Below are positions 1-64,000 of a DNA stretch of 64,000 bases, one piece after another; the first letter of the stretch is position 1; each line of letters starts with the position of its first letter. The position numbers and the translations under genes are program-made. Below the pieces are notes generated by a model. It had not been told where the DNA came from. It saw only the letters and a list, made by a program, of their open reading frames with translations, and made no database searches. The DNA comes from Treponema sp. (lineage in GTDB: Bacteria; Spirochaetota; Spirochaetia; Treponematales; Treponemataceae), in the NCBI GenBank assembly GCA_016286365.1, contig JAEESN010000001.1, forward strand, positions 372,001 through 436,000, read 5' to 3'.

Positions 1-52
1 AAGCGCGGCTGTCTCTCTGCCGGGGCCTCCTTATTTTTTTTCCCTGCGTCCC
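1..52 (+). repeat. Dispersed structured repeat, copy A (cut by left edge)
   Basis: This is the right-hand end of an element found complete at 11450-11564 and, inverted, at 291-420. Shared blocks are an AACGCGG-like stretch, a CCGGG(G/T)CC(T/C)CCTTA block, a T-rich stretch and the terminal CTGCGTCCC at 44-52. The left part lies outside the window. It is intergenic and has no coding potential that I can see. Confidence 0.6.
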
Positions 53-290
53 ACAACAAGATTTTTAATCTATTCTCCATTGCGGGTCACCGGGTTATAA
101 ATACATTCAGTATTCCACCTCATTCAGTAGGCGCACAGAAAACTGACGTATCCTATCTACCTCAAATATTATCTATACATCCTTTCCTGGCGGCGCTCCC
201 CGCTCGCCCTGAATGCATTCCCTCAATAGTCATTTATAAAAACATTTATTTATAAAAATATTTTATAAATCAAATATTTGAATAACATTC
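53..290. other. Gene-free AT-rich intergenic stretch
   Basis: No open frame with protein-like composition, no tRNA-like fold and no clear promoter was seen between repeat copies A and B. The right half (about 230-285) is almost pure A/T with several short self-complementary TTTATAAA-type runs. Confidence 0.5.
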
Positions 291-420
291 TGACTTACGG
301 GACGCAGATGGAAAATAAGGGGGGCCCCCGTTAGTGCCGGAAGCGGCGTTTACGCCCACGCTTCCAAACGGAAAACGGGGAGATGCCTTATTTTACATCG
401 TCGCTGGGACCCGTAAGTCA
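291..420 (-). repeat. Dispersed structured repeat, copy B
   Basis: On the minus strand this element has the same ordered blocks as copy C: CGGGTCCCAGCGACG, an AAGG-ATC-CCCCGT-TTCCGT block, GCGTAAACGC, a G/C-rich block running into CCCCCTTA, and the terminal CTGCGTCCCG. It is closed by a perfect 11-nt inverted repeat, TGACTTACGGG at 291-301 and CCCGTAAGTCA at 410-420, so the whole unit can fold back on itself. It lies just past the stop of the XRE-cupin gene, where it could also act as a transcript end. Confidence 0.7.
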
Positions 421-467
421 ATATATTTAAATCAACATTAATTTACAAAAAAATTATAAAATAATGC

Positions 468-1019
468 TTATATAATAATTGCCAGAAACTTGGCTTTTTT
501 ATCATTCAGGGCCTGCATACCATGCTGCTTTGTAGCGTCAAAGTATACGCTGTCGCCTTCTTCCAGCTTCATTTCTTTGCCATCAACAACAAGCTTCATT
601 GAGCCTTCGATCATGTATTCGAACTCGTGGCCGGGATGTGCATTAAAATGAATTTCGCGGGTTTCTTCTGGAGTGATTGTAACAATAAAAGGATCTGCCT
701 TGCGATTCTGAAAACCGGCTGCCAGTGCCTGATATTTATAATCACTTCTTCTGTCTACAGAAAGGCCCTTGTCTTTTTTTGTAAGGCAGTAAGAATGCAT
801 ATGAGGTTCTTTTCCCGAAATGAGAGTTCCGAGGTCGATTCCGTACTTTTTTGACATTGACTGTAAAATACCTACAGGAATATCAACTGTGCCGGTTTCA
901 TACTTCTGATACTGTTCAATCGAAATACCGCAAACCCCTGCAGCTTCTTCTACCGACACATCCATAATTTCACGCAGACCTTTTAATCGGTCTGCTACTG
1001 CTTTAATCTCCTCGTTCAT
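468..1019 (-). CDS. XRE-family regulator with C-terminal cupin domain
   Basis: A 183-residue cytoplasmic transcription regulator. Residues about 8-65 form a helix-turn-helix of the XRE/lambda-repressor type, and residues about 110-183 form a small cupin barrel with the HPGHEFEYMIEG and EEGDSVYFDA signatures that usually binds a small effector. XRE-cupin proteins commonly sit next to AMP-forming ligases and 2-oxoacid oxidoreductases, as in this window. A near-perfect 17-bp palindrome at 1116-1132 in its own upstream region is shared with the ligase and vor promoters, so autoregulation is likely. An AAGGAG ribosome site precedes the ATG. A paralogue lies at 11610-12185. The effector is unknown; an acyl-CoA or branched-chain acid is inference. 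Confidence 0.88.
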   Translation of the reverse strand: MNEEIKAVADRLKGLREIMDVSVEEAAGVCGISIEQYQKYETGTVDIPVGILQSMSKKYGIDLGTLISGKEPHMHSYCLTKKDKGLSVDRRSDYKYQALAAGFQNRKADPFIVTITPEETREIHFNAHPGHEFEYMIEGSMKLVVDGKEMKLEEGDSVYFDATKQHGMQALNDKKAKFLAIII

Positions 1020-1115
1020 AATTTCTCCTTAAGTGCCCTTACTGCACCTGTAATAAGTCAATAATATATAAAAAACACTAAAAATTCAATAGAAAAATTA
1101 AAAAATATTAAAAAT

Positions 1116-1132
1116 ATTTAATATTATTAAAG
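1116..1132 (-). promoter_or_regulatory. Predicted operator (XRE-cupin gene upstream site)
   Basis: ATTTAATATTATTAAAG differs by one base from the perfect 17-bp palindrome CTTTAATATTATTAAAG at 14881-14897. On the minus strand it lies about 26 bp upstream of a TTGAAT-N17-TATTAT promoter for the XRE-cupin gene. That upstream position suits an activator or an upstream-bound repressor. The link to the XRE-cupin proteins is inferred from the matching sites at 5285 and 14881. Confidence 0.6.
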
Positions 1133-1149
1133 TTTGTAATATTTTCTTT

Positions 1150-1189
1150 TTTATTGTCCATTTATTGTCCTTTGGGGTGTTAATATAAT
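1150..1189 (+). promoter_or_regulatory. Promoter with 11-bp-phased direct repeats
   Basis: TTTATTGTCC occurs twice in tandem (1150-1159 and 1161-1170), one helical turn apart, just upstream of a TATAAT at 1184-1189. No good -35 box is seen at 17 bp, so this may be an activated promoter. Regulators with SARP/OmpR-like winged helices often bind such phased direct repeats beside the -35 region, and one is encoded at 2767-3534. Transcription would start near 1196 and run into the hairpin at 1212-1257. Confidence 0.45.
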
Positions 1190-1209
1190 TCATATAAACT
1201 CTCTCCAAC

Positions 1210-1257
1210 GGGCCTCCTGGGGATTTTAAGTGTCTTTCTCGGGAGGCTATTTTTTTT
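1210..1257 (+). terminator. Strong rho-independent terminator or attenuator
   Basis: A stem of about 12 bp pairs 1212-1223 (GCCTCCTGGGGA) with 1236-1247, including a few G-T pairs, around a 12-nt loop and is followed by a run of Ts at 1250-1257. No plus-strand gene lies upstream in this window. It therefore either ends a small RNA of about 60 nt started by the TATAAT at 1184-1189, or attenuates the leader of the kinase gene at 1373. Confidence 0.65.
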
Positions 1258-1284
1258 CATACAAAAAATCCTTTTTATTTTATT

Positions 1285-1309
1285 CTCCTCTATACCTGCA
1301 ATAGAGGAG
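1285..1309 (+). other. Perfect 9-bp hairpin in kinase leader
   Basis: CTCCTCTAT (1285-1293) and ATAGAGGAG (1301-1309) flank the 7-nt loop ACCTGCA. The right arm runs into AGGAGG, a perfect ribosome-binding core, but no start codon follows at a usable distance. It may be a regulator-binding palindrome or an RNA structure in the 1196-1373 leader. Function unknown. Confidence 0.4.
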
Positions 1310-1372
1310 GTTTAACTTAGATACTTTTTTACCGGCAATTCATATTTCTTAATTTTATGTTATAATAAACAT

Positions 1373-2767
1373 ATGGAAATTGAAAAAATACCTTTCTTAA
1401 AACGCAAAATAATCTACATACCTGTTTCCATAATCCTTTTTACACTCATCCTCATGTGCCCTTTTTATCTCTTAGCAATAGGAACCGGACACATCAGAAC
1501 TTTTTTATTAATCAATGTTGCTTTTTCCTTTATAGCAATGATTATTTCAGCAATATTGTTTACCGCCATTGCGGTGGAAAAAGTTTTTGAGCCAAAACAA
1601 AGCTTAAGTTTTCAGCTATGCTGGCTTGCAATGTTCTTTTATCTTTTTTCAATTTTTTTAAAATGGACTTACCGTCCTAATGTTCATCAATACACAAAAT
1701 ACATAATCGATACAAACGTTTACCTGATGACCCATACTTTTCTTTTTGCCTATAAAAAATATTTAAAAGAAACCTTAAGTAAAAAAACAAAACTTTTTAC
1801 AATCCTCGAAATAACAGGTGATATACTTTTTTATCTTTCCATCATCATCATCATCACTAATCCTTTTACAAGAATATTGTCTTACTATGAAAATGCTGCC
1901 TACCAGCGAAGCCCTAACTTCTGGATATTCTATATTTTTATTTTCTATGTTCTTTTTACAAACATTCTTTTTACAGTTCTATACTCAACTAAATCAATGG
2001 AAAAAAAGATTACGTTCTCGTGTATAACAGTCAGTGCCTTTTTCCCTATCATTTACCATTTGAATCATTACGGAGTTGCACTAACGGAGCAGACGCTGTT
2101 TTTATCACTTTTTTTAATCTATATTAATGTTCAGAAAGAAGAACAGATTGAGCTTGAACAAAAGCGAAGTGAACTTACCCAGGCGAACATGGATATTATG
2201 CTGAGTCAGATTCAGCCTCACTTTGTTTATAATTCTCTTGCCACCATAAGTGCTCTTTGTGATTTTGATCCAAAACTTGCACAAAATGCAGTAGAAAGAT
2301 TTTCAAGTTATCTGAAGATGAACCTTTATTCAATCAAATGTAAGGATAATATCAGCTTTAAAAAAGAGCTTGAACACATACAGACTTATCTCTGGCTTGA
2401 AGAGCTTCGTTTTGAAAATCGTCTTACAATCAATTATGATATTAAATGCTCTGATTTTGAAATTCCTCCATTGAGTGTACAACCGATTGTAGAAAATGCC
2501 GTAAAACACGGAATATGCTCAAAACCCGAAGGCGGAAAAATTACTATAAGCACGGATCAGAACGAAAAGGAATACATAATCAGCGTAGAAGATAATGGGG
2601 TTGGTTTTTCTGTAGAAGAGCTGGAGCACGACAATAAAGTTCACATCGGAACAACAAGCGTAAAAGAAAGGATTCAATATATATGTCATGGATCTGTAAC
2701 AATTGATTCAGTAATAAACAAAGGAACAACGGTTCAAATCCGCATTCCTAAAAAAAGGACAAAATAA
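1373..2767 (+). CDS. LytS/YehU-type membrane sensor histidine kinase
   Basis: A 464-residue inner-membrane kinase. The first ~250 residues hold about seven or eight hydrophobic segments with short loops, a membrane-embedded sensor rather than a periplasmic domain. A HisKA_7TM/His_kinase-type dimerisation stretch follows, with QIQPHFVYNSL; H283 is the expected phosphorylation site. A C-terminal HATPase module has ENAVKHG and DNGVGFS. It phosphorylates the partner regulator that begins one base into its stop codon (TAATG at 2765-2769). A TATAAT at 1361-1366 ends six bases before the ATG and there is no Shine-Dalgarno, so a leaderless transcript is possible besides one from the 1184 promoter. 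The signal sensed is unknown. Confidence 0.9.
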   Translation: MEIEKIPFLKRKIIYIPVSIILFTLILMCPFYLLAIGTGHIRTFLLINVAFSFIAMIISAILFTAIAVEKVFEPKQSLSFQLCWLAMFFYLFSIFLKWTYRPNVHQYTKYIIDTNVYLMTHTFLFAYKKYLKETLSKKTKLFTILEITGDILFYLSIIIIITNPFTRILSYYENAAYQRSPNFWIFYIFIFYVLFTNILFTVLYSTKSMEKKITFSCITVSAFFPIIYHLNHYGVALTEQTLFLSLFLIYINVQKEEQIELEQKRSELTQANMDIMLSQIQPHFVYNSLATISALCDFDPKLAQNAVERFSSYLKMNLYSIKCKDNISFKKELEHIQTYLWLEELRFENRLTINYDIKCSDFEIPPLSVQPIVENAVKHGICSKPEGGKITISTDQNEKEYIISVEDNGVGFSVEELEHDNKVHIGTTSVKERIQYICHGSVTIDSVINKGTTVQIRIPKKRTK

Positions 2768-3534
2768 TGAATATACTCATAGTTGACGACGAACACATCC
2801 TTTTAAAATTCATGGAAAAAAGAGTACAAGAGCTTGTGCCTAAAGCATTTGTCATAAGCTTTGATAACTGCCAGGATGCATTAAATTATGCAGAAAACAA
2901 TAAAATCCACATCGCTTTTTTAGATATTCATATGACGGGGATTACAGGCCTTGAGCTTGCAGAAAAACTAAAGGAAACTTATCCCAAAATTAACATCATC
3001 TTTACTACAGGGTATGATTCTTACGCCCTCGATGCCTTTAAGCTCAATGCAAGCGGATACATCAGTAAGCCTGTTACAAAAGAAAGCATAAAAAAAGAGC
3101 TTGATAACCTCCGCTACCCTGTTGAAGAAACGATGAATAAAAAAATTACCTTCCAGTGCTTTGGAAACTTTGAGGCATTTGTAGATTCAAAACCAATCGA
3201 TTTTAAATTCACTAAAACAAAAGAGCTTTTAGCCTATCTTGTATATAAACGAGGAGCTTTATGCAGCAACGAAGAAATCATCAGTGTGTTGTGGGAAGAT
3301 TTTAATGACCACAACTCCTATTTTAAACAGCTCCGGCAGGACCTTGATAATACCCTCTGTAACCTGAATTGTGAAAACATCCTTGTGCGCCAGAGGGGAA
3401 AAATGGGAATTAATACAAAATATGCAGATTGTGATTATTATGATTATTTAAACGGTTCCATTCCTGCAGTAAAGGAATTTATGAGTCAGTACAGCTGGGG
3501 CGAAAACGTCACTGCCCTGCTCGATAAAGATTAA
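2767..3534 (+). CDS. Response regulator: REC plus SARP-like winged helix
   Basis: A 255-residue cytoplasmic regulator. The N-terminal receiver domain has DD7-8, the phosphoacceptor D53 (AFLDIHM), a TTGY threonine and the K of SKPV. Residues about 125-255 resemble the winged-helix DNA-binding fold of SARP/transcriptional-activator type (KELLAYLVYKRG, an SVLW motif and a basic recognition region), not the LytTR domain that usually partners LytS-like kinases. Co-translated with the kinase through a TAATG overlap. The 11-bp direct repeats at 1150-1170 are a plausible autoregulatory target. No target genes beyond the operon can be named. Confidence 0.85.
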   Translation: MNILIVDDEHILLKFMEKRVQELVPKAFVISFDNCQDALNYAENNKIHIAFLDIHMTGITGLELAEKLKETYPKINIIFTTGYDSYALDAFKLNASGYISKPVTKESIKKELDNLRYPVEETMNKKITFQCFGNFEAFVDSKPIDFKFTKTKELLAYLVYKRGALCSNEEIISVLWEDFNDHNSYFKQLRQDLDNTLCNLNCENILVRQRGKMGINTKYADCDYYDYLNGSIPAVKEFMSQYSWGENVTALLDKD

Positions 3535-3575
3535 TCTTTTATACTAAAAACATCCTGCCAAAGGCGGAAATCATT

Positions 3576-5222
3576 TTAGTCCTGAACTTTAAGAACTTCG
3601 CGGCGATACTTTGTACCGATTTCTGTAAGCTTGAATTTCTGAATCTTTCCCGAGCCTGTCATAGGGAATTCGTCTAAGAACATGACAAGCTGAGGCCATT
3701 TAAATTTTGAAAGCTTATCGCGGCAGAATTCGATTACATCTTCTTCTGTTAAAGTTTTTCCTTCGTGAAGAACGATGAATGCACCGGTAATTTCGCCGTA
3801 ACGTTCGCTCTTAACTGCTGCAACCTGAATATCTTTAATTTCCGGAATCTGGATAAGGAATTCTTCTATTTCGCGCGGATAAATATTTTCACCACCGCGG
3901 ATAATCATATCTTTAATGCGGCCTGTAATCTTATAGTTTCCGTTTTCGTCTTTTACACCAAGGTCGCCTGAATGAAGGTATCCGTTTTTGTCGATTGTTT
4001 CGGCTGTAGCTTCAGGCATCTTGTAATAACCTTTCATTACGTTCCAGCCCTTACAGCACATCTCACCCTGAACTCCAACCGGACATTCTTCGCCTGTTTC
4101 GGGATTTAAAACCTTTACATCAATTCCTTCAAAGGCATCGCCTACAGTTGTGGCGCGAACTTCAAGGCTGTCGTTCCAGTGACTCTGTGTCATACCGGGG
4201 CTTGTTTCTGTAAGACCGTAAACCGATGTGATTTCCGGCATATGCATTTCGTCGTTTACGCGTTTCATAAGTTCAACAGGAACGCCTGAACCTGCCATAA
4301 TACCTGTACGTAAAGAAGATAAATCAAACATGCTGAACATAGGATGATTTAATTCTGCAATAAACATTGTAGGAACGCCGTAAAGCGAAGTACATTTTTC
4401 CTTCTGAATCGATGCGAGGGCAACAAGGGGATCAAAGCTTTCGAGTAATACGTGAGTACCACCGTGGGTTAAAACTGCCATAACACCAAGTACAATTCCA
4501 AAACAATGGAAAAGTGGAACAAGGAGGCAGAGCTTATCATCGGCCGTATAACGCATTCGCTCGCCGATTATAAAACCATCGTTTATGATATTACGGCTTG
4601 TGAGCATAACACCCTTAGGGAAGCCTGTAGTTCCCGAAGTATACTGCATATTTACAACATCTTCGGGAGTAACTTCACTTTCGATTTTATGAATGATTTC
4701 AATATCAACGTGCTGACCAAGTAAAAGAAGCTCAGGAGTCGAATAAAGTCCGCGGTATTTTTCAGGTCCCATAAAGACTACATTTTTAAGGCATGGGAAA
4801 CGCTTTGATTTAAGACATCCCCTTTCGTATTCATCAATTTCCGGGACAAGCTCTTTAATCATCTGAACATAGTTTGAATCCTTTACACCATCTGTAAGAC
4901 AAAGAGTTGTAAGATCAGACTGTTTAACAAGATATTCAAGTTCATGAAGTTTATATGATGTATTAACTGTAACACCTACCGCACCAAGGCGGGCACAGGC
5001 AAACATATAAGTAAGCCAGTCCGGAACATTTGTAGCCCAGATACCAACATTATCGCCCTTACGAACACCAATGGCATAAAGTCCGCAGGCAAGGTCATCA
5101 ACGCGCTTATCAAACTGAGCATAGGTAAAACGAAGATCGCGATCTGCATAAACCATGAATTCATGTTCAGGATTATCCTGTGTTTTCTGTCTTAAAAGCT
5201 GGGATAAAGTTAATTCAATCAT
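3576..5222 (-). CDS. AMP-forming acyl-CoA ligase
   Basis: A 548-residue ANL-superfamily enzyme that activates a carboxylic acid with ATP and CoA to an acyl-CoA plus AMP and PPi. It shows the phosphate loop [11 protein letters not shown] from residue 194, the A5 motif YGLTETSPG, the hinge region SGDLG..GRIKDMI, and a C-terminal GKIQK with the catalytic lysine. Length is normal. The substrate cannot be read from sequence. Context argues for a short branched-chain or aryl acid: its upstream region carries the palindrome (5285-5301) found upstream of the vor operon, whose product handles branched-chain 2-oxoacids. A TTGAAT-N17-TAAAAT promoter ends six bases before the ATG with no ribosome site, so a leaderless mRNA is likely. 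Convergent with the response regulator gene. Confidence 0.9.
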
Positions 5223-5284
5223 GATTTTATTTTATACAAAAAAAATGCTTTATTCAATATAAAAACTTAAAATATAATAAATTT

Positions 5285-5301
5285 ATTTAGTATTATTAAA
5301 G
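5285..5301 (-). promoter_or_regulatory. Predicted operator (acyl-CoA ligase)
   Basis: ATTTAGTATTATTAAAG matches the 17-bp palindrome CTTTAATATTATTAAAG at 15 positions. On the minus strand it lies about 27 bp upstream of the TTGAAT -35 box of the ligase gene, the same spacing as at the XRE-cupin promoter. Confidence 0.55.
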
Positions 5302-5361
5302 CAAAAAAAATGTAACAAAAAAATTCGCAAACTGCACTTTTTCGATATATAATAAGTAAAT

Positions 5362-7026
5362 ATGGAAAACTTATTTGAAAGAACAATTCTTATTGTAGAT
5401 GACGAAGAAATCAACCGCGAAATTCTTGGAACTATTATTCAGGAAGAATACAAGGTTATTTATGCCGAAAACGGAAAAGAAGCCTTAGAAAAAATTCACT
5501 CCGGAGGCAGTTCTATTTCTCTTGTCTTACTGGATCTTCTTATGCCAGTCATGGATGGAAATGAAGTATTAAAGACAATGAACAAAGAAGGATTGATTAC
5601 GGAAATGCCTGTAATTGTCCTCACTTCCGAAAAATCAAGCGAAATAGAAAGTCTTAAGCTTGGATCCGCAGATTTTCTTACAAAGCCTTATGATTTACCC
5701 GAAGTAATTCTTGCCCGCGTACGTCATTCAATCCAGCTTTTTGAAAACACAAAAATAATTCATGCAACAGAATTCGAAAAGCTTACACACCTCTACACTC
5801 CTGAATTTTTCTTTGAATATGCATCCCAGATTGATTACCGTTCTCCAAATAAAGTAATGGATGCGCTCGCAGTAAACTTTACCCGCTTCCATCTTTTGAA
5901 TCAGCTTAAGGGACGAAATGTCGGAGATAAAATCTTAAAAGCAATGGCAGAAGGAATCCGTAAGGCACTCGAAGTAACAGGCGGAATTGCCGGTAGAAAC
6001 GAATCAGACAGTTTTTATCTTTATATTCCTCACCGCGATAATTACGATATTATCCTTCAGAAAATCAAAGAAGCCTTATCTTCTCTTTTAAAACCTTCGG
6101 AAATAAGATTACGTCTTGGGGTTTATACAGATACCTATCAGAAATTTGCAATAATCCAGCGTTTTGATCATGCGGTTCATGCTTGTAATTCCCTTCGCTC
6201 AAAAACTACCGGAGCAACAGATATTTGCATTTATGATGAACAGATGTCCGACAAAGAAGTTTTTGATGCAAAGCTTTTACAGAATTTCGAAGCCGCTATT
6301 GAACAAAAACAGTTTAAGGTAAATTATCAGCCAAAGTTTAATATCAAAAGCGGAAAGCCTGTTTTATGCAGTGCAGAAGCTTTAGTCAGCTGGGAACATC
6401 CTGAACTTGGTCGTGTACGTCCTGATTTATTTATTCCTCTTTTCGAAGAAAATGGTCTTGTAACAAAACTAGACCGCTACGTCTGGGAAGAAAGTGCCAG
6501 ACAGGTAAAAGCATGGAAAGAAGAATTTGGAAAGACACTTCCTGTTTCTGTAAACGTTTCCCGTGTAGATATTGCCGCTCCTGATATGATTGACTTTATA
6601 ACAAAAATCGTAAAGGAAAACGGACTTACGCCTGCTGATTATATGCTCGAAATTACAGAATCTGCCTATACTGCCGATTCAAAACAGATTATCGAAGTTG
6701 TAGAAAAGCTTCGTGCCCTTGGACATAAAGTCGAGATGGATGATTTTGGTTCGGGCTATTCTTCGCTTAATATGCTCACATCCATGCCTATTGATGTACT
6801 TAAGATGGACAAGGCATTTATAAGAAATATTAAACCCGGTAATAAAGAGATGAAACTTGTTGAACTCGTTCTTAATATCGCAAAGAATCTTGAAGTTCCG
6901 GTTGTAGCAGAAGGTGTTGAAACAGAAGAAGAATTAAACATGCTTAAAGAAGCCGGCTGCGACATTATCCAGGGTTATTATTTCTCTAAACCTATTCCAC
7001 CTTCAGAGATGGCGAGGTTTTTATGA
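5362..7026 (+). CDS. Response regulator with degenerate GGDEF and EAL domains
   Basis: A 554-residue soluble signalling protein in the order REC (1-125), GGDEF-like (about 135-300), EAL (about 305-554). The receiver is intact with D58 as phosphoacceptor. The cyclase signature is replaced by GRNESDSF, so no cyclase activity is expected. The EAL half looks competent, with EALVSWEHP, VNVSR, LEITES, DDFGSGYSSL, LKMDK, AEGVET and QGYYFSKP. It is therefore probably a phosphorylation-controlled c-di-GMP phosphodiesterase. TATAAT at 5348-5353 lies eight bases from the ATG without a ribosome site. First gene of a four-gene signalling operon with tight overlaps. Confidence 0.9.
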   Translation: MENLFERTILIVDDEEINREILGTIIQEEYKVIYAENGKEALEKIHSGGSSISLVLLDLLMPVMDGNEVLKTMNKEGLITEMPVIVLTSEKSSEIESLKLGSADFLTKPYDLPEVILARVRHSIQLFENTKIIHATEFEKLTHLYTPEFFFEYASQIDYRSPNKVMDALAVNFTRFHLLNQLKGRNVGDKILKAMAEGIRKALEVTGGIAGRNESDSFYLYIPHRDNYDIILQKIKEALSSLLKPSEIRLRLGVYTDTYQKFAIIQRFDHAVHACNSLRSKTTGATDICIYDEQMSDKEVFDAKLLQNFEAAIEQKQFKVNYQPKFNIKSGKPVLCSAEALVSWEHPELGRVRPDLFIPLFEENGLVTKLDRYVWEESARQVKAWKEEFGKTLPVSVNVSRVDIAAPDMIDFITKIVKENGLTPADYMLEITESAYTADSKQIIEVVEKLRALGHKVEMDDFGSGYSSLNMLTSMPIDVLKMDKAFIRNIKPGNKEMKLVELVLNIAKNLEVPVVAEGVETEEELNMLKEAGCDIIQGYYFSKPIPPSEMARFL

Positions 7027-7358
7027 TTACAATCGAAGAGTTAAAGAAAAATGGAGCCGATGTAGAGACAGGTCTTTCCCGCTGCGTAGGAAAAGAAGAT
7101 TTATATCTTAAGCTTGTAAACATCGGTCTTGGTGATACAAAGTTCGAAGAGCTTGGAACTGCCCTTAAATCAGATGATTTATCCCATGCCTTTGAACTTT
7201 GTCATGCCCTGAAAGGTGTTATAGGAAACCTCGCAATCACTCCACTTTTTGACGCTCTTTCAAATTTAACAGAAAAACTCCGTAATCGCGAACCAGCCGA
7301 TTATGCAGGCATGTATTCAGACATTATCGCAATCCGTTCAAAATTCCGGGAACTCTAA
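7023..7358 (+). CDS. HPt phosphotransfer protein
   Basis: A 111-residue free-standing histidine phosphotransfer domain. The signature ELCHALKGVIGN places the phospho-accepting histidine at H61. The helical composition and length fit a four-helix HPt bundle. Its ATGA overlap with the REC-EAL gene and its position two bases before a hybrid kinase with two receivers suggest it relays phosphate between the hybrid kinase and the REC-EAL phosphodiesterase. That routing is inferred from gene order. Confidence 0.88.
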   Translation: MITIEELKKNGADVETGLSRCVGKEDLYLKLVNIGLGDTKFEELGTALKSDDLSHAFELCHALKGVIGNLAITPLFDALSNLTEKLRNREPADYAGMYSDIIAIRSKFREL

Positions 7359-7360
7359 TC

Positions 7361-9934
7361 ATGAAAAAAACTCTTATAATTTTTGCTAACTTTTTGATTG
7401 TTCTTTTTACAATTTTCTTTGTTCTTCTTTACATCAGAAAACAAAGTGACTTTATGGAGAACTATAACACCGAAAATTTTGTAAATATGTCTATCGGAAT
7501 GGAACAGGTAACCACAAATTATCTTGAAGGTGAACAACGCCTCTGCGATTCATGGGCTGCCTGTATAAACCGCCGCAATATGAATATGAAAGAAGCAATG
7601 TCTTATCTTGATGTTGCCCAGCGCCTCCCGAATATATCTGCCCATATTGTTCTTGTAGATTCTTTTCAGGGTTATTCCAACAGACCGAAAATAAATGATC
7701 CCGATAATTACAATGTATCCTACAAAGAAATCGATATTTTTTCTTCATTGAATGAACTTCTTGGTCAACAGAATCAGGTACGGGTTACACGTTCTTTTAC
7801 AAATCCTATGAACGGTGTTCAGTCTATTGCCTTCTGTGATCTTATTGAGCTTTACGCTGATCCTTTAAAAAAGAATACTTCCGAAACCCAAAAAGCCATT
7901 CTCATGCGCGTTATACCGATTGATGTTCTTTCGAGTAAATGGGTATTCCCGTCAGAAAAATACAGCGATGCACAGATTTCGATTATTGATCGGAAAGGGA
8001 ATTATATTATCAAAGGGAAGTCATTTAAAAATTCAAACTTCTTCGAATTTTACAAGTCCTATAATCAGGTTACAAAAGATAACTATGAAAAACTCCAATC
8101 CGAAATTCACGAAACCGGCATGATCACAATGCAGAATTCAAAAGGCGAAAAAGCACTCATAGTTCATGTTCCGGTTAATACTTCCTTTGACTGGACTCTC
8201 CTCACTTATATTCCAATGACCGATATTACAAAAAATAATATCGACTGGCTTTTAGTCATTGTTGTTTCATTATGTCTGATAGTTCTGCTTGTTTTTGACA
8301 TTCTTGTAATCATGAGGTTTAACAGAAAACTTATTATTGCTGCCGAAGAAGCAGATTCAGCAAATAAGGCAAAGACTGATTTTCTTTCTACAATGTCTCA
8401 CGATATCCGAACTCCAATGAATGCAATCATCGGGCTTACAACAATTGCAGAAAAAAATGTAAATGATTCTATTTCCGTTCAGGATAATCTTCATAAAATC
8501 AAGCTGGCCAGCAATCATCTTTTAACACTCATAAATGACATTCTTGATATTTCTAAAGTAGAACGCGGAAATATAAGTCTTTCGCCTGTTACCTTCTCTA
8601 TCGTAGATTCTGCAGAAAACCTTGTAAATATTTCACAGCCTACAGTCCGTCAGAAAAATATAGACTTTAGATTCAGAAGTAAAAATATTCAATATGAATA
8701 TCTTTTTGCAGACCAGCTGCGTATGAATCAGATATTTATAAACATCCTTTCAAATGCATTAAAATATACTCCTGCCAATAAACAGGTTTATGTTGATTTA
8801 AAACAATTTCCGAGCGAGAAAAAAGGTTTTGTAAAGCTTGAATATAAGGTTTCGGACACAGGAATCGGAATGACAAAAAGTTTTATGGAAGTCATGTACG
8901 AGCCTTTTATCCGCCAGACCGACAGCCGCATAAATACAATTCAGGGAACAGGGCTTGGTCTTGCCATCACAAAAAAAATGGTCGATATGATGGGCGGTAA
9001 GATTGAATGTGAAAGCAAAGAAGGCGTTGGAACTACATTTACTGTTACACTTGATGTAGAAATTTCTTCAAAAGAACAGACAGAACAAAAACTTCCTCCG
9101 CTCGAAGTGCTTATTATTGATGATGATGAAGTGCTTCTGGAAACAGCTTCCGATACCCTTAAAGCTCTTGGAACAAATCCCGAAATTTCAGAATCTGGCG
9201 AAGATGCACTTAAAAAACTCCAGTCCAAAAAAGAGGTCGGCAAATCTTATGATGTTATAATTCTTGACTGGAAAATGCCCGGATCAGATGGAGTTGAACT
9301 CACTAAAAAAATCCGTAAAATTGCGGGAAACAATATTTCCATCCTTCTTGTTTCTGCATATGACTGGACACAGATTGAAGAAGATGCAAAAAAAGCCGGC
9401 ATAGACGGATTTATTTCAAAACCACTCTTCCGTTCTTCATTATTCAAAAAAATCAGCGAAATGCTGGGGCTTAAAGAAAATACAACTTCTCAAGAGGAAA
9501 AGGATTCTGATCTTGCAGATATGAAGATTCTTGTCGTTGAAGATATGGACGTAAACTGGGAAGTAATTTCTACACTGCTGGATATGTACGGAATTAAGTG
9601 TCATCGTGCAGAAAATGGAAAAATTGCCCTTAATATGCTAAAGGATATTCAGCCTGCAGAATATGATGTTGTATTTATGGATATACAGATGCCTGTGATG
9701 AATGGTCTTGAAGCAACCCGCGAAATCAGAAAGCTTGATAATCCTTATGCTGCAGGTATTCCGATTATAGCAATGACTGCAGATGCTTTCTCTGAAAACG
9801 TAGCAGAATGTCTTGAAGCGGGCATGAATGGTCATATTGCAAAACCAATAGATATTAATAATGTAATTAAAGAACTAAAGAAAATACGTCAGGCAAAACC
9901 TGATTTTACGAAAAGGGATGATTATGAAAAATAA
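7361..9934 (+). CDS. Hybrid sensor histidine kinase with two receivers
   Basis: An 857-residue membrane kinase. A transmembrane segment at 6-26, a periplasmic sensor of about 260 residues (Cache/PAS-like, not assigned), a second transmembrane segment at about 290-320, then HisKA (FLSTMSHDIRTP, H347), HATPase (NALKYTP, DTGIGM, GTGLGLAI) and two receiver domains with phosphoacceptors D636 (ILDWKMP) and D774 (FMDIQMP). The final receiver is followed by a short tail. It is tightly linked to an HPt gene upstream and to a binding-protein gene that begins inside its own 3' end, so the binding protein probably feeds it a ligand. Confidence 0.92.
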   Translation: MKKTLIIFANFLIVLFTIFFVLLYIRKQSDFMENYNTENFVNMSIGMEQVTTNYLEGEQRLCDSWAACINRRNMNMKEAMSYLDVAQRLPNISAHIVLVDSFQGYSNRPKINDPDNYNVSYKEIDIFSSLNELLGQQNQVRVTRSFTNPMNGVQSIAFCDLIELYADPLKKNTSETQKAILMRVIPIDVLSSKWVFPSEKYSDAQISIIDRKGNYIIKGKSFKNSNFFEFYKSYNQVTKDNYEKLQSEIHETGMITMQNSKGEKALIVHVPVNTSFDWTLLTYIPMTDITKNNIDWLLVIVVSLCLIVLLVFDILVIMRFNRKLIIAAEEADSANKAKTDFLSTMSHDIRTPMNAIIGLTTIAEKNVNDSISVQDNLHKIKLASNHLLTLINDILDISKVERGNISLSPVTFSIVDSAENLVNISQPTVRQKNIDFRFRSKNIQYEYLFADQLRMNQIFINILSNALKYTPANKQVYVDLKQFPSEKKGFVKLEYKVSDTGIGMTKSFMEVMYEPFIRQTDSRINTIQGTGLGLAITKKMVDMMGGKIECESKEGVGTTFTVTLDVEISSKEQTEQKLPPLEVLIIDDDEVLLETASDTLKALGTNPEISESGEDALKKLQSKKEVGKSYDVIILDWKMPGSDGVELTKKIRKIAGNNISILLVSAYDWTQIEEDAKKAGIDGFISKPLFRSSLFKKISEMLGLKENTTSQEEKDSDLADMKILVVEDMDVNWEVISTLLDMYGIKCHRAENGKIALNMLKDIQPAEYDVVFMDIQMPVMNGLEATREIRKLDNPYAAGIPIIAMTADAFSENVAECLEAGMNGHIAKPIDINNVIKELKKIRQAKPDFTKRDDYEK

Positions 9935-11204
9935 ACTTATTAAAACAAGTCTACAGATTTCAATTGCACTCTGCATTCTTTTTTCTTTTTTTTCGTGCAC
10001 AAGGAAAAATGAAGAAGCGGTGTTCGTTCCTAAGCTTGACGTTCAAACTAAGTGTAAAATCGAAATCGCCGGAAATTATTATAACTTTGAAGCATTGGAA
10101 GCAGAATTTGATCGCTTTAATGAGTTTTATCCTGATGTAGAACTTGCCTATACTTATCTTGATAATTATAAAACATCAATTTCTACATCTCTTGCAGGCC
10201 CAAATCCACCTGATATTTTCATGACTTTTCCATGGATGCTCGATAAAGCAAATTATAAACATCTTTATGGTTATGCAGAAAACCTTGCCGATAAAAAAAA
10301 CACTGCCCTTAATCTTTCATCAGTTAATCAAAAGCTTTTATATCATATGAGTGATGGTTCAATTCTAATGGTTCCGATTTTCTGTAGTGCTTACGGCATG
10401 CTTGTAAACGAAGATTTATTCCATAAAGAAGGAATCGAAATACCGGCAGATTATAACGAACTGATTACTGTCTGTAAGCAATTTAAGGATAAAGGTTATA
10501 AAAGCCCGATCATGTCACATTATTCAGAAACTTCCCTCATGGCTTCTTTAATATATCCATATTTTACAAAAGAAGTTATGAAGGATAAACAAGCCATTGC
10601 AAAATTAAATGAACTTAAACCCGAAGCCGGTGAATACATGAGACCTGTTTTGGAATGGCTCGAAGAATTCAAAAAATATGGATTTATTGATCAACTTGAA
10701 TGTAAGCAAATCGAAAACAATTATGCAGCAGTCATAATGCGCTTTTTCGAAGGTGATGTTCCTATGATGCTTGCTTCTTCCGATGTAGTTTCCGGTACAA
10801 AAAAACGTGAACAGCTGTCAGAAGCTTTTTCAAAGAACCCTTTTAAATACAGCTTTTATTCAGTTCCGGTTATGGAAAAAGGAGGAGCTGTACTGGAAGT
10901 TCCCTCAATAGAATTTTCAGTAAATAAAAACGGACAGAATCTGGAAATGGCAAATGAATTTATGCGATTTCTTTTACGAACCGAAGAGCTGAACAATATT
11001 GCAAAAATTAAAAGACTTATTACCTGTTCAACAATTTATTCCTTTGATGATGTTTATGCACCAATTGAAAATACAGAACATCTTTATCAGCTGGAAATTG
11101 GTCTTTTAGATAATACATACTCACAGCTCAGATGGGCAGGCTATAAAGTAATAACAGGTAAAATGACTATTGATGAAGCCATAAACAATTACGGTAAATT
11201 TTAA
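9924..11204 (+). CDS. Extracellular solute-binding lipoprotein (family 1)
   Basis: A lipoprotein of about 426 residues with a signal peptide ending in a lipobox (FFSC, followed by TRKNEE) and a sugar-type ABC binding-protein fold (AEFDRFNEFYPDVEL, GPNPPDIFMTFPWML). I chose the second ATG at 9924 because AAAAGGG lies six bases before it; the ATG at 9918 is too close. The gene begins inside the hybrid kinase gene. No ABC permease or ATPase gene is nearby, so a sensory co-receptor role for the phosphorelay is more likely than uptake. Ligand unknown. Confidence 0.85.
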   Translation: MKNKLIKTSLQISIALCILFSFFSCTRKNEEAVFVPKLDVQTKCKIEIAGNYYNFEALEAEFDRFNEFYPDVELAYTYLDNYKTSISTSLAGPNPPDIFMTFPWMLDKANYKHLYGYAENLADKKNTALNLSSVNQKLLYHMSDGSILMVPIFCSAYGMLVNEDLFHKEGIEIPADYNELITVCKQFKDKGYKSPIMSHYSETSLMASLIYPYFTKEVMKDKQAIAKLNELKPEAGEYMRPVLEWLEEFKKYGFIDQLECKQIENNYAAVIMRFFEGDVPMMLASSDVVSGTKKREQLSEAFSKNPFKYSFYSVPVMEKGGAVLEVPSIEFSVNKNGQNLEMANEFMRFLLRTEELNNIAKIKRLITCSTIYSFDDVYAPIENTEHLYQLEIGLLDNTYSQLRWAGYKVITGKMTIDEAINNYGKF

Positions 11205-11401
11205 TTATCTTTTTCCTGCTTTTCCATCAGCATTTCCGCGTCCGCCCGCCCCTGCCTTGTTTCGAGGTTGGTATATGAATTAACCCCGTCAACAGCATTT
11301 TTCTTAAGCTGAGCTTTTTTTGCGGCATTCTTTTTCAATTCCTGCTGTAACGCCCATGTTGAAGATCGGTTCATCAGGCTGTAATATTCTTTATCGTCCA
11401 T
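11201..11401 (-). CDS. Small hypothetical protein
   Basis: A 66-residue, highly charged, probably helical protein (lysine- and glutamine-rich middle, no signal peptide or membrane segment). It overlaps the end of the convergent binding-protein gene by four bases and is followed upstream by a dispersed repeat. Protein-like composition and a fitting gap are the only support; no good ribosome site is seen. I do not recognise it. Confidence 0.4.
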   Translation of the reverse strand: MDDKEYYSLMNRSSTWALQQELKKNAAKKAQLKKNAVDGVNSYTNLETRQGRADAEMLMEKQEKDN

Positions 11402-11411
11402 ATCAATATTT

Positions 11412-11601
11412 TTTTATGTAATTAATTATCTTATATTCATTTATTCCAGCGGGTCCCAGCGACGGAAAAAAAAGCAAGGTATCCCCCGTCTTCCGTGCCT
11501 CAGCCGGCGTAAACGCGGCCGATTCAATGCCGGGTCCCCCTTACTTTCTTTTTCCTGCGTCCCGCTTATACACATCCATATAAATAATTAATTACATAAA
11601 A
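11412..11601 (+). repeat. Dispersed structured repeat, copy C, in an 18-bp inverted repeat
   Basis: The core at 11450-11564 runs from CGGGTCCCAGCGACG through AAGGTATCCCCCGT, CTTCCGT, GCGTAAACGC and CCGGGTCCCCCTTA to CTGCGTCCCG, matching copy B in the opposite orientation. Outside it, TTTTATGTAATTAATTAT (11412-11429) and its exact reverse complement (11584-11601) form an 18-nt perfect inverted repeat. The nested palindromes suggest a folded RNA/DNA element or a small non-autonomous mobile element. It fills the gap between the vor operon end and the small gene at 11201. Confidence 0.7.
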
Positions 11602-11609
11602 TACTCAAA

Positions 11610-12185
11610 TCAGGCAGGCGTGTAAATAACTGCAAGAATCTTTGCTTTATTTTCACCATGGCTGTGTACGTGGTGTGCTACGATTGATTCATAATAAATC
11701 GAATCGCCCTGTTTGAGCTCGTACTTATCTTTACCGTAAATGATTTCTACTTCGCCTTCAAGGACATAAATAAATTCTTCGCCTTCGTGACTAGACGTTT
11801 TGATTTCTTCTTCTGATGAAGGGAAAATATCGATGATAAACGGATCCATGTGACGGCCGGCTTTGTTCTGTGCGAGTGTGTAAAAATCAAGGTCGGAATT
11901 AACGGCATTTCCACGATCACTGAATCTTGTTACTTCTTTTTTATCCTGAGCGCGTGTTACAACAGGGCCTAAATTTTCATCATCATCCATAAAAGTACCA
12001 AGGCGTACACCAAGAACACGTGCAATTTTAATAAGCGGTGTGAGGTTTGGAACAAGACTTCCGTCTTCGATGCTCTGAATCTGTGCAACAGAAAGATTTG
12101 TGCGTTCTGAAACATCCTCAATTGAAAGCTTGCGGTTTTCGCGAACCAGTTTTACTTTTGCACCAATTTTATTTTTTTCACTCAT
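11610..12185 (-). CDS. XRE-family regulator with cupin domain, vor operon
   Basis: A 191-residue regulator. Residues about 8-66 form an XRE helix-turn-helix (LSIEDVSERTNLSVAQIQSIEDG), and residues about 115-190 form a cupin (HEGEEFIYVLEGEVEI, KQGDSIYYES, AHHVHSHGE). It is the last gene of the vor operon, starting four bases after vorC ends, so it is co-expressed with the enzyme it probably controls. Paralogous to the protein at 468-1019. The palindrome at 14881-14897 upstream of this operon is the best candidate binding site, making this an autoregulatory loop by inference. Confidence 0.88.
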   Translation of the reverse strand: MSEKNKIGAKVKLVRENRKLSIEDVSERTNLSVAQIQSIEDGSLVPNLTPLIKIARVLGVRLGTFMDDDENLGPVVTRAQDKKEVTRFSDRGNAVNSDLDFYTLAQNKAGRHMDPFIIDIFPSSEEEIKTSSHEGEEFIYVLEGEVEIIYGKDKYELKQGDSIYYESIVAHHVHSHGENKAKILAVIYTPA

Positions 12186-12189
12186 AATT

Positions 12190-12744
12190 TTATCCTTTTA
12201 TCTCATAATCCTTATTATATGCAGCTTCGATTGTTGCAATGTTTATAGGATTGAACTTTTTATTGCGCGCAGAAATTGCTTCGTCCAAAGCGTATTCAAA
12301 TGGCTTTACACCACTTACCATACCAGGACAAACTTTTGCAAGACAGCCTAAAACTACCATGTTTGCACCACGTGGATTATTGCTTTCCTGTGCCATTTCG
12401 TTACAAGGAAGAGCAAGTGTTCTGATATCATTTCGTGCAGGGGCAATATCGATAAGGCTTGAATTATAAATTAAAAGACCACCTTTTTTCAAAAGAGGTT
12501 CAAACTTTGTCATTGAAGGTTTGTTCAAGGCAACTACAACATCAGGATTTTCGATAACCGGTGAAGCAACTTCTTCATCACTTACGATTACTGAACAGTT
12601 TGCAGTTCCTCCGCGCATCTCTGCACCATATGATGGAATATGAGAAACATATTTATCTTCGCTCATTCCGGCGAGTGTAAGAATCTTTCCGGCAAGAATA
12701 ACTCCCTGACCGCCAAAGCCTGCAAAAATTATTTCTGTTGTCAT
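12190..12744 (-). CDS. vorC: 2-oxoacid:ferredoxin oxidoreductase, gamma subunit
   Basis: A 184-residue subunit of the POR/KOR/VOR gamma family, with FAGFGGQGVILAG at the N-terminus and HIPSYGAEMRGGTANCSVIVS, the CoA-domain region. It works with the alpha and beta subunits to oxidise a 2-oxoacid to acyl-CoA, CO2 and reduced ferredoxin, or the reverse. It overlaps the beta gene by four bases (ATGA). VOR rather than KOR or POR is preferred from the DBAC subunit set and order; substrate is not proven. Confidence 0.88.
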   Translation of the reverse strand: MTTEIIFAGFGGQGVILAGKILTLAGMSEDKYVSHIPSYGAEMRGGTANCSVIVSDEEVASPVIENPDVVVALNKPSMTKFEPLLKKGGLLIYNSSLIDIAPARNDIRTLALPCNEMAQESNNPRGANMVVLGCLAKVCPGMVSGVKPFEYALDEAISARNKKFNPINIATIEAAYNKDYEIKG

Positions 12745-13535
12745 TTTGCACCTCCTACAACTCCTGCCTTTGGTGTACTGGCTTCCGGAGCATTTCCGGC
12801 TGGAATATCACGGAATACACCAAGAGGATAATATGGTTCCATTTCTTCTTTTACCCAGTCAGCGGCAACTACAGGATTCACACCCCAGTTTGTAGGACAC
12901 ATACTCAATATTTCTACAAAGCTGTAGCCCTTACCTTCTTTCTGATAAGTCAATGCTTTTTTGATTGCTGCCTTAGTCTGATTGATATGCTTTACATCGT
13001 ATACCGCACAGCGTTCAATATATTTTGGTTCTACAAGAGTATTCAAAAGTTCACATGCACGGATTGGATATCCTACTTCTTCTGCTTTTCTTCCGTATGG
13101 AGTTGTTTTTGTAACCTGGCCAACCAAAGAAGTTGGAGCCATCTGTCCGCCTGTCATACCATAAATTGCATTGTTGATAAAAATAACAGTGATGTTTTCA
13201 CCACGGTTTGCTGCATGAATTGTTTCACCAGTACCGATTGCTAAAAGATCCCCATCACCCTGATAGCTGATTACGATCTTATCCGGATGAACTCTCTTCA
13301 TACCGGTTGCAACAGCTGGAGCACGTCCGTGAGCTGCTTCACATGCATCTACATTGATATAGTTATATGCATATACGGCACATCCTACAGGAGCTACCAA
13401 AAGAACATCCTGCTGGATATCCAGTTCATCTATTACCTGAGCAATAAGCTTATGAACAATTCCGTGTCCGCAGCCTGCACAATAATGTGTCTTTACATCG
13501 CACATTGATTTTGGAAATTCATATTTCTTACTCAT
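12741..13535 (-). CDS. vorA: 2-oxoacid:ferredoxin oxidoreductase, beta (TPP) subunit
   Basis: A 264-residue thiamine-diphosphate subunit. CAGCGHGIVHK provides an early cysteine motif, GDGDLLAIGTGE with IFINNAIYGMTGGQ is the TPP/Mg site, and APTSLVGQVTKTTPYGR follows. The C-terminal tail is short and alanine/proline-rich. The start overlaps the alpha gene by eight bases, which fits translational coupling. Confidence 0.88.
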   Translation of the reverse strand: MSKKYEFPKSMCDVKTHYCAGCGHGIVHKLIAQVIDELDIQQDVLLVAPVGCAVYAYNYINVDACEAAHGRAPAVATGMKRVHPDKIVISYQGDGDLLAIGTGETIHAANRGENITVIFINNAIYGMTGGQMAPTSLVGQVTKTTPYGRKAEEVGYPIRACELLNTLVEPKYIERCAVYDVKHINQTKAAIKKALTYQKEGKGYSFVEILSMCPTNWGVNPVVAADWVKEEMEPYYPLGVFRDIPAGNAPEASTPKAGVVGGAK

Positions 13536-14586
13536 AGCTTTTTACCTTCTCAATAATTGCATCAACCTTTGGAATGATTCCGCCCGGTTCACCATAAAAA
13601 TCAACATCACTTACTTTGCGGCCGCTGTATAATTTTACGTCCTGTACCATCTGTCCCATAGACATTTCTACAGTTAAAATCTTTTTTGCATTTTTACATG
13701 AAGCTTCAAGTTCTTTCTGAGGGAATGGCCAGAGAGTTATAGGTCTGAATAAACCAGCTTTAATTCCCTGCTCACGAAGCATCTTTACTGCTTTTTTACA
13801 TACACGTGCTGCAGTTCCATAACCTGTAAGAATGTAGTCTGCATCATCGCACATATAAACTTCTGCAGCAGTTTCGTTATCCTGAATTTTCTGATAATTC
13901 TTGAAAAGCTGTTTTGTATGTTCGTTTAATTCACCGTCAACTCCGGAAAGCTTTAATGACATTACCTTATTCTGATTACGGTCTTTTGTCTTTCCTGTTA
14001 AAGCCCATGGTTTATCTATAAACTTTGTTACTTTTTCCGGAAGGATACATGGTTCACTCATCTGTCCAAGATATCCGTCTCCTAAAATCATGACTGCAAC
14101 GCGATATTTGTCTGCAATATCAAATGCTTTTACAGTCCAGTCTGCCATTTCCTGAACAGTTCCCGGAGCAATTACGACAACATGATAGTCACCGTTTCCG
14201 CCGCCTCTTGTTGCCTGAAAGTAATCTCCCTGTGCACCACTGATGTTTCCAAGTCCTGGACCACCTCTCATCATGTTTACGATTACACATGGAAGCTGTG
14301 CACCAGAAATATATGAAATACCTTCCTGTTTAAGAGAGATTCCAGGAGATGATGATGAAGTCATTGCACGAGCCCCTGCAGCTGCAGCACCCATTACCAT
14401 ATTGATTGCGGCAAGTTCTGATTCAGCCTGTAAGAATGTTCCACCTTCTTCCGGAAGACGTTTTGCCATATAAGCCGGAATTTCGTTCTGTGGTGTAATA
14501 GGATAAGCAAAATAAAAACGGCAGCCCGCTCTTAAAGCAGCTTCACCGATTGCTTCGTTTCCTTTCATCAATACTTTGTTACTCAT
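13528..14586 (-). CDS. vorB: 2-oxoacid:ferredoxin oxidoreductase, alpha subunit
   Basis: A 352-residue alpha subunit carrying the pyrimidine-binding and transketolase C-terminal-like domains. Family signatures are FYFAYPITPQNEIPAYMA, QAESELAAINMVMGAAAAGAR and SSSPGISLKQEGISY. The RGGPGLGNISGAQGDY stretch also fits the VOR/KOR alpha family. Second gene of the operon, four bases after the ferredoxin subunit. Residues that separate branched-chain, pyruvate and 2-oxoglutarate enzymes cannot be judged by eye. Confidence 0.9.
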   Translation of the reverse strand: MSNKVLMKGNEAIGEAALRAGCRFYFAYPITPQNEIPAYMAKRLPEEGGTFLQAESELAAINMVMGAAAAGARAMTSSSSPGISLKQEGISYISGAQLPCVIVNMMRGGPGLGNISGAQGDYFQATRGGGNGDYHVVVIAPGTVQEMADWTVKAFDIADKYRVAVMILGDGYLGQMSEPCILPEKVTKFIDKPWALTGKTKDRNQNKVMSLKLSGVDGELNEHTKQLFKNYQKIQDNETAAEVYMCDDADYILTGYGTAARVCKKAVKMLREQGIKAGLFRPITLWPFPQKELEASCKNAKKILTVEMSMGQMVQDVKLYSGRKVSDVDFYGEPGGIIPKVDAIIEKVKSYE

Positions 14587-14589
14587 ATT

Positions 14590-14802
14590 CTACTCAGCCT
14601 CAATTTCTATAACACAATCAGGGCACATAGTTGCACAGAAAGTGCAGGCAATACAGCTTGCCTCATCATTACATACAGGATAATTTACACCCTGTCCGTT
14701 TGTATCTTTTGACATTTCCAAAATATTTTTAGGACAAACACGGATACATAATCCGCAGCCTTTACAGCGTTCCCTGTCGATAAGTGGTTTTCCTTTAGCC
14801 AT
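14590..14802 (-). CDS. vorD: 2-oxoacid oxidoreductase ferredoxin subunit
   Basis: A 70-residue 2[4Fe-4S] ferredoxin with CKGCGLCIRVCP and CIACTFCATMCP. It transfers electrons between the TPP subunit and free ferredoxin. First gene of the five-gene operon vorD-vorB-vorA-vorC-XRE-cupin. The leader of about 80 nt contains CTGGAG before the ATG and an AT-rich TTGTAT-N17-TATTAT promoter, with the palindromic operator upstream. Confidence 0.9.
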   Translation of the reverse strand: MAKGKPLIDRERCKGCGLCIRVCPKNILEMSKDTNGQGVNYPVCNDEASCIACTFCATMCPDCVIEIEAE

Positions 14803-14880
14803 ACAAACTCCAGAAAAATTATTTTATAACCATATAATATAAAAAAAAGAAAATAAATACAATACAGTTATATTAAATTT

Positions 14881-14897
14881 CTTTAATATTATTAAAG
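14881..14897 (-). promoter_or_regulatory. Predicted operator, perfect palindrome (vor operon)
   Basis: CTTTAATATTATTAAAG is a perfect 8+1+8 palindrome, with only the central base unpaired. It lies about 80 bp upstream of vorD and 18 bp upstream of the predicted -35 box. Near-copies sit at matching places upstream of the acyl-CoA ligase (5285-5301) and the first XRE-cupin gene (1116-1132). Three hits in three functionally linked promoters make chance unlikely, though the AT-rich background weakens the argument. Confidence 0.65.
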
Positions 14898-14921
14898 TTT
14901 TTTAGTGTGAGTAATTATGCC

Positions 14922-15038
14922 AAATAGCAATGCCGTAGTTTCCGCCAGAAAACTACAAACGCCTACAGAACCAACGAACGATGACAAAAAGTTAAAAAAT
15001 AGCAATGTAGTAGTTTTCGCCAGAAAACTACAAACGCC
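14922..15038. repeat. Pair of 42-bp hairpin repeats
   Basis: Copies at 14922-14963 and 14997-15038 (75-bp period) match at 39 of 42 positions. Each contains an inverted repeat; in copy 2, GTAGTTTTC and GAAAACTAC flank GCCA (15010-15031). In copy 1 one stem base differs. The pair occupies the gap between the vor promoter and the HD-domain gene. It looks like a REP-type extragenic palindrome family. Both strands are open through it, which explains spurious ORFs here. Confidence 0.7.
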
Positions 15039-15081
15039 CGTTAATAATTGGTTTATTGGAATACAAGTGTATCGGGCGTTA

Positions 15082-15789
15082 TCAGGCGTTATACCATTGC
15101 GCCGCTGTTTGATCTGCAAGCTGCAGTAAAACTACAAGGGGATTTTCCAGAAAGTTCGAATAATTAATCTGTTCTGTCTGTGTCAAATCGCTAAATCCCA
15201 TGTGTCTGCTTACTGCTTCGAGCACTGTGCGGTTTTTAATGAGGGATGGGAAAATCTCGAGCATCTTCAAAACTGATTCGTTTCCGTGGCCAAGGTTTCT
15301 GTTATCGTTTCTTGTCTTAAAGAAAGGCTGCTTTACCCAGTTACCGTTGATATCCTTTGTGTTACGGAATTCTGTTGTATAAAAGCCTGTCTTACAAAAA
15401 TCGTGGCATAAGGCAGAAACAAAAATATCGAATGCTGTGATAATAAATCTGTCTTTTTTAGGACATTCCAGAAAATTTTCTATAAGTGGTTTTGTAAAAA
15501 TAAGAGCCTGACGGATTACCATCAAAGAATGAACTGCAAGACCACCTTTAAAATCTCCATGATATTTTGCAGAAGCCGGTGCTGTCCAGAAATCACTTTC
15601 ATCAAGCCAGTCACACAAAGCGGCTGATTCAGTCTTATTCTTTATGATGTAATTTATCATTTCTATAAAGCAGGGTTTTACTGCTTCCATTACATAGGTT
15701 CCGTTTTCAGAAACAGGGCTGAATTCCTTATATATATCCAAAAGTTCATCTGCTTCGCTGTAAAGTTTTAATTTTTCTTCTTCTGTCAT
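15082..15789 (-). CDS. HD-domain phosphohydrolase-like protein
   Basis: A 235-residue soluble protein with the HD-family metal ligands in order: GGLAVHSLMV, SALCHDFCK (the HD pair), NLGHGNESV, AVSRHMGF and LLQLADQTA. The set resembles YhaM/HD-hydrolase proteins that act on nucleotides or RNA ends, but no OB domain is present and the substrate cannot be called. It ends within a GGCGTTAT direct repeat. Gene stands alone between the hairpin repeats and the OmpA-like gene. Confidence 0.75.
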   Translation of the reverse strand: MTEEEKLKLYSEADELLDIYKEFSPVSENGTYVMEAVKPCFIEMINYIIKNKTESAALCDWLDESDFWTAPASAKYHGDFKGGLAVHSLMVIRQALIFTKPLIENFLECPKKDRFIITAFDIFVSALCHDFCKTGFYTTEFRNTKDINGNWVKQPFFKTRNDNRNLGHGNESVLKMLEIFPSLIKNRTVLEAVSRHMGFSDLTQTEQINYSNFLENPLVVLLQLADQTAAQWYNA

Positions 15790-15812
15790 CTTTATTCCTT
15801 TTTTGTATTTTA

Positions 15813-17027
15813 CTATTCTAAAATCGTTATTTCAACACGCCTGTTTCTTGCTCTTCCTTCCTCGGTTTCGTTCGTATCAATAGGACTTGAGCCACCTCTT
15901 GCCTTACAGATAAACCTGTCTTCCTTAATACCCCTCTTAACAAGCTCTTTTATGATTGTCATCGCTCGTTCATAAGAAAGCTCTTTTTCGCCTTCAAGGC
16001 TTCCAACTCTTGCAGTATGACCTTCTACAAGGAACATCGAATCAGTTGTTTTTAAAACCTCTGCAATCTTATCAAGACGATCTTCTTCACCGTCTACTAA
16101 AACTGCACTGTCAGGAAGGAACTGCAAATTCATGAGTTTGAGTTTTAAACCCCATATTGTTTTTTCATACTCTATATCCTGAATACCCTGAACCTTTGTC
16201 TGAACTTCTTCATTATTAACCGAAGGAGGATAATCAGTGAACAAAGAAATACTTCCCTTAAACTGATAGCGGTTACCATCCATATAAACAAAGGTTTCAT
16301 CAACCTGATCACTTACTAAAAGAGCAGTTCCTGTTTTCTTACTAACAAGTATTCTTGCCGAATGACTTCCATAAGCCTGCTTTAATTCAGAATCTCCGTT
16401 TTCATCCGCATCATCAGAAATATTTGAATATCTTGTAGCCCACTTTGCGCTTATCTCATACACTTCTTCAGAATTAAAAACTGAATCCTTAAGATAAGTG
16501 TACTGGACATAAATTTTCATTCTTGTAAAAATGCCCTTATTAAGAGGATCTACCACACGAACAGCATAGGCTTCCCAAGTGTCCCCTTTTTTAAGCTTTT
16601 CTTCTGTATAGGATGGAAAACTTCGGAAAGAAGGATAACCGTTATCTTCGATCATATTTAGATTTCCTTCTTTATCAATATAAAAAGAAGAAAAAATTGA
16701 CTCGTGAATGCCCGAATTTATATAGCTTGTGCCCCTTCTTGTATCTTCATTTACATAAAATTCACCTGCATAGTAATAATCTTCCCCTTCAAGTTTTGCA
16801 CAGATAAATGATTTTATTTCGCGTGACATAAGGCCTTTGTATTTTCCGTTATCGTAACGCCTTAAATCAGTTCTTTCTGTTAAAGAATAATTACGGTCTC
16901 CCCTGTAGATAATCTGATTATCATTTAAAGTGTATGTGAGTTGTGAATATTGTGTACCTTGTGTACCCTGCGCAAAAGAATAAAAGAATATGCCCAAAAG
17001 AAATAAAACTGCAGTTTGTTTTTTCAT
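15813..17027 (-). CDS. OmpA-family exported protein
   Basis: About 404 residues. I start at the ATG at 17027 (MKKQTAVLF) because a signal peptide begins there and AAGGAAGAG precedes it; the longer frame adds twelve non-signal residues. A large beta-rich periplasmic/surface region of about 280 residues follows. The C-terminal OmpA peptidoglycan-binding domain reads LQFLPDSA, VEGHTA, LSYERAMTI and GRARNRRVEI. It probably tethers the outer membrane to peptidoglycan. Divergent from the DUF3943 gene with only 50 bp between starts. Confidence 0.85.
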   Translation of the reverse strand: MKKQTAVLFLLGIFFYSFAQGTQGTQYSQLTYTLNDNQIIYRGDRNYSLTERTDLRRYDNGKYKGLMSREIKSFICAKLEGEDYYYAGEFYVNEDTRRGTSYINSGIHESIFSSFYIDKEGNLNMIEDNGYPSFRSFPSYTEEKLKKGDTWEAYAVRVVDPLNKGIFTRMKIYVQYTYLKDSVFNSEEVYEISAKWATRYSNISDDADENGDSELKQAYGSHSARILVSKKTGTALLVSDQVDETFVYMDGNRYQFKGSISLFTDYPPSVNNEEVQTKVQGIQDIEYEKTIWGLKLKLMNLQFLPDSAVLVDGEEDRLDKIAEVLKTTDSMFLVEGHTARVGSLEGEKELSYERAMTIIKELVKRGIKEDRFICKARGGSSPIDTNETEEGRARNRRVEITILE

Positions 17028-17077
17028 ACCTTTCTCTTCCTTGATTTTATACTGATTGCACAATAAAATCTATTTTA

Positions 17078-18463
17078 ATGAAGCTCAAAACCACAATTTT
17101 TACATCTTTATTATTCTTCTTTATAACTTTTCAACCACTTAGTTCACAGGAAGTTACTGAACCAAAAAAGGCAGAATTTAAAGACCACGTTATTGCAATC
17201 GGCGAGATGACTGCCATTAATCTTTTCCTTTATGATTTAAATACACTTTTTTTAGAATCAAATCCGCCGGAAGTGAGCTTTGATATTTTTTTGAACAATC
17301 TTAAAACTCCGTGGGTCTGGGATTTTTCGAGCTTTAAAAGAAACCAGTTTTTTCATCCTTACATAGGAGCTTCATATTTTAATGCCGGGCGTGCGAATAA
17401 TCTTAATTTTATTCAGTCTTTTTTACTTGCTACAGCGGGCTCTTTTATGTGGGAAGCCTATCTCGAAGGTCCTGTAATTTCCTTAAATGATTTTATCACT
17501 ACTCCTTTAGACGGAGCGATTCTTGGAGAAATCCTTCACCGCCTTTATTTTCCCACTTACGATTTATGTAAACCTCTTTCCTGGCTTCTAAGCCCTATGG
17601 ATGCCTTAAACGAATTCTTGAGGGGACAGACTTCTTACAGGCCGGAAGGAAAAATCTACAGCATGGATATTTCTGTAAACTCCGGCTTTAATTCTTCGTA
17701 CTTTTCTTTTGCATCATCTTTGTCTGATTATTCATCATGGTATTTTCCGTCCCTGGGTTTTGCCTTAAATATAGTTTATGAAAATCCATACGGACATAAA
17801 ACTAAAGAAGCGATGGATCAGTTTACATTTAAAACAGGAACTTACGGTGCACCTTCTTACGGACTTCTTTTTATGAATTGTGATACTACCCTTTATTCAG
17901 TTCCCTATTTTACAGATTCAGAGAGCACAAAAAATTCACTTGGAATCTCCATGGATTATGATGTATTAAAATCGACGGATATAAACTTAAGTCTTTCTTC
18001 ACTTGGTTTTACAGACAAGCATCTTTTTGATTTTGGAACTTCATCGCTTGGAACAAACTTAGAAATAAATTTTATCTATCTTTCTCTTTGTGATAATTAT
18101 TTTCTTTTAAAAGAAGATCCGGATATAACAAAAAGTGCAACCCAGCCTCTATACACATATAAACTTGGAGCGGGTGCAAAAATCAATTTAGAATTCAAAT
18201 CTCAAAAGTTTAATCTTTTTTCTGACTTAAGCCTTGAATATCTTTTTACATATCCTGGAAGCGCAAAAGACCAGAAGTTTACAAGCGATGCCTTTATTAC
18301 AACGCTCAACACAGGCGCAGAATATAAAATCTACAAAAACTATTATCTTGGTCTCAATAACTTTTTATACATCAAAAACGATATGAATAAAAAAGACGAA
18401 ATCAGTTCTGTTTTCCAGGTTTCTGACTTCGTCTCTTTGTATTTTAAGTATTATTTTGATTAA
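17078..18463 (+). CDS. DUF3943-type outer-membrane protein
   Basis: A 461-residue exported protein with a signal peptide ending near residue 23 (PLSSQE). The N-terminal third matches the DUF3943 type (WVWDFSSFKRNQFFHPYIGASYFNAGR, a stretch of more than 20 residues only in family context; key residues are the aromatic WVWD and HPY motifs). The C-terminal half is alternating beta-strand sequence ending in YFKYYFD, typical of a beta-barrel end. Role unknown. Shares a short divergent promoter region with the OmpA-like gene. Confidence 0.7.
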   Translation: MKLKTTIFTSLLFFFITFQPLSSQEVTEPKKAEFKDHVIAIGEMTAINLFLYDLNTLFLESNPPEVSFDIFLNNLKTPWVWDFSSFKRNQFFHPYIGASYFNAGRANNLNFIQSFLLATAGSFMWEAYLEGPVISLNDFITTPLDGAILGEILHRLYFPTYDLCKPLSWLLSPMDALNEFLRGQTSYRPEGKIYSMDISVNSGFNSSYFSFASSLSDYSSWYFPSLGFALNIVYENPYGHKTKEAMDQFTFKTGTYGAPSYGLLFMNCDTTLYSVPYFTDSESTKNSLGISMDYDVLKSTDINLSLSSLGFTDKHLFDFGTSSLGTNLEINFIYLSLCDNYFLLKEDPDITKSATQPLYTYKLGAGAKINLEFKSQKFNLFSDLSLEYLFTYPGSAKDQKFTSDAFITTLNTGAEYKIYKNYYLGLNNFLYIKNDMNKKDEISSVFQVSDFVSLYFKYYFD

Positions 18464-18473
18464 AACCCGGCAC

Positions 18474-19112
18474 CTAAATACCTAAGTTTTCTCCAACTAA
18501 AATAACCTTGATTCTTCCTTCCGGGCGGCACATTCTTGTTTCTACAAACTGACAGCAGCAGCTCTGAGGAGAAACACAGTCATTGCAGGCTCCGTTAATC
18601 TTACATGGAATATCAAGATTAAAGCGGTTGTTGTTACAAGGAGCTGTATAATTTCTTACCTTTGAATAAGCTTCGTCCATATCTTTTACAATCTTATTCA
18701 TTCCGGCAATTACAACTACACTGTCTGGTCCGTAACACAAAGCGCCTACTCTGTTACCAACTCCGTCTATATTAAATAATTCACCGTTCTGTGTGATGGC
18801 GTTACTGCTCATTAAAAAAGTGTTGCAGGTTAAAGCTTCCTTCATCATCTTTGTGCGTTCTTCTGGAGTTTTTGCTGTATCGCGGTCTATGATTTTATTT
18901 CCTCTTTTCTGCAATGCATCTTTAAGTCCAACTGCATCCACAGTCATAGAACCACCCCATGAAACACTGTGATTTTCCGGAATCAGAGTGAGTGCCTTTT
19001 CAAGGGCTTCTTCTTTTGTTGAACAGTAATATGCTTCAAAATGTTTTCTTGTAAGTGCTTTTACCATTGTTGGTCCAAAAGCGTCATAACGGTTTTTGAT
19101 TGTTTCTAACAT
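18474..19112 (-). CDS. LUD-domain protein (LutC/YkgG-like)
   Basis: A 212-residue soluble protein of the lactate-utilisation (DUF162) family. Signatures are SVSWGGSMTVDAVGL, LMSSNAITQNGELFNIDGVGNRVG, SVVVIAGMNKIV and a cysteine-rich tail (CNDCVSPQSCCC) ending in CRPEGRIKVILVGENLG. This subgroup is often a stand-alone gene, so a lactate role is not implied. Convergent with the DUF3943 gene at a gap of ten bases. Confidence 0.85.
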   Translation of the reverse strand: MLETIKNRYDAFGPTMVKALTRKHFEAYYCSTKEEALEKALTLIPENHSVSWGGSMTVDAVGLKDALQKRGNKIIDRDTAKTPEERTKMMKEALTCNTFLMSSNAITQNGELFNIDGVGNRVGALCYGPDSVVVIAGMNKIVKDMDEAYSKVRNYTAPCNNNRFNLDIPCKINGACNDCVSPQSCCCQFVETRMCRPEGRIKVILVGENLGI

Positions 19113-19261
19113 GTAAATCCTCTTAAATTTGAGTATATCATATTTTAAAAAAAAAGATAAAATATTTTGTTATATTGCTTGCCCCAAACTCAAATATCGT
19201 GTAGATTTTAGTTCTATAACAGAATTTCTGTTGGATTATCATATTGTAATGGAGAAAGTCG

Positions 19262-20611
19262 ATGTCGAAAAAAGGCACCAATCAGTATTACATTACCAGA
19301 CAGGAAACCACAGAATCTAATGCCCGTAGTTATCCGCGAAAATTTCCAATCGCGATTAATAAAGCTAAAGGCTCATGGGTTGAGGACGTAGAAGGAAACA
19401 AATATCTGGACTTTTTGTGTGGAGCCGGTACTTTAGCACTGGGCCACAACTATGAAAAAATAAATCAGGCAATGATAGACATGCTTTCAAGCGGTCAACC
19501 ATTGCACACTCTTGATTTAACCACTCCCGTAAAAGATGAATTTGTAGAGACTCTTTTTTCAAAGCTGCCAAAAGAATTTGCAAAAGACGCAAAGATTCAG
19601 TTCTGTTCACCAAGCGGAACAGATGCAACCGATGCTGCCATCAAATTATGTAAGACAGCAACAGGCAGAGCTAATATCATCTCTTTTTCCGGCGGATACC
19701 ATGGAATGGGTCACGGAGCTCTTTCGTGCACGGGAAATCTTAATGCAAAAGATTCAGTAAACGGACTTATGCCGGGCGTATACTTTTTCCCTTATCCGTA
19801 TTCATACAGATGTCCGTTCGGTTTAGGCGGAAAAGAAGGAATTAAAGCCTGCGCAAATTATTTTGAACGCACTCTTAAAGATCCCGAAAGCGGAATTTCA
19901 AAACCTGCATGTGTAATCTTAGAACCGATTCAGGGAGAAGGTGGTGTAATTCCTGCTCCTGTAGAATTTTTAAAGACTGTAAGAAGAGTAACTCAGGAAC
20001 TTGATATTCCATTAATCGTAGACGAAATCCAGTGTGGAATGGGAAGAAGCGGTAAATTATTTGCATTTGAATATGCAGGTATTATTCCAGACGTACTTTT
20101 GATTTCTAAGGCTATCGGAGGCTCACAGCCACTTTCTGTAGTTGTATACAATAAAAAACTTGATACATGGAAACCGGGCGCTCATGCGGGAACCTTCCGC
20201 GGAAATCAGCTTGCAATGAAAGCCGGAACAATCGTATTAAACGAAGTTTCTTCTCCATCATTTTTAAAGGAAGTAAACAGAAAAAGCGCTGTTTTAGAAA
20301 AACGCCTTGAACAGCTTAAGAAAAAAGCCAGAATCATCGGCGATGTTCGAGGTAAAGGTCTTATGTTCGGTGTGGAATTCATAGATCCGAAAGCCAGAAA
20401 AGACATGATGGGCTCTTATCCTGCAAACGGAGACATCGCTGCTACAGTACAAAAGATCTGTTTTAAAAACGGACTTATCATGGAAAAAGGCGGAAGAAAC
20501 GGTGCTGTAATGCGCTGTCTTTGTGCCTTAAATATCACGGACGAAGAATTAAACAAAGGTCTTGATATCTTCGAAAAAGCAGTTTTAGAAACAGATAAAA
20601 AATACAGGTAA
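19262..20611 (+). CDS. dat: Diaminobutyrate--2-oxoglutarate aminotransferase
   Basis: A 449-residue class-III PLP aminotransferase. It has the phosphate loop SPSGTDATDAA, FSGGYHGMGHGAL, the cofactor aspartate in LIVDEIQCGMGRSGKLFAFE, the PLP lysine in LISKAIGGSQPLSVVVY, and the C-terminal RGKGLMFGVEF. The diaminobutyrate assignment rests on family similarity and on the downstream decarboxylase seven bases away; no ectA or ectC is present, so ectoine synthesis is not indicated. The pair converts aspartate semialdehyde to 2,4-diaminobutyrate. GGAG lies seven bases from the ATG. Confidence 0.85.
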   Translation: MSKKGTNQYYITRQETTESNARSYPRKFPIAINKAKGSWVEDVEGNKYLDFLCGAGTLALGHNYEKINQAMIDMLSSGQPLHTLDLTTPVKDEFVETLFSKLPKEFAKDAKIQFCSPSGTDATDAAIKLCKTATGRANIISFSGGYHGMGHGALSCTGNLNAKDSVNGLMPGVYFFPYPYSYRCPFGLGGKEGIKACANYFERTLKDPESGISKPACVILEPIQGEGGVIPAPVEFLKTVRRVTQELDIPLIVDEIQCGMGRSGKLFAFEYAGIIPDVLLISKAIGGSQPLSVVVYNKKLDTWKPGAHAGTFRGNQLAMKAGTIVLNEVSSPSFLKEVNRKSAVLEKRLEQLKKKARIIGDVRGKGLMFGVEFIDPKARKDMMGSYPANGDIAATVQKICFKNGLIMEKGGRNGAVMRCLCALNITDEELNKGLDIFEKAVLETDKKYR

Positions 20612-20618
20612 GCTTTAG

Positions 20619-22064
20619 ATGAATCATTACTTTATTACCTCGGATAAAGACTCAAAAAAAGAATTATCCTCTGTATTAAACGAAACTTCTAAAGCTATCC
20701 AAGAAGTTTTTTCTGATGATAAAGCCTATTCAGGTCCGACCCCATATGAACTAAGAAAATTAATCTGCCAGAAATCCATTCTCCCCCAGAAAGGACTTGG
20801 ATGGGACGCAGTTTTTAAAAGCCTTAAAGAAAAAGTATTACCAAATCTTTTAAAAACTTCTTCTACAGATTATATGCCGCATCTTCATAGCCCGGCCCTC
20901 ATAGAAACAATCGCCAGTGAACTTATAATTTCAACATTTAATCAGTCAATGGACAGCTGGGATCAGAGCCCTGCTGCAACAGAAATAGAAGTAGATGTAA
21001 TTAATCATCTTTGTAGACTCTACGGCTACGACAAAAAATCTGATGGTGTTTTTACTTCGGGCGGAAGTCAGTCTAATCAGACAGCTATTATTCTTGCCCG
21101 CGACTGGTTTTGTAACAAAGTTTTGTGTTGGGATGTACAAAAAAGTGGACTACCTGAGAACTTTTCTAAACTCCGAATGTATACAAGCGAGATTTCACAC
21201 TTCTCCATGGAAAAATCTGCCCACATTCTTGGTCTTGGATATAATAGCGTTGTTAAAGTCCCGGTAACACCACAGAAAAAAATGGACATAACAACGCTCG
21301 AAAAGCTTATAGAACAGGATAAAAAAGCCGGTAATATTCCGTTCCTTGTAGTAGGAACCGTTGGTACAACAGACTTTGGAAGCATCGACAATATAAAAGA
21401 AATCGCTCGTATAGCAAAAGAAAACAATATGTGGTTTCATGCAGATGCCGCATACGGAAGCGGTCTGATCCTTTCCCAAAAATATGCCAGCCGCATCGAT
21501 GGAATAAACTTATGTGATTCAATCACTGTAGATTTCCATAAGATGTTTTTAATGCCTATAAGCTGCAGCGCAGTTTTAATAAAAGAAGCCCGTGACTTTG
21601 ATTCACTTACAATCCACGCAGATTACTTAAACCGAGAAGAAGACGAAGAAGACGGATATATAAACCTCGTAGATAAATCTCTTCAGACAACAAGAAGATT
21701 CGATGCATTAAAAGTATGGGTTTCATTCCAGGTTCGCGGAAAAGACGGCTGGAATAATATCATAAACACATGTGTAGAAAATGCCGCCTATCTTTACGAA
21801 AAAATTGCTCAGAATCCTGATTTTGAAGTAATCACAAAGCCCGAAATAAGTTCAGTTGTATTCCGCTACAAAGGAAAAAAAGACAGCGACGAAATAAATA
21901 AAACTGTCAGAAGAAAGCTTTTACATGAGCATGGAATTGTTGTCGGGCAGACAGTCTCAGATGGAAATGTCTGTTTAAAATTCACCCTTCTTAATCCGCT
22001 TATGACTCATCAAAAACTGGATGAACTTCTGGAACTGATTTTAAAACTTTCGGAAAAGAGATAA
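20619..22064 (+). CDS. ddc: L-2,4-diaminobutyrate decarboxylase
   Basis: A 481-residue group-II PLP decarboxylase. Signatures are GVFTSGGSQSNQTA, NMWFHADAAYGSG, and the PLP lysine in SITVDFHKMFLMP. The N-terminal HLHSPAL region is typical of the diaminobutyrate/glutamate decarboxylase branch. With the aminotransferase upstream it would make 1,3-diaminopropane, a polyamine or norspermidine precursor. Co-transcribed with dat. A different amino acid substrate is possible, but the gene pair makes diaminobutyrate the best call. Confidence 0.85.
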   Translation: MNHYFITSDKDSKKELSSVLNETSKAIQEVFSDDKAYSGPTPYELRKLICQKSILPQKGLGWDAVFKSLKEKVLPNLLKTSSTDYMPHLHSPALIETIASELIISTFNQSMDSWDQSPAATEIEVDVINHLCRLYGYDKKSDGVFTSGGSQSNQTAIILARDWFCNKVLCWDVQKSGLPENFSKLRMYTSEISHFSMEKSAHILGLGYNSVVKVPVTPQKKMDITTLEKLIEQDKKAGNIPFLVVGTVGTTDFGSIDNIKEIARIAKENNMWFHADAAYGSGLILSQKYASRIDGINLCDSITVDFHKMFLMPISCSAVLIKEARDFDSLTIHADYLNREEDEEDGYINLVDKSLQTTRRFDALKVWVSFQVRGKDGWNNIINTCVENAAYLYEKIAQNPDFEVITKPEISSVVFRYKGKKDSDEINKTVRRKLLHEHGIVVGQTVSDGNVCLKFTLLNPLMTHQKLDELLELILKLSEKR

Positions 22065-22067
22065 GTA

Positions 22068-22152
22068 CCCGCAGAAGCAATTTTCCCGCAGAATAAATGC
22101 TTAATCCCCCCGCACAAGCAATTTTCACATGGAATCAATCCCGCAGAATCAG
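22068..22152. repeat. Imperfect short repeats between convergent genes
   Basis: CCCGCA(G/C)AAGCAATTTT occurs at 22068-22084 and 22109-22125 (41-bp period), and CCCGCAGAAT at 22085-22094 and 22140-22149. This C-rich patch fills the gap between ddc and the GH57-like gene. No clear hairpin terminator was seen. Confidence 0.5.
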
Positions 22153-22154
22153 TG

Positions 22155-24158
22155 TTATTTTTTTGCTTTTTTTACACTCGAAATTGTAAAGTTGATGTTT
22201 TTCTCTGTTTCTTTACCGCTTTCAATATCCACATCCCAGATTAAAGTAGAAACAGAAGTCATGCCTGTTAAAACTTCTTCGAATGTATTCATGTCTGGAC
22301 GACGGAAGATAATCGGGCTGTAAAAATAAGAACACTTTTCGTTAGCTTCAAATGCAAATGAGTTTCCGTTTTCGTTATCTGTAAGGCGTACAACATCAAC
22401 TGTCTTAAGCTTGTTCTGTTTATTAAGTTTACGGGTAGAAGTCTCTGCAGGAATAATAATTCGTTCTCCCTTGTCTATAACTTCTACATTCATGTATTCA
22501 ATCGCATCTTTGTTAAACGTTATACCAGAAAAGTTTGATTCAACGGCGAATTTAGCCTTTAAAGGATAAGGACTTTCGTTTCTTAAGATGTACTGGACAT
22601 TCATACCATCTGAGTTGATTATATAACGCTTTTTAAGATAGATATTCTGTTTTGTCGGTTTGAAAACTGCTCTTGCTTCGAGCTGGATTTCGTGTCTGTT
22701 AGGTGCAAACTTGAGCTGTGAATAATGAATTCTCGAAAAAACTCCGTTTCCTGCAGGCTCATTCAAAATATATTTATCATACTGATCAGAAGAAAAAAGG
22801 AAATCAACAAAAAGACCGCGTTTATAAGAATCTGTTACTTCATCAAAATCTTCTATACGGGAAAGGTTATCAGCATAGTTACCGGCATTTTTGAATAAAT
22901 CAAGCTCGTAAATTGCACCGCTTATTAAAGAAATATATGCAAAATAATTCTGCATTCGGCACACGTATTCGTTCAGACCGTCACCATCGTAATCAAAATT
23001 AGTGATTGCTTCTTTAAAATTTCCCTCTTCGCGAAGAATTTTTTCTACTTCCATCAAATCTTTATAAGATTTCTGACGGCAAAGCACACACGAAAGAGTT
23101 CCATTGTCTGCATATAAAATACCAGAGCCAGTCTGAGCTTCCCAAAGTTTTTCTCTCGCAGCCTTCTTCCTCATCTTATCGGCTTTTAACTGATTTACGA
23201 GCATGCTCATATAAATCATGCGGTTATAAAGTGCATGAGAATTTGAATATGTCTTTAAATAATCAAAAATATTTGCTGGGCTCTTCATTTTTGAATCATT
23301 ATGAACATAATATTCAGAGCTCCACTCTGCAACTTTTTTATTTATTCCACAGACTACGTAAGAAGGAATCTTTACGATATTTGTCTTTTTAAATAATGAA
23401 GGCGTTGTTGTTTTGATTCTTGAATCAGGATTTGCCTTTAAATATTTTGCAAAGGATTCAAACCATTTTGCTTCGATTAACCTTGCCATTGACTTATGAT
23501 CAAGACAGATTGTTACAACCCTATCGGGCTGAAGCTGTACATATTTATCTTTCTTTTCGATTTTTTCAATTGCTTTAATAATATCAAGGGCAAAATCACG
23601 TGGAGAAATATCCGGCTCTGGATTAAATTCATCGTGATAAGGAAAAATTTCTATTGATTTTCCCATCTCTGTCATAACAAGAGGAAGGAATTTTTTATCT
23701 TCAGGTTTGATTATTGATCCATCTAAAACAATGTATTCTATTCCCGAAGACTGAATTGAATTTACTAAAGAAGAATCCCACGAATCCTGATACAAGGCAA
23801 TTCCGCGTGGTCTTTTTCCAAGATTCTGTCTTAATTCTGTAGAAAGAAGGTCAATCTGCCCATTTCTGTCTGCAGGATATAAAAGCGGAAGGATTGCATC
23901 GTAATATGCACCGCCAAGAACTTCTATCTGCTGTTTTTCTATGAGCTGTTTTAAAATTGTGAGTATTTCGTTCTTACGTTTTTTATAAAACTTAATCTGA
24001 TTTCCCGTGCAGTTAAAAGAAAAGGAAATCTCTGGATGAGTATATAGAAATTTGATTAAAGGTTTATAAACAGTCTGATAGTCTTTTTCGAGAATCTCGC
24101 TTGATTCCATGCAGTTGGAAATCGACTTTAAACTGAAGCAAATGTATATTGTACTCAT
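22155..24158 (-). CDS. GH57-like protein, probably catalytically inactive
   Basis: A 667-residue protein with the GH57 (alpha-amylase/4-alpha-glucanotransferase) layout and C-terminal DUF1925/DUF1926-like regions (KKRYIINSDGMNVQYILRN). The family's WLxERVW nucleophile motif reads GIALYQDSWD, placing Q124 where the catalytic glutamate should be. The usual N-terminal HQP motif is absent (ICFSLKSIS). The acid/base region reads VTICLDHKSM. It may bind alpha-glucans or regulate their metabolism without hydrolysing them. No signal peptide, so cytoplasmic. glgC is far away at 59276. The fold call is fairly sure; loss of activity is inference from motif alignment by eye. Confidence 0.7.
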   Translation of the reverse strand: MSTIYICFSLKSISNCMESSEILEKDYQTVYKPLIKFLYTHPEISFSFNCTGNQIKFYKKRKNEILTILKQLIEKQQIEVLGGAYYDAILPLLYPADRNGQIDLLSTELRQNLGKRPRGIALYQDSWDSSLVNSIQSSGIEYIVLDGSIIKPEDKKFLPLVMTEMGKSIEIFPYHDEFNPEPDISPRDFALDIIKAIEKIEKKDKYVQLQPDRVVTICLDHKSMARLIEAKWFESFAKYLKANPDSRIKTTTPSLFKKTNIVKIPSYVVCGINKKVAEWSSEYYVHNDSKMKSPANIFDYLKTYSNSHALYNRMIYMSMLVNQLKADKMRKKAAREKLWEAQTGSGILYADNGTLSCVLCRQKSYKDLMEVEKILREEGNFKEAITNFDYDGDGLNEYVCRMQNYFAYISLISGAIYELDLFKNAGNYADNLSRIEDFDEVTDSYKRGLFVDFLFSSDQYDKYILNEPAGNGVFSRIHYSQLKFAPNRHEIQLEARAVFKPTKQNIYLKKRYIINSDGMNVQYILRNESPYPLKAKFAVESNFSGITFNKDAIEYMNVEVIDKGERIIIPAETSTRKLNKQNKLKTVDVVRLTDNENGNSFAFEANEKCSYFYSPIIFRRPDMNTFEEVLTGMTSVSTLIWDVDIESGKETEKNINFTISSVKKAKK

Positions 24159-24256
24159 AAAACGATATACCGCTTCCCACCCTGTATGACTAACCTGCTC
24201 CTTTTTTGAATTCTAAACAATCGAAATTATTAACAATAAAATCTTTTCCCCAAGAT

Positions 24257-24871
24257 TTATTTCTTAATAACCTTCTTAATAATTTTATAACAAGATGACC
24301 AAATTTTAAAGTCTTTTTTCTCTATCCATTCAACTTTCTGCTCTTTTTGTATGAGCGAACAGCTGGTTGGATCGTTGTTACAGTTAGAACAGATTGCCAT
24401 CTTCGAAGTATTAACCGGAATAAGCTTTATGATGTGCAAAGGACAGATATCAATACATCTTCCACAGCCAATACAAAGTGATGTTACAACCGCAGTATTA
24501 TTTATGATTTTTATAGCCTGCTGAGGACATGCTTTTACACAGTCACCAAGGCCTATACATGAATATTTACAGTCGGTTCCGGTTCCATTATCAGAATTAA
24601 TCATAAAACAGGTGTGCTGTCTGTTAAAAATGGAACGGTCAACATTAAATTCTTTATTACATGAACACATAACAAAAGCTTTTTTATCTGAAAGTTTTGT
24701 TAAAGGAATATCCGGTGTAATATAATTTAATTCATCATCCGAAATAACGGCATCATCATCTGTGTAAGTGATTTCCCTTGTACTTTTAGGAGTTAATACA
24801 TAAAGGAAAAAACAGATTAAGATGGCTATAAGGATTATAAAAACACTTAGTAAAACGTAAGATAAAATCAT
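24257..24871 (-). CDS. rnfB: RnfB-like membrane-anchored ferredoxin
   Basis: 204 residues: an N-terminal transmembrane helix (about 5-27), a cysteine-containing Fe-S region, then two 4Fe-4S sites in CIGLGDCVKACP and CIGCGRCIDICP. This follows the RnfB pattern KYxCIGLGDCVKACP closely but lacks the longer C-terminal ferredoxin tail of many RnfB proteins. Last gene of the rnfCDGEAB-ordered operon, overlapping rnfA by four bases. In a standard Rnf complex this subunit receives electrons from ferredoxin. Confidence 0.8.
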   Translation of the reverse strand: MILSYVLLSVFIILIAILICFFLYVLTPKSTREITYTDDDAVISDDELNYITPDIPLTKLSDKKAFVMCSCNKEFNVDRSIFNRQHTCFMINSDNGTGTDCKYSCIGLGDCVKACPQQAIKIINNTAVVTSLCIGCGRCIDICPLHIIKLIPVNTSKMAICSNCNNDPTSCSLIQKEQKVEWIEKKDFKIWSSCYKIIKKVIKK

Positions 24872-25428
24872 TTAATCACCTCCGGATTAATCCACATTAC
24901 ATCCCATACAGAAATAATCAAAAAAAGAATCATCAGGAAAAGGAAAAGACGGCTGATGTATTTTTCAGGTTCAGTTTCGTTTTCAAGATTGCGTTTTCTG
25001 AATGAATAAACAAGAGGAATAATCACTGCTATAGAAACAAGACAGCTCAAACTTATAATTACGGCTGTAATAAGACTATTGCTTTCTGTAACAGAGAGTA
25101 AAACTACAAGATAAGAGAAAATAAATTCAGTTGCAGATTTATTTGTTGTAAGTCTGACAATTGCTTCTAAAAGAATTGTGATGCAAAGATAGATTAAAAG
25201 GCAGACAATCGGATACAGTTCAACAGATTCAAGCGGAACGAGTATCTTATCTGTAAAAAGATAACAGAGAACTGAACTTATGAGGATTGAAAGAATTACT
25301 TTTATAAGGTAAAAGAAATCTTTTTTTGTAAAGAAGTTGATTTCTGTTGTCTTATTGATTCCGATTCCATAAAGTAAAACGGCAGAACCGAAAAAGAAAT
25401 AATAGAAAAATGTGTAAATCAAAATCAT
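24868..25428 (-). CDS. rnfA: RnfA-like membrane subunit
   Basis: A 186-residue protein with about six transmembrane helices, placed exactly where rnfA lies in rnfCDGEAB clusters. Divergent: the usual N-terminal GxC and mid-protein NCA motifs that hold the membrane [2Fe-2S] cluster are not visible (LLYGIGINK and SVTESNS at the aligned places). Other cysteines are present but in hydrophobic contexts. ATGA overlaps at both ends. Without neighbours I would call it only an integral membrane protein. Confidence 0.6.
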   Translation of the reverse strand: MILIYTFFYYFFFGSAVLLYGIGINKTTEINFFTKKDFFYLIKVILSILISSVLCYLFTDKILVPLESVELYPIVCLLIYLCITILLEAIVRLTTNKSATEFIFSYLVVLLSVTESNSLITAVIISLSCLVSIAVIIPLVYSFRKRNLENETEPEKYISRLFLFLMILFLIISVWDVMWINPEVIK

Positions 25429-26090
25429 TTCTTTTCCTCCTTTTTATCTTCTTTTTTATCATCTTTTTTGTCTTCTTTAATTGAATCAGTATTGCGGATA
25501 ATATTTAATTTATTTCGGCTCATGATGTGGAAGAAAAGAATAACAGAAGAAAGAATTAATACACCCGGGATTGAAGCAAAAACAGAAAGTATGCTCAAAT
25601 ATTCAGGCGGGAAGATGATTTTTTCTACAATCTGGAAGCCCGAACCAAAATAAGTCAATGTACCGTAACCAAAAATATCGCGCAAAAGGAATATGAACAA
25701 TGCGTAGAAAGAGAAAGTAAGCGAATGTGTAAAACTGAACTTAATCCTTTTATTGAACGGTTCTTCATCGTTATTAAAAAGATATCCAATTACAAAGAAA
25801 GAAACCGGAGTAAGATACATTACAAATCCAAGTGTTAAAACAATTTCCGGATTAAGCATAATCATAAGCTGACGGAAGAAAATTGTTCCACAAATCAAGA
25901 AGGTAAAAATTACTGTAGACTGAAGTTCACCAAGCTTAAACTTTTTTACGATTGAATTTGCAAAAGTACCGATGAGCATTAAAAAGTTCAAAAGTAAAAT
26001 CAATACAAGGCCGTAAACAAAGCGTCCTGGAGAAGGAACAATCATTGCAAGAGTAGCCGATACAAATACATAAATAGATCTTCTTTTCAT
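25425..26090 (-). CDS. rnfE: RnfE-like membrane subunit
   Basis: A 221-residue multi-pass protein with about six hydrophobic helices and a charged KEDKKDDKKEDKKEEKK tail. Position between rnfG- and rnfA-like genes and the FTLxFxLLRDIFGYG stretch support RnfE. The usual LGLCP and VNC cysteine motifs are missing; the only cysteine seen is in a helix (FLICGTIFF). The lysine/glutamate tail is unusual for RnfE. Confidence 0.6.
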   Translation of the reverse strand: MKRRSIYVFVSATLAMIVPSPGRFVYGLVLILLLNFLMLIGTFANSIVKKFKLGELQSTVIFTFLICGTIFFRQLMIMLNPEIVLTLGFVMYLTPVSFFVIGYLFNNDEEPFNKRIKFSFTHSLTFSFYALFIFLLRDIFGYGTLTYFGSGFQIVEKIIFPPEYLSILSVFASIPGVLILSSVILFFHIMSRNKLNIIRNTDSIKEDKKDDKKEDKKEEKK

Positions 26091-26101
26091 CTTCTACCCC
26101 C

Positions 26102-26554
26102 CTACTCGAACAATTCCGGGATTCTTTTTGCCCAGTATTCAACGCGGATATCTTTGGAACCGCCGTTTATCTGATTTGCAATGCGTCCGTGAATTGAACA
26201 GAAACCTGCAAACTCAATGTTGTTTTCGTCGTGCATGATGTAAACTCCCGAAGCAGGACCATAAAAAGTAATTACCCTTAAGATGACTGCTTTTGCCTCT
26301 GTTCCGTTTTTATTTACAATATTGTATGCAGCAGCATTTGTAGTCATCGGATTTTTTATATCGATATAATCATTAATAATCCATTCGCCAGGCTGTTTTT
26401 CTTCCAGCACAGTTTCGATTGAATTTTTAAGATTGTCTTTCCAGAAACCTTTAGAAAGATAAACCATATATATTAAAACCAGAAAAGAAATTATGAGTAT
26501 TAAAAGAAAAATACCATAATTCTTAAAGAATTTTTTATTCGAAATATTATTCAT
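26102..26554 (-). CDS. rnfG: RnfG-like protein, short and without FMN motif
   Basis: A 150-residue protein with one N-terminal transmembrane helix (about 14-34) and a periplasmic domain. RnfG proteins are usually near 200 residues and bind FMN covalently through a threonine in an SGATxxS-type motif near the C-terminus. Here the chain ends after KRIPELFE with no such motif. The call rests mainly on its slot between rnfD and rnfE. Its start overlaps rnfD's stop by one base. Confidence 0.5.
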   Translation of the reverse strand: MNNISNKKFFKNYGIFLLILIISFLVLIYMVYLSKGFWKDNLKNSIETVLEEKQPGEWIINDYIDIKNPMTTNAAAYNIVNKNGTEAKAVILRVITFYGPASGVYIMHDENNIEFAGFCSIHGRIANQINGGSKDIRVEYWAKRIPELFE

Positions 26555-27645
26555 TACTCTTCATCCTCCTTATCTGAAAGTTTTTCTGCAACTTCCACAA
26601 GGCGTGTAAGTTTTTTATCGTTCTGTTTTTCTTCGATTACTTTGATTAAAAGATTAACTGTGTTACAGATTAAAACCGTATAGCACATACCTACCGCAGA
26701 ATATCCGCAGCCTGCAATTAAAAAGGCAATACAACCTGCAATAATACCGTAGATGATTTTTCCCGCTATGGTTATAGGTTTTGTTCCAAACCACTGTAAG
26801 AGGAATACTGCCGTAAAGATTGTTCCGCTTGTACAGAATGCAAGAATTAAATCACCCTGGAATAAAGGAGCCTTAGTGATTAAAGGAAGCACAAGTCTGA
26901 TTAAAAGTCCGTAAACGATTGTGAAAACCATCGGAATGATTCCAGAAAAAGCTCTGTCCGAAAAGAGGAATACAGAAGAAAAAAGTGTAAAAAGTGTAAA
27001 TCTGAATGCAGGAATTACTGAATGAGAATCCCATAAAAGCGAGATGATTCCTTCTGGTAATGTTACCTTAAACCAGTATAAAACCGTGCTGTTCAAAACC
27101 CCTGTAATCACGTTGTCAAAATCGTAAACCGGGAAGATTCCGTTTTTAACCATGAGCGCAGAAGGATTTTTTACAGAAAGAAAATCTGATGTTACAAGGC
27201 ATTCAGGGAAGTACATTTTTCCGATTGACCATGCAATTATTACCGCAACACATACGACATTTACCCACGAGTTTACGCAATTTGAAAAGATGATTTTTTC
27301 GATAGATAAAATCATGAATGCAAGGAAAAAGACAACTACAACCGGATAATTCTCCGGTAAAAACATTCCTATAAGAATGCCCTGAACAATAACTATGATG
27401 CTTGTAAAGCCCTGGTCTTTTTTAAAGAAATAACCGATTAAGGCCGTACATGCAGCACCCAGTGTAGAAGCACAGATTACTCCAAGAGCGTGGTAGCTTT
27501 TAGAAATTGCCAGAAAAAGAATCTGAACTAAAAGCATGATTAAAACCCTTATTGCAATTGCAGAAATAGAAGGTTTAATAAAGAAATATGGTTTTAAGAG
27601 AACCGGAGTTCTTTTTATCTTATAATCGAATTCATTGTTTCTCAT
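26554..27645 (-). CDS. rnfD: RnfD-like membrane subunit
   Basis: A 363-residue protein with about nine or ten transmembrane segments. The C-terminal third (GDLILAFCTSGTIFTAVFLL, TIAGKIIYGIIAGCIAFLI) matches NqrB/RnfD well. The expected covalent-FMN threonine motif (TGAT) reads ITGVLNST at residues 180-187, so the flavinylation site seems lost. Starts two bases after rnfC ends. Confidence 0.72.
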   Translation of the reverse strand: MRNNEFDYKIKRTPVLLKPYFFIKPSISAIAIRVLIMLLVQILFLAISKSYHALGVICASTLGAACTALIGYFFKKDQGFTSIIVIVQGILIGMFLPENYPVVVVFFLAFMILSIEKIIFSNCVNSWVNVVCVAVIIAWSIGKMYFPECLVTSDFLSVKNPSALMVKNGIFPVYDFDNVITGVLNSTVLYWFKVTLPEGIISLLWDSHSVIPAFRFTLFTLFSSVFLFSDRAFSGIIPMVFTIVYGLLIRLVLPLITKAPLFQGDLILAFCTSGTIFTAVFLLQWFGTKPITIAGKIIYGIIAGCIAFLIAGCGYSAVGMCYTVLICNTVNLLIKVIEEKQNDKKLTRLVEVAEKLSDKEDEE

Positions 27646-27647
27646 AT

Positions 27648-28961
27648 TTAGTTCTTATCCTTTATAGTTTTTTCAATATTTTCTTTTAATGCAGTAATAG
27701 TCTGACACAACGGAAGACGTGCTGTACAAACTGTATTACACAATCCGCATTCGGTACAAAGCAGAGATGTTGATTTATATTTTTCGAGTGTGGCAGTGCC
27801 GTTTACCATGTAGTTGTAAAGAATATCTGGGGAGATATTTACAGGGCAGACATAACGGCAGCTTCCGCAAAGAATACATTCATAAATATGATAGTCTGTA
27901 GTTTTAAATTCAGATACAAACTCTATCGACTTTACATATTTTGTAATAGGAATATCCATGCTGTTTACAGTGTATCCGCAGACAAGTCCGTTTATAACAA
28001 CAAGGGCCGGCTGTTCTTTAAAACCACCAAGCTGTGCAACAATATCCTTGATTCTGAATCCGAGCTTTACATCCAGAAAGCCCGAAGCATTAAGACAATT
28101 TCCCGAAAAATGAATGAATTTACTGATCGAAGGAACGCCTGTAACAATTCCCTTGTAAACATCATACATTGTGCACGAATCAACGTATAAATCATCCTGA
28201 GAGATGCTTATATTATTTGTCTTTTTAAACAACTTATTGAAAGTCTGTGCAATTTCCCGTTTAAATCCTGCAGGATATTTACCAGAGCCGATTTCCAGAA
28301 TATGTCCGTTTTTAATCCTTGAAAAATATTCAATAAAGCTTTTGTCAAAGTGTTCATCGATTGCAAAAACAACTTCTGTAGCATCCATTGCCTTTGCAAC
28401 AATTTCCGTACCAACAAGGATTTCGTCAAAGAAGAATTTTGTATAAAGCGAATCAGAAATTCTTAAAAAGTCTTCGTCAAAAAATCTTACGATGAGCGAG
28501 CGGTTCTTTCTTTTCTGCTGCTTCTTAATCTGTTCGCCAAGAGAACTTGGTTCATAAGTTAAAAATGTATTGATGATTCCGTATTCAGTTATTTTTGTGA
28601 TGATGGCACTTGAAGAAAGAGACTGCCAGTCTGCAGCCGGAGAAGGTTTACCGGTATAAGAGAATGAACCTCCAAGCTGAATTCTTACCGCATTTTCCAG
28701 GTTACCGTTCGGACATGTTGTAGAAATAATATCAAGAACTTTTCCCGGAATTGGTGAATGAATTACAGATTTATATCCGTCGCCGGAAGAAGGACGCGCA
28801 ATAATATCGCCTTCCTTAACATATTCTCCGGGACTTACAAGACATTTGCAGGAACAGTTTTTTTCCTGCGCCAGAGGAACAATAGCAATTTTTGGTAAAA
28901 AGGCCGTTCCCGAATAATGATAATCTTTTAATTTAGAAGATACGTCCTGTAAAGTGTTCAT
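27648..28961 (-). CDS. rnfC: RnfC-like Fe-S subunit
   Basis: A 437-residue protein. The N-terminal RnfC barrel-sandwich region (LVSPGEYVKEGDIIARP, IHSPIPGKV) and C-terminal ferredoxin domain are clear, with two intact 4Fe-4S sets: C362, C365, C368, C372 and C402, C405, C408, C412. The middle NADH/FMN-binding region is weak: the usual GLGGATFPT and NGAECEP motifs read EYGIINTFLT and VRFFDEDFLR. It may therefore not use NADH. Overlaps the upstream membrane gene by four bases. Confidence 0.78.
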   Translation of the reverse strand: MNTLQDVSSKLKDYHYSGTAFLPKIAIVPLAQEKNCSCKCLVSPGEYVKEGDIIARPSSGDGYKSVIHSPIPGKVLDIISTTCPNGNLENAVRIQLGGSFSYTGKPSPAADWQSLSSSAIITKITEYGIINTFLTYEPSSLGEQIKKQQKRKNRSLIVRFFDEDFLRISDSLYTKFFFDEILVGTEIVAKAMDATEVVFAIDEHFDKSFIEYFSRIKNGHILEIGSGKYPAGFKREIAQTFNKLFKKTNNISISQDDLYVDSCTMYDVYKGIVTGVPSISKFIHFSGNCLNASGFLDVKLGFRIKDIVAQLGGFKEQPALVVINGLVCGYTVNSMDIPITKYVKSIEFVSEFKTTDYHIYECILCGSCRYVCPVNISPDILYNYMVNGTATLEKYKSTSLLCTECGLCNTVCTARLPLCQTITALKENIEKTIKDKN

Positions 28962-30334
28962 TCTCTACCACCTTTTTTTATAATAGCTGAAATATAAATA
29001 AAAAGTAACATACCAAGAGTTAATATCATCATAATTATACTCAATATGCTAACATTGTAACTGCTCGAAGCCGTGTATCCGTAAACAGAATTTCTGCCCT
29101 GTGATTTTAAAACCTGCTCAATCGAATAAAAATCAAGGTTATCGATTGATGAAATTGTTTCGTTCACAAAAGCATCATCATATTTGAATACCTGATCAAC
29201 CTGCTTTATTTTTCCATCCTCTTTTACAAAGTGAGGATAAACTACTTCATCATCATAATTCTTTACGTTTGTAGATTTATAAGGATATGTTGTAACGTCC
29301 CAGTCCCATTTACAATAATCTTCGAGATTTGGAAGTTCTTTAGAAGAAATAGAAGATTCACCGGGAAGAAGAACGCGAGCAAAATGACCGGAAAAAGAAT
29401 CCGAAGAATTAAGGATAAAATAAACAAAGATGCATGCAACCATAACAACGCATACAATACATATTGTTTTAAGCTTTCCTGCAAAAAGAGAGGTAAGTCT
29501 TGCGTTACGGATGAATACATATTTGTAAGTTGATTTTTTATCTATGTCGTCATTAAAACTCTTACAGATGTAAAGAAGACAAAGGGATCCAAGAATTACG
29601 GCAAGAAGGAAAACAAACGAAATGAATGCATTTGTCACTGCAAGAAGGATTGAACATCCGGCGAATATATAAAATGAATGCGAAGTAAGAATTCTTTTTA
29701 CAAAACCTTCCCTCTGCCAGATATTAGCCATCATAAAGAAAACTACTAAAAGCATGAAAGCAGAAGCGGCGCACGAATAAAAAGGATTACAGAATACATA
29801 AAAAACAGGAAGAATTGCACTTAAAGCAAAGATGATTATATTCTTCACAAAAACAAGAAGAAGAACAGCAAGAATTATACTCAAAAGAGGAAGCACCCAG
29901 GGATAAGAAAAATTGCTGTCTATTCCGGCAACATTATCACCTTCTTCGATTAGTTTTACACAATCGTTCAGGTTTTCTCTGTACTGATTAGGGATGTAAT
30001 AAAGCCTGTATTGTTTTGATGAATCAAAAAAGTAGTTTAATCGTCCGTTTAAGTATTTATATCCGTTGTCGTAAGAATTAAGAGTGAACATCGATTTTTC
30101 TACTGAATCATTTTTTAATAAAACAGGAATCCTCTGATTTTCGTAACTCACAAATTCTTCTATTCCGCATTCGTTAAAAGCTGATGTAATGATTGAATCA
30201 TCAACTTGGGCCGGGATATATAAAACTGTATAATTTTCCCATAAACGTCCGCTTGGTATTGTTCTGTAATTAAAGAGAAGAAGTCCCGTACAAAAAGAGA
30301 TGATTAAACATATAAACTTTTTTAGTAAACTCAT
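28958..30334 (-). CDS. Unknown multi-pass membrane protein at head of Rnf-like operon
   Basis: A 458-residue protein: an N-terminal signal/anchor helix, an extracytoplasmic domain of about 120 residues, some six helices (about 145-270), another helix near 300, a second extracytoplasmic domain rich in D, Y and W (about 320-415) and a final helix. I do not recognise a family. ATGA overlap with rnfC and shared direction suggest it works with the Rnf-like complex, perhaps in assembly or as an added subunit. Confidence 0.75.
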   Translation of the reverse strand: MSLLKKFICLIISFCTGLLLFNYRTIPSGRLWENYTVLYIPAQVDDSIITSAFNECGIEEFVSYENQRIPVLLKNDSVEKSMFTLNSYDNGYKYLNGRLNYFFDSSKQYRLYYIPNQYRENLNDCVKLIEEGDNVAGIDSNFSYPWVLPLLSIILAVLLLVFVKNIIIFALSAILPVFYVFCNPFYSCAASAFMLLVVFFMMANIWQREGFVKRILTSHSFYIFAGCSILLAVTNAFISFVFLLAVILGSLCLLYICKSFNDDIDKKSTYKYVFIRNARLTSLFAGKLKTICIVCVVMVACIFVYFILNSSDSFSGHFARVLLPGESSISSKELPNLEDYCKWDWDVTTYPYKSTNVKNYDDEVVYPHFVKEDGKIKQVDQVFKYDDAFVNETISSIDNLDFYSIEQVLKSQGRNSVYGYTASSSYNVSILSIIMMILTLGMLLFIYISAIIKKGGRE

Positions 30335-30344
30335 TCTGCCATGC

Positions 30345-30830
30345 CTATTTTAATAAAGAAAAAGCAAGGCCAATTAAAAATCCTAATAAACACCCCAGAA
30401 TAACCTGCATTGGTGTATGACCGTTTACTTCTTTAAGTGGTTTATAATTTTCTAAAACTTTTGTATCTTCAAGTTCTTTTCCAAGTTCATTTAATTTCTG
30501 AGCCTGTATTCCGCTTGAACGCCTTACTCCTAAAGCATCTCTTATAACAACTAAAAGGAATACGAATGAAACAAGGAAAAGATCTGAATTAAGTCCGTTT
30601 TTAAAAGCTATTGTAGTACACAAAGATGTTACAATTGCAGAGTGACTCGAAGGCATACCGCCTGTTCGCCAGAATAAAAGTTCAACAAATTCACCTGGAG
30701 TGTGAACCTTAGAGCCAATAATATTAATTAATGTTTTTATAAACTGTGCACAGAACCAGCTTACGATTCCTGCAAGCAAAGTTGGATTAGTAAGAAAAAG
30801 TTTAAGCTGTTCTTTTAAAGTAATCAACAT
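30345..30830 (-). CDS. DUF212 (YuiD-like) membrane protein
   Basis: A 161-residue protein of the divergent PAP2 / acid phosphatase-like DUF212 family, with WFCAQFIKTLIN, TGGMPSSHSAIVTSL, VIRDALGVRRSSGIQA and GHTPMQVILGCLLG. These keep the SxxH and H motifs of the phosphatase superfamily. About three to four membrane helices. First gene of the minus-strand run leading into the Rnf-like genes, ten bases before the next gene. Confidence 0.85.
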   Translation of the reverse strand: MLITLKEQLKLFLTNPTLLAGIVSWFCAQFIKTLINIIGSKVHTPGEFVELLFWRTGGMPSSHSAIVTSLCTTIAFKNGLNSDLFLVSFVFLLVVIRDALGVRRSSGIQAQKLNELGKELEDTKVLENYKPLKEVNGHTPMQVILGCLLGFLIGLAFSLLK

Positions 30831-30945
30831 ATCAATATTTTTCCAATTTATACTTATATTATTGTACCATTACAAGCCGATTTTTACTAGTAGAAAGCAT
30901 AATAAATAAGTAGTAATTCTCAAAAATTTTATATATATTTTGATT

Positions 30946-31941
30946 ATGGATTTTGTAGATTTTACAGCAGGCCAGGACGATGAACAGCGAAGGCTCGACA
31001 GGGTTATAAGAGTCTTAAAAGATGATTTAACCTTGGGAGAAATTTATAAAGCAATCAGAAAAGGTCTTGTAAAATTAAACGATAAAAAAACTTCTGCAGA
31101 TGCTCGAGTTAAAAAAGACGATAAAATCTCTATAGCCGCTTTCCTTATAAATAAAAAAGATGATTATGATACACAGATTCCCGTAAAAGATAAAAAAAAT
31201 AAAGCCCCGGCACAAAAAAATCATGTTAAGCTGCCAGAGGTTCTTTTTAAAAACGAACACATAATTATTTTTAATAAACCTGCAGGTCTTTTAGTCCAGC
31301 AGAATGGCACAAACGAAACTTCCCTTAATCAGCTTGTAACACAATATTACGAAGAAAATAAAACAGCTGATTCGATTTCTTTTAAAACAGGTCCCCTCCA
31401 CCGCTTAGATAAAAAGACAAGTGGAATTATCTGTTTTTCGTGGTCGCTGGAAGGTGCAAGATGGTTTTCCAAAAACTTACAGGATCATAAAATCACTAAA
31501 ATTTACCGCGGAATTGTTCAGGGAAGCCTTAATCACAAAGAAACCTGGAAAGATAATATCCAGAAGGATTATGATTCTTCAAAAAAATTCCAGACTGTTA
31601 AAATCCAGGATGATGAAGAGTCTAATGCATGGACGGAAGTTACTCCTCTTGCAAAAGGAACCTGCAACGGAAAAGAAATCACCTATGTTGAATTCAACAT
31701 TAAAACCGGAAAAACTCATCAGATAAGAAGTCAAAGCGCACATCACGGCTACCCGCTTTTAGGAGACAGCGCATATAAAGCTTTAAAAACCGATTTAAGT
31801 TTGGAATATTTTCTTCATGCATGGAAGATTCGTTTTCCAGAGAATAACCTTGGACTTCCGTCCCAAATTGAATGTCCTCTTCCCAAAGATTTCTCTGATT
31901 TTCTTCTTAAAACTTGTGATATTAAAAATTGTAGTTTATAA
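30946..31941 (+). CDS. RluA-family pseudouridine synthase
   Basis: About 331 residues from the ATG at 30946; a TTG six bases earlier is less likely. An S4-like RNA-binding region at about 15-75 precedes the catalytic domain, with the catalytic aspartate in GPLHRLDKKTSGI, KIYRGIVQG, and KTGKTHQIRSQSAHHGYPLLGD. It isomerises uridine to pseudouridine in 23S rRNA; RluC- or RluD-type specificity is not assigned. No Shine-Dalgarno; an AT-rich TATATAT lies about ten bases upstream. Confidence 0.88.
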   Translation: MDFVDFTAGQDDEQRRLDRVIRVLKDDLTLGEIYKAIRKGLVKLNDKKTSADARVKKDDKISIAAFLINKKDDYDTQIPVKDKKNKAPAQKNHVKLPEVLFKNEHIIIFNKPAGLLVQQNGTNETSLNQLVTQYYEENKTADSISFKTGPLHRLDKKTSGIICFSWSLEGARWFSKNLQDHKITKIYRGIVQGSLNHKETWKDNIQKDYDSSKKFQTVKIQDDEESNAWTEVTPLAKGTCNGKEITYVEFNIKTGKTHQIRSQSAHHGYPLLGDSAYKALKTDLSLEYFLHAWKIRFPENNLGLPSQIECPLPKDFSDFLLKTCDIKNCSL

Positions 31942-31959
31942 TTACAAGGCAAGTACATC

Positions 31960-32919
31960 ATGGAAAATATTTTTAGCGAATTAATACTCAATTTTAAACC
32001 TATTACAGTTTATGCACTCATCGGAGAAAGCGGCACGGGAAAGAGCTTCCGCTCAAAACTTCTGGCCGAAGAACATGGAATTCATGCGATTATAGACGAC
32101 GGACTTTTAATCATCGATGAAAAGATTGTAGCAGGTCATTCAGCTAAAAGAGAAAAAACATACATGGGTGCCGTGCGTGCAGCCTTATTCGACGACAAAG
32201 AACAGCGTGATGACGTTGCAAAAGCGTTTAAAAAATCAAAACTTAAAAAAATACTTTTACTCGGCACTTCCGAAAAAATGGTTACCAAAATTGCAATGAG
32301 GCTTCAGCTTCCACAGCCTTCAAAAATCATCCGCATAGAAGACATTGCATCAAAAGAAGATATAGAAAAAGCAGTAAAATCGCGCCAGGTAGAAGGAAAA
32401 CACGTAATTCCAGTTCCTTCAATTGAAGTACAAAAATCTTATCCGCAGATTTTTTCAAACTCAATCCACGACTTTTTCAGTAAGAAAAAATCACTCAAAA
32501 ACCTTAAGGGAAACAGCGGCAAGATGATAGAAAAATCTATCGTTCAGCCGGAATTTTCCAAAAAAGGACGAATCGAAATTTCGGAAGCGGCACTCACCCA
32601 GATGGTAATGCACTGCGTTCAGGAATGTTCACCGGATGTAAAAATAAAGAAAATCTCCATAAAGACAAACGTACGCGGATACAGGCTTTTTGTTACAATC
32701 GACGTACCTTTTGGAACACAGCTTACGGGAAAAGTTCATAAGCTCCAGCAGTACATCATCGACAAAATCGAAACCTTTACCGGAATCTTAATCGAAGAAG
32801 TCAGCATAATTATAGACAAAATCACAAAGACAGATAATCCGCCGGAAAAAAGCATGGAAGAAGTTTCTAAATTAGAGATGATGAAGCGCACCCTTGCAAG
32901 AACCCACAAGGATAAATAA
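31960..32919 (+). CDS. P-loop NTPase fused to an Asp23-like domain
   Basis: 319 residues. The N-terminus has a Walker A motif, IGESGTGKSFRSKL (GESGTGKS at residues 22-29), and a kinase-like region with IIDDGLLI; no full AAA or ABC signature is seen. Residues about 205-300 resemble Asp23/Gls24 (DUF322): GRIEISEAALTQMVMH, LFVTIDVPFGTQLTG and ETFTGILIEEVSIIIDKI. I know no standard function for this combination. It sits 18 bases after the pseudouridine synthase gene and is probably cotranscribed. Confidence 0.65.
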   Translation: MENIFSELILNFKPITVYALIGESGTGKSFRSKLLAEEHGIHAIIDDGLLIIDEKIVAGHSAKREKTYMGAVRAALFDDKEQRDDVAKAFKKSKLKKILLLGTSEKMVTKIAMRLQLPQPSKIIRIEDIASKEDIEKAVKSRQVEGKHVIPVPSIEVQKSYPQIFSNSIHDFFSKKKSLKNLKGNSGKMIEKSIVQPEFSKKGRIEISEAALTQMVMHCVQECSPDVKIKKISIKTNVRGYRLFVTIDVPFGTQLTGKVHKLQQYIIDKIETFTGILIEEVSIIIDKITKTDNPPEKSMEEVSKLEMMKRTLARTHKDK

Positions 32920-32956
32920 AAAATCAAAGGATAATCAAAGAATCCCAGAACAATTA

Positions 32957-34048
32957 TTACGACTCTTTTTTAGTTTTTTTAGAGGAAGTTTTTATCTGAA
33001 CTCCAAGATTTTTAAGCGACAGTCTGATTGCGTATTCAAGCTCGCGCCTTTGAGGATTCATCGGAAGAATAAAGGTTCTGCATTCTGTCCAGGTTTTAAT
33101 GTAAAGTTCATTCGAAGAATATTTCTGGGCAACCTCTTTTTTCCAGTCGGTAAGGATCGAAATAAAATCAAAAACAAGATAATAAAGCTTTTTACCAAGG
33201 CGGACATTTTTTTCTGTCTTGTTTATATAATCGAGTTTTTTGAGGTTTTCTAGATATTTTTCCTGAATTTCTTTGTTATCGAAAATCATTGAAGCGGCAC
33301 TCGGCTGAAGGTACATAAACAAATCTGTATCCATTGCCTCGAGTATAATGTCGTACGCATGCCCGCTGTTTATGATTTTTAAAAGTTCTTCTGTAAGGCG
33401 GGAAGGAGAAATCTGTCCGAGTAAAGAAGCAGACTGTCTTATTTTATGCCTTAAACTGAAAGACATTTTTGCATGAGTTGTAGCAGAATATTTGATTGCA
33501 CGAAGCATGCGAACGGGGTCTTCCACAAAGATTGTATCGATTGGTATTACTGGCTTAAGGATATGCTTTTTTATGTCACGCATACCACCAACGTAATCAA
33601 TTATCTGCTCCTGAATTGGATCGTAATAAAGTGCATTTATTGTAAAATCACGCCTTAAAACATCCTGTTCTATTGTTCCAAAATCATTACCGACAGAACC
33701 TTCTGCATTCGACCTGAATGTGCTTACTTCGAAAATCTTTGAACCGAAAACTACGTGAACAAGACGGAAGCGGCGCCCTATAATCCTTGAGTTTCTGAAA
33801 ATTCTTTTAATGCGGGAAGGAGTTGCGTCTGTTACAATATCAAAATCTTTAGGGATATTACCAATGATTAAATCTCGTACAGCACCACCGACAATATAAG
33901 CCGTATAACCTGCGTCACGAAGACGGTTTACAATCTGAAGAGCATCTTTGTCTATATTTTCATTTTTAATTAAATGTTCTGTCTTTGTATAAACAACGGC
34001 TTTCTTTACAAGTTTACCGTTGGCATCTGTACCATAACGAAATAACAC
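32957..34048 (-). CDS. pcnB: Poly(A) polymerase / tRNA nucleotidyltransferase family (PcnB-like)
   Basis: A 363-residue class-II nucleotidyltransferase. GGAVRDLIIGNIPKDFDIVTD holds the GG and DxD catalytic motifs; RRFRLVHVVFG, RRDFTINALYYD and EDPVRMLRAIKYSA follow in the usual order. The N-terminal extension and basic lysine-rich tail (KKTKKES) fit PcnB better than CCA-adding enzymes, but the two are hard to separate by eye. Convergent with the P-loop/Asp23 gene, 37 bp apart. Confidence 0.8.
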   Translation of the reverse strand: MLFRYGTDANGKLVKKAVVYTKTEHLIKNENIDKDALQIVNRLRDAGYTAYIVGGAVRDLIIGNIPKDFDIVTDATPSRIKRIFRNSRIIGRRFRLVHVVFGSKIFEVSTFRSNAEGSVGNDFGTIEQDVLRRDFTINALYYDPIQEQIIDYVGGMRDIKKHILKPVIPIDTIFVEDPVRMLRAIKYSATTHAKMSFSLRHKIRQSASLLGQISPSRLTEELLKIINSGHAYDIILEAMDTDLFMYLQPSAASMIFDNKEIQEKYLENLKKLDYINKTEKNVRLGKKLYYLVFDFISILTDWKKEVAQKYSSNELYIKTWTECRTFILPMNPQRRELEYAIRLSLKNLGVQIKTSSKKTKKES

Positions 34049-34074
34049 AATATAAAATAATATTCCACATTCGG

Positions 34075-35025
34075 CTATTCAGTCAAGGTCTTGGAAAGCC
34101 ATAAAAGGAGGTCTTTTTCTACAGTTTCCTTGTCTGTTTCGTTTAAAACTTCGTGACGGTCATTTTTATATGCCTTACTCTGAACCTTTGTCATTCCGTT
34201 CTTTTTGTAAATCGAAATAAGGTTTTCTACAGACTTACCGTAATCCCCTACAGGATCTTCTGTTCCGTAAATAAAATAAACAGGTAAATCCTTCCTGATT
34301 TTCTTCATTGCTCCCCGGCGGTGAACCATATTCAGAAGACACATCATATCCTTATAAAAAGAAACTGTAGGACTGTTTCCGCACCACTGATCAAGGTTAT
34401 ACATCTGGACAATCATCGTATCTTTAGAAAGCCAGTCTACTGTTGTTTTAGGATTTTTAATATGAGCATTATATGTACCAAAAGCAAGTACGTTTAAAAA
34501 CTGAGAAGTCTTATCGGGTCCTTTAAAAAGCTGGATTATCCTGCATAAAACCTTTGCAGCTCCAATCATAGCCCTTCTTGGTCCCGCAGTTCCACTCAAA
34601 ATTACACCGTCCAGCGTATTATGATATTTTTCGATATATCCCTGAGAAACAAATGAACCAAACGAATGTCCCAGAAGAACAATTTTTTTACCAGGATATT
34701 CTTTTTTAAAAGCCTGGGTAACTTCATATAAATCTTTTATTACAAGCTTTGCTCCACCATGAGAAGCAATTTTCCCCATTTTTCCTGTTTTATTTTTCTC
34801 TGCGATTTCGCTTGTTTTTCCGTGCCCTCTCATGTCAAAGGCATTCAATACATATCCGTTTTCCGAAAGGATTGAACCAAGTCTGTCGTATCGGAGTGAA
34901 TGTTCCTGCATTCCATGATTCAACTGCACAAGTCCCTTAATTTCTACATCCTGATCCGGAATCCATCTGTTTACCCAAAGCTCTGTTCCGTCGGAAGTTT
35001 TAAACGAAAAACTTTTAAGCTGCAT
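34075..35025 (-). CDS. Alpha/beta hydrolase, lysophospholipase/monoacylglycerol lipase-like
   Basis: A 316-residue soluble hydrolase with the oxyanion segment LVQLNHGMQEHSLRYD, the strand AFDMRGHGKT, the nucleophile elbow LLGHSFGSFVSQ, an aspartate near IYGTEDPVGD and the histidine in NDRHEVLNE. The catalytic triad is complete. No signal peptide. Likely acts on lysophospholipids or monoglycerides; substrate not proven. Confidence 0.85.
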   Translation of the reverse strand: MQLKSFSFKTSDGTELWVNRWIPDQDVEIKGLVQLNHGMQEHSLRYDRLGSILSENGYVLNAFDMRGHGKTSEIAEKNKTGKMGKIASHGGAKLVIKDLYEVTQAFKKEYPGKKIVLLGHSFGSFVSQGYIEKYHNTLDGVILSGTAGPRRAMIGAAKVLCRIIQLFKGPDKTSQFLNVLAFGTYNAHIKNPKTTVDWLSKDTMIVQMYNLDQWCGNSPTVSFYKDMMCLLNMVHRRGAMKKIRKDLPVYFIYGTEDPVGDYGKSVENLISIYKKNGMTKVQSKAYKNDRHEVLNETDKETVEKDLLLWLSKTLTE

Positions 35026-35089
35026 TTTTTACCCCTTTGTAATCCTTGTAATATGTATTTTTTTTTATATAAATGATAAATTATTTTTT

Positions 35090-36298
35090 ATGGAAATTAA
35101 AACCGTCAAAACAGAAAAAACAGTGTTCGGTGGAAATACGATTGCAAAAATAGATTCAAAAACAGTTTTTATTCCCTATTCAATGCCTGATGAAACACTT
35201 TCTGTTAACATAGTACAACACAAAAATGATTATGACAACGCAGAAATTGTGGAGGTTTTAAAACCTTCTCGTCACCGTGTTGAACCTCCATGTAAATATT
35301 ACGGAAGCTGTGGCGGCTGTAATATGATGCACATAGACACTGATTATCAGAGGGAGATTCGTAAAGGAATGCTCTGCGATGCCTTTGGCATGAATAAAAT
35401 AGATATTCAGGATAAGGTTGAAGTTGTTTATGGCCCTGATTTTAATTACCGCTCAAGATTTCAGTTTATAGATGGCGGACTTTCTCAAAAAAAATCAAAT
35501 AATGTAATAAAAATAAATGAATGCCTGTGCGCAGAAAAGCCTGTAAATGACTTTTTACAAAACACTGACTTTGAAAAGCGCCCTAAAGGAAGAATCCACT
35601 ACTTTGGAAGCGAAAAAACAGAAGGAGAAAATAAACTCAAAATCGAAAAAACAGAAGAAAAAAAACTTCCTTCAAAAAAAGATAAAAAAATCAAAATAAA
35701 AGAAAGACATTATTTTTCGGGGACAATCCTTTCGGAAGAAAACACTGTTACAGTAAACTTAAACGGCAAAAAACTTTCCTTTGATGTAAGGGGATTTTTC
35801 CAGTCAAACCTGAATGTATTCGAAAAAGTCTTAAACCTTATCCTCGAAAATCTTCCTGGCGGAAAAAACATCTTAGACATGTATTCCGGCTGCGGTTCAA
35901 TCTCTCTTTTTTTGACAGATAAATATGAAAACGTAGTACTCGTAGAACACAACAGGGATGCTCTTGTCTATGCAGAGAAAAATCTTTCGGGATTAAATCA
36001 CACAAGCTATGGTTTGAGCGGAGAAGCATGGGTAAAAAACTGCTCTTCTTTCTGCCCTCCTTTTGACGCCTGTGTAGTTGACCCTCCCCGTTCGGGTATA
36101 GAAAAAGCTGTGATGGACTATCTGTGTAAAAGTAAGATTCCTGTAATATGCTCACTTTCCTGCGATCCTTCCACACACGCAAGGGATTGTTCAAGGCTGA
36201 TTAAAGCCGGATATGAGCTTGAAAAAATTTATCTCCTTGATTTTTACCCTCACACAAGTCATATAGAAAGTCTTGCAATATTCAGATTAGGGCTATAA
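35090..36298 (+). CDS. RlmD/RumA-type rRNA uracil-5 methyltransferase
   Basis: A 402-residue SAM-dependent enzyme: TRAM-like N-terminus, an Fe-S cysteine set (CKYYGSCGGC, with a fourth cysteine near residue 148), the SAM motif LDMYSGCGSISLFL, DPPRSGIEKAVMDYL, and the catalytic cysteine in SLSCDPSTHARD. A lysine-rich insertion at about 175-205 separates the Fe-S and catalytic regions and is unusual. U747- versus U1939-type specificity is not assigned. No ribosome site is evident. Confidence 0.85.
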   Translation: MEIKTVKTEKTVFGGNTIAKIDSKTVFIPYSMPDETLSVNIVQHKNDYDNAEIVEVLKPSRHRVEPPCKYYGSCGGCNMMHIDTDYQREIRKGMLCDAFGMNKIDIQDKVEVVYGPDFNYRSRFQFIDGGLSQKKSNNVIKINECLCAEKPVNDFLQNTDFEKRPKGRIHYFGSEKTEGENKLKIEKTEEKKLPSKKDKKIKIKERHYFSGTILSEENTVTVNLNGKKLSFDVRGFFQSNLNVFEKVLNLILENLPGGKNILDMYSGCGSISLFLTDKYENVVLVEHNRDALVYAEKNLSGLNHTSYGLSGEAWVKNCSSFCPPFDACVVDPPRSGIEKAVMDYLCKSKIPVICSLSCDPSTHARDCSRLIKAGYELEKIYLLDFYPHTSHIESLAIFRLGL

Positions 36299-36309
36299 TA
36301 TTAAAAAAG

Positions 36310-38091
36310 ATGAAAAAGTTTTTGAGTTTTCTTTTAATCAGCTTTAATTTTCTTTGCCTTACACAAGTTCTTTTCGCAGACGAACCTGTTTTATCCTCAG
36401 TAAACAGTTCCTGGCAGAAAGTAATGCCCGGCGAACTCATGTCCGAACCACAGGAAACTTCTTACGGCTTCTGTTTTATAACCGATGCAAAGTATCTTAC
36501 CTGCTATTCAAGTAACGGAAACCTTTTGTGGGATAAACCCTTAAAGCGCGCAAACAACACAATTTTCACAGTTCTCCCAAACGACTTTTTTGCTGTAATC
36601 ACAAATTCCGGAAAAAGACTTTCACTTTTAAATCCAAACGGAACAGAAATCTGGTATAAAAATCTTGAAGAACCTGTAACTCAAAAACCTTATGCAGGCC
36701 GCGACGGAAGAATCTTTATAAGAAATTCACAGAAAATTACCTGCTACGGAATAAACGGAATAAGAAAATGGGTTTTAGAAACACCCGAGCAATCAGACAC
36801 ACCTGTTCAGGAATTAAAGGACGGAAGTCTGATTATCTTTCTAAAAGCCCTTGTAGAAGGAAAAACAAAAGGATTAAGGATTTCGCCATTTGGAGAAATT
36901 TTGGAAGAAATTATCTTTTCGGGCGAAGTATATTCAACTGTAACCTGCCCCGAAGGAATCCTAATTTCTTTTACAAACGGATTGAGCGGATTATTTTCTC
37001 TTACCGATAACAAAGCCCAGAACAAATGGGTTATTAACAAAAAAAACACAAGTCCTTTGAATAAAGATTTTTTTGCAGTTTCTACAGACAAAAAAAACGC
37101 GGCATTTTTCCTTCAGTACTCAAACTATCTTAAGGTAAATCTGATTAATCTTGAAAACGGCGAAATCAAAAGTTCGTTCGAAATTAAAAACATTGGAATC
37201 GTAAAACAGTGTGTATTCAATCAGGATGGAATTTTTGTAACTGATAATAAAAGCGCATATTTTTACACCACAGACGGAATCCAGCTTTTTGGAGGACTCT
37301 TCCCTGCAAAGACAAAAAATTCACAGTGGAAATACTATCTTTTTACAATGGACGATTACCTCATCATATTTGATAAAAACTGGACAGCAAACGCATTCAG
37401 AACATTCCAGAAGGTCACTCATTCAAAAAAAGAAATTATTCCCGTATACAACAAAAGCGAATATAACTACAAAGCATTTTATTACATAAAACCAGAGCTC
37501 TTTTCTGCAGATATGATGAGCGAAAAAATCGATGTAGAAGTTTCCGGCGAAAAAATCATCCAGGAGCTTATGACAGGAGACTATGCAGAAAAAGAAGAAA
37601 AATGGATGAGTAATCTTCTTTCTGCCTGTGCAGCCCGTAAGGATGACTTAATCCAGGGACCGAATACTCCGGGAAAAAGAGAGCGTTCTGTATTCCAGAC
37701 TGATTACATCGGCTTTCAGCTTTTATTAAAACAGATGTCACTTTTGGGAACAGACACATTCATAGACTACATCGCATATTACCTTACAAACGATAACGAC
37801 AAAGTTGTAATCCAGACCTTACTTGAAGGAATTCCGCAGAACGGCTACGACCCGGACGGAAAAATAATCAACTCAATCTATCATCTTTCTAGAAAATGCT
37901 CCGAAACAGAAGATTCCACACTGATTAAAATCTGTGATGCAGTTTATTCACTCTGTCTTTTTAATGGAAAACCTGCATTCTACACCAAGGGAAAAGAAAT
38001 CCTAACCCTCTTCATTTATCCAAAATACAGCTCAAAAGTAAGAAATTACGCCCGCGACACATTTAAAAAGATTTCTGCACTGGAATTGTAA
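36310..38091 (+). CDS. Exported PQQ-like beta-propeller protein
   Basis: 593 residues. A signal peptide (about 1-24, ending LFADEP) precedes WD/PQQ-like repeats with recurring GxxxW and DG blades (GNLLWDKPL, NGTEIWYKN, NGIRKWVLE), about residues 40-360. The C-terminal ~200 residues are helical and may be HEAT-like. I do not recognise a specific family. TATAAT at 36294-36299, ten bases before the ATG, overlaps the end of the methyltransferase gene. Confidence 0.7.
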   Translation: MKKFLSFLLISFNFLCLTQVLFADEPVLSSVNSSWQKVMPGELMSEPQETSYGFCFITDAKYLTCYSSNGNLLWDKPLKRANNTIFTVLPNDFFAVITNSGKRLSLLNPNGTEIWYKNLEEPVTQKPYAGRDGRIFIRNSQKITCYGINGIRKWVLETPEQSDTPVQELKDGSLIIFLKALVEGKTKGLRISPFGEILEEIIFSGEVYSTVTCPEGILISFTNGLSGLFSLTDNKAQNKWVINKKNTSPLNKDFFAVSTDKKNAAFFLQYSNYLKVNLINLENGEIKSSFEIKNIGIVKQCVFNQDGIFVTDNKSAYFYTTDGIQLFGGLFPAKTKNSQWKYYLFTMDDYLIIFDKNWTANAFRTFQKVTHSKKEIIPVYNKSEYNYKAFYYIKPELFSADMMSEKIDVEVSGEKIIQELMTGDYAEKEEKWMSNLLSACAARKDDLIQGPNTPGKRERSVFQTDYIGFQLLLKQMSLLGTDTFIDYIAYYLTNDNDKVVIQTLLEGIPQNGYDPDGKIINSIYHLSRKCSETEDSTLIKICDAVYSLCLFNGKPAFYTKGKEILTLFIYPKYSSKVRNYARDTFKKISALEL

Positions 38092-38157
38092 AGAAATTAT
38101 AAGTAAAGCGTAAAAAATCACACTAATACCACAGGATTTTCTTCGGATTTAAAAATA

Positions 38158-38186
38158 TGGCAAATTAAAAAACTGTGTGATATAAT
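38158..38186 (+). promoter_or_regulatory. Predicted promoter of the P83/100 gene
   Basis: TGGCAA (38158-38163), a 17-bp spacer and TATAAT (38181-38186). The transcript would start near 38193, leaving a short leader with AAGGAT before the ATG at 38216. Confidence 0.55.
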
Positions 38187-38215
38187 TATTTTTAACTTAT
38201 TCTTAAGGATGCAAT

Positions 38216-39841
38216 ATGAAAAAATTATCAGGAATTTTAGTTTTATCATTATTTGTTCTGTGCAATATTTTTGCACTCGAAGTTAATGAATCTGAACTTA
38301 GAGGAGTTAATGATACAGTTGAATTCATTAACTATACAGGGCCTCATAAGGTAATCGATTCAGCAAGCGCAATTAAGAGTATTGGTACGGGTCTGGGAAA
38401 TACTATTACTCCATCAAAATCTTCTACAGCAGGAAACAGAAATAAATACTATGTTGTTCATGCAGTAGATGCTTCTGAAACTGGAAAACTCGACGCAGAC
38501 ATTCTTTTTATTGGAAGAGATGCAACTGTTGACCACATTAAAAACCTTAGAAGAATCATCAGCGGATATCTTCAGGCAGCATACGGTTATTCAGAAAAAG
38601 ATGCAGATACACTTGCAGTTTTCGTTACTGTATACAATGCCGTATACCGCGGAAAATATGATATCTATCAGAAAAAATATAAGACAGTAGTTACAGATAA
38701 CCTTTCAAGTTCAAACTGTGGTCTTTCTGTAAACTATAAAGACTGGCCGGGAAAATCAGAAATCGTAATTCCACTTTATGATGTAAACGGCGGTATTTCT
38801 ACTGTAGATACATCTGTAATCAGCGATTCTAAAGTTGTTGATTCTATGAAAGAAGATGATGACAGAAACGTTGATGCAAGAAAAGACATGGTAGACTTAA
38901 AGGAAAGAGAAGCCGACAACGCTAACGAAAAAGCACAGGCTGCTCAGAAAGAAGCCGTACAGGAACAAAAGGAATTAGACGAAAAGAAACAGGAAGCAGA
39001 CGAAGCTAAAAAAGAAGCCGAAGAAGCTCAGAAAAAAGCTGACGAAGCTAAAAAAGCTGCAGAAGAAAATCCTGATGACAAACAGGCACAGAAAGAAGCC
39101 GAAGAAGCTCAGAAAGAAGCTGATCAGGCTAAAAAAGATGCCGAAGAAAAACAGCAGGTTGCAGACGAACAGCAGAAGAAAGTTGACGAAGCTAAACAGG
39201 AAGCTAAAGAACAGCAGGAATTTGCAGACAAAAAGCAGACCGAAGCTCAGAATGAACGTAAAGAAATTGCAGAAGATCAGCAGGTTGTACAGGAAAAACA
39301 GCTTGCAGAAGAAAGAATGCAGACTGAATACGGTATCATCATCGTTGACGAAAAAGATATGCTTTCACGCCTTGTTAAATTCAACACAACAAATGGAGAC
39401 ATCGTAAGAAGATCACCGGTTTCTGTAATCCGTAACAGAATTGTTTACCAGGATGGAGACCAGTTTGTTGCTGTTGCCGGAGAAAATACTGGAAACGGAA
39501 CAATCAAACTTGTTCTTATTGACCAGGAAAACATGGAAATTACAAGAGAAAGCAACGAAATTCTTGCAGAAGATTCTGTACTCGTAAAAGATGGAAACAA
39601 CTACTACTGTGTAATCGATGACAATGGAAAATGGGTTGTCGGAAAATATGATTCTTCACTCACTCTCCTTCTTAAATCTAATGTTGCAGTTAAGAGTGAA
39701 ACTCCTATCACAGTTACACCATCCGGAGTTGTAGTAACAGATCCAGACGGACAGCTCAGACTTCTTTCTGCTTCTGATTTAAGTGCAATCACTCAGAGTT
39801 CAAAGAATTCTAAGAACACAAATACAGGGGATGCAAAATAA
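38216..39841 (+). CDS. P83/100-family exported protein
   Basis: 541 residues. A signal peptide (about 1-21, ending NIFALEV) is followed by the conserved P83/100 head (LRGVNDTVEFINYTGPH, ADILFIGRDATVDHIKNLRRI, FVTVYNAVYRGKYD), then a long coiled coil (about 225-375) built from EAxKKAEEAQKEAD-like heptads, and a globular C-terminal domain. The family is typical of spirochaetes. Probably periplasmic or envelope-associated. Strong AAGGAT site. Convergent with dnaB. Confidence 0.88.
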   Translation: MKKLSGILVLSLFVLCNIFALEVNESELRGVNDTVEFINYTGPHKVIDSASAIKSIGTGLGNTITPSKSSTAGNRNKYYVVHAVDASETGKLDADILFIGRDATVDHIKNLRRIISGYLQAAYGYSEKDADTLAVFVTVYNAVYRGKYDIYQKKYKTVVTDNLSSSNCGLSVNYKDWPGKSEIVIPLYDVNGGISTVDTSVISDSKVVDSMKEDDDRNVDARKDMVDLKEREADNANEKAQAAQKEAVQEQKELDEKKQEADEAKKEAEEAQKKADEAKKAAEENPDDKQAQKEAEEAQKEADQAKKDAEEKQQVADEQQKKVDEAKQEAKEQQEFADKKQTEAQNERKEIAEDQQVVQEKQLAEERMQTEYGIIIVDEKDMLSRLVKFNTTNGDIVRRSPVSVIRNRIVYQDGDQFVAVAGENTGNGTIKLVLIDQENMEITRESNEILAEDSVLVKDGNNYYCVIDDNGKWVVGKYDSSLTLLLKSNVAVKSETPITVTPSGVVVTDPDGQLRLLSASDLSAITQSSKNSKNTNTGDAK

Positions 39842-39854
39842 TTAATGATTGTTG

Positions 39855-39885
39855 ATGATGATTAATCAGCTTGATTAATCATCAT
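39855..39885. terminator. Hairpin between convergent genes
   Basis: ATGATGATTAATCA (39855-39868) pairs with TGATTAATCATCAT (39872-39885) around a GCT loop, a perfect 14-bp stem. It contains the dnaB stop codon and lies 13 bases past the P83/100 stop. Symmetry suits a bidirectional transcript end, though neither side has a long T-run. Confidence 0.45.
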
Positions 39886-41194
39886 TAGCTGCATTTTCAA
39901 ACTTACTGTAAGAAGGGATAAACATAATTTTAATATCGCCGGTTGGACCGTTTCGCTGTTTTGCGAGAATGATTTTAGCCTCCTGAATGTTTGTCTCTTC
40001 TTTCAGTCTGTCTCTGTGAAGGAACATAACAACGTCGGCATCCTGTTCAATAGATCCTGAACCGCGGAGCTGAGAAAGATTTGGTTCCTGCCCTTCCGCA
40101 TCACGTGCTACCTGACAAAGCGCTACAATAGGTATTTCAAGTTCACGTGCTAAAGCCTTTAAAGATTTAGAAACTTCGGACATCTGTTCATAAACAGGTG
40201 CTGTAGAATTTTCTGTACTGATTAATCCGATATAGTCTATAAAAATGATTTTTACCTTGTGATTTACGACAAGACGGCGTGCCATTGCCCTTAAATCAAG
40301 AAGGCGCATGTTCGGTGTATCTACGGTGTATAAAGGTGCGTCGAACCATCTTCCCGCTGCATCCTGAATCTTTTTTACATCTTCAAGCTTGAGCATACCG
40401 GATCTCATTCTTGACATATTTACACGCGCTTCCTGAGAAAGAATACGCATACCGATTGATTCATAAGGCATTTCGAGAGAGAAAAATCCGCATGGAATCT
40501 TTTCTTCCAGAGCGATGTGCTGCATCATAGAAAGTGCGAGCGCAGTTTTACCGATGGAAGGTCTTGCACCAATGATTATGAGTTCTGATTTCTGGAATCC
40601 GGAAGTCATCATATCCAGTTTTGCAAAACCTGTTGGAACACCAGTAAACTGATTTTTGTTTTTATATCTTGAATCAATGATTTCGATTTCGCGAATCATG
40701 ATCTTTTTTACATCATAAACAACCGAAGTTTCATTTCTTTCTGCAAGCCGGAATATTTTCTGCTCGGCTGAATCAAGAATGTCCGGTGCCTTAGTTGCAA
40801 GTTCAAATGCAGAAGCTTTTAATTCAGAAGAAATTTTGATTAATTCACGTCTTGTGGAACGGTCTAAAACCATGTCCGCATAATATTCAATGTTTGCGGC
40901 AGAAGGAACTGTATCTGTTAAAGAAGCAATATAAGCTGTTCCGCCGGCAGCCTCGAGCTTACCCTGTACGGTCAATTCATTTATTAAAGAAAGTGTGTCG
41001 CCCTGAATGTTTTTTGCATAAAGATTTAATAATGCTTCGAAAATAGTCTGATTCTGGATTGAATAAAAACGATCCGGTCTTAGCTGACTTACAACGTCCG
41101 CCATTGCTCCCCAGTTTAAAAGAAGGGCACCTAAAACTGCCTGTTCGGCTTCTATGCTGTGTGGTGGAACTTTATCCTGTAAAGACGAATCCAT
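39875..41194 (-). CDS. dnaB: Replicative DNA helicase DnaB
   Basis: About 439 residues. The N-terminal collar domain (PHSIEAEQAVLGALL) and the RecA-like motor are clear: Walker A ARPSIGKTALALS near residue 208, SLEMPYESIGMRIL, the Walker B stretch KIIFIDYIGLI, SQLRGSGSIEQDADVVMFLHR and KQRNGPTGD. It unwinds DNA at the fork. The ATG at 41194 has GGGAG eight bases upstream; the ATG at 41200 would be too close. It lies downstream of rplI but behind a good terminator. Confidence 0.95.
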   Translation of the reverse strand: MDSSLQDKVPPHSIEAEQAVLGALLLNWGAMADVVSQLRPDRFYSIQNQTIFEALLNLYAKNIQGDTLSLINELTVQGKLEAAGGTAYIASLTDTVPSAANIEYYADMVLDRSTRRELIKISSELKASAFELATKAPDILDSAEQKIFRLAERNETSVVYDVKKIMIREIEIIDSRYKNKNQFTGVPTGFAKLDMMTSGFQKSELIIIGARPSIGKTALALSMMQHIALEEKIPCGFFSLEMPYESIGMRILSQEARVNMSRMRSGMLKLEDVKKIQDAAGRWFDAPLYTVDTPNMRLLDLRAMARRLVVNHKVKIIFIDYIGLISTENSTAPVYEQMSEVSKSLKALARELEIPIVALCQVARDAEGQEPNLSQLRGSGSIEQDADVVMFLHRDRLKEETNIQEAKIILAKQRNGPTGDIKIMFIPSYSKFENAANDD

Positions 41195-41229
41195 AATCAT
41201 TTCTCCCGAAAAAAAAGACTATTTTCAGT

Positions 41230-41260
41230 AAAAAAAAGCCGGTACTTAATAAGTGCCGAC
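41230..41260 (-). terminator. Rho-independent terminator after rplI
   Basis: On the minus strand GTCGGCACTT pairs with AAGTACCGGC around ATT, with two G-T pairs, followed by a run of eight Ts. It ends the rpsF-ssb-rpsR-rplI transcript before dnaB. Confidence 0.8.
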
Positions 41261-41288
41261 TTTTGGTTACAAATACTAATTAAACTAA

Positions 41289-41870
41289 TTAGTTTGCAGC
41301 ATCTTCACCAGCTTCTGCCGGTGCAGCTTCTGTAGTTTCTGCTGGCTTTTCAGCAGGTTTTTCTGCTTTTTCTGCCTTTGGTTTTGAAGATTTAGCAGGT
41401 TTAGCTGCCTTTGTTTCTTCTACTTCCTGTGCTTTAACTACGATATGAACTTCTGCTGTCTGTGCTTCGTAAAGTTTGATAACAGCTTTGTAGTTACCAA
41501 CAGATTTGATTGCGCTTCCTGGAATATCGATTCTTTTGCGTTCGATTTCGAAACCAAGTTTAGCAAGTGCTTCAGAAATTACGTTTGCGCTAACAGCACC
41601 AAATAATTTTCCGTTTGCTCCAGCTGGCATTACGATTTCTACTGTTGTTCCTTCAAGCTTTTCTTTAAGGCTGGCAGAATCCTTTCTCTTCTGTTCCTTG
41701 CGTGCTTCAATTTCTGCTCTGCGTGCTTCGAACATCAAAACAGTTGCTTCGTTGTAAGGTACAGCAAGGTTTCTTGGAAGGAGGAAGTTACGAGCGTAAC
41801 CGTTAGCAACGTTTTTTACGTCTCCTTCTTCACCAAGTGATTTAACGTCTACGTTAAGAATTACTTTCAT
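41289..41870 (-). CDS. rplI: Ribosomal protein bL9 with C-terminal extension
   Basis: 193 residues; bL9 is usually near 150. The core is typical (MKVILNVDVKSLGEEGDV, NGYARNFLLPRNLAVPY). Residues about 148-193 are an alanine/lysine/proline/glutamate-rich tail (KPKAEKAEKPAEKPAE), low-complexity and probably disordered. Strong AAGGAG site. Last gene of the S6 cluster. Confidence 0.95.
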   Translation of the reverse strand: MKVILNVDVKSLGEEGDVKNVANGYARNFLLPRNLAVPYNEATVLMFEARRAEIEARKEQKRKDSASLKEKLEGTTVEIVMPAGANGKLFGAVSANVISEALAKLGFEIERKRIDIPGSAIKSVGNYKAVIKLYEAQTAEVHIVVKAQEVEETKAAKPAKSSKPKAEKAEKPAEKPAETTEAAPAEAGEDAAN

Positions 41871-41942
41871 TTTTCAAGCTCCTTATTATTTTTTTACAAA
41901 GGAACCTCGGAGTATGAGGCCCCTTCAAATTGATTTAATGTT

Positions 41943-42032
41943 ATGCAAAATGCATCCAAAAATGCATGCCAAATGCATGAAAGTTTGCGAAGCAAACTTT
42001 CAAAAAATGAAATTGCAAGGCAATTTCATTTT
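41943..42032. repeat. Cluster of perfect hairpins and ATGCAT repeats
   Basis: Between rpsR and rplI lie three ATGCAT motifs (41950-41980), a perfect 10-bp hairpin at 41979-42001 (GAAAGTTTGC and GCAAACTTTC around GAA) and a perfect 13-bp hairpin at 42004-42032 (AAAATGAAATTGC and GCAATTTCATTTT around AAG). On the minus strand the second hairpin ends in Ts and begins two bases after the rpsR stop, so it could attenuate rplI. The set also looks like a REP-type extragenic repeat. Confidence 0.7.
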
Positions 42033-42034
42033 TA

Positions 42035-42370
42035 CTAATCAGCCACGTATGGGAGGAGACAAATTGCACGAGCGCGTTTGATTGATTTTGCAAGTTCACG
42101 CTGGTGTTTTGCACAAGTTCCTGTAATGCGGCGTGGAAGAATCTTACCACGTTCTGTCATGTAGCGGCGGAGTGCATCAGCATCTTTGTAATCGATTTTT
42201 GCTTTATTTGCACAGAAGCGGCATACCTTTTTGCGGAAATATGTTTTTCCCTTACCGCGTCCGTCTTTATCATCTTCACGACCTTCGTTTTCTGCAGGTA
42301 CTTCTGTCATAGAAGCTTCCTGAGCCATCATATCCTGTTTTTCTTCCATTTCCTGATTTTCGTCAGCCAT
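42035..42370 (-). CDS. rpsR: Ribosomal protein bS18 with N-terminal extension
   Basis: 111 residues; bS18 is usually about 75-95. The conserved core begins at [16 protein letters not shown] and includes [25 protein letters not shown], with the CxxC and CxxH of the zinc-type form. The first ~40 residues are an acidic, low-complexity extension ([17 protein letters not shown]). It binds S6 in the 30S platform. Ribosome site GGAG before the ATG. Confidence 0.95.
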
Positions 42371-42407
42371 ATTTTTCTCCTGTATAAGACCGTTTAAGGT
42401 CTCTTAA

Positions 42408-42890
42408 TTAGAATGGTATATCCTCAGGGAAATCACTGCCAGTTCCACCGAATGAATCTGACTGATAATTATTTGAATATCCGTCGTTAGACTGAGCATT
42501 ATTTACAGGCTGGAATTTTGGAGCACCCCCTGAAGGCATAGCGCCATCAGATTTTCCACCAAGTAACTGAACGTTATTGGCAACAATACTAACCTTGCTC
42601 ATCTTCTGACCGTCTTTTTCCCAACGATCCTGTTTAAGATATCCTTCAACACAAATCTGCTTACCCTTTAAAAGATAAGGCTTAAGATTTTCTGCTGTTT
42701 TTCCCCAGATAGTAACATCAAAATAGTTTACTTCATCAACCCACTGTTCACCATTTTTGCGGCTTCTGTTGACAGCAATACTAACATTAGCTCTGGCCTG
42801 TCCGTTTCCAACATAACCAAAACTTCGTTCATCTTCACCAAGATCTCTTGTAAGACGACCGATAAGAACAACATGATTTAAATCTGTCAT
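42408..42890 (-). CDS. ssb: Single-stranded DNA-binding protein
   Basis: 160 residues. The N-terminal OB fold reads NHVVLIGRLTRDL, YFDVTIWGKTAENL and KGKQICVEGYLKQDRWE. A flexible Gly/Asn/Ser linker (about 110-150) and the acidic tip DFPEDIPF, which docks repair and replication partners, follow. AAGGAG precedes the ATG. Between rpsF and rpsR as in many bacteria. Confidence 0.95.
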   Translation of the reverse strand: MTDLNHVVLIGRLTRDLGEDERSFGYVGNGQARANVSIAVNRSRKNGEQWVDEVNYFDVTIWGKTAENLKPYLLKGKQICVEGYLKQDRWEKDGQKMSKVSIVANNVQLLGGKSDGAMPSGGAPKFQPVNNAQSNDGYSNNYQSDSFGGTGSDFPEDIPF

Positions 42891-42932
42891 AACAAACTCC
42901 TTAAAATGATTTTTTACGCGGTATAAAAAGTA

Positions 42933-43217
42933 TTATTTTTCTTCAAGTTTAACAAACTGATATTTTAAAAGATTCTGATTGATTTTGAATTCTTTTGCGA
43001 TATCAACAAGCTTGTCTGGATTAAGCTTTAATGTTATAAGAACAAAGTGTCCTTTCTTCTGTTTTTTGATTTCGTAAGTAAGATCACGATCACCGAATGG
43101 TTTTTCTTCTTCGATTTCGGCACCGAATTTTGTAAGTGTGCTTTTTACGTCTTCAGCACCTTTTTTTGACTTTTCATCTTCGAGCGGATAAATAGTCATA
43201 AGTTCGTACTTTTTCAT
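42933..43217 (-). CDS. rpsF: Ribosomal protein bS6
   Basis: About 94 residues from the ATG at 43217 (MKKYELMTIYPLEDE), chosen because CAGGAG lies seven bases upstream and family alignment begins there; a longer frame adds eleven unrelated residues. Signatures are KFGAEIEEEKPFGDRDLTYEI and GHFVLITLKL. First gene of the rpsF-ssb-rpsR-rplI operon. Confidence 0.95.
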   Translation of the reverse strand: MKKYELMTIYPLEDEKSKKGAEDVKSTLTKFGAEIEEEKPFGDRDLTYEIKKQKKGHFVLITLKLNPDKLVDIAKEFKINQNLLKYQFVKLEEK

Positions 43218-43396
43218 AAGTAACTCCTGAAATAATGATTCTGCATACACAGAATATTTCGGAGGACATGTAATACAATCCTCAAATCAACGATTTTAGA
43301 CTGTAAATAAAAACCAAATGCACAAGGCAAAAAGTTTTTATTCCTCCTTATGGACAAAGGAAATTCCCGTAAGGAATTCCAAGGGGTGTAAGTAAA
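43218..43396 (-). promoter_or_regulatory. Long 5' leader of rpsF
   Basis: The transcript from the promoter at 43397-43425 would have a leader of about 170 nt. It holds an inverted repeat near 43367-43380 (GGAATTCC / GGAATTTCC on the minus strand) and an AGGAGG near 43350 with no good ORF after it. S6:S18 autoregulatory leaders are known in many bacteria; I cannot show the exact fold here. Confidence 0.4.
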
Positions 43397-43425
43397 AATA
43401 TACTCAAAAATAAGCATTAGGTCAA
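43397..43425 (-). promoter_or_regulatory. rpsF operon promoter
   Basis: On the minus strand TTGACC (43420-43425) and TATATT (43397-43402) are spaced by 17 bp, a near-consensus sigma-70 promoter. Its -35 box is two bases from the -35 box of the divergent promoter at 43428-43456. Confidence 0.75.
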
Positions 43426-43427
43426 TA

Positions 43428-43456
43428 TTGCAAGGTTGTACTTTATAAGTTATAAT
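43428..43456 (+). promoter_or_regulatory. Promoter of the ankyrin-repeat gene
   Basis: TTGCAA (43428-43433), a 17-bp spacer and TATAAT (43451-43456). Transcription would start near 43463, only about eight bases before the ATG and without a ribosome site. The same TTGCAA-N17-TATAAT arrangement lies upstream of glgC. Confidence 0.65.
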
Positions 43457-43470
43457 TTTATTACAATAAT

Positions 43471-45246
43471 ATGAAGAATTTTTTAAGAAAATCTATTTTA
43501 ATTCTGACAATTTTAAGCCTCTCATCTTCGGTTTTCGCTAAAGAAACAATCAAACTTCCTGATGAAGTTCAGGCAAAAATAAAATCAACAAAAGAAACAA
43601 AAACAAGCTGGTACATAAGAAAAGCAAGCGGTGCTAAAGCCGGAAAAGTTCTTTACGGACCTTTTGAAAATAAAAATCAGGCTATTGCAGTATGGTTTTA
43701 CCTTGATTTAAAGCCAAAAAAGGATTCCTGTATTGCTCAAAAAGAAAAATTCATCACAAATAATCCGGCAGATTTTTACAAGGAAGATTCAGAGCTGATT
43801 AAAACTCAGATAGAAAAATTTGGAAAAGATTTTACCGTCAAAGCATATTTCGGCCTTGCCTCTTTCCCTGCAGAAGAAGAAAAAAAGGAAACTGTTGCAG
43901 AAGTACAAACAGAAAGTGTAAAAGAGCCTGAAAATCAGGAAGCAGTAAATAATTCAAACGATTTTGATTCCTTCTCTTCTGGAAGTGACGATTCTTTTGC
44001 TTCTTCGAACGACTTTGGAAGCTCAGATTCCTTTGGTTCTGGTGATTCAGGTAGTTTTGATTCTTTTGGTTCAAGCGATTCTGGAAGTTCTGATTCCTTT
44101 AGCTCAAATGATTTTGGAAGCAGTGATTCCTTTGGTTCATCGAACGACTTTGGCAGTTCAGATTCTTTCGGCACAAATGAATTTGGAAGCACGGACTCAT
44201 TCTCATCATCAAACGACTTCGGAAGTAATGATTCATTCGGCTCGTCAAACGATTTTGAAAGCAGTGATTCATTCGGTTCATCAAACGACTTCGCAAGTTC
44301 AGATTCTTTCGGCTCTTCGGAAAATTTTGGAAGCACAGATTCCTTTGCATCTTCTGATAATTCAGAAAAAAACCAGGTTACATCAAAAGCCCCTGCAAAG
44401 ACTGAATCAACAACATCATCATCAGAAAAAAATAATCCTCCTGCTCAATCAAAAACTCCACAGGTACCAGACAACGAATTACCTCAGACACAGAACGAAG
44501 TTGATTTTGTAATTCCACAGACTAATCAGTCTCTCGAAAGATATCACAAAGAATACTTACAGGATTTTGCTCCGAAAGAAGAAATTCCTTCACCATACGA
44601 CGAAACAGAAATTGAAGAATACATCATCTTAAATCCGAACGAAAAGGATAACAAAGGCTGCACACTTTTGATGAAGGCTGCAGAATCAGGAAACAACTGG
44701 GAACTCAATGCACTCATAAAATCTGGAGCAGATGTTAACCTCACAGATAACGACGGATGGACTGCATTGATGTATGCGGTAAGGTATCAGCAGAATATAA
44801 CAATCGTAAATACACTTCTTGCTGCTGGAGCAAAGGTTAAGGTAAAAAATAATTATAATCTTTCACCTTTGATGCTCGCTTCTACATACAATAATAATCC
44901 GGAAATCATCACAAGGCTTCTTTCTTATTATTCAGTTTCGGAAAAAGAAGTGCTTCAATCATTCATTCTTTTACTCTCTGATAATTCTTCTTCGGAATAC
45001 GCAAAAATTGCAAAAGTCGAAGCGTTCATAAAAAAATCAGTTCCTCTTAATTCTTTCTACGAAGGAAAAACTCCTTTAATGTATGCTGCAGAATTCGGAA
45101 CATCTACAAAGCTGATTAAATATCTGATTGACGAAGGAGCATCTCCTTCAATCCGTTCAATCGAAGGAAAAACAGCTTACGATTATGCAATCAACAACAA
45201 AGCCCTTGTTCACGACGAAAACTTCTGGGCATTGAATCAAAAATAA
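43471..45246 (+). CDS. Exported Ser/Asp/Phe-repeat and ankyrin-repeat protein
   Basis: 591 residues. Signal peptide about 1-23 (SSVFAKE), then a small domain (about 30-130) with SWYIRKASGAKAGKVLYGPF, which resembles SPOR-like folds. A low-complexity stretch at about 160-300 is built from degenerate repeats near SSNDFGSSDSFG. A Pro/Thr linker leads to three or four ankyrin repeats (about 390-590: GCTLLMKAAESGNN, DNDGWTALMYAVRYQ, GKTPLMYAAEFG). Likely a secreted or periplasmic interaction protein. rsmD follows 12 bases later. Confidence 0.8.
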   Translation: MKNFLRKSILILTILSLSSSVFAKETIKLPDEVQAKIKSTKETKTSWYIRKASGAKAGKVLYGPFENKNQAIAVWFYLDLKPKKDSCIAQKEKFITNNPADFYKEDSELIKTQIEKFGKDFTVKAYFGLASFPAEEEKKETVAEVQTESVKEPENQEAVNNSNDFDSFSSGSDDSFASSNDFGSSDSFGSGDSGSFDSFGSSDSGSSDSFSSNDFGSSDSFGSSNDFGSSDSFGTNEFGSTDSFSSSNDFGSNDSFGSSNDFESSDSFGSSNDFASSDSFGSSENFGSTDSFASSDNSEKNQVTSKAPAKTESTTSSSEKNNPPAQSKTPQVPDNELPQTQNEVDFVIPQTNQSLERYHKEYLQDFAPKEEIPSPYDETEIEEYIILNPNEKDNKGCTLLMKAAESGNNWELNALIKSGADVNLTDNDGWTALMYAVRYQQNITIVNTLLAAGAKVKVKNNYNLSPLMLASTYNNNPEIITRLLSYYSVSEKEVLQSFILLLSDNSSSEYAKIAKVEAFIKKSVPLNSFYEGKTPLMYAAEFGTSTKLIKYLIDEGASPSIRSIEGKTAYDYAINNKALVHDENFWALNQK

Positions 45247-45258
45247 AACAGGAAAAAA

Positions 45259-45801
45259 ATGAGAATCACAGGCGGAACACTTAAAGGTAGAATCATAAAA
45301 TGTCCGGACGGAGTAATCAGACCGGCGATGGACAGAATGCGTGAATCAGTTTTTTCTATTCTTGGTGACTTAAGCGGAAAATCCTGGCTCGATTTATTTT
45401 CGGGCTCTGGAACAATTGCAATAGAAGCAGCCTCTCGTGGAGCAACACACATAGAACTCTGCGAAAAAGATAAAATCAAGGTGAACACTGTTTTAGAGAA
45501 TGTAAGCGTTACCGAAAGCGAATGCAATGTAAAAATCCAGTGCCATTTTATGCCGGTTGAATATTTTATTAAAAGATGTAAAACCTCGTTTGACTATATC
45601 TTTTTTGATCCCCCCTTCCCTTACAGATTCCATGAACAGCTTGTTCATGACTGCGATAAAAATGGATTATTAAATCCTACCGGGACAATTTTAGTTCATC
45701 GCCCTGCAGAACACTTTATGCCGGACACAATTGGAAAGCTAAAAAGGACTGATAAAAGAATCTATGGACGTTCAGTTGTAGATTTTTATCAATATAAATA
45801 A
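45259..45801 (+). CDS. rsmD: 16S rRNA (guanine966-N2)-methyltransferase
   Basis: 180 residues, normal for the family. MRITGGTLKGRIIKCP, RPAMDRMRESVFSIL, the SAM motif WLDLFSGSGTIAIEAASRGA and the catalytic FFDPPFPY are all in order. Methylates G966 of 16S rRNA in the E. coli numbering. AGGAAAAAA precedes the ATG; probably cotranscribed with the ankyrin-repeat gene. Confidence 0.9.
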   Translation: MRITGGTLKGRIIKCPDGVIRPAMDRMRESVFSILGDLSGKSWLDLFSGSGTIAIEAASRGATHIELCEKDKIKVNTVLENVSVTESECNVKIQCHFMPVEYFIKRCKTSFDYIFFDPPFPYRFHEQLVHDCDKNGLLNPTGTILVHRPAEHFMPDTIGKLKRTDKRIYGRSVVDFYQYK

Positions 45802-45804
45802 AAG

Positions 45805-45832
45805 TTGACATATGTAAAAAGAATGTTAAAAT
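45805..45832 (+). promoter_or_regulatory. Promoter of the 45941 gene pair
   Basis: TTGACA (45805-45810), a 16-bp spacer and TAAAAT (45827-45832). This perfect -35 box starts four bases past the rsmD stop and would give a leader of about 100 nt. Confidence 0.6.
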
Positions 45833-45940
45833 TATTTAAAATTGTTGTATAAAAAAAAGTAAAGTATAGATTAAAGTATTTTTTTAAAAATTGTTTTATT
45901 AATAACAAATTGTGGTAGTTTTTTTAATTAAAAATTTTTT

Positions 45941-46303
45941 ATGAGTAAAAGAGAAGAATTAGAAAATAATTTTACAAAAGCAGTTTCTGAAAAAGTAATT
46001 CCGGATGGGTTTATTAAAGTCACAGACAATCCTGTCGATGGCTTAAACTCTGAACAAAAGGTGATTCTGAATAGAAAAGCCAATGCAATGTTCAATGCCG
46101 GAAATATTGAAGATGCCCGCCGTATTTTTATTACTACAGGATATTCCGATGGTCTGACGCGTGTAGGTAATTACTACATGAACAACAAGGAAAGCCTTAA
46201 AGCCCTAAAAGCCTATTATCTCGCTCATAACAAACGTGATTCCGAACCGATTTACGAAACTATTGCAACCGTTATTTCAAGTTTGTTACAAAAGGAGATT
46301 TAA
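45941..46303 (+). CDS. Small TPR-like helical protein of unknown function
   Basis: 120 residues, soluble and probably all-helical. The centre (KANAMFNAGNIEDARRIFITTGYSDGLTRVG, key residues A, F, G, A, R of a TPR-like hairpin) suggests one or two TPR-like helix pairs. It lies seven bases before a larger TPR protein on the same transcript. I recognise no defined family. Confidence 0.7.
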   Translation: MSKREELENNFTKAVSEKVIPDGFIKVTDNPVDGLNSEQKVILNRKANAMFNAGNIEDARRIFITTGYSDGLTRVGNYYMNNKESLKALKAYYLAHNKRDSEPIYETIATVISSLLQKEI

Positions 46304-46310
46304 AAATAAT

Positions 46311-47462
46311 ATGGAAAGTTTATTTAATCAGAATCAGGACTTTATGACTCCAGATAACCTGGAAATGTCTTCCGACAAAATTAATGAAGGAAATGATAAG
46401 ATTTCGGAGCTTTCGAAAAAAGGCTATCAGTTATTAAAAGAAAATGATACAGATGGTGCGCGCGAAGCTTTTGAATCAATTCTTGCAATCGAAGAGAACA
46501 ATAACTATGCACTTGTAGGACTTGGAGATACAGCCAGAAAATTAAATGATTTTCATACAGCAATTTCCTGCTATAACAAATGTCTTTCATTCTACCCTAC
46601 AAACAACTATGCTTTATTCGGACTTGCAGACTGCTACAAGGCGCTCAATCAGTTCCCTAAGGCAATAGAAATCTGGCAGAAATATCTTTTACACGACGAT
46701 AAAAACATCACTGTAATCACACGTGTTGCAGATGCTTACAGAAAAACACACGACTTTAAAAAATCAAAGGAACTTTATCTTAAGGTTCTGGAGATGGAAA
46801 AAAATAATCCTTATGCTTTAATCGGTCTTGGTCACTTAAGCTACGATTTTAAAGAATATAAGGATGCACTTTACTACTGGACAAGAATTTACGAATTAAA
46901 CGAAGATAATTCTGATATCCGTGTTCTTACAGCAATAGGAAACTGTCACCGTAAGCTTAAGACTTTCGAAAAAGGAACATATTATTTTCAGAAAGCGCTT
47001 GAACGCGATGCAAACAATTTCTATGCCCTCTTTGGTATGGCAGACTGTTACCGCGGAATGAACCAGCAGAAAAAATCGATTGAATACTGGAATAAAATTC
47101 TCGAAATAGATCCCCGCAATAAGGTTATTCTTACACGCGCCGGAGATGCTTACAGAACAACAGGTAATTACGAAGAAGCAGTTACCTATTACAACAAAGC
47201 CCTCGAAATTGATTTTGATATCTATGCCGCAATCGGACTTGCTTTAATCTGTAAGGCACAGGGAAATTATGACGAAGCTATTAAACGTTTTACAACCCTG
47301 ATCCAAAACGATTCAAGAAATTCAAGACTTTATGTAGATCTTGCTGAATGTTATGCAAACATCGGAAAAAAAGACGAAGCAATCAAACTTCTTGATAACT
47401 ATCTTTCTAACGACGGAAAAAACATTCAGATTAAAAACCTCTTGGAAAAACTTAAAAAATAA
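46311..47462 (+). CDS. Tetratricopeptide-repeat protein
   Basis: About 383 residues from the ATG at 46311; the longer frame overlaps the previous gene and adds a non-homologous leader. About nine tandem TPRs, with recurring 'NNYALVGLGDTARKLNDF' and 'NFYALFGMADCYRGMNQQ' units carrying the A/G/Y spacing, fill residues 40-380. No signal peptide, so a cytoplasmic scaffold is likely. Partners unknown. AAGGAG lies rather far (13 bases) upstream. Confidence 0.8.
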   Translation: MESLFNQNQDFMTPDNLEMSSDKINEGNDKISELSKKGYQLLKENDTDGAREAFESILAIEENNNYALVGLGDTARKLNDFHTAISCYNKCLSFYPTNNYALFGLADCYKALNQFPKAIEIWQKYLLHDDKNITVITRVADAYRKTHDFKKSKELYLKVLEMEKNNPYALIGLGHLSYDFKEYKDALYYWTRIYELNEDNSDIRVLTAIGNCHRKLKTFEKGTYYFQKALERDANNFYALFGMADCYRGMNQQKKSIEYWNKILEIDPRNKVILTRAGDAYRTTGNYEEAVTYYNKALEIDFDIYAAIGLALICKAQGNYDEAIKRFTTLIQNDSRNSRLYVDLAECYANIGKKDEAIKLLDNYLSNDGKNIQIKNLLEKLKK

Positions 47463-47477
47463 GATTTAATACCTTCT

Positions 47478-48503
47478 ATGGCTAAGATTGTATTATCAGG
47501 ATTACTCCCGCAGGAAATCACGGAAGGACTTGGTTTAAACCAGGCTTTTCGTGGTAAACAGATTTTTAAATGGATTGGAAGCGGCATTACAGATTTTGAT
47601 GCCATGAGTAATCTGAGTCTGGACTTGAGAAACGAGCTTAAAGAAAAGGCAGTTTTAAGAAGCACAGAAATCCACGACACTTTAAAAGACCCTGACGGAA
47701 CAATCAAACTACAGATAAAAACTTTTGACGGCCATATAATCGAAACAGTTTTATTAACAGACAAAGAAGGCCGAAAAACAGCCTGTGTAAGCTGCCAGGC
47801 AGGTTGTGCAATGAAGTGTGCATTCTGTATGACAGGAACACTCGGTCTTGCAAGAAACCTTACTCCGGACGAAATTGTAGAACAGTTTTTATACCTCGAA
47901 AAAGAAGCGGGAACTCTTGATAACATAGTTTTTATGGGAATGGGAGAACCTCTACAAAACCTTAATTCCATAAGAAAAGCAATAGAAATCCTGTGTAATA
48001 AAGACGGTAGAGCCCTTTCTTCAAAAAGAATTACCCTTTCTACATGCGGAATTGTAAAAGGAATCTATGAACTTGCAGATATCGGACCTCACATAAGACT
48101 GGCGGTTTCCCTTACAACAGCAAACGAAGAATTAAGAAAAGAGCTCATGCCTGTCTGCCGTGCAGAAGAAAATTCTTTAAAGGAACTAAAAAAAGCGATT
48201 TCTTATTATGCAGAAAAATCTGGAAAAAGAGTTACACTCGAAGCAGCCCTGCTTCATGGCAAAAATACAGATAATCAGAGTGCGGAAAATCTTATTTTAT
48301 TTGCAAAAGATATAGACGTAAACATAAACCTTATTCCCTGGAATCCTGTAAAAATCCTTCCTTTTGAAGAGCCATCACAGGAAGAAGTAAAAAGATTTGT
48401 ATCTATTCTTGAAAAAAACAGATTAAATGTTACTGTTCGTACTAAGCGCGGAAGAAAGATTGGCGGTGCCTGCGGTCAGCTTGGAAAAGTACAGAAATCA
48501 TAG
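47478..48503 (+). CDS. rlmN: Dual-specificity rRNA/tRNA (adenine-C2)-methyltransferase RlmN
   Basis: 341 residues. The radical-SAM cluster motif CAMKCAFC lies within CVSCQAGCAMKCAFCMTG, followed by GMGEPLQN, ITLSTCGIV, LAVSLTTANEELR, and the C-terminal catalytic cysteine in GGACGQL. It methylates A2503 of 23S rRNA and A37 in some tRNAs. Fifteen bases after the TPR gene and possibly cotranscribed. Confidence 0.93.
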   Translation: MAKIVLSGLLPQEITEGLGLNQAFRGKQIFKWIGSGITDFDAMSNLSLDLRNELKEKAVLRSTEIHDTLKDPDGTIKLQIKTFDGHIIETVLLTDKEGRKTACVSCQAGCAMKCAFCMTGTLGLARNLTPDEIVEQFLYLEKEAGTLDNIVFMGMGEPLQNLNSIRKAIEILCNKDGRALSSKRITLSTCGIVKGIYELADIGPHIRLAVSLTTANEELRKELMPVCRAEENSLKELKKAISYYAEKSGKRVTLEAALLHGKNTDNQSAENLILFAKDIDVNINLIPWNPVKILPFEEPSQEEVKRFVSILEKNRLNVTVRTKRGRKIGGACGQLGKVQKS

Positions 48504-48624
48504 ATATTTCTTCAAGTTATTCTTATTCCATAAAATTATAATATGCATAAATAAATATTGAATTAAAATACTTTTCGAATTATAATTAATTAAATTAATA
48601 AAGTTTTTATACAGGAGCGAAGAG

Positions 48625-48828
48625 ATGCAGAAAAAAATATATGTTGTAGGTATGTTTGACAATGATACTGCTTCCAAAGTACAGGATGCAGTAAAAGGTG
48701 TAGCATCTGTCACAAATGTAGTCGCTAATTGTGATAAATCTCAAGTCCTTGTAGACTATGATGATGCCGGTGCAGAAGGCGCAATCAACTCGGCTATTAC
48801 AAGCTGTGGTGTAGAAATAATCGGATAA
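48625..48828 (+). CDS. HMA-like mini-protein without the CxxC motif
   Basis: 67 residues with the beta-alpha-beta-beta-alpha-beta length and pattern of a heavy-metal-associated domain (KIYVVGM at the start, VTNVVANCDKSQVLVDYDD in the middle). The metal-binding MxCxxC loop is replaced by MFDNDTA, so copper or zinc binding there is unlikely. CAGGAG lies ten bases before the ATG. Seven bases upstream of the D-2-hydroxyacid dehydrogenase gene. Confidence 0.65.
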   Translation: MQKKIYVVGMFDNDTASKVQDAVKGVASVTNVVANCDKSQVLVDYDDAGAEGAINSAITSCGVEIIG

Positions 48829-48835
48829 AATAATC

Positions 48836-49780
48836 ATGAAATTAGTTATTCTCGACGGACATGCAGTTAATCCCGGTGATTTACCCTGGGATGATTTTAA
48901 AAATTTAGCCGACATTACTGTATACGAGCGTTCAAAGCCCGAAGAAGTTATTTCAAGAATCGGGGATGCAGACGCTGTTTTCTTAAATAAAATCAATATC
49001 ACAAAAGAAATACTCGATGCCTGCCCTAACCTTAAATACATCGGTGTTCTTGCAACAGGATACAATGTAATAGATTTGGATGCTGCAAGAAGCCACAATA
49101 TCACAGTAACAAACATCCCATCTTACAGCACAGATTCCGTTGCCCAGCACGTTTTCTCATTTATCCTTAATTTTACAAATCAGGTGAGCTTACACAATGC
49201 ATCCGTACAAAACGGAGACTGGATCCGCTGCCCTGATTTCTGCTACTGGAATGCACCGCTTACAGAATTAAAAGGAAAAACACTCGGAATATTCGGTTAC
49301 GGAAACATAGGTAAAAGAGTTTCTGAAATTGCAAAAGTTTTCGGGATGAATATAATATGCTCGACAAGAACTCCAAAAGAAAACATGCCGCCTATGGTCA
49401 GCTTTGAAGAGCTTCTTTCTAAATCAGATTTTGTGAGCCTTCACGCACCTTTAACCGATAAGACGAAAAATATCATAAATAAAGATACACTTTCACTGAT
49501 GAAAAAATCAGCATATCTTATAAACACTGCCCGCGGCGGTTTTGTTGTAGAAAAAGACCTTGCAGAATGCCTTAAGAAAGGACAGATTGCAGGATATGCC
49601 GCTGATGTATTACTCGAAGAGCCGATGTCTAAAGATAATCCGCTTTTAAATGCTCCAAACTGCGTAATCACTCCACACATTGCATGGGCACCGCTTGAAA
49701 CACGAAAGAGACTTCAGGAAATTGCTTTAAATAATTTAAAAGCTTTTATTTCGGGTAAACCTGTAAACGTTGTAACTTAA
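48836..49780 (+). CDS. D-2-hydroxyacid dehydrogenase (glycerate dehydrogenase-like)
   Basis: 314 residues, NAD-dependent. GVLATGYNVIDLDAAR, the Rossmann motif LGIFGYGNIGKRV, NTARGGFVVEKDL and the TPHIAWAP catalytic-histidine region are all present with the usual R/E/H set. It reduces or oxidises a short D-2-hydroxy acid; hydroxypyruvate/glycerate is the best family guess. Cotranscribed with the HMA-like gene. Confidence 0.87.
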   Translation: MKLVILDGHAVNPGDLPWDDFKNLADITVYERSKPEEVISRIGDADAVFLNKINITKEILDACPNLKYIGVLATGYNVIDLDAARSHNITVTNIPSYSTDSVAQHVFSFILNFTNQVSLHNASVQNGDWIRCPDFCYWNAPLTELKGKTLGIFGYGNIGKRVSEIAKVFGMNIICSTRTPKENMPPMVSFEELLSKSDFVSLHAPLTDKTKNIINKDTLSLMKKSAYLINTARGGFVVEKDLAECLKKGQIAGYAADVLLEEPMSKDNPLLNAPNCVITPHIAWAPLETRKRLQEIALNNLKAFISGKPVNVVT

Positions 49781-49830
49781 TCACTTAATCTTCCATTTAT
49801 TTATAAAGGGGAAAATATAGGGGTAAATAA

Positions 49831-51093
49831 ATGAAAAAACTAATCAGCTTTCTTTTAATCTTTTTAAGCGTAAATTTTATTTTTGCAGAAGAGTATCACT
49901 TTCACGGAAAAGATAAAAATGGAACAATCAGAAATATTTCTGTCATAATTTCGGAAGAAGGAAAAGACTGCGTTTCCGGGTATTACAGGGAAGAATGTTT
50001 TTTAGAAAAAAAGAAAATCAACATTCCTTTTACAGCCCTTTTAGAAAACGGAAAATATAGTTTTGAAGTAAAGAAAAATAAAAAAATCAAAAAAATTGAA
50101 TTTACAGCTGATGAAAACGAGCTTGAATATAAGGCTACTGTAACAAAATCAGATGGAGAAGATCCGCTTTTTATAGATTTTTCCTGTAAGCTTGATTCCC
50201 TTAATAAGCTTACGAAAAGCTCTCAGATGTTTATACTCTCTCCTTCTACAAACGAAACAATTCTTAATAATTTTTATAAATCAAAAGGAAATTTAACCCC
50301 TTGCGATGATATTTCGCTTGTGCCTGAAACTATATCCTTAAGTGGCAAAAAAATAAAAATTAAAAATTCTAACCAGAAGTTTTATAATGTTTTAATTAAT
50401 GGGGAGCCTTTTGTTTACACCTTCCTATATTCCAAAACAGAAAACTACACCGCTTATCATACTTTTATTAAACTGGAAAAGGATCCGGATGATTATCAAT
50501 ATTATGCGCTTCAAACCTTAACATTTGACACCACTCCGCTTGTTATAAATACGGGGAAAAATCTTATCCTTATCCACATGGGTTTAACAGATTCTTTTAA
50601 TTCAGTAAAAAGTGATTTTTATGCACAGCCATGTATTTTTACAGGAAAAGATTTTAGCATTCCAAGCCATAACGACATATTTTATTTTAATATTTCCAGA
50701 TTTAAAAGCACAGAAATAGAAATTGTAAAAACTATACCTTACCAGAAATCTCTTATTGTAGAAAACGGATTTGATATCAGTCTTGAAATTTATGCAGAAA
50801 AAAATGCAAAATCAGGCACAAAAAATGTTTACAATAATTTTATTGTTTTAATGGACAATAATGACAAAGATTTTTTGTTTAAGCTTTTAGTTTTTAAAAA
50901 TCGTGATTTTGCAGGTTATTATAATATTCCTCTTCCGCCTGAGTTTGATGGTAATATAATTAAATTCGTAATGCCTGGGAAACGTAATAAAGAAGAAAAG
51001 CCTGAAGAAGTTACATATGATTTTAAAAACGAACTTCCAAAAGAGATGATTATCTTCGGCCACACCTGTCCGCTTATAAAACCAGAAAAATAA
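49831..51093 (+). CDS. Exported hypothetical protein
   Basis: 420 residues. A clear signal peptide (about 1-19, SVNFIFAEE) is followed by lysine- and beta-rich sequence with no motif that I recognise. A GGGG-TAA-ATAA leader gives no strong ribosome site. Convergent with the GH31 gene. Probably lineage-specific. Confidence 0.7.
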   Translation: MKKLISFLLIFLSVNFIFAEEYHFHGKDKNGTIRNISVIISEEGKDCVSGYYREECFLEKKKINIPFTALLENGKYSFEVKKNKKIKKIEFTADENELEYKATVTKSDGEDPLFIDFSCKLDSLNKLTKSSQMFILSPSTNETILNNFYKSKGNLTPCDDISLVPETISLSGKKIKIKNSNQKFYNVLINGEPFVYTFLYSKTENYTAYHTFIKLEKDPDDYQYYALQTLTFDTTPLVINTGKNLILIHMGLTDSFNSVKSDFYAQPCIFTGKDFSIPSHNDIFYFNISRFKSTEIEIVKTIPYQKSLIVENGFDISLEIYAEKNAKSGTKNVYNNFIVLMDNNDKDFLFKLLVFKNRDFAGYYNIPLPPEFDGNIIKFVMPGKRNKEEKPEEVTYDFKNELPKEMIIFGHTCPLIKPEK

Positions 51094-51151
51094 TTTATTG
51101 ATTTTAAAAGCGGAATCCTGCCGGCTGATTAGTATTTTTCAGGCTGATTTT

Positions 51152-53140
51152 CTAAAGCTTTTTGAAAACAGGAATATATTCACGCGGAGTACTTACACTG
51201 ATTATCTTTCCACCTTCGTACTCTTCTTCTGTGTGAATATTCTTCCATTTTCCTTCCGGAAGATAAACATCCCGCATAGCCATACCAGGTTTTAATACCG
51301 GTGCTACAAGATATTCACTTCCAAACATATATTGATCCTGAATATCCCAGCATTTCTGGTCATTTGGGAATTCATAGAACATTGTACGCATTAAAGGACT
51401 TCCGTTTACGCTTGTTTCTTTCATGCATTCGTCGATGTAAGGTTTTAAGCTTTCGCGGAGTTTAATCTGTGCTTCCATGATTTTCTGCGCTTCTTCGCCG
51501 TAAGACCAGATTTCGTTCGGCTGACCTGTGAATAAGTATCCGCCGCCATAACCACGCTCTGGATCTTTATCAAGTGGAGGAATATCGTGAGGATCTCTGT
51601 CTCCATGAAGGCGTAAAATCGGGGTAAAGACTGCAAATTCGAACCATCGCTCTAAAAGCTCAATAAAGGCGGGATCTTTTACATTTCCATACATGAATCC
51701 GCCGATATCTGTTGTCCACCATGGAATTCCTGCTAAACCGATGTTTAATCCTTCCTGCACTGAATCAGAAAGGCATTCCCATGTAGACTGCACGTCTCCG
51801 TTCCACAAAACCTGGCTGTATTTTTGAGAGCCAACCCAGGCACAGCGTTCAAGATTTACGAAATTTCTTCTTCCATCTTTCATCATGCCGTCGTAAAAAG
51901 CCTGACTGTAGAATTTTGGATAAAGATTCGAACACGAAAGTGCCGGACCAAGCTGATAGCGGTAATTTTCAAAATCATAGACGCTGTAATCAGGTTCTGC
52001 ATTATCAAGCCAGAACATATCTATCCCATAATCAGCATAATTTTTCTTACAAATCTGCCAGATATATTCACGAGCTTCTGGATTTGTTGCATCAAAGGTT
52101 ATACAGTCGCCGTTAAAATCATAAGTCTGGTTTGTACCTCTTTCTGTGCGCACAAGATACCCCTTGTCGAGCATTTCGTAAAAATGAGAGCATTTTTTAT
52201 CTACGCTTGGCCACACAGAAACCATTACTTTTATGCCCATTTCGTGAAGTTCACGGCACATAGCTTTAGGATTAGGCCAGTATTCAGGGTCGAATCCCCA
52301 GTCTCCCTGACGAGGCCAGTGGAAAAAGTCGATTACGATTACATCAAGTTTAATTCCCATTGCCTTATATTTTCTTGCAACGTTTAAAACTTCGTCCTGT
52401 GTTCTGTAACGAAGCTTACACTGCCAGAAACCAAGATATTCTTTTGGCATTACAGGAGCACGGCCTGTTACATCAGTGTAATTTTTGATGATTTCTTTAG
52501 GTGTTTCACCAGTTGTAATCCAGTAATCCATCTCTTTTGTACATTCAGCTTTCCATTCAGTGATGTTTTTAGAAAAATTAACGCTTCCAACAGCCGGATT
52601 GTTCCATAAAAAACCATATCCTAGTGAAGAAACTGCAAAAGGAATGGAAATCTGACTGTTTCTCTGGGCAAGCTCGAGTGTACAGCCTTTCATATCAAGA
52701 TAAGAAAGAGGATACTGTCCCATACCAAAAAGCTTTTCTCCTTTGTTTGCTTCGAATCTGACTGTAAGCTTATAATCTCCGCCTGGAATTCCTTTAAAAT
52801 CACGGGCAATCACCTTTGTACAACAAGACTGTTTTGTTGCCGCAGGGTCATATGAATGAAAATATTCATGAAGGATTACTTCTTTTCCCTTGTAAAAAGT
52901 TAAAACACCATTATTACTTATAAATGCGCTTAAACTTCCGTTCTGGATTACAGCGCCGTCACTTTTCATTATGATTTTTGCAATACCATGATTGATTTTT
53001 TCTGTTAATCCCCAGTTCTGATCAATAAAAAATGAAGACAAAGATGAACGAACACGAAGGCTGTTGTTTCCCCACGGTTCAATCATCAAAGTTTCGTTAC
53101 CCTTTTTAAGCACTAAAGCATTCTTCGATTTTAAAAGCAT
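51152..53140 (-). CDS. GH31 alpha-glucosidase/alpha-xylosidase
   Basis: About 662 residues. ATG at 53140 is preferred because GAGGTG lies just upstream; the GTG at 53146 falls within that site. The (beta/alpha)8 core shows PKEYLGFWQCKLRYR, LDVIVIDFFHWPRQGDWGFDP, the nucleophile in MFWLDNAEPDYS, WNGDVQSTWECL, and HGDRDPHDIPP. No signal peptide, so intracellular. It hydrolyses non-reducing alpha-linked glucosyl or xylosyl ends; YicI-type xylosidase activity is possible. Confidence 0.88.
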   Translation of the reverse strand: MLLKSKNALVLKKGNETLMIEPWGNNSLRVRSSLSSFFIDQNWGLTEKINHGIAKIIMKSDGAVIQNGSLSAFISNNGVLTFYKGKEVILHEYFHSYDPAATKQSCCTKVIARDFKGIPGGDYKLTVRFEANKGEKLFGMGQYPLSYLDMKGCTLELAQRNSQISIPFAVSSLGYGFLWNNPAVGSVNFSKNITEWKAECTKEMDYWITTGETPKEIIKNYTDVTGRAPVMPKEYLGFWQCKLRYRTQDEVLNVARKYKAMGIKLDVIVIDFFHWPRQGDWGFDPEYWPNPKAMCRELHEMGIKVMVSVWPSVDKKCSHFYEMLDKGYLVRTERGTNQTYDFNGDCITFDATNPEAREYIWQICKKNYADYGIDMFWLDNAEPDYSVYDFENYRYQLGPALSCSNLYPKFYSQAFYDGMMKDGRRNFVNLERCAWVGSQKYSQVLWNGDVQSTWECLSDSVQEGLNIGLAGIPWWTTDIGGFMYGNVKDPAFIELLERWFEFAVFTPILRLHGDRDPHDIPPLDKDPERGYGGGYLFTGQPNEIWSYGEEAQKIMEAQIKLRESLKPYIDECMKETSVNGSPLMRTMFYEFPNDQKCWDIQDQYMFGSEYLVAPVLKPGMAMRDVYLPEGKWKNIHTEEEYEGGKIISVSTPREYIPVFKKL

Positions 53141-53254
53141 AATCACCTCATATATATAATAGCATATTTTTTAGATAAAAATTGAATAAAAATACACAAA
53201 GAATGATTTAAATGATATAATAATCTTATAATACATTTTTAGGAGTTGAAAAAA

Positions 53255-53788
53255 ATGAAAACTTTCGGCGGTTCAGTACTTTTCTTGGATCGTTCAGATA
53301 TCAATACTGACGAAATAATCCCTGCAAAATATCTGGAAGAAAACGATAAAAAAACACTTCAGCCATATCTTTTTGAAGATTTAAAGATTGAAGGTTTTAA
53401 TCCACAGACAGACGTAGCGGGATGTAAAGTCATTATTACAAGAGAAAATTTTGGCTGCGGTTCGAACAGAGAACACGCTCCATGGGCATTAGAAGTAAAC
53501 GGTATTTATACTGTTGTTGCTCCAACTTTTGCAAAAGCATTCAAACAGAACATGGAAAACTGTAATATTCTTGGAATTGAACTCGACAGAAAATCAATGG
53601 CAGATATTTTCCACACATTTGCAGATAAAGATGCAGAATGTAAAATCGTTATCAATGATGATGATACAGCTAAAGTAAAGCTTATTGCAGGCTCTCTTTC
53701 TAAGAGTTATCCGTTCAAGCTGGATGATTCAGAAAAAGCAATTCTTTCTAAAGAAAACTGGGCTGGCTTTGCAGAAAGCAAGTTCTAA
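53255..53788 (+). CDS. leuD: 3-isopropylmalate/homoaconitate dehydratase small subunit-like
   Basis: About 177 residues from the ATG at 53255, which has AGGAG nine bases upstream; the TTG at 53246 touches that site. LeuD signatures are DRSDINTDEIIPAKYL, ENFGCGSNREHAPWAL and VVAPTFAKAFKQN. Works with a LeuC-type Fe-S subunit in leucine or related biosynthesis. No leuC is next to it. Two TATAAT boxes (53216, 53227) lie upstream. Confidence 0.87.
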   Translation: MKTFGGSVLFLDRSDINTDEIIPAKYLEENDKKTLQPYLFEDLKIEGFNPQTDVAGCKVIITRENFGCGSNREHAPWALEVNGIYTVVAPTFAKAFKQNMENCNILGIELDRKSMADIFHTFADKDAECKIVINDDDTAKVKLIAGSLSKSYPFKLDDSEKAILSKENWAGFAESKF

Positions 53789-53811
53789 TAAACATTCTTT
53801 ATAAAAAAATG

Positions 53812-53839
53812 AAGGCTGTCGTTTAAGGCAGCCTTTTTT
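53812..53839 (+). terminator. Rho-independent terminator after leuD-like gene
   Basis: AAGGCTGTC (53812-53820) pairs with GGCAGCCTT (53827-53835) around GTTTAA, with one G-T pair, followed by TTTT. It ends the leuD-like transcript 24 bases past its stop. Confidence 0.85.
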
Positions 53840-53888
53840 GTTTAACTGATAATGTTTTTGAAGGGATTATTTTTCGGGGAGATTTTCC

Positions 53889-54428
53889 TTAAATCAAATC
53901 GCGCTTTTTAAGTTCCTGTATGATTAAATCTGTAATCTGCTCAGGATTATAATTTGCAGTATCAATCACAAGGTCAACAAAACTGTAATCATTATTATCG
54001 ATCCCATAAAACTCTTTATAACGCCTTGTATCTTCGCTGTCGCGCATTGCTGTAAAGCTTTTGATTTCTTCAAGACTTCCACCTTCGCGGTTAAATATGC
54101 GGGATGCACGGGTGTCGTCGCTTGCATATAAATAAACTTTTAAATCTGCTTCTTTGAGCATCCAGATTGCAAGACGGCTTCCTAAAACGCACGATTCTTT
54201 TAAAGCAAGTTCTACCTGATGTGCGTCTACATATTTATCGTAAGAATCATCATTTTTGGCAGCTTCTATAACTTCTTTAAGAGTCATTCCTTTTTCTTCT
54301 GCCAGCTGACGGAATGTATAATTAATCAATTTAATACCAAGCTTCCGGGCAAGAAGTCCACTTACAGTTGTATTCCCGCATCCAGATTTTCCACTGATTG
54401 CAATTCTTATTTCTTTTTTAAGTTCCAT
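53889..54428 (-). CDS. cmk: Cytidylate kinase-like P-loop kinase
   Basis: 179 residues. RIAISGKSGCGNTTVSGLLARKLG supplies the Walker A (GKSGCGNTT), followed by a lid region RIFNREGGSLEE and RRYKEFYGID. It fits the short, archaeal-type CMP/dCMP kinase family and would phosphorylate CMP with ATP. The asparagine where a lysine normally sits in the P-loop (GCGNTT rather than GKT) recurs in this family. Adjacent yicC points the same way. Confidence 0.75.
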   Translation of the reverse strand: MELKKEIRIAISGKSGCGNTTVSGLLARKLGIKLINYTFRQLAEEKGMTLKEVIEAAKNDDSYDKYVDAHQVELALKESCVLGSRLAIWMLKEADLKVYLYASDDTRASRIFNREGGSLEEIKSFTAMRDSEDTRRYKEFYGIDNNDYSFVDLVIDTANYNPEQITDLIIQELKKRDLI

Positions 54429-54475
54429 TAAAAGTTCTCCATTTTTTGCGCCGTAAATCGATTATTCATTCAATC

Positions 54476-55348
54476 CTATTCTACATTCTTTGCCTGTTCA
54501 CGGATATTTTCAAGGCTGTCTTTGGCAGTAATTACCATAGCCCCTACTTCTGCAAATTGATTTTTACTTCCGATTGTATTAATTTCGCGGTTCATTTCCT
54601 GGCAGATAAAATCAAGTTTTTTACCAGGGGTTGGATTATTCTTTAATTCATCCTTCATCGCTTCTATGTGACTGTGAAGTCTTACGATTTCTTCGTTGAT
54701 TGTGTATTTTACGAGCATAGCTGCAGTTTCCGTCATAATTCTGTTCTGGTCTGCATGTTCACCCAAAAGCTCATTAAATTTAGAAGTTATCTGATCTTTA
54801 AAGATGCTTTCCATCTTTGGCTGCCATTCAAGGAAAAAAGAAGCACAGTCTTCGAGCCTGGAAAGTTTATTTATAAGATCGGCTTTCATATTTTCGCCTT
54901 CGCGTTTTCTGTCTTCACAGAACTTTTCGAACGTTTTGTCGAATACAGGATCAATCAATGCTTTATATTTTTCTACATCATAAGTTTTGTTTGAATTTAA
55001 AACTCCCGGCTGTGCAAGAACTTGAGTAAGTGCAGTATCAGGATTTAATTTTATGTCAGATGCTTTTGCAATTTTTTTGATTGCTTCCATGTAAGAGGCA
55101 GCGAGTTTTTCGTCAACAGTGATTTCTGCATCAGACTGGAGTTCTTTTACACGGATATAAACATCAACTTTACCACGAACAACCTTAGAAGAGATTTTAT
55201 TACGGTAATACATTTCGAGCGGATTTAAAAAAGGCGGAAGTGCAATAAAGAGGTCTAAAAACCTTGAATTAACAGATTTAATTTCTACGCTTATCACAGT
55301 AGATTCAGACGAAACTTCTTCGTAAGCATATCCTGTCATACTTGTCAT
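54476..55348 (-). CDS. YicC-family endoribonuclease
   Basis: 290 residues, full length. MTSMTGYA at the start, IEIKSVNSRFLD-type residues (VEIKSVNSRFLDL), and the C-terminal GKKLDFICQEMNREINTIGSK are diagnostic. YicC proteins cleave RNA and affect small-RNA decay in other bacteria. Thirteen bases after murC and followed by the CMP kinase gene. Confidence 0.92.
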   Translation of the reverse strand: MTSMTGYAYEEVSSESTVISVEIKSVNSRFLDLFIALPPFLNPLEMYYRNKISSKVVRGKVDVYIRVKELQSDAEITVDEKLAASYMEAIKKIAKASDIKLNPDTALTQVLAQPGVLNSNKTYDVEKYKALIDPVFDKTFEKFCEDRKREGENMKADLINKLSRLEDCASFFLEWQPKMESIFKDQITSKFNELLGEHADQNRIMTETAAMLVKYTINEEIVRLHSHIEAMKDELKNNPTPGKKLDFICQEMNREINTIGSKNQFAEVGAMVITAKDSLENIREQAKNVE

Positions 55349-55360
55349 ATTCTTACCTCG

Positions 55361-56905
55361 CTATTTATTATATTCTTCGATTAGTTTTGAACCAAGCTTC
55401 CAGTTATCTCCCGCACCCATCGTAACTAAAATATAGCCGTCCGGATAATCTTTAGAAAGAGGTTCTTCTATAAGCTTTGTTACAAAATCAAGTGCATCAG
55501 TTGCTTCTTCGTAGTAAAAAACCTTGTCCTTAGAATTATATTTTACAGTTTCTTCGTATAAAGTTTTTCCTGTGATATTAAAATCAGAAGCATTTTCGCG
55601 CGCAGATGAATAGATTTTATTTAAGATGATTACATCGGCACTCTGAGTACTCTGTGCAAACTCCTGTAATAAGCCTTGAGTTCTTGAATAAGTGTGACTC
55701 ATAAAATCTACGATGATTTTTCGACCCTTATAAAAATCGCGGTAACCTTCGAGTGTTGTTTTTACAGCTGTAGGATGATGGCCATAATCGTCGATTACAA
55801 TTACGTCGTTTCCGTTTTTAGAAGTAAAATGCCCTGTAATTTCGCTTCGTCTTTTTCCTCCGGAAAATTCTTTTAAGCCATTTAAAATATCTTCTGCATA
55901 ATCAAAAGGATGCTTTCCAAAATAGCGTAGAATCTGACATACTAAAGCTACTGCACCACAGGCATCGCGTACATCGTGCATACCGGGAACTTTAAGATAT
56001 AATTCTTTATTTTCAAAAATCTCCATAGAAAACTTATTTTTTTCGTCTTCTACTTTTCCGAATTTGAGTTTATATTCAGAACCTGCATTTTCGCCATACG
56101 GAACAAGGTTTATATCCGGTCTTTTGTTATATGCTAAAAGTGCCGCTTCTACAGCACCCTTGTCGTCTGCACAATAGATTAAATCCCCGTGTTCAGGAAG
56201 TTTACAGATATAGTCTACAAAGGCATCGCGGATATCTTCGTAAGTCGGATAATAATCCTGATGGTCGCTTTCTACGGATGTGAGTAAAATCTTTTGAGGG
56301 AAAAAGCTCATAAAGTGCCGCTGATATTCACAGGTTTCTGCAACAAAAACAGAATTAAAAGGTGCGTTTGTGATTTTAAAATCAGGCGAGAATTTTTTAT
56401 TTTGAACATCAGGTGAAGTATAAGTACAGGTTTTACCAAAAGAATTGATGATTGATCCTGCAAGAATCTGGCATGGAAGATTTTTTATATTTTTTAAGAT
56501 TGTTCCTGTAATCCCGGTAGTAGTTGTCTTTCCGTGAACACCGCAGATTCCACAAGAATACGCCCTGCTAGAATAAGAGCCGAGTGCCTGGGTGTATAAA
56601 AGACAAGGGATTCCTCGTTTAAATGCTTCTTTAAGATCCGGATTAGTTTCGGGTTTATATGCCGAAGAATATACAACATACTGAATGTCATCTGTTATAT
56701 TTTTTTCCGAAAAAGGAAGTGCTTTAAGACCAAGTTTTTCTAAAATTTCGTCTGTATAAAATCTTTCTGAAACATCAGAACCGGTTATAATTGCCCCGTT
56801 ATGAAAAAGAATTTCTACTAAGGCAGCCATTCCGGTTCCTTTAATTCCAACAAAATGAATGTGAACTCCAGAAAGATTTTCTGGTAAATGAATTATGTCT
56901 GACAT
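55361..56905 (-). CDS. murC: UDP-N-acetylmuramate--L-alanine ligase
   Basis: About 514 residues from the ATG at 56905 (MSDIIHLPENL); the longer frame adds 36 residues without similarity. IHFVGIKGTGMAALVEIL, GSDVSE, the ATP loop GVHGKTTTT, VAETCEYQRHFMSFFP and DDYGHHPTAVKTTLE match the Mur ligase family. It adds L-alanine to UDP-MurNAc in peptidoglycan synthesis. MurC versus Mpl is close; absence of another copy here does not settle it. Confidence 0.85.
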   Translation of the reverse strand: MSDIIHLPENLSGVHIHFVGIKGTGMAALVEILFHNGAIITGSDVSERFYTDEILEKLGLKALPFSEKNITDDIQYVVYSSAYKPETNPDLKEAFKRGIPCLLYTQALGSYSSRAYSCGICGVHGKTTTTGITGTILKNIKNLPCQILAGSIINSFGKTCTYTSPDVQNKKFSPDFKITNAPFNSVFVAETCEYQRHFMSFFPQKILLTSVESDHQDYYPTYEDIRDAFVDYICKLPEHGDLIYCADDKGAVEAALLAYNKRPDINLVPYGENAGSEYKLKFGKVEDEKNKFSMEIFENKELYLKVPGMHDVRDACGAVALVCQILRYFGKHPFDYAEDILNGLKEFSGGKRRSEITGHFTSKNGNDVIVIDDYGHHPTAVKTTLEGYRDFYKGRKIIVDFMSHTYSRTQGLLQEFAQSTQSADVIILNKIYSSARENASDFNITGKTLYEETVKYNSKDKVFYYEEATDALDFVTKLIEEPLSKDYPDGYILVTMGAGDNWKLGSKLIEEYNK

Positions 56906-56994
56906 GATTTTAATTATATCAAAATTATGAGCTTTTCGCAAAGATGGAAGATGATTGTTCCGCCCGAACCATGAATGCTTTATGCAAACAGAAA

Positions 56995-57019
56995 GGGCGT
57001 TTGACAACGTCAAACGCCC
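56995..57019 (-). terminator. Hairpin after the flagellar rod operon
   Basis: GGGCGTTTGAC (56995-57005) and GTCAAACGCCC (57009-57019) form a perfect 11-bp stem around AAC. On the minus strand it is followed by TTTCTGTTT, a modest T-rich tail, 37 bases past the flgJ-like stop. It could also be a REP-type repeat. Confidence 0.6.
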
Positions 57020-57055
57020 TTAAACGATGTAAACAAATATATCCGGAGAAATATT

Positions 57056-57469
57056 TTAAACCAAACTTAAGTAAATCTGATCTGCAAGACCAAATCCGGC
57101 ATTTTTTGTTAAAGCAGTTGCGTATTCATCATAAAGCATGTCTTCGTACATATTCTGAGCAAAATCACTTTCGTTTGCCTTCATGATTGTACGCCTCATT
57201 TCTGTGAGCATCTGTTTTACAAAAAATCCCTCTAATTCAAGCGATTTTTCGTACAATTCACTTGTTTTATCGATTGTTTTAGGTTTTACATGCGAATTTC
57301 CCTGATTAGCAGCCGCACCTGTAGGAGTTGCAGCTTTATCCAGTTCGCTTGTAAAAGTTCCCTTATATCCAGTTGTGTAATCTCCATTAAATCTGCCGCT
57401 TTCAAGAATCTGGGCAGAAGAGATTGAACTGTTATGTAAGTAAACGTTAGAAACAGCAGTTAAATCCAT
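57056..57469 (-). CDS. flgJ: Flagellar rod-binding protein (FlgJ N-terminal type)
   Basis: 137 residues. KSLELEGFFVKQMLTEMRRTI and QNMYEDMLYDEYATALTKNAGFGLADQIY match the rod-binding domain of FlgJ. The muramidase domain of enterobacterial FlgJ is absent, as in many spirochaetes. It caps or scaffolds rod assembly. Third gene after flgF and flgG, 26 bases downstream. Confidence 0.88.
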   Translation of the reverse strand: MDLTAVSNVYLHNSSISSAQILESGRFNGDYTTGYKGTFTSELDKAATPTGAAANQGNSHVKPKTIDKTSELYEKSLELEGFFVKQMLTEMRRTIMKANESDFAQNMYEDMLYDEYATALTKNAGFGLADQIYLSLV

Positions 57470-57495
57470 ATGTTTTCCCCTCTATTTCAGATTCC

Positions 57496-58290
57496 CTATC
57501 GCTTTAAGTTTACTGCAGTACTGAGCATACTGTCTGATGTCTGGATTGCCTTTGAATCAAATTCGTAGGCACGCTGAGCGACAATCATCTGAACCATTTC
57601 ATTAACTACCGAAACGTTAGACATTTCAAGAAATTTATGTCTTGTTTCACCAAATCCATCTATACCAGGACGACCTGCATAAGATTCACCCGAAGCAGCT
57701 GTTACCTTAAAAAGGTTATCTCCTTCTGCATGTAAACCAACAGGGTTTGGAAATCTGTAAAGTTCAATCTGGCCAACTTCAACAGGATCGTTTTCGCCAT
57801 TTACCTTTACACTTACCTTACCGTTCTGTGTGATATTCAAAGTATTAATATCAAAATTTTCTGGAAGAATTATTTCAGGCATTACCCTTAAACCGTTAGC
57901 ATTTACAAGCTGTCCGTTTGAATCAACTTTAAATGAACCGTCGCGTGTATAAACATAACTGCCATCATAGTTCAAAAGACGGAAAAATCCTTCTCCTGTA
58001 ATAGCAAGGTCTGTCGGTACGAGTGTATTCTGTAAAGAACCCTGACTCATAATTCTCTGAGTAGCAGCTACTCTTACACCGGTACCTTGCTGAATACCAA
58101 CTGGTTTAACTGTATCTTCTGTTGCAGGTGTTCCCGCATACTGATATGTCTGATATGTTAAATCTTCAAATTCTACTCTCTGCTGTTTATAACCGGTTGT
58201 ATTTACGTTAGAAAGGTTGTTCGAAATTGCATCAATATTTGACTGCTGTCCGTTCATTCCGGTTGCAGCTGTCCATAAACTTCTAACCAT
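57496..58290 (-). CDS. flgG: Flagellar distal rod protein FlgG
   Basis: 264 residues, normal length. MVRSLWTAATGMNGQQSNID, SNNLSNVNTTGYKQQR, GTGVRVAATQRIMSQGSLQ, and the C-terminal LEMSNVSVVNEMVQMIVAQRAYE with SDSMLSTAVNLKR are diagnostic. Builds the distal rod of the periplasmic flagellum. Nine bases after flgF. Confidence 0.95.
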   Translation of the reverse strand: MVRSLWTAATGMNGQQSNIDAISNNLSNVNTTGYKQQRVEFEDLTYQTYQYAGTPATEDTVKPVGIQQGTGVRVAATQRIMSQGSLQNTLVPTDLAITGEGFFRLLNYDGSYVYTRDGSFKVDSNGQLVNANGLRVMPEIILPENFDINTLNITQNGKVSVKVNGENDPVEVGQIELYRFPNPVGLHAEGDNLFKVTAASGESYAGRPGIDGFGETRHKFLEMSNVSVVNEMVQMIVAQRAYEFDSKAIQTSDSMLSTAVNLKR

Positions 58291-58299
58291 TTTTTACTC

Positions 58300-59097
58300 C
58301 TATCTTAATACAGCAACTTTTGACCACAAAGTCTGCATCATAGAATCTTCAGATGTGATTGTTTTCTGGTTTGCTTCGTAAGCTCTGTTTACTTCTATCA
58401 TCTGAACCATTTCGTTTACAACATTTACGTTGCTTGTTTCTGTATATCCCTGAATAAATTGAGGACGTTCAAAGCTTTCTGCAATGTGAGCAGGTCCAGA
58501 AATGTCGTTTGTTGCATAAAGATTCTGACCCATTTTTTCAAGATAGCGTTCATTATCAAAACGAACTACCTTAAAACGGTCTATTTCTGTTCCGTCCTCT
58601 TCGTTTACAAGAACACCGTCCTTGTTTACATTGAATTTATCATCAACAACGTAGATATATCCTTTTTCTCCCATCAGAGGATATCCTTCTTTTGTTTCAA
58701 GATATCCTTCTTTCCCTATAAAGAAATCTCCGTTGCGTGTGTAGCGTTCTCCATAAGGAGTATCAACTACATAAAATCCTTCTCCATTCAAAGCTACATC
58801 CTGTTTACGGCCTGTAACCTTAAAAGAACCCTGTGAAAAATCAGTGTAGTTTTCGTTTGTTTCTACACCAAGTCCTAAAGTACCAAGAACAGGTGCATCA
58901 TCACAAGAACCATCCTGAACTTCGTACACACCGTCAAAATTAGCACGGCGAATCAATAATTCTGAAAATGTTTTGTGAACTGTAACATCGCGTTTATAGC
59001 CCGCAGTATCCACATTTGCAAGATTATTGGATATCGTATCGAGTCTGTGCTGCTGTGCATTCATACCCGAGGCACCGATGTACCAACCTCTGATCAT
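58300..59097 (-). CDS. flgF: Flagellar proximal rod protein FlgF (FlhO/FlgG2-like)
   Basis: 265 residues. MIRGWYIGASGMNAQQHRLD, SNNLANVDTAGYKRDV and the C-terminal ETSNVNVVNEMVQMIEVNRAYEA place it in the FlgF/FlgG rod family; the pairing with flgG makes FlgF the best name. AACCTCC on the plus strand gives a GGAGGTT ribosome site. A sigma-28-type promoter lies 41 bases upstream. Confidence 0.88.
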   Translation of the reverse strand: MIRGWYIGASGMNAQQHRLDTISNNLANVDTAGYKRDVTVHKTFSELLIRRANFDGVYEVQDGSCDDAPVLGTLGLGVETNENYTDFSQGSFKVTGRKQDVALNGEGFYVVDTPYGERYTRNGDFFIGKEGYLETKEGYPLMGEKGYIYVVDDKFNVNKDGVLVNEEDGTEIDRFKVVRFDNERYLEKMGQNLYATNDISGPAHIAESFERPQFIQGYTETSNVNVVNEMVQMIEVNRAYEANQKTITSEDSMMQTLWSKVAVLR

Positions 59098-59137
59098 GTA
59101 AAACCTCCGTCTAAAGTATTATTTACATCTACTTCAC

Positions 59138-59164
59138 TTATCGGAATCTGAAAATTTTAGTTTA
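59138..59164 (-). promoter_or_regulatory. Sigma-28 (FliA)-type promoter of flgFGJ
   Basis: On the minus strand TAAA (59161-59164), exactly 15 bases and TCCGATAA (59138-59145) match the flagellar sigma consensus TAAA-N15-GCCGATAA at all but one position. The predicted leader is about 33 nt and contains GGAGG. Confidence 0.72.
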
Positions 59165-59218
59165 GAAGAATTTTTTGTATAGATTTGTTCTATTTCTGCT
59201 TATTATTGTTCAATTAGT

Positions 59219-59247
59219 TTGCAAATACGGAATTTCGGATTTATAAT
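59219..59247 (+). promoter_or_regulatory. glgC promoter
   Basis: TTGCAA (59219-59224), 17 bases and TATAAT (59242-59247), followed by AAAGGAG before the ATG at 59276. Confidence 0.65.
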
Positions 59248-59275
59248 TATACTAATATAGAAAAGGAGTTCATTT

Positions 59276-60568
59276 ATGGGAAACGAAGAACCTAGAGTCT
59301 TATCAATCATTCTTGGCGGAGGAAAGGGAACACGACTTTATCCACTTACAAAAGAAAGATCTAAACCGGCTGTATCTTTCGGTGGTAAATACAGAATCGT
59401 AGATATTCCACTTTCAAACTGTATTAACTCTGGATATAAAAAAATATACTTGTTAACGCAATTCAACTCTGCTTCACTTCACTTACACATTACAAATTCG
59501 TATAATTTTGACCGTTTTTCAGGTGGATTCGTAGAAATTCTTGCTGCAGAACAGACCCTTGAACATTCAGGCTGGTATGAAGGAACTGCAGATGCCGTTC
59601 GTAAGAATTTTATTCACTTTAAGACACAAAAACCAACTCACTACATCATCCTTTCGGGTGACCAGCTTTATAAGATGGATTTAAGGGCATTCATGGATGC
59701 TCACATCAAATCCGGGGCAGACATCACAATCGCTACTACAGCTGTAAACCGTAAAGATGCTTCCGGTTTTGGTATCATGAAGATTGATGATAAAAATCAT
59801 GTAAAGGAATTCATGGAAAAACCAAAGCCTGATGTAAATATTGATTCATGGAAGATTCCTGAAGATGCACGCGGAGCTTTGCCAAAAGATAAAGAATTCC
59901 TTGCTTCTATGGGTATTTATATCTTTAATGCAGACACAATGGAAGAATGCCTTGGCGGAGATAACGAAAAATACACCGACTTTGGTAAAGAAATTCTTCC
60001 TCTTGCAATCAGTAAGAAAAAAATTAATTCTTATGTTTTCGACGGATACTGGGAAGACATCGGTACAATCAGAAGCTTCTACGATGCAAATATCGCACTC
60101 ACAGAACCAAATCCTGCATTTGATTTCTACAGCGAAACAGTTCCAATCTATACTCACATGAGAAACCTTCCTCCTTCAAAAATCAATAAAGCAGATATCA
60201 CATCAACTTTGACTTCTGAAGGTTGTATAATCACAAACTGTAAGCTGAATAAATCTGTAATCGGTGTGCGCTCAATAATCGGTGAAGGAACAGAATTAAA
60301 CGGCGTAATCATGATGGGTGCAGACTATTATGATTATGATGCAGAAAAGAAAGAAGCTAAAAAGAACAATACTCCTTTAACCGGAATCGGTAAAAACTGC
60401 AAGATTTCGAATACAATCATCGATAAAAACGCTAAAATCGGCGATAACTGTAAAATCGGTGTTTCAGGAAAGAAATACGAAGACGGTGATCACGGTTCAT
60501 TCTACAGCGCAGATGGAATTATCGTAATCAGAAAAGGAGCTATTATTCCTTCAGGTACAGAAATCTAA
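59276..60568 (+). CDS. glgC: Glucose-1-phosphate adenylyltransferase
   Basis: 430 residues, normal length. IILGGGKGTRLYPLTKERSKPAV (GGGKGTR pyrophosphorylase loop), FGGKYRIVDIPLSNCINSG, LSGDQLYKMD, and a C-terminal left-handed beta-helix with hexapeptide repeats. Makes ADP-glucose for glycogen synthesis. Strong AAAGGAG. No other glycogen gene is adjacent, though the GH57-like and GH31 proteins are in the window. Confidence 0.93.
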   Translation: MGNEEPRVLSIILGGGKGTRLYPLTKERSKPAVSFGGKYRIVDIPLSNCINSGYKKIYLLTQFNSASLHLHITNSYNFDRFSGGFVEILAAEQTLEHSGWYEGTADAVRKNFIHFKTQKPTHYIILSGDQLYKMDLRAFMDAHIKSGADITIATTAVNRKDASGFGIMKIDDKNHVKEFMEKPKPDVNIDSWKIPEDARGALPKDKEFLASMGIYIFNADTMEECLGGDNEKYTDFGKEILPLAISKKKINSYVFDGYWEDIGTIRSFYDANIALTEPNPAFDFYSETVPIYTHMRNLPPSKINKADITSTLTSEGCIITNCKLNKSVIGVRSIIGEGTELNGVIMMGADYYDYDAEKKEAKKNNTPLTGIGKNCKISNTIIDKNAKIGDNCKIGVSGKKYEDGDHGSFYSADGIIVIRKGAIIPSGTEI

Positions 60569-60574
60569 ATTTTT

Positions 60575-61090
60575 ATGTCTGATATGTACGAAAAGTTAGG
60601 TGATTTACTCAACGACGTGCTTGAATCAGGCAAAATACCCGAAAATAACGAAAAAAAGGACCAGGAAATAAAAAAAGAGGCCGAAAATGCTTCAAAAACT
60701 GGTCCTTTTTCATTTAACAAAGAAAAAATCACAGAAAAAACTAATCAAAATAAAGTAAATACCCGAAGAATAAAGCACAATACATCTTTCACCGAAGAAA
60801 TTCCAGTTGGAAAGGTGTATAAAGACGCATCTTTTTCTGATTATGAATATTCAGAATTGCATAAATATGCAGAAAAAATGCATATTCCAAAAGAAGTGTC
60901 TGATTCCTTAGACACACTACATATAGTGTCCCCGTGTGACTGGAAAAAGATTAAAAAAGCGTACCACCAGGCTCTTAAAAAAGCACATCCTGATACGAAA
61001 GAAAATAAAACAGGCGAAGCACAGTACTATACAGTTGAACAGGTAATTTCGGCCTATAATATCCTCAAAAACTACTATAATCACAAGTAA
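60575..61090 (+). CDS. J-domain protein with charged N-terminal region
   Basis: 171 residues. The first ~110 are acidic/lysine-rich and probably disordered. The C-terminal ~60 residues form a J-domain: DWKKIKKAYHQALKKAHPD keeps the HPD tripeptide needed to stimulate DnaK ATPase, and EQVISAYNILKNYY is the helix-III region. No zinc or substrate-binding domain, so a class-C co-chaperone. Six bases after glgC and probably cotranscribed; its client is unknown. Confidence 0.75.
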   Translation: MSDMYEKLGDLLNDVLESGKIPENNEKKDQEIKKEAENASKTGPFSFNKEKITEKTNQNKVNTRRIKHNTSFTEEIPVGKVYKDASFSDYEYSELHKYAEKMHIPKEVSDSLDTLHIVSPCDWKKIKKAYHQALKKAHPDTKENKTGEAQYYTVEQVISAYNILKNYYNHK

Positions 61091-61209
61091 TATGTATGTA
61101 TAAATTTTTATACATGTTAAGAATTATTATAACCTTTACATGCTCTTTCTGCCGAGAAATATGATTATTTAACTGATTTTTAACACTTTTTCGGGCAATA
61201 ATTCAGGAA

Positions 61210-62574
61210 TTATTCGTCTTCTTCCTTTTCTATTCCCATTTCTACAAGCTTTCTCTGCAGAGTTTTACGCCCTATTCCAAGGATTTCTGCTGTTTTAGAT
61301 TTATTTCCGTTATTGAATGCAAGATTTTCCCTTATGATTATGTTCTCTGCATCTTCCACTGTAGTTCCCATTGGAATTATGATTGCGTTTTCTGTAGAAT
61401 TATTTCTTACAGATTCAGGTAAATCGTCTGGTGTGATTATTTCTCCGTTACACATAACAACTGCGCTTTCTATGCAGTTACGAAGTTCACGGATGTTACC
61501 GGGCCATGAATATTTTATAATTGCTGATTTTGCTTTATTGTCGAATCCTGTGATATTTTTTTTGTTTTCAATGTTGAATTCTTTTAAGAAAGCGTGCATC
61601 AGTAAAGGAATATCATCTTTTCGTTCGCGCAAAGACGGCATCTGAATTTTTACTACATTCAAACGGTAAAATAAATCTTCGCGGAAACGTCCGGCTTTTA
61701 CTTCCTCTTCCAGGTTTTTATTTGTAGCAGCAATGATTCTTATATCAACAGAGATTGTTTTTTCGCCGCCTACCCTTTCAAAAGATTTTTCCTGTAAAAC
61801 CCTCAAAAGTTTTATCTGTGTGCTTAAGTTGATTTCACCAATTTCATCTAAGAAAAGTGTTCCGCCATCCGCCAGTTCAAACTTACCTTTCTGTAAATAA
61901 TCAGCTCCGGTATATGCACCTTTTTCGTGTCCAAAAAGTTCACTCTCTAAAAGTGTCTGCGACAAAGCCGCACAGTGAACAATAACAAGAGGTTTATCTT
62001 TTCTTGGGGAATTATTATGAATTGCTCTTGCAACAAGCTCTTTTCCTACTCCGCTTTCGCCTGTAATCAAAACGCTTGCCTTTGTAGGTGCGGCCTTATC
62101 TATCATGTTTCGAACTTTATTGAGCTCTACAGATTTACCAATCATCTGATCAGTTTTTACAGCATTCTTAAGCTTATCCTGAAGTTCGTTTATCTTTAAT
62201 TCCTGGAGTCTGCCTTTAAGGGCATTTTTTACAACAATGTTTAAGTGGTCTAGATCAAGAGGTTTTGTAAGAAAATCAAAAGCACCTTCTTTAATTGCTT
62301 TAGTTGCATCATCTATGCTTCCGTGTCCTGTAAGAACGATAATCGGAATACCCGGATACTTTGAAACAACCTGGCGTACAACCTCGTCACCTGTCATTCC
62401 ATCCATTCGAAGGTCTGTAATTACAAGATCAATTTTTTCTTTAGAGATTATATCAAGGCCTTCTTTTCCGCTCGCTGTCTGTTTTACTTCGTAGCCTTCG
62501 AGTTCAAAATTATCTGCAAGACCGTTTCTTATATTTTCTTCATCATCTATTGTTAAAATCGTAAGTTTTTCCAT
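61210..62574 (-). CDS. NtrC-family sigma-54 response regulator
   Basis: 454 residues: receiver (D54 in LVITDLRMD), AAA+ sigma-54 activator domain (Walker A GESGVGKELVARAIH, GAYTGA loop, DEIGEINLSTQIKLLRVLQE) and a Fis-type helix-turn-helix (NKSKTAEILGIGRKTLQRKL). The sensor kinase is encoded 13 bases upstream. Target promoters were not identified in the window. Confidence 0.92.
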   Translation of the reverse strand: MEKLTILTIDDEENIRNGLADNFELEGYEVKQTASGKEGLDIISKEKIDLVITDLRMDGMTGDEVVRQVVSKYPGIPIIVLTGHGSIDDATKAIKEGAFDFLTKPLDLDHLNIVVKNALKGRLQELKINELQDKLKNAVKTDQMIGKSVELNKVRNMIDKAAPTKASVLITGESGVGKELVARAIHNNSPRKDKPLVIVHCAALSQTLLESELFGHEKGAYTGADYLQKGKFELADGGTLFLDEIGEINLSTQIKLLRVLQEKSFERVGGEKTISVDIRIIAATNKNLEEEVKAGRFREDLFYRLNVVKIQMPSLRERKDDIPLLMHAFLKEFNIENKKNITGFDNKAKSAIIKYSWPGNIRELRNCIESAVVMCNGEIITPDDLPESVRNNSTENAIIIPMGTTVEDAENIIIRENLAFNNGNKSKTAEILGIGRKTLQRKLVEMGIEKEEDE

Positions 62575-62587
62575 ACAGATTCCTTTT

Positions 62588-63793
62588 TTATTCTGTTTCC
62601 GATGTCAAAAGTTTTTTATCTTTCTGAGGCAGAGGAAAGATGAGTGTAAATTTAGTTCCAGCATCTTTTTCTGAATCAACAACAATTTCGCCCGAAAATT
62701 CTTTAATGATTTTATAAACCATAGTCATCCCAAGCCCTGTGCCGTTTGCCTTAGTAGTATAATAAGGTTCAAAAATTTTAGAAAGAGTTTCGCTGTCCAT
62801 CCCGCAGCCGTTGTCGCTTGTTTCTATGATATATTTATTTTCTTTTATATAACAGCGGATTTTAAAAAGTCCGTCATCCTTTCTATATGATTTAATTGCA
62901 GCAAGCGAATTCTGTGCAAGATTCATAATTACATCGCGGAGCAGTTTTTCGTCCAGGAGGATTTTTTTATTTAGTCCTGAATTATTAAACTCAATGTTTA
63001 CGCCTGAGCGGTTGAATTCCGGAGTGATGAATTCCACAGTATTTAAGATGATGTCTTCCGGATTTTTTAATTCTAACGTTGCTTTTACAGGTCTTACTGC
63101 AAGAAGAAAATCCATTACAAGCTTATTAAGATGTTCAATCTCTTCGTTTACGACATCTATGTGATCTTCTACAAATTTTTTCTCGGGTAATTTATCCTGA
63201 TTTTCGCGTGCTTTTTTAAGTGCTTTTTGAATCAGCTGGATATGAATGCTTATTGCTCCAAGAGGATTTTTGATTTCGTGGGCCATTCCGGCAGCAAGAT
63301 TTGTAAGATTAGCCATGTTTTCCATTCTGTGAAGCATTACTTCCTGATTTTTATTTTCTGTAACATCCATCACAAGGAAAATTCTTCCGGAAAGTTTACC
63401 GTCATGCATTAAAGGAGTCATCGTAATTGTTAAAAATCTGATTGTTCCACCGGATGTAGTTGTTGTAAATTCTTCGGAGCAGTTTGTGATTTCTTTTTCC
63501 TTGCAGTTTTTAAAAAATTGAGCTATATCAGGGTCATCTAAGATTTCCCAGATTGGTACGGAAGAAGCTTTTATATCATCCGTTCTGATGTTGAACGGAA
63601 GGCGGCTTTCTACAAGCGTGTTTGTCTGCTGAAGGATAAAATTATTGTCTACGATTAAAAGTCCTGCAGAAACAGATTCTAAAATTGAGTAAAGATTTCC
63701 GTTTTCTTCCATCATGTCGTCTAAAAGAGAACGGAGCTGTTCAACAGAAAGTTTATCTGCCTTTTGGGAAACTCTTTTTACATATCCGCGCAT
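62588..63793 (-). CDS. PAS-domain sensor histidine kinase
   Basis: 401 residues, no membrane segment seen, so probably cytoplasmic. A PAS domain at about 25-150 is followed by HisKA with H172 (MAHEIKNPLGAIS) and an HATPase domain (NLAQNSLAAI, TSDNGCGM, GTGLGMTMVYKII). Partner of the NtrC-type regulator. Its ATG lies inside the 3' end of the preceding gene (16-bp overlap), consistent with translational coupling. Confidence 0.92.
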   Translation of the reverse strand: MRGYVKRVSQKADKLSVEQLRSLLDDMMEENGNLYSILESVSAGLLIVDNNFILQQTNTLVESRLPFNIRTDDIKASSVPIWEILDDPDIAQFFKNCKEKEITNCSEEFTTTTSGGTIRFLTITMTPLMHDGKLSGRIFLVMDVTENKNQEVMLHRMENMANLTNLAAGMAHEIKNPLGAISIHIQLIQKALKKARENQDKLPEKKFVEDHIDVVNEEIEHLNKLVMDFLLAVRPVKATLELKNPEDIILNTVEFITPEFNRSGVNIEFNNSGLNKKILLDEKLLRDVIMNLAQNSLAAIKSYRKDDGLFKIRCYIKENKYIIETSDNGCGMDSETLSKIFEPYYTTKANGTGLGMTMVYKIIKEFSGEIVVDSEKDAGTKFTLIFPLPQKDKKLLTSETE

Positions 63794-64000
63794 AATATTT
63801 TTCCGTATGTAATATTTATTTTACTTATATCACGCACAAGAATCTCTAAAGCTGCGGTTACAGAAAGATTATATAAAGTAACATTTTCCCAAGCATTCTG
63901 AATAACCTTTACAGTCTGTGCCGAAGCTTCGCATCCTGCCTGATTGTTTAAAATTTTCTTCTGCTGAGCCAATATATGTGTCAAAAAGATTTTTAATTCA
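63778..64000 (-). CDS. C-terminal part of an unidentified protein (cut by right edge)
   Basis: The frame is open from the right edge to the stop at 63778, giving about 73 residues; the true start is outside. The tail reads ENVTLYNLSVTAALEILVRD and ISKINITYGKILCADM, helical and without a signal or membrane segment. A faint likeness to the MnmE C-terminal region (EIxGxI-type) is not convincing. Tight overlap with the kinase supports it being real. Confidence 0.55.
   Translation of the reverse strand, partial: ELKIFLTHILAQQKKILNNQAGCEASAQTVKVIQNAWENVTLYNLSVTAALEILVRDISKINITYGKILCADM

Follow-up and report, generated by a model that had tools for sequence, protein, structure and literature searches.

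The minus strand of a 64,000-nucleotide stretch of Treponema sp. DNA (hereafter, the window) encodes an Rnf-like complex that lacks almost all of the canonical cofactor sites, an observation made in a first-pass annotation and confirmed here with corrections. On sequence grounds, it is strongly supported that this variant is not a ferredoxin:NAD+ pump. With moderate confidence, we read it as a redox-disabled Rnf scaffold repurposed for a membrane or envelope task that its genomic context suggests, the Fe-S clusters of RnfC serving as a sensor or structural element.

Organization and conservation of the cluster

The six rnf genes (28961-24257, minus strand) follow exactly the order C-D-G-E-A-B given by the first-pass annotation, and neighboring genes overlap or abut. 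The conserved unit exceeds these six genes: it extends from 22155 to 30830 on the same strand and reads DUF212-X-C-D-G-E-A-(B)-GH57-like. Its first gene (30345..30830), found in most cluster loci, encodes a divergent PAP2-family membrane protein (DUF212; PF02681, E=4e-42). Gene X (28958..30334), which is co-conserved with the cluster and also adjoins it in other orders of the class, encodes a 458-amino acid membrane protein (dN/dS 0.07, with dS near saturation) that has no relative in Pfam, NCBIfam or PDB; an AlphaFold model built from a three-sequence alignment (pLDDT 42) was too poor for a structure search. The last gene (22155..24158) encodes a GH57-like protein of the 4-alpha-glucanotransferase/amylase family (PF03065, E=2.7e-22; PF09095, E=1e-14; PDB match 1k1w; dN/dS 0.09). 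In an active-site alignment, the window protein has Gln at the position of TLGT E123, which we take to be the catalytic nucleophile Glu of GH57 glucanotransferases and amylases; this Glu is kept in most rows in families f3 and f4.

All nine genes of the cluster have dN/dS values of 0.05-0.15, and the cluster is thus under purifying selection. A scan of the locus for promoters and terminators performed no better than shuffled sequences.

Cofactor sites of the six subunits

Each variant subunit was compared to the canonical subunits by profile-profile alignment (hhalign), in which A, E, D, C and B paired with their own counterparts. The C, D and B proteins also match Rnf subunit models in Pfam or NCBIfam, with scores under the curated cut-offs, and RnfA-like and RnfE-like match nothing in either collection.

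The RnfC-like protein (437 aa; 27648..28961; dN/dS 0.05) scores 175 bits against TIGR01945 (cut-off 246) and aligns with canonical RnfC at E=5e-38. A site-by-site comparison with canonical RnfC bears out the reported absence of its nucleotide-site motifs: the FMN/NAD(H) loops GMGGASFP, ECEPY and YPQG are all missing. Both [4Fe-4S] motifs are kept, at aa 362-373 (CILCGSCRYVCP; 27843..27878) and aa 402-413 (CTECGLCNTVCT; 27723..27758), each with its four cysteines in every alignment row. These eight cysteines, invariant across all rows examined, are the sole redox element that is never lost. The RnfB-like protein (204 aa; 24257..24871; dN/dS 0.14; E=1e-23 against canonical RnfB) likewise keeps two [4Fe-4S] motifs by site comparison (about aa 101-147; 24431..24571), and these are largely retained wherever the rnfB gene survives. 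Its N-terminal CxxCGxxxC [4Fe-4S] domain, which in Rnf lies next to the membrane anchor, is gone, with no Pfam match. The earlier description of the ferredoxin modules of both proteins as intact thus holds for RnfC but not for RnfB.

In canonical Rnf, RnfA and RnfE each contribute two cysteines to the membrane [2Fe-2S] cluster AE1. All four are absent from RnfA-like (186 aa; 24868..25428; hhalign E=1.3e-5, prob 80; dN/dS 0.09) and RnfE-like (221 aa; 25425..26090; E=1.6e-10, prob 97; dN/dS 0.13), as the first-pass annotation had judged by eye. The RnfE-like equivalents of R67 and E115, residues of the Na+ path in A. woodii, are also not kept in the alignment.

The RnfD-like protein (363 aa; 26554..27645; PF03116, E=2e-28; E=1e-24 against canonical RnfD; dN/dS 0.09) lacks both the covalent FMN threonine and the riboflavin aspartate. 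In alignment with canonical and intermediate RnfD sequences, the equivalent of the flavinylation motif is FLSVKNPSAL (27154..27183), with no SGAT or SSAT. The flavin site is therefore lost, as had been claimed, but it is not the ITGVLNST segment (aa 180-187) to which the claim pointed, because alignment through intermediates places FLSVKNPSAL there. ITGVLNST sits within a variant-specific conserved motif, D177-x3-T181-x3-N185, and the larger set D177-T181-N185-P197-G199 is invariant in 26 rows. The pair of riboflavin ligands (A. woodii N123 and D249) is not preserved: the Asp is Trp in the window, and one Asn of the GxNxxNP segment is retained.

RnfG-like (150 aa; 26102..26554; dN/dS 0.15) retains the N-terminal transmembrane segment and part of the periplasmic domain. 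Comparison with canonical Rnf agrees with the first reading that the whole SGATxxS end is missing, and with it the covalent FMN threonine. Because its profile match to canonical RnfG was not significant, the identity of this subunit rests on its position and on a chain of intermediates; its AlphaFold model, again from three sequences (pLDDT 55), was too poor for a structure search. Among the positions conserved in at least 90% of the family, A, E, G, D and X have no His or Cys, and nothing therefore hints at a metal site taking the place of the lost ones. Cofactors that need no motif, such as a non-covalent flavin or a lipid-soluble carrier, may be compatible with the variant sequence.

Distribution and history of the variant

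The cluster is present in 85 of 85 near-complete genomes of the genus that were searched, and the site losses are seen in the window and in about 30 genomes of the same genus. The first-pass annotation had proposed searching the genome for an ApbE/Ftp flavin transferase and for a further rnf operon of canonical type; both a canonical operon and its apbE occur on the same contig as the window, and most of the sampled same-genus genomes carry variant and canonical operons together. Ten near-complete genomes have the variant cluster and no PF02508 protein above threshold anywhere, and three of these ten are also missing ApbE.

In other orders of the class, the same cluster encodes a full-cofactor Rnf (L166, L169 and L171, and also L164, to judge by the fragment of its RnfC). 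These loci, direct relatives of the variant by tree, share with it the Rnf gene order, X, the GH57-like gene and sometimes DUF212. Unlike the variant, they keep the AE1 cysteines, the RnfG SGAT, the RnfD flavin motif (with Ser in L171) and, where RnfC is complete, its loops; they likely represent the ancestral, working state. Graded intermediates connect full-cofactor Rnf to the variant, indicating stepwise loss of cofactor sites. On the tree, the RnfC nucleotide loop was lost once, on a single early branch, AE1 about 5-6 times and the rnfB gene about 8-9 times. The trees largely track families, consistent with vertical inheritance.

One of the ten variant-only genomes, of 1,139,633 bp, is very probably that of T. 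pallidum Nichols. Its sole RnfD-like match lies in locus L149, which keeps C-D-G-E-A and has neither rnfB nor X; X is therefore not always needed. ApbE is present in this genome, whose only Rnf-like locus lacks all of the tested cofactor sites, whether membrane, periplasmic or nucleotide. The T. pallidum RNF was reportedly proposed in a 2015 mBio paper. Our literature search, which did not extend to that proposal, found no paper reporting cofactor-site loss in T. pallidum RNF and none naming two or more of TP0148-TP0153.

Function of a cofactor-poor Rnf

Like the RnfABCDGE complexes of the A. woodii and C. tetanomorphum structures, the variant has the full subunit set, the gene order, homologous A, B, C, D and E subunits, the two [4Fe-4S] motifs of RnfC and two of those in RnfB. 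It differs in having no AE1 cysteines, flavinylated threonines (D and G), riboflavin Asp, RnfC FMN/NAD loops or RnfB N-terminal Fe-S domain, and in being embedded among X, DUF212 and GH57-like genes. Mutants of A. woodii without the AE1 cysteines, RnfG T185 or RnfD N123/D249 neither grow nor show activity (PMC11889175). With the electron-carrier sites and the RnfC loops lost, the variant therefore cannot send electrons along the U-shaped path from ferredoxin to NAD+ on which ion pumping depends, and the first-pass view that a standard pump should not work is well supported. Cofactor loss in the RnfC fold has a precedent in Na+-NQR (NqrABCDEF), whose NqrA subunit is related to RnfC yet carries no redox cofactors (PMC12174285). 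Na+-NQR, however, still has its D/E cluster and B/C flavins, alongside NqrF, whereas the variant has lost those sites and kept the RnfC clusters.

We envisage that a vertically inherited spirochetal Rnf complex lost its redox chain stepwise. In the family represented by the window, the RnfC-D-G-E-A architecture has outlasted the known membrane and periplasmic electron-carrier sites and the RnfC FMN/NAD loops, and selection would have retained the conserved assembly for a different task. It could now serve the cell envelope as a redox-inert scaffold or transporter-like machine together with X, DUF212 and the GH57-like protein, its state set by the two RnfC [4Fe-4S] clusters at the cytoplasmic face. 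Purifying selection, genus-wide retention and persistence without a canonical Rnf all support the first-pass suggestion of a repurposed complex.

That annotation had gone on to propose that ferredoxin is coupled to something else, a part that finds no support: RnfB, the subunit at which ferredoxin enters, is missing the domain feeding the membrane cluster, and rnfB itself has been lost repeatedly. The same losses, extending to the probable T. pallidum locus, make it unlikely that the variant performs a truncated electron transfer, in which the [4Fe-4S] clusters of RnfC (and of RnfB, where it survives) link ferredoxin or flavodoxin to a soluble partner and the membrane subunits merely anchor them. 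Such a role would fit the invariant RnfC cysteines and the largely kept RnfB motifs, and the single early loss of the nucleotide loop is consistent with a partner switch; it leaves unexplained the strong purifying selection on four cofactor-free membrane subunits.

Publications of 2020, 2023 and 2025 include an RNF pump in a flavin-based model of T. pallidum energy metabolism and treat it as noncanonical and flavin-dependent (PMC7512555, PMC10194888, PMC11717252); this complex is very probably encoded by L149. Preserved homology and gene order, together with ApbE in the probable T. pallidum genome, favor an ion pump in which non-covalent flavins or other carriers replace the lost cofactors. 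We nonetheless consider this quite improbable for a complex that has lost the riboflavin Asp and both sites for covalent FMN, along with the AE1 cysteines, the RnfC loops and the RnfE Na+-path residues, and that persists in three near-complete genomes without ApbE. Since the variant is the only Rnf there, the published T. pallidum pump probably does not have the cofactors it requires.

An accessory, decoy or assembly factor for the canonical Rnf of the same cell, as co-occurrence of the two operons might suggest, is contradicted by the variant-only genomes, probable T. pallidum among them, and is very improbable. A functionless, decaying relic, despite progressive loss of catalytic sites that includes the GH57-like neighbor, is scarcely credible: dN/dS is low throughout the cluster, the reading frames are intact, gene starts overlap, and the cluster survives in all near-complete genomes of the genus and in a reduced 1.14-Mb genome.

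The repurposed, redox-disabled scaffold that we favor bears directly on T. pallidum bioenergetics. That a whole respiratory ion pump has become a conserved, redox-inert membrane machine across treponemes, and the sole 'Rnf' of the syphilis spirochete, seems to us evenly balanced; if true, this pathogen would be without any Rnf-type energy conservation. Running from full-cofactor Rnf by way of partial losses to almost no cofactors, these complexes form a natural series in which to probe what the Rnf membrane scaffold does beyond electron transfer.

Organization and ancestry of the Rnf-like cluster

The six Rnf-like genes follow exactly the order rnfCDGEAB that the first-pass annotation described, running on the minus strand from 28961 to 24257 with spacings of -4 to +11 bases. 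With starts taken from open reading frames, they encode RnfC-like (437 aa), RnfD-like (363 aa), RnfG-like (150 aa), RnfE-like (221 aa), RnfA-like (186 aa), and RnfB-like (204 aa) proteins. The unbroken block continues upstream through X (28958-30334), a 458-aa membrane protein without known relatives adjoining the RnfC-like gene, to a DUF212 protein (30345-30830); a GH57-like protein (22155-24158) follows 98 bases downstream.

The window's C, D, and B proteins match NCBIfam Rnf subunit models at scores below cut-offs, and D passes Pfam PF03116; A, E, and G match none of these NCBIfam models. Same-genus variant orthologues were aligned and compared as profiles with canonical subunits drawn mainly from the same genome set. 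The best partner of each variant subunit except G was its own canonical counterpart (E-values: C, 5e-38; D, 1e-24; B, 1e-23; E, 1.6e-10; A, 1.3e-5), and RnfB and RnfC also matched one another via ferredoxin motifs. Variant G had no significant match among the canonical subunit profiles, a negative that, like others throughout, depends on profile sensitivity; it is assigned as RnfG-like by gene position and intermediates. In L108, which holds the same cluster in a different family within the order, G retains a match to the FMN-binding domain PF04205, and the genus G is matched by that of family f5 (probability 90). PF02508 scores descend stepwise, from L108 E (110 bits) and A (90) through L070 E (54), L112 A (34), and L111 E (17) to the window's A and E, which have no PF02508 match.

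Cofactor sites and the electron path

Alignment of the window proteins with sampled same-genus orthologues bore out the claimed absence of the RnfA and RnfE cysteines that hold the membrane [2Fe-2S] cluster (AE1), of the RnfG SGAT segment, and of the RnfC nucleotide-site loops GMGGASFP, ECEPY, and YPQG. The RnfD flavin motif is also lost, its true position reading FLSVKNPSAL where canonical RnfD has DAISSATVLS. ITGVLNST (D aa 180-187), previously taken as the counterpart of the TGAT motif, is rejected as the flavin site: it belongs to a separate motif, D177-x3-T181-x3-N185-x11-P197-x-G199, that 26 RnfD proteins of the variant type, spanning three families, all carry unchanged. In the window, Trp replaces the Asp that binds riboflavin in RnfD. 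The ferredoxin modules, described as intact, are so in RnfC, whose two clusters keep their full set of eight cysteines in every alignment row; RnfB, in the window and sampled same-genus orthologues, keeps two [4Fe-4S] motifs and has lost its N-terminal CxxCGxxxC domain. Because positions at least 90% conserved in A, E, G, D, and X across the family include no His or Cys, a replacement metal or haem site in these proteins appears disfavoured.

In A. woodii, electrons pass from RnfB through AE1, the covalent FMN of RnfG (FMN-G), that of RnfD (FMN-D), RnfD riboflavin, the RnfC clusters, and FMN-C to NAD+. Autotrophic growth and NAD+ reduction are both lost in mutants of the AE1 cysteines, of the FMN-G residues (T185, Y113), or of the riboflavin residues (N123, D249) (PMC11889175). 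The window complex lacks the AE1 cysteines, the RnfG Thr, and the riboflavin Asp all at once, and a standard ferredoxin:NAD+ pump should fail, as first proposed; we strongly infer by homology that the window complex would be unable to run an A. woodii-type electron path.

Retention, the canonical operon, and stepwise loss

A variant RnfD profile recovered the cluster's D in 85 of 85 genus genomes at least 90% complete, with best E-values of 1e-95 or lower; canonical RnfD scores far more weakly with this profile. Comparison of the window with a relative at 87% identity gives dN/dS values of 0.05-0.15 for each of the nine cluster genes, with the synonymous rate of X near saturation. Ten genomes (G018, G020, G028, G034, G069, G073, G114, G119, G213, and G295) carry the variant without any PF02508 protein. 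Given this retention, low dN/dS, and variant-only occurrence, the cluster is not a relic, nor does it serve as an accessory to the canonical complex. Three of the ten (G018, G034, and G213) also have no ApbE, the flavin transferase, and the cluster can therefore exist where ApbE flavinylation is impossible.

The second, canonical rnf operon and flavin transferase that the first-pass annotation suggested seeking lie on the window's own contig, where rnfCDGEAB adjoins apbE (L037 4382-10733). Its G carries SGAT, its D carries SSAT, and its A and E have the cysteines; the only PF02508 and PF04205 matches above cut-off lie in this operon. It is missing from several near-complete same-genus genomes. 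Some other genomes of the order (G042, G046, and G057) encode a further RnfE homologue (about 37-41% identity), possibly a third Rnf type.

The DUF212-X-C-D-G-E-A-(B)-GH57-like cluster occurs in the other families of the order that were sampled and was traced via X into other orders of the class; X accompanies it across orders whether cofactors are present or not. In those other orders, L166, L169, and L171 have the AE1 cysteines, RnfG SGAT or TGAT, and RnfC loops GxGGATFP, ECEP[FY], and YPQG, and L164 matches them over the length of its RnfC fragment; the D motif retains its Thr in L164, L166, and L169 and has Ser instead in L171. Intermediates retain AE1, D, and G sites (L108), AE1, D, and probably G (L110), AE1 (L109, L070/L072), the D site (L112/L113, L111/L115), or D and G with AE1 lost (L167, L170). 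In the trees, rows mostly fall together with others of their own family, a pattern compatible with vertical inheritance. Losses counted on the second tree, which includes a single canonical outgroup row and has several weak branches, number one for the RnfC loop, two for FMN-D, 2-5 for FMN-G, 5-6 for AE1, and 8-9 for rnfB.

The probable T. pallidum locus and possible function

G295 (one contig, 1,139,633 bases), which we take to be probably T. pallidum Nichols, has no PF02508 protein and a single RnfD-like match, at L149. This locus comprises GH57-like, A, E, G, D, C, and DUF212 genes; X and B are missing from it. Its RnfC retains the eight cysteines, and it has lost the AE1, FMN-D, and FMN-G sites, the riboflavin Asp, and the RnfC loops. 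A noncanonical flavin-dependent RNF pump has been postulated for T. pallidum, in passages that name no gene numbers (PMC7512555, PMC10194888, PMC11717252). Because there is no other candidate locus, the published RNF is presumably L149; the pump of those passages is flavin-dependent, whereas L149 has none of the tested flavin sites.

The cluster's neighbours, the PAP2-like DUF212 membrane protein and the GH57-like protein, hint weakly at an envelope role. By active-site alignment, the window's GH57-like protein has Gln at the nucleophile position (E123) of the GH57 reference enzyme TLGT; the Glu is retained in most f3 and f4 relatives and lost in f5 and the genus. This neighbour thus loses its catalytic site in lineages that also lose Rnf cofactors. 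In L070 and L071 (family f4), a gene for a peptidoglycan-precursor ligase, named Mpl/MurC-like from sequence only, lies downstream of the GH57-like gene.

A precedent of another kind for an Rnf role beyond electron flow comes from Bacteroides, where, according to a section heading, a toxin acts through Rnf independently of electron flow (PMC12718326). The earlier proposal of a repurposed complex holds in that selection and retention argue against a relic or accessory. A well-supported reading is that the variant complex would be a redox-inert membrane scaffold or transporter-like machine, in which the RnfC [4Fe-4S] clusters may serve as a sensor or structural element.
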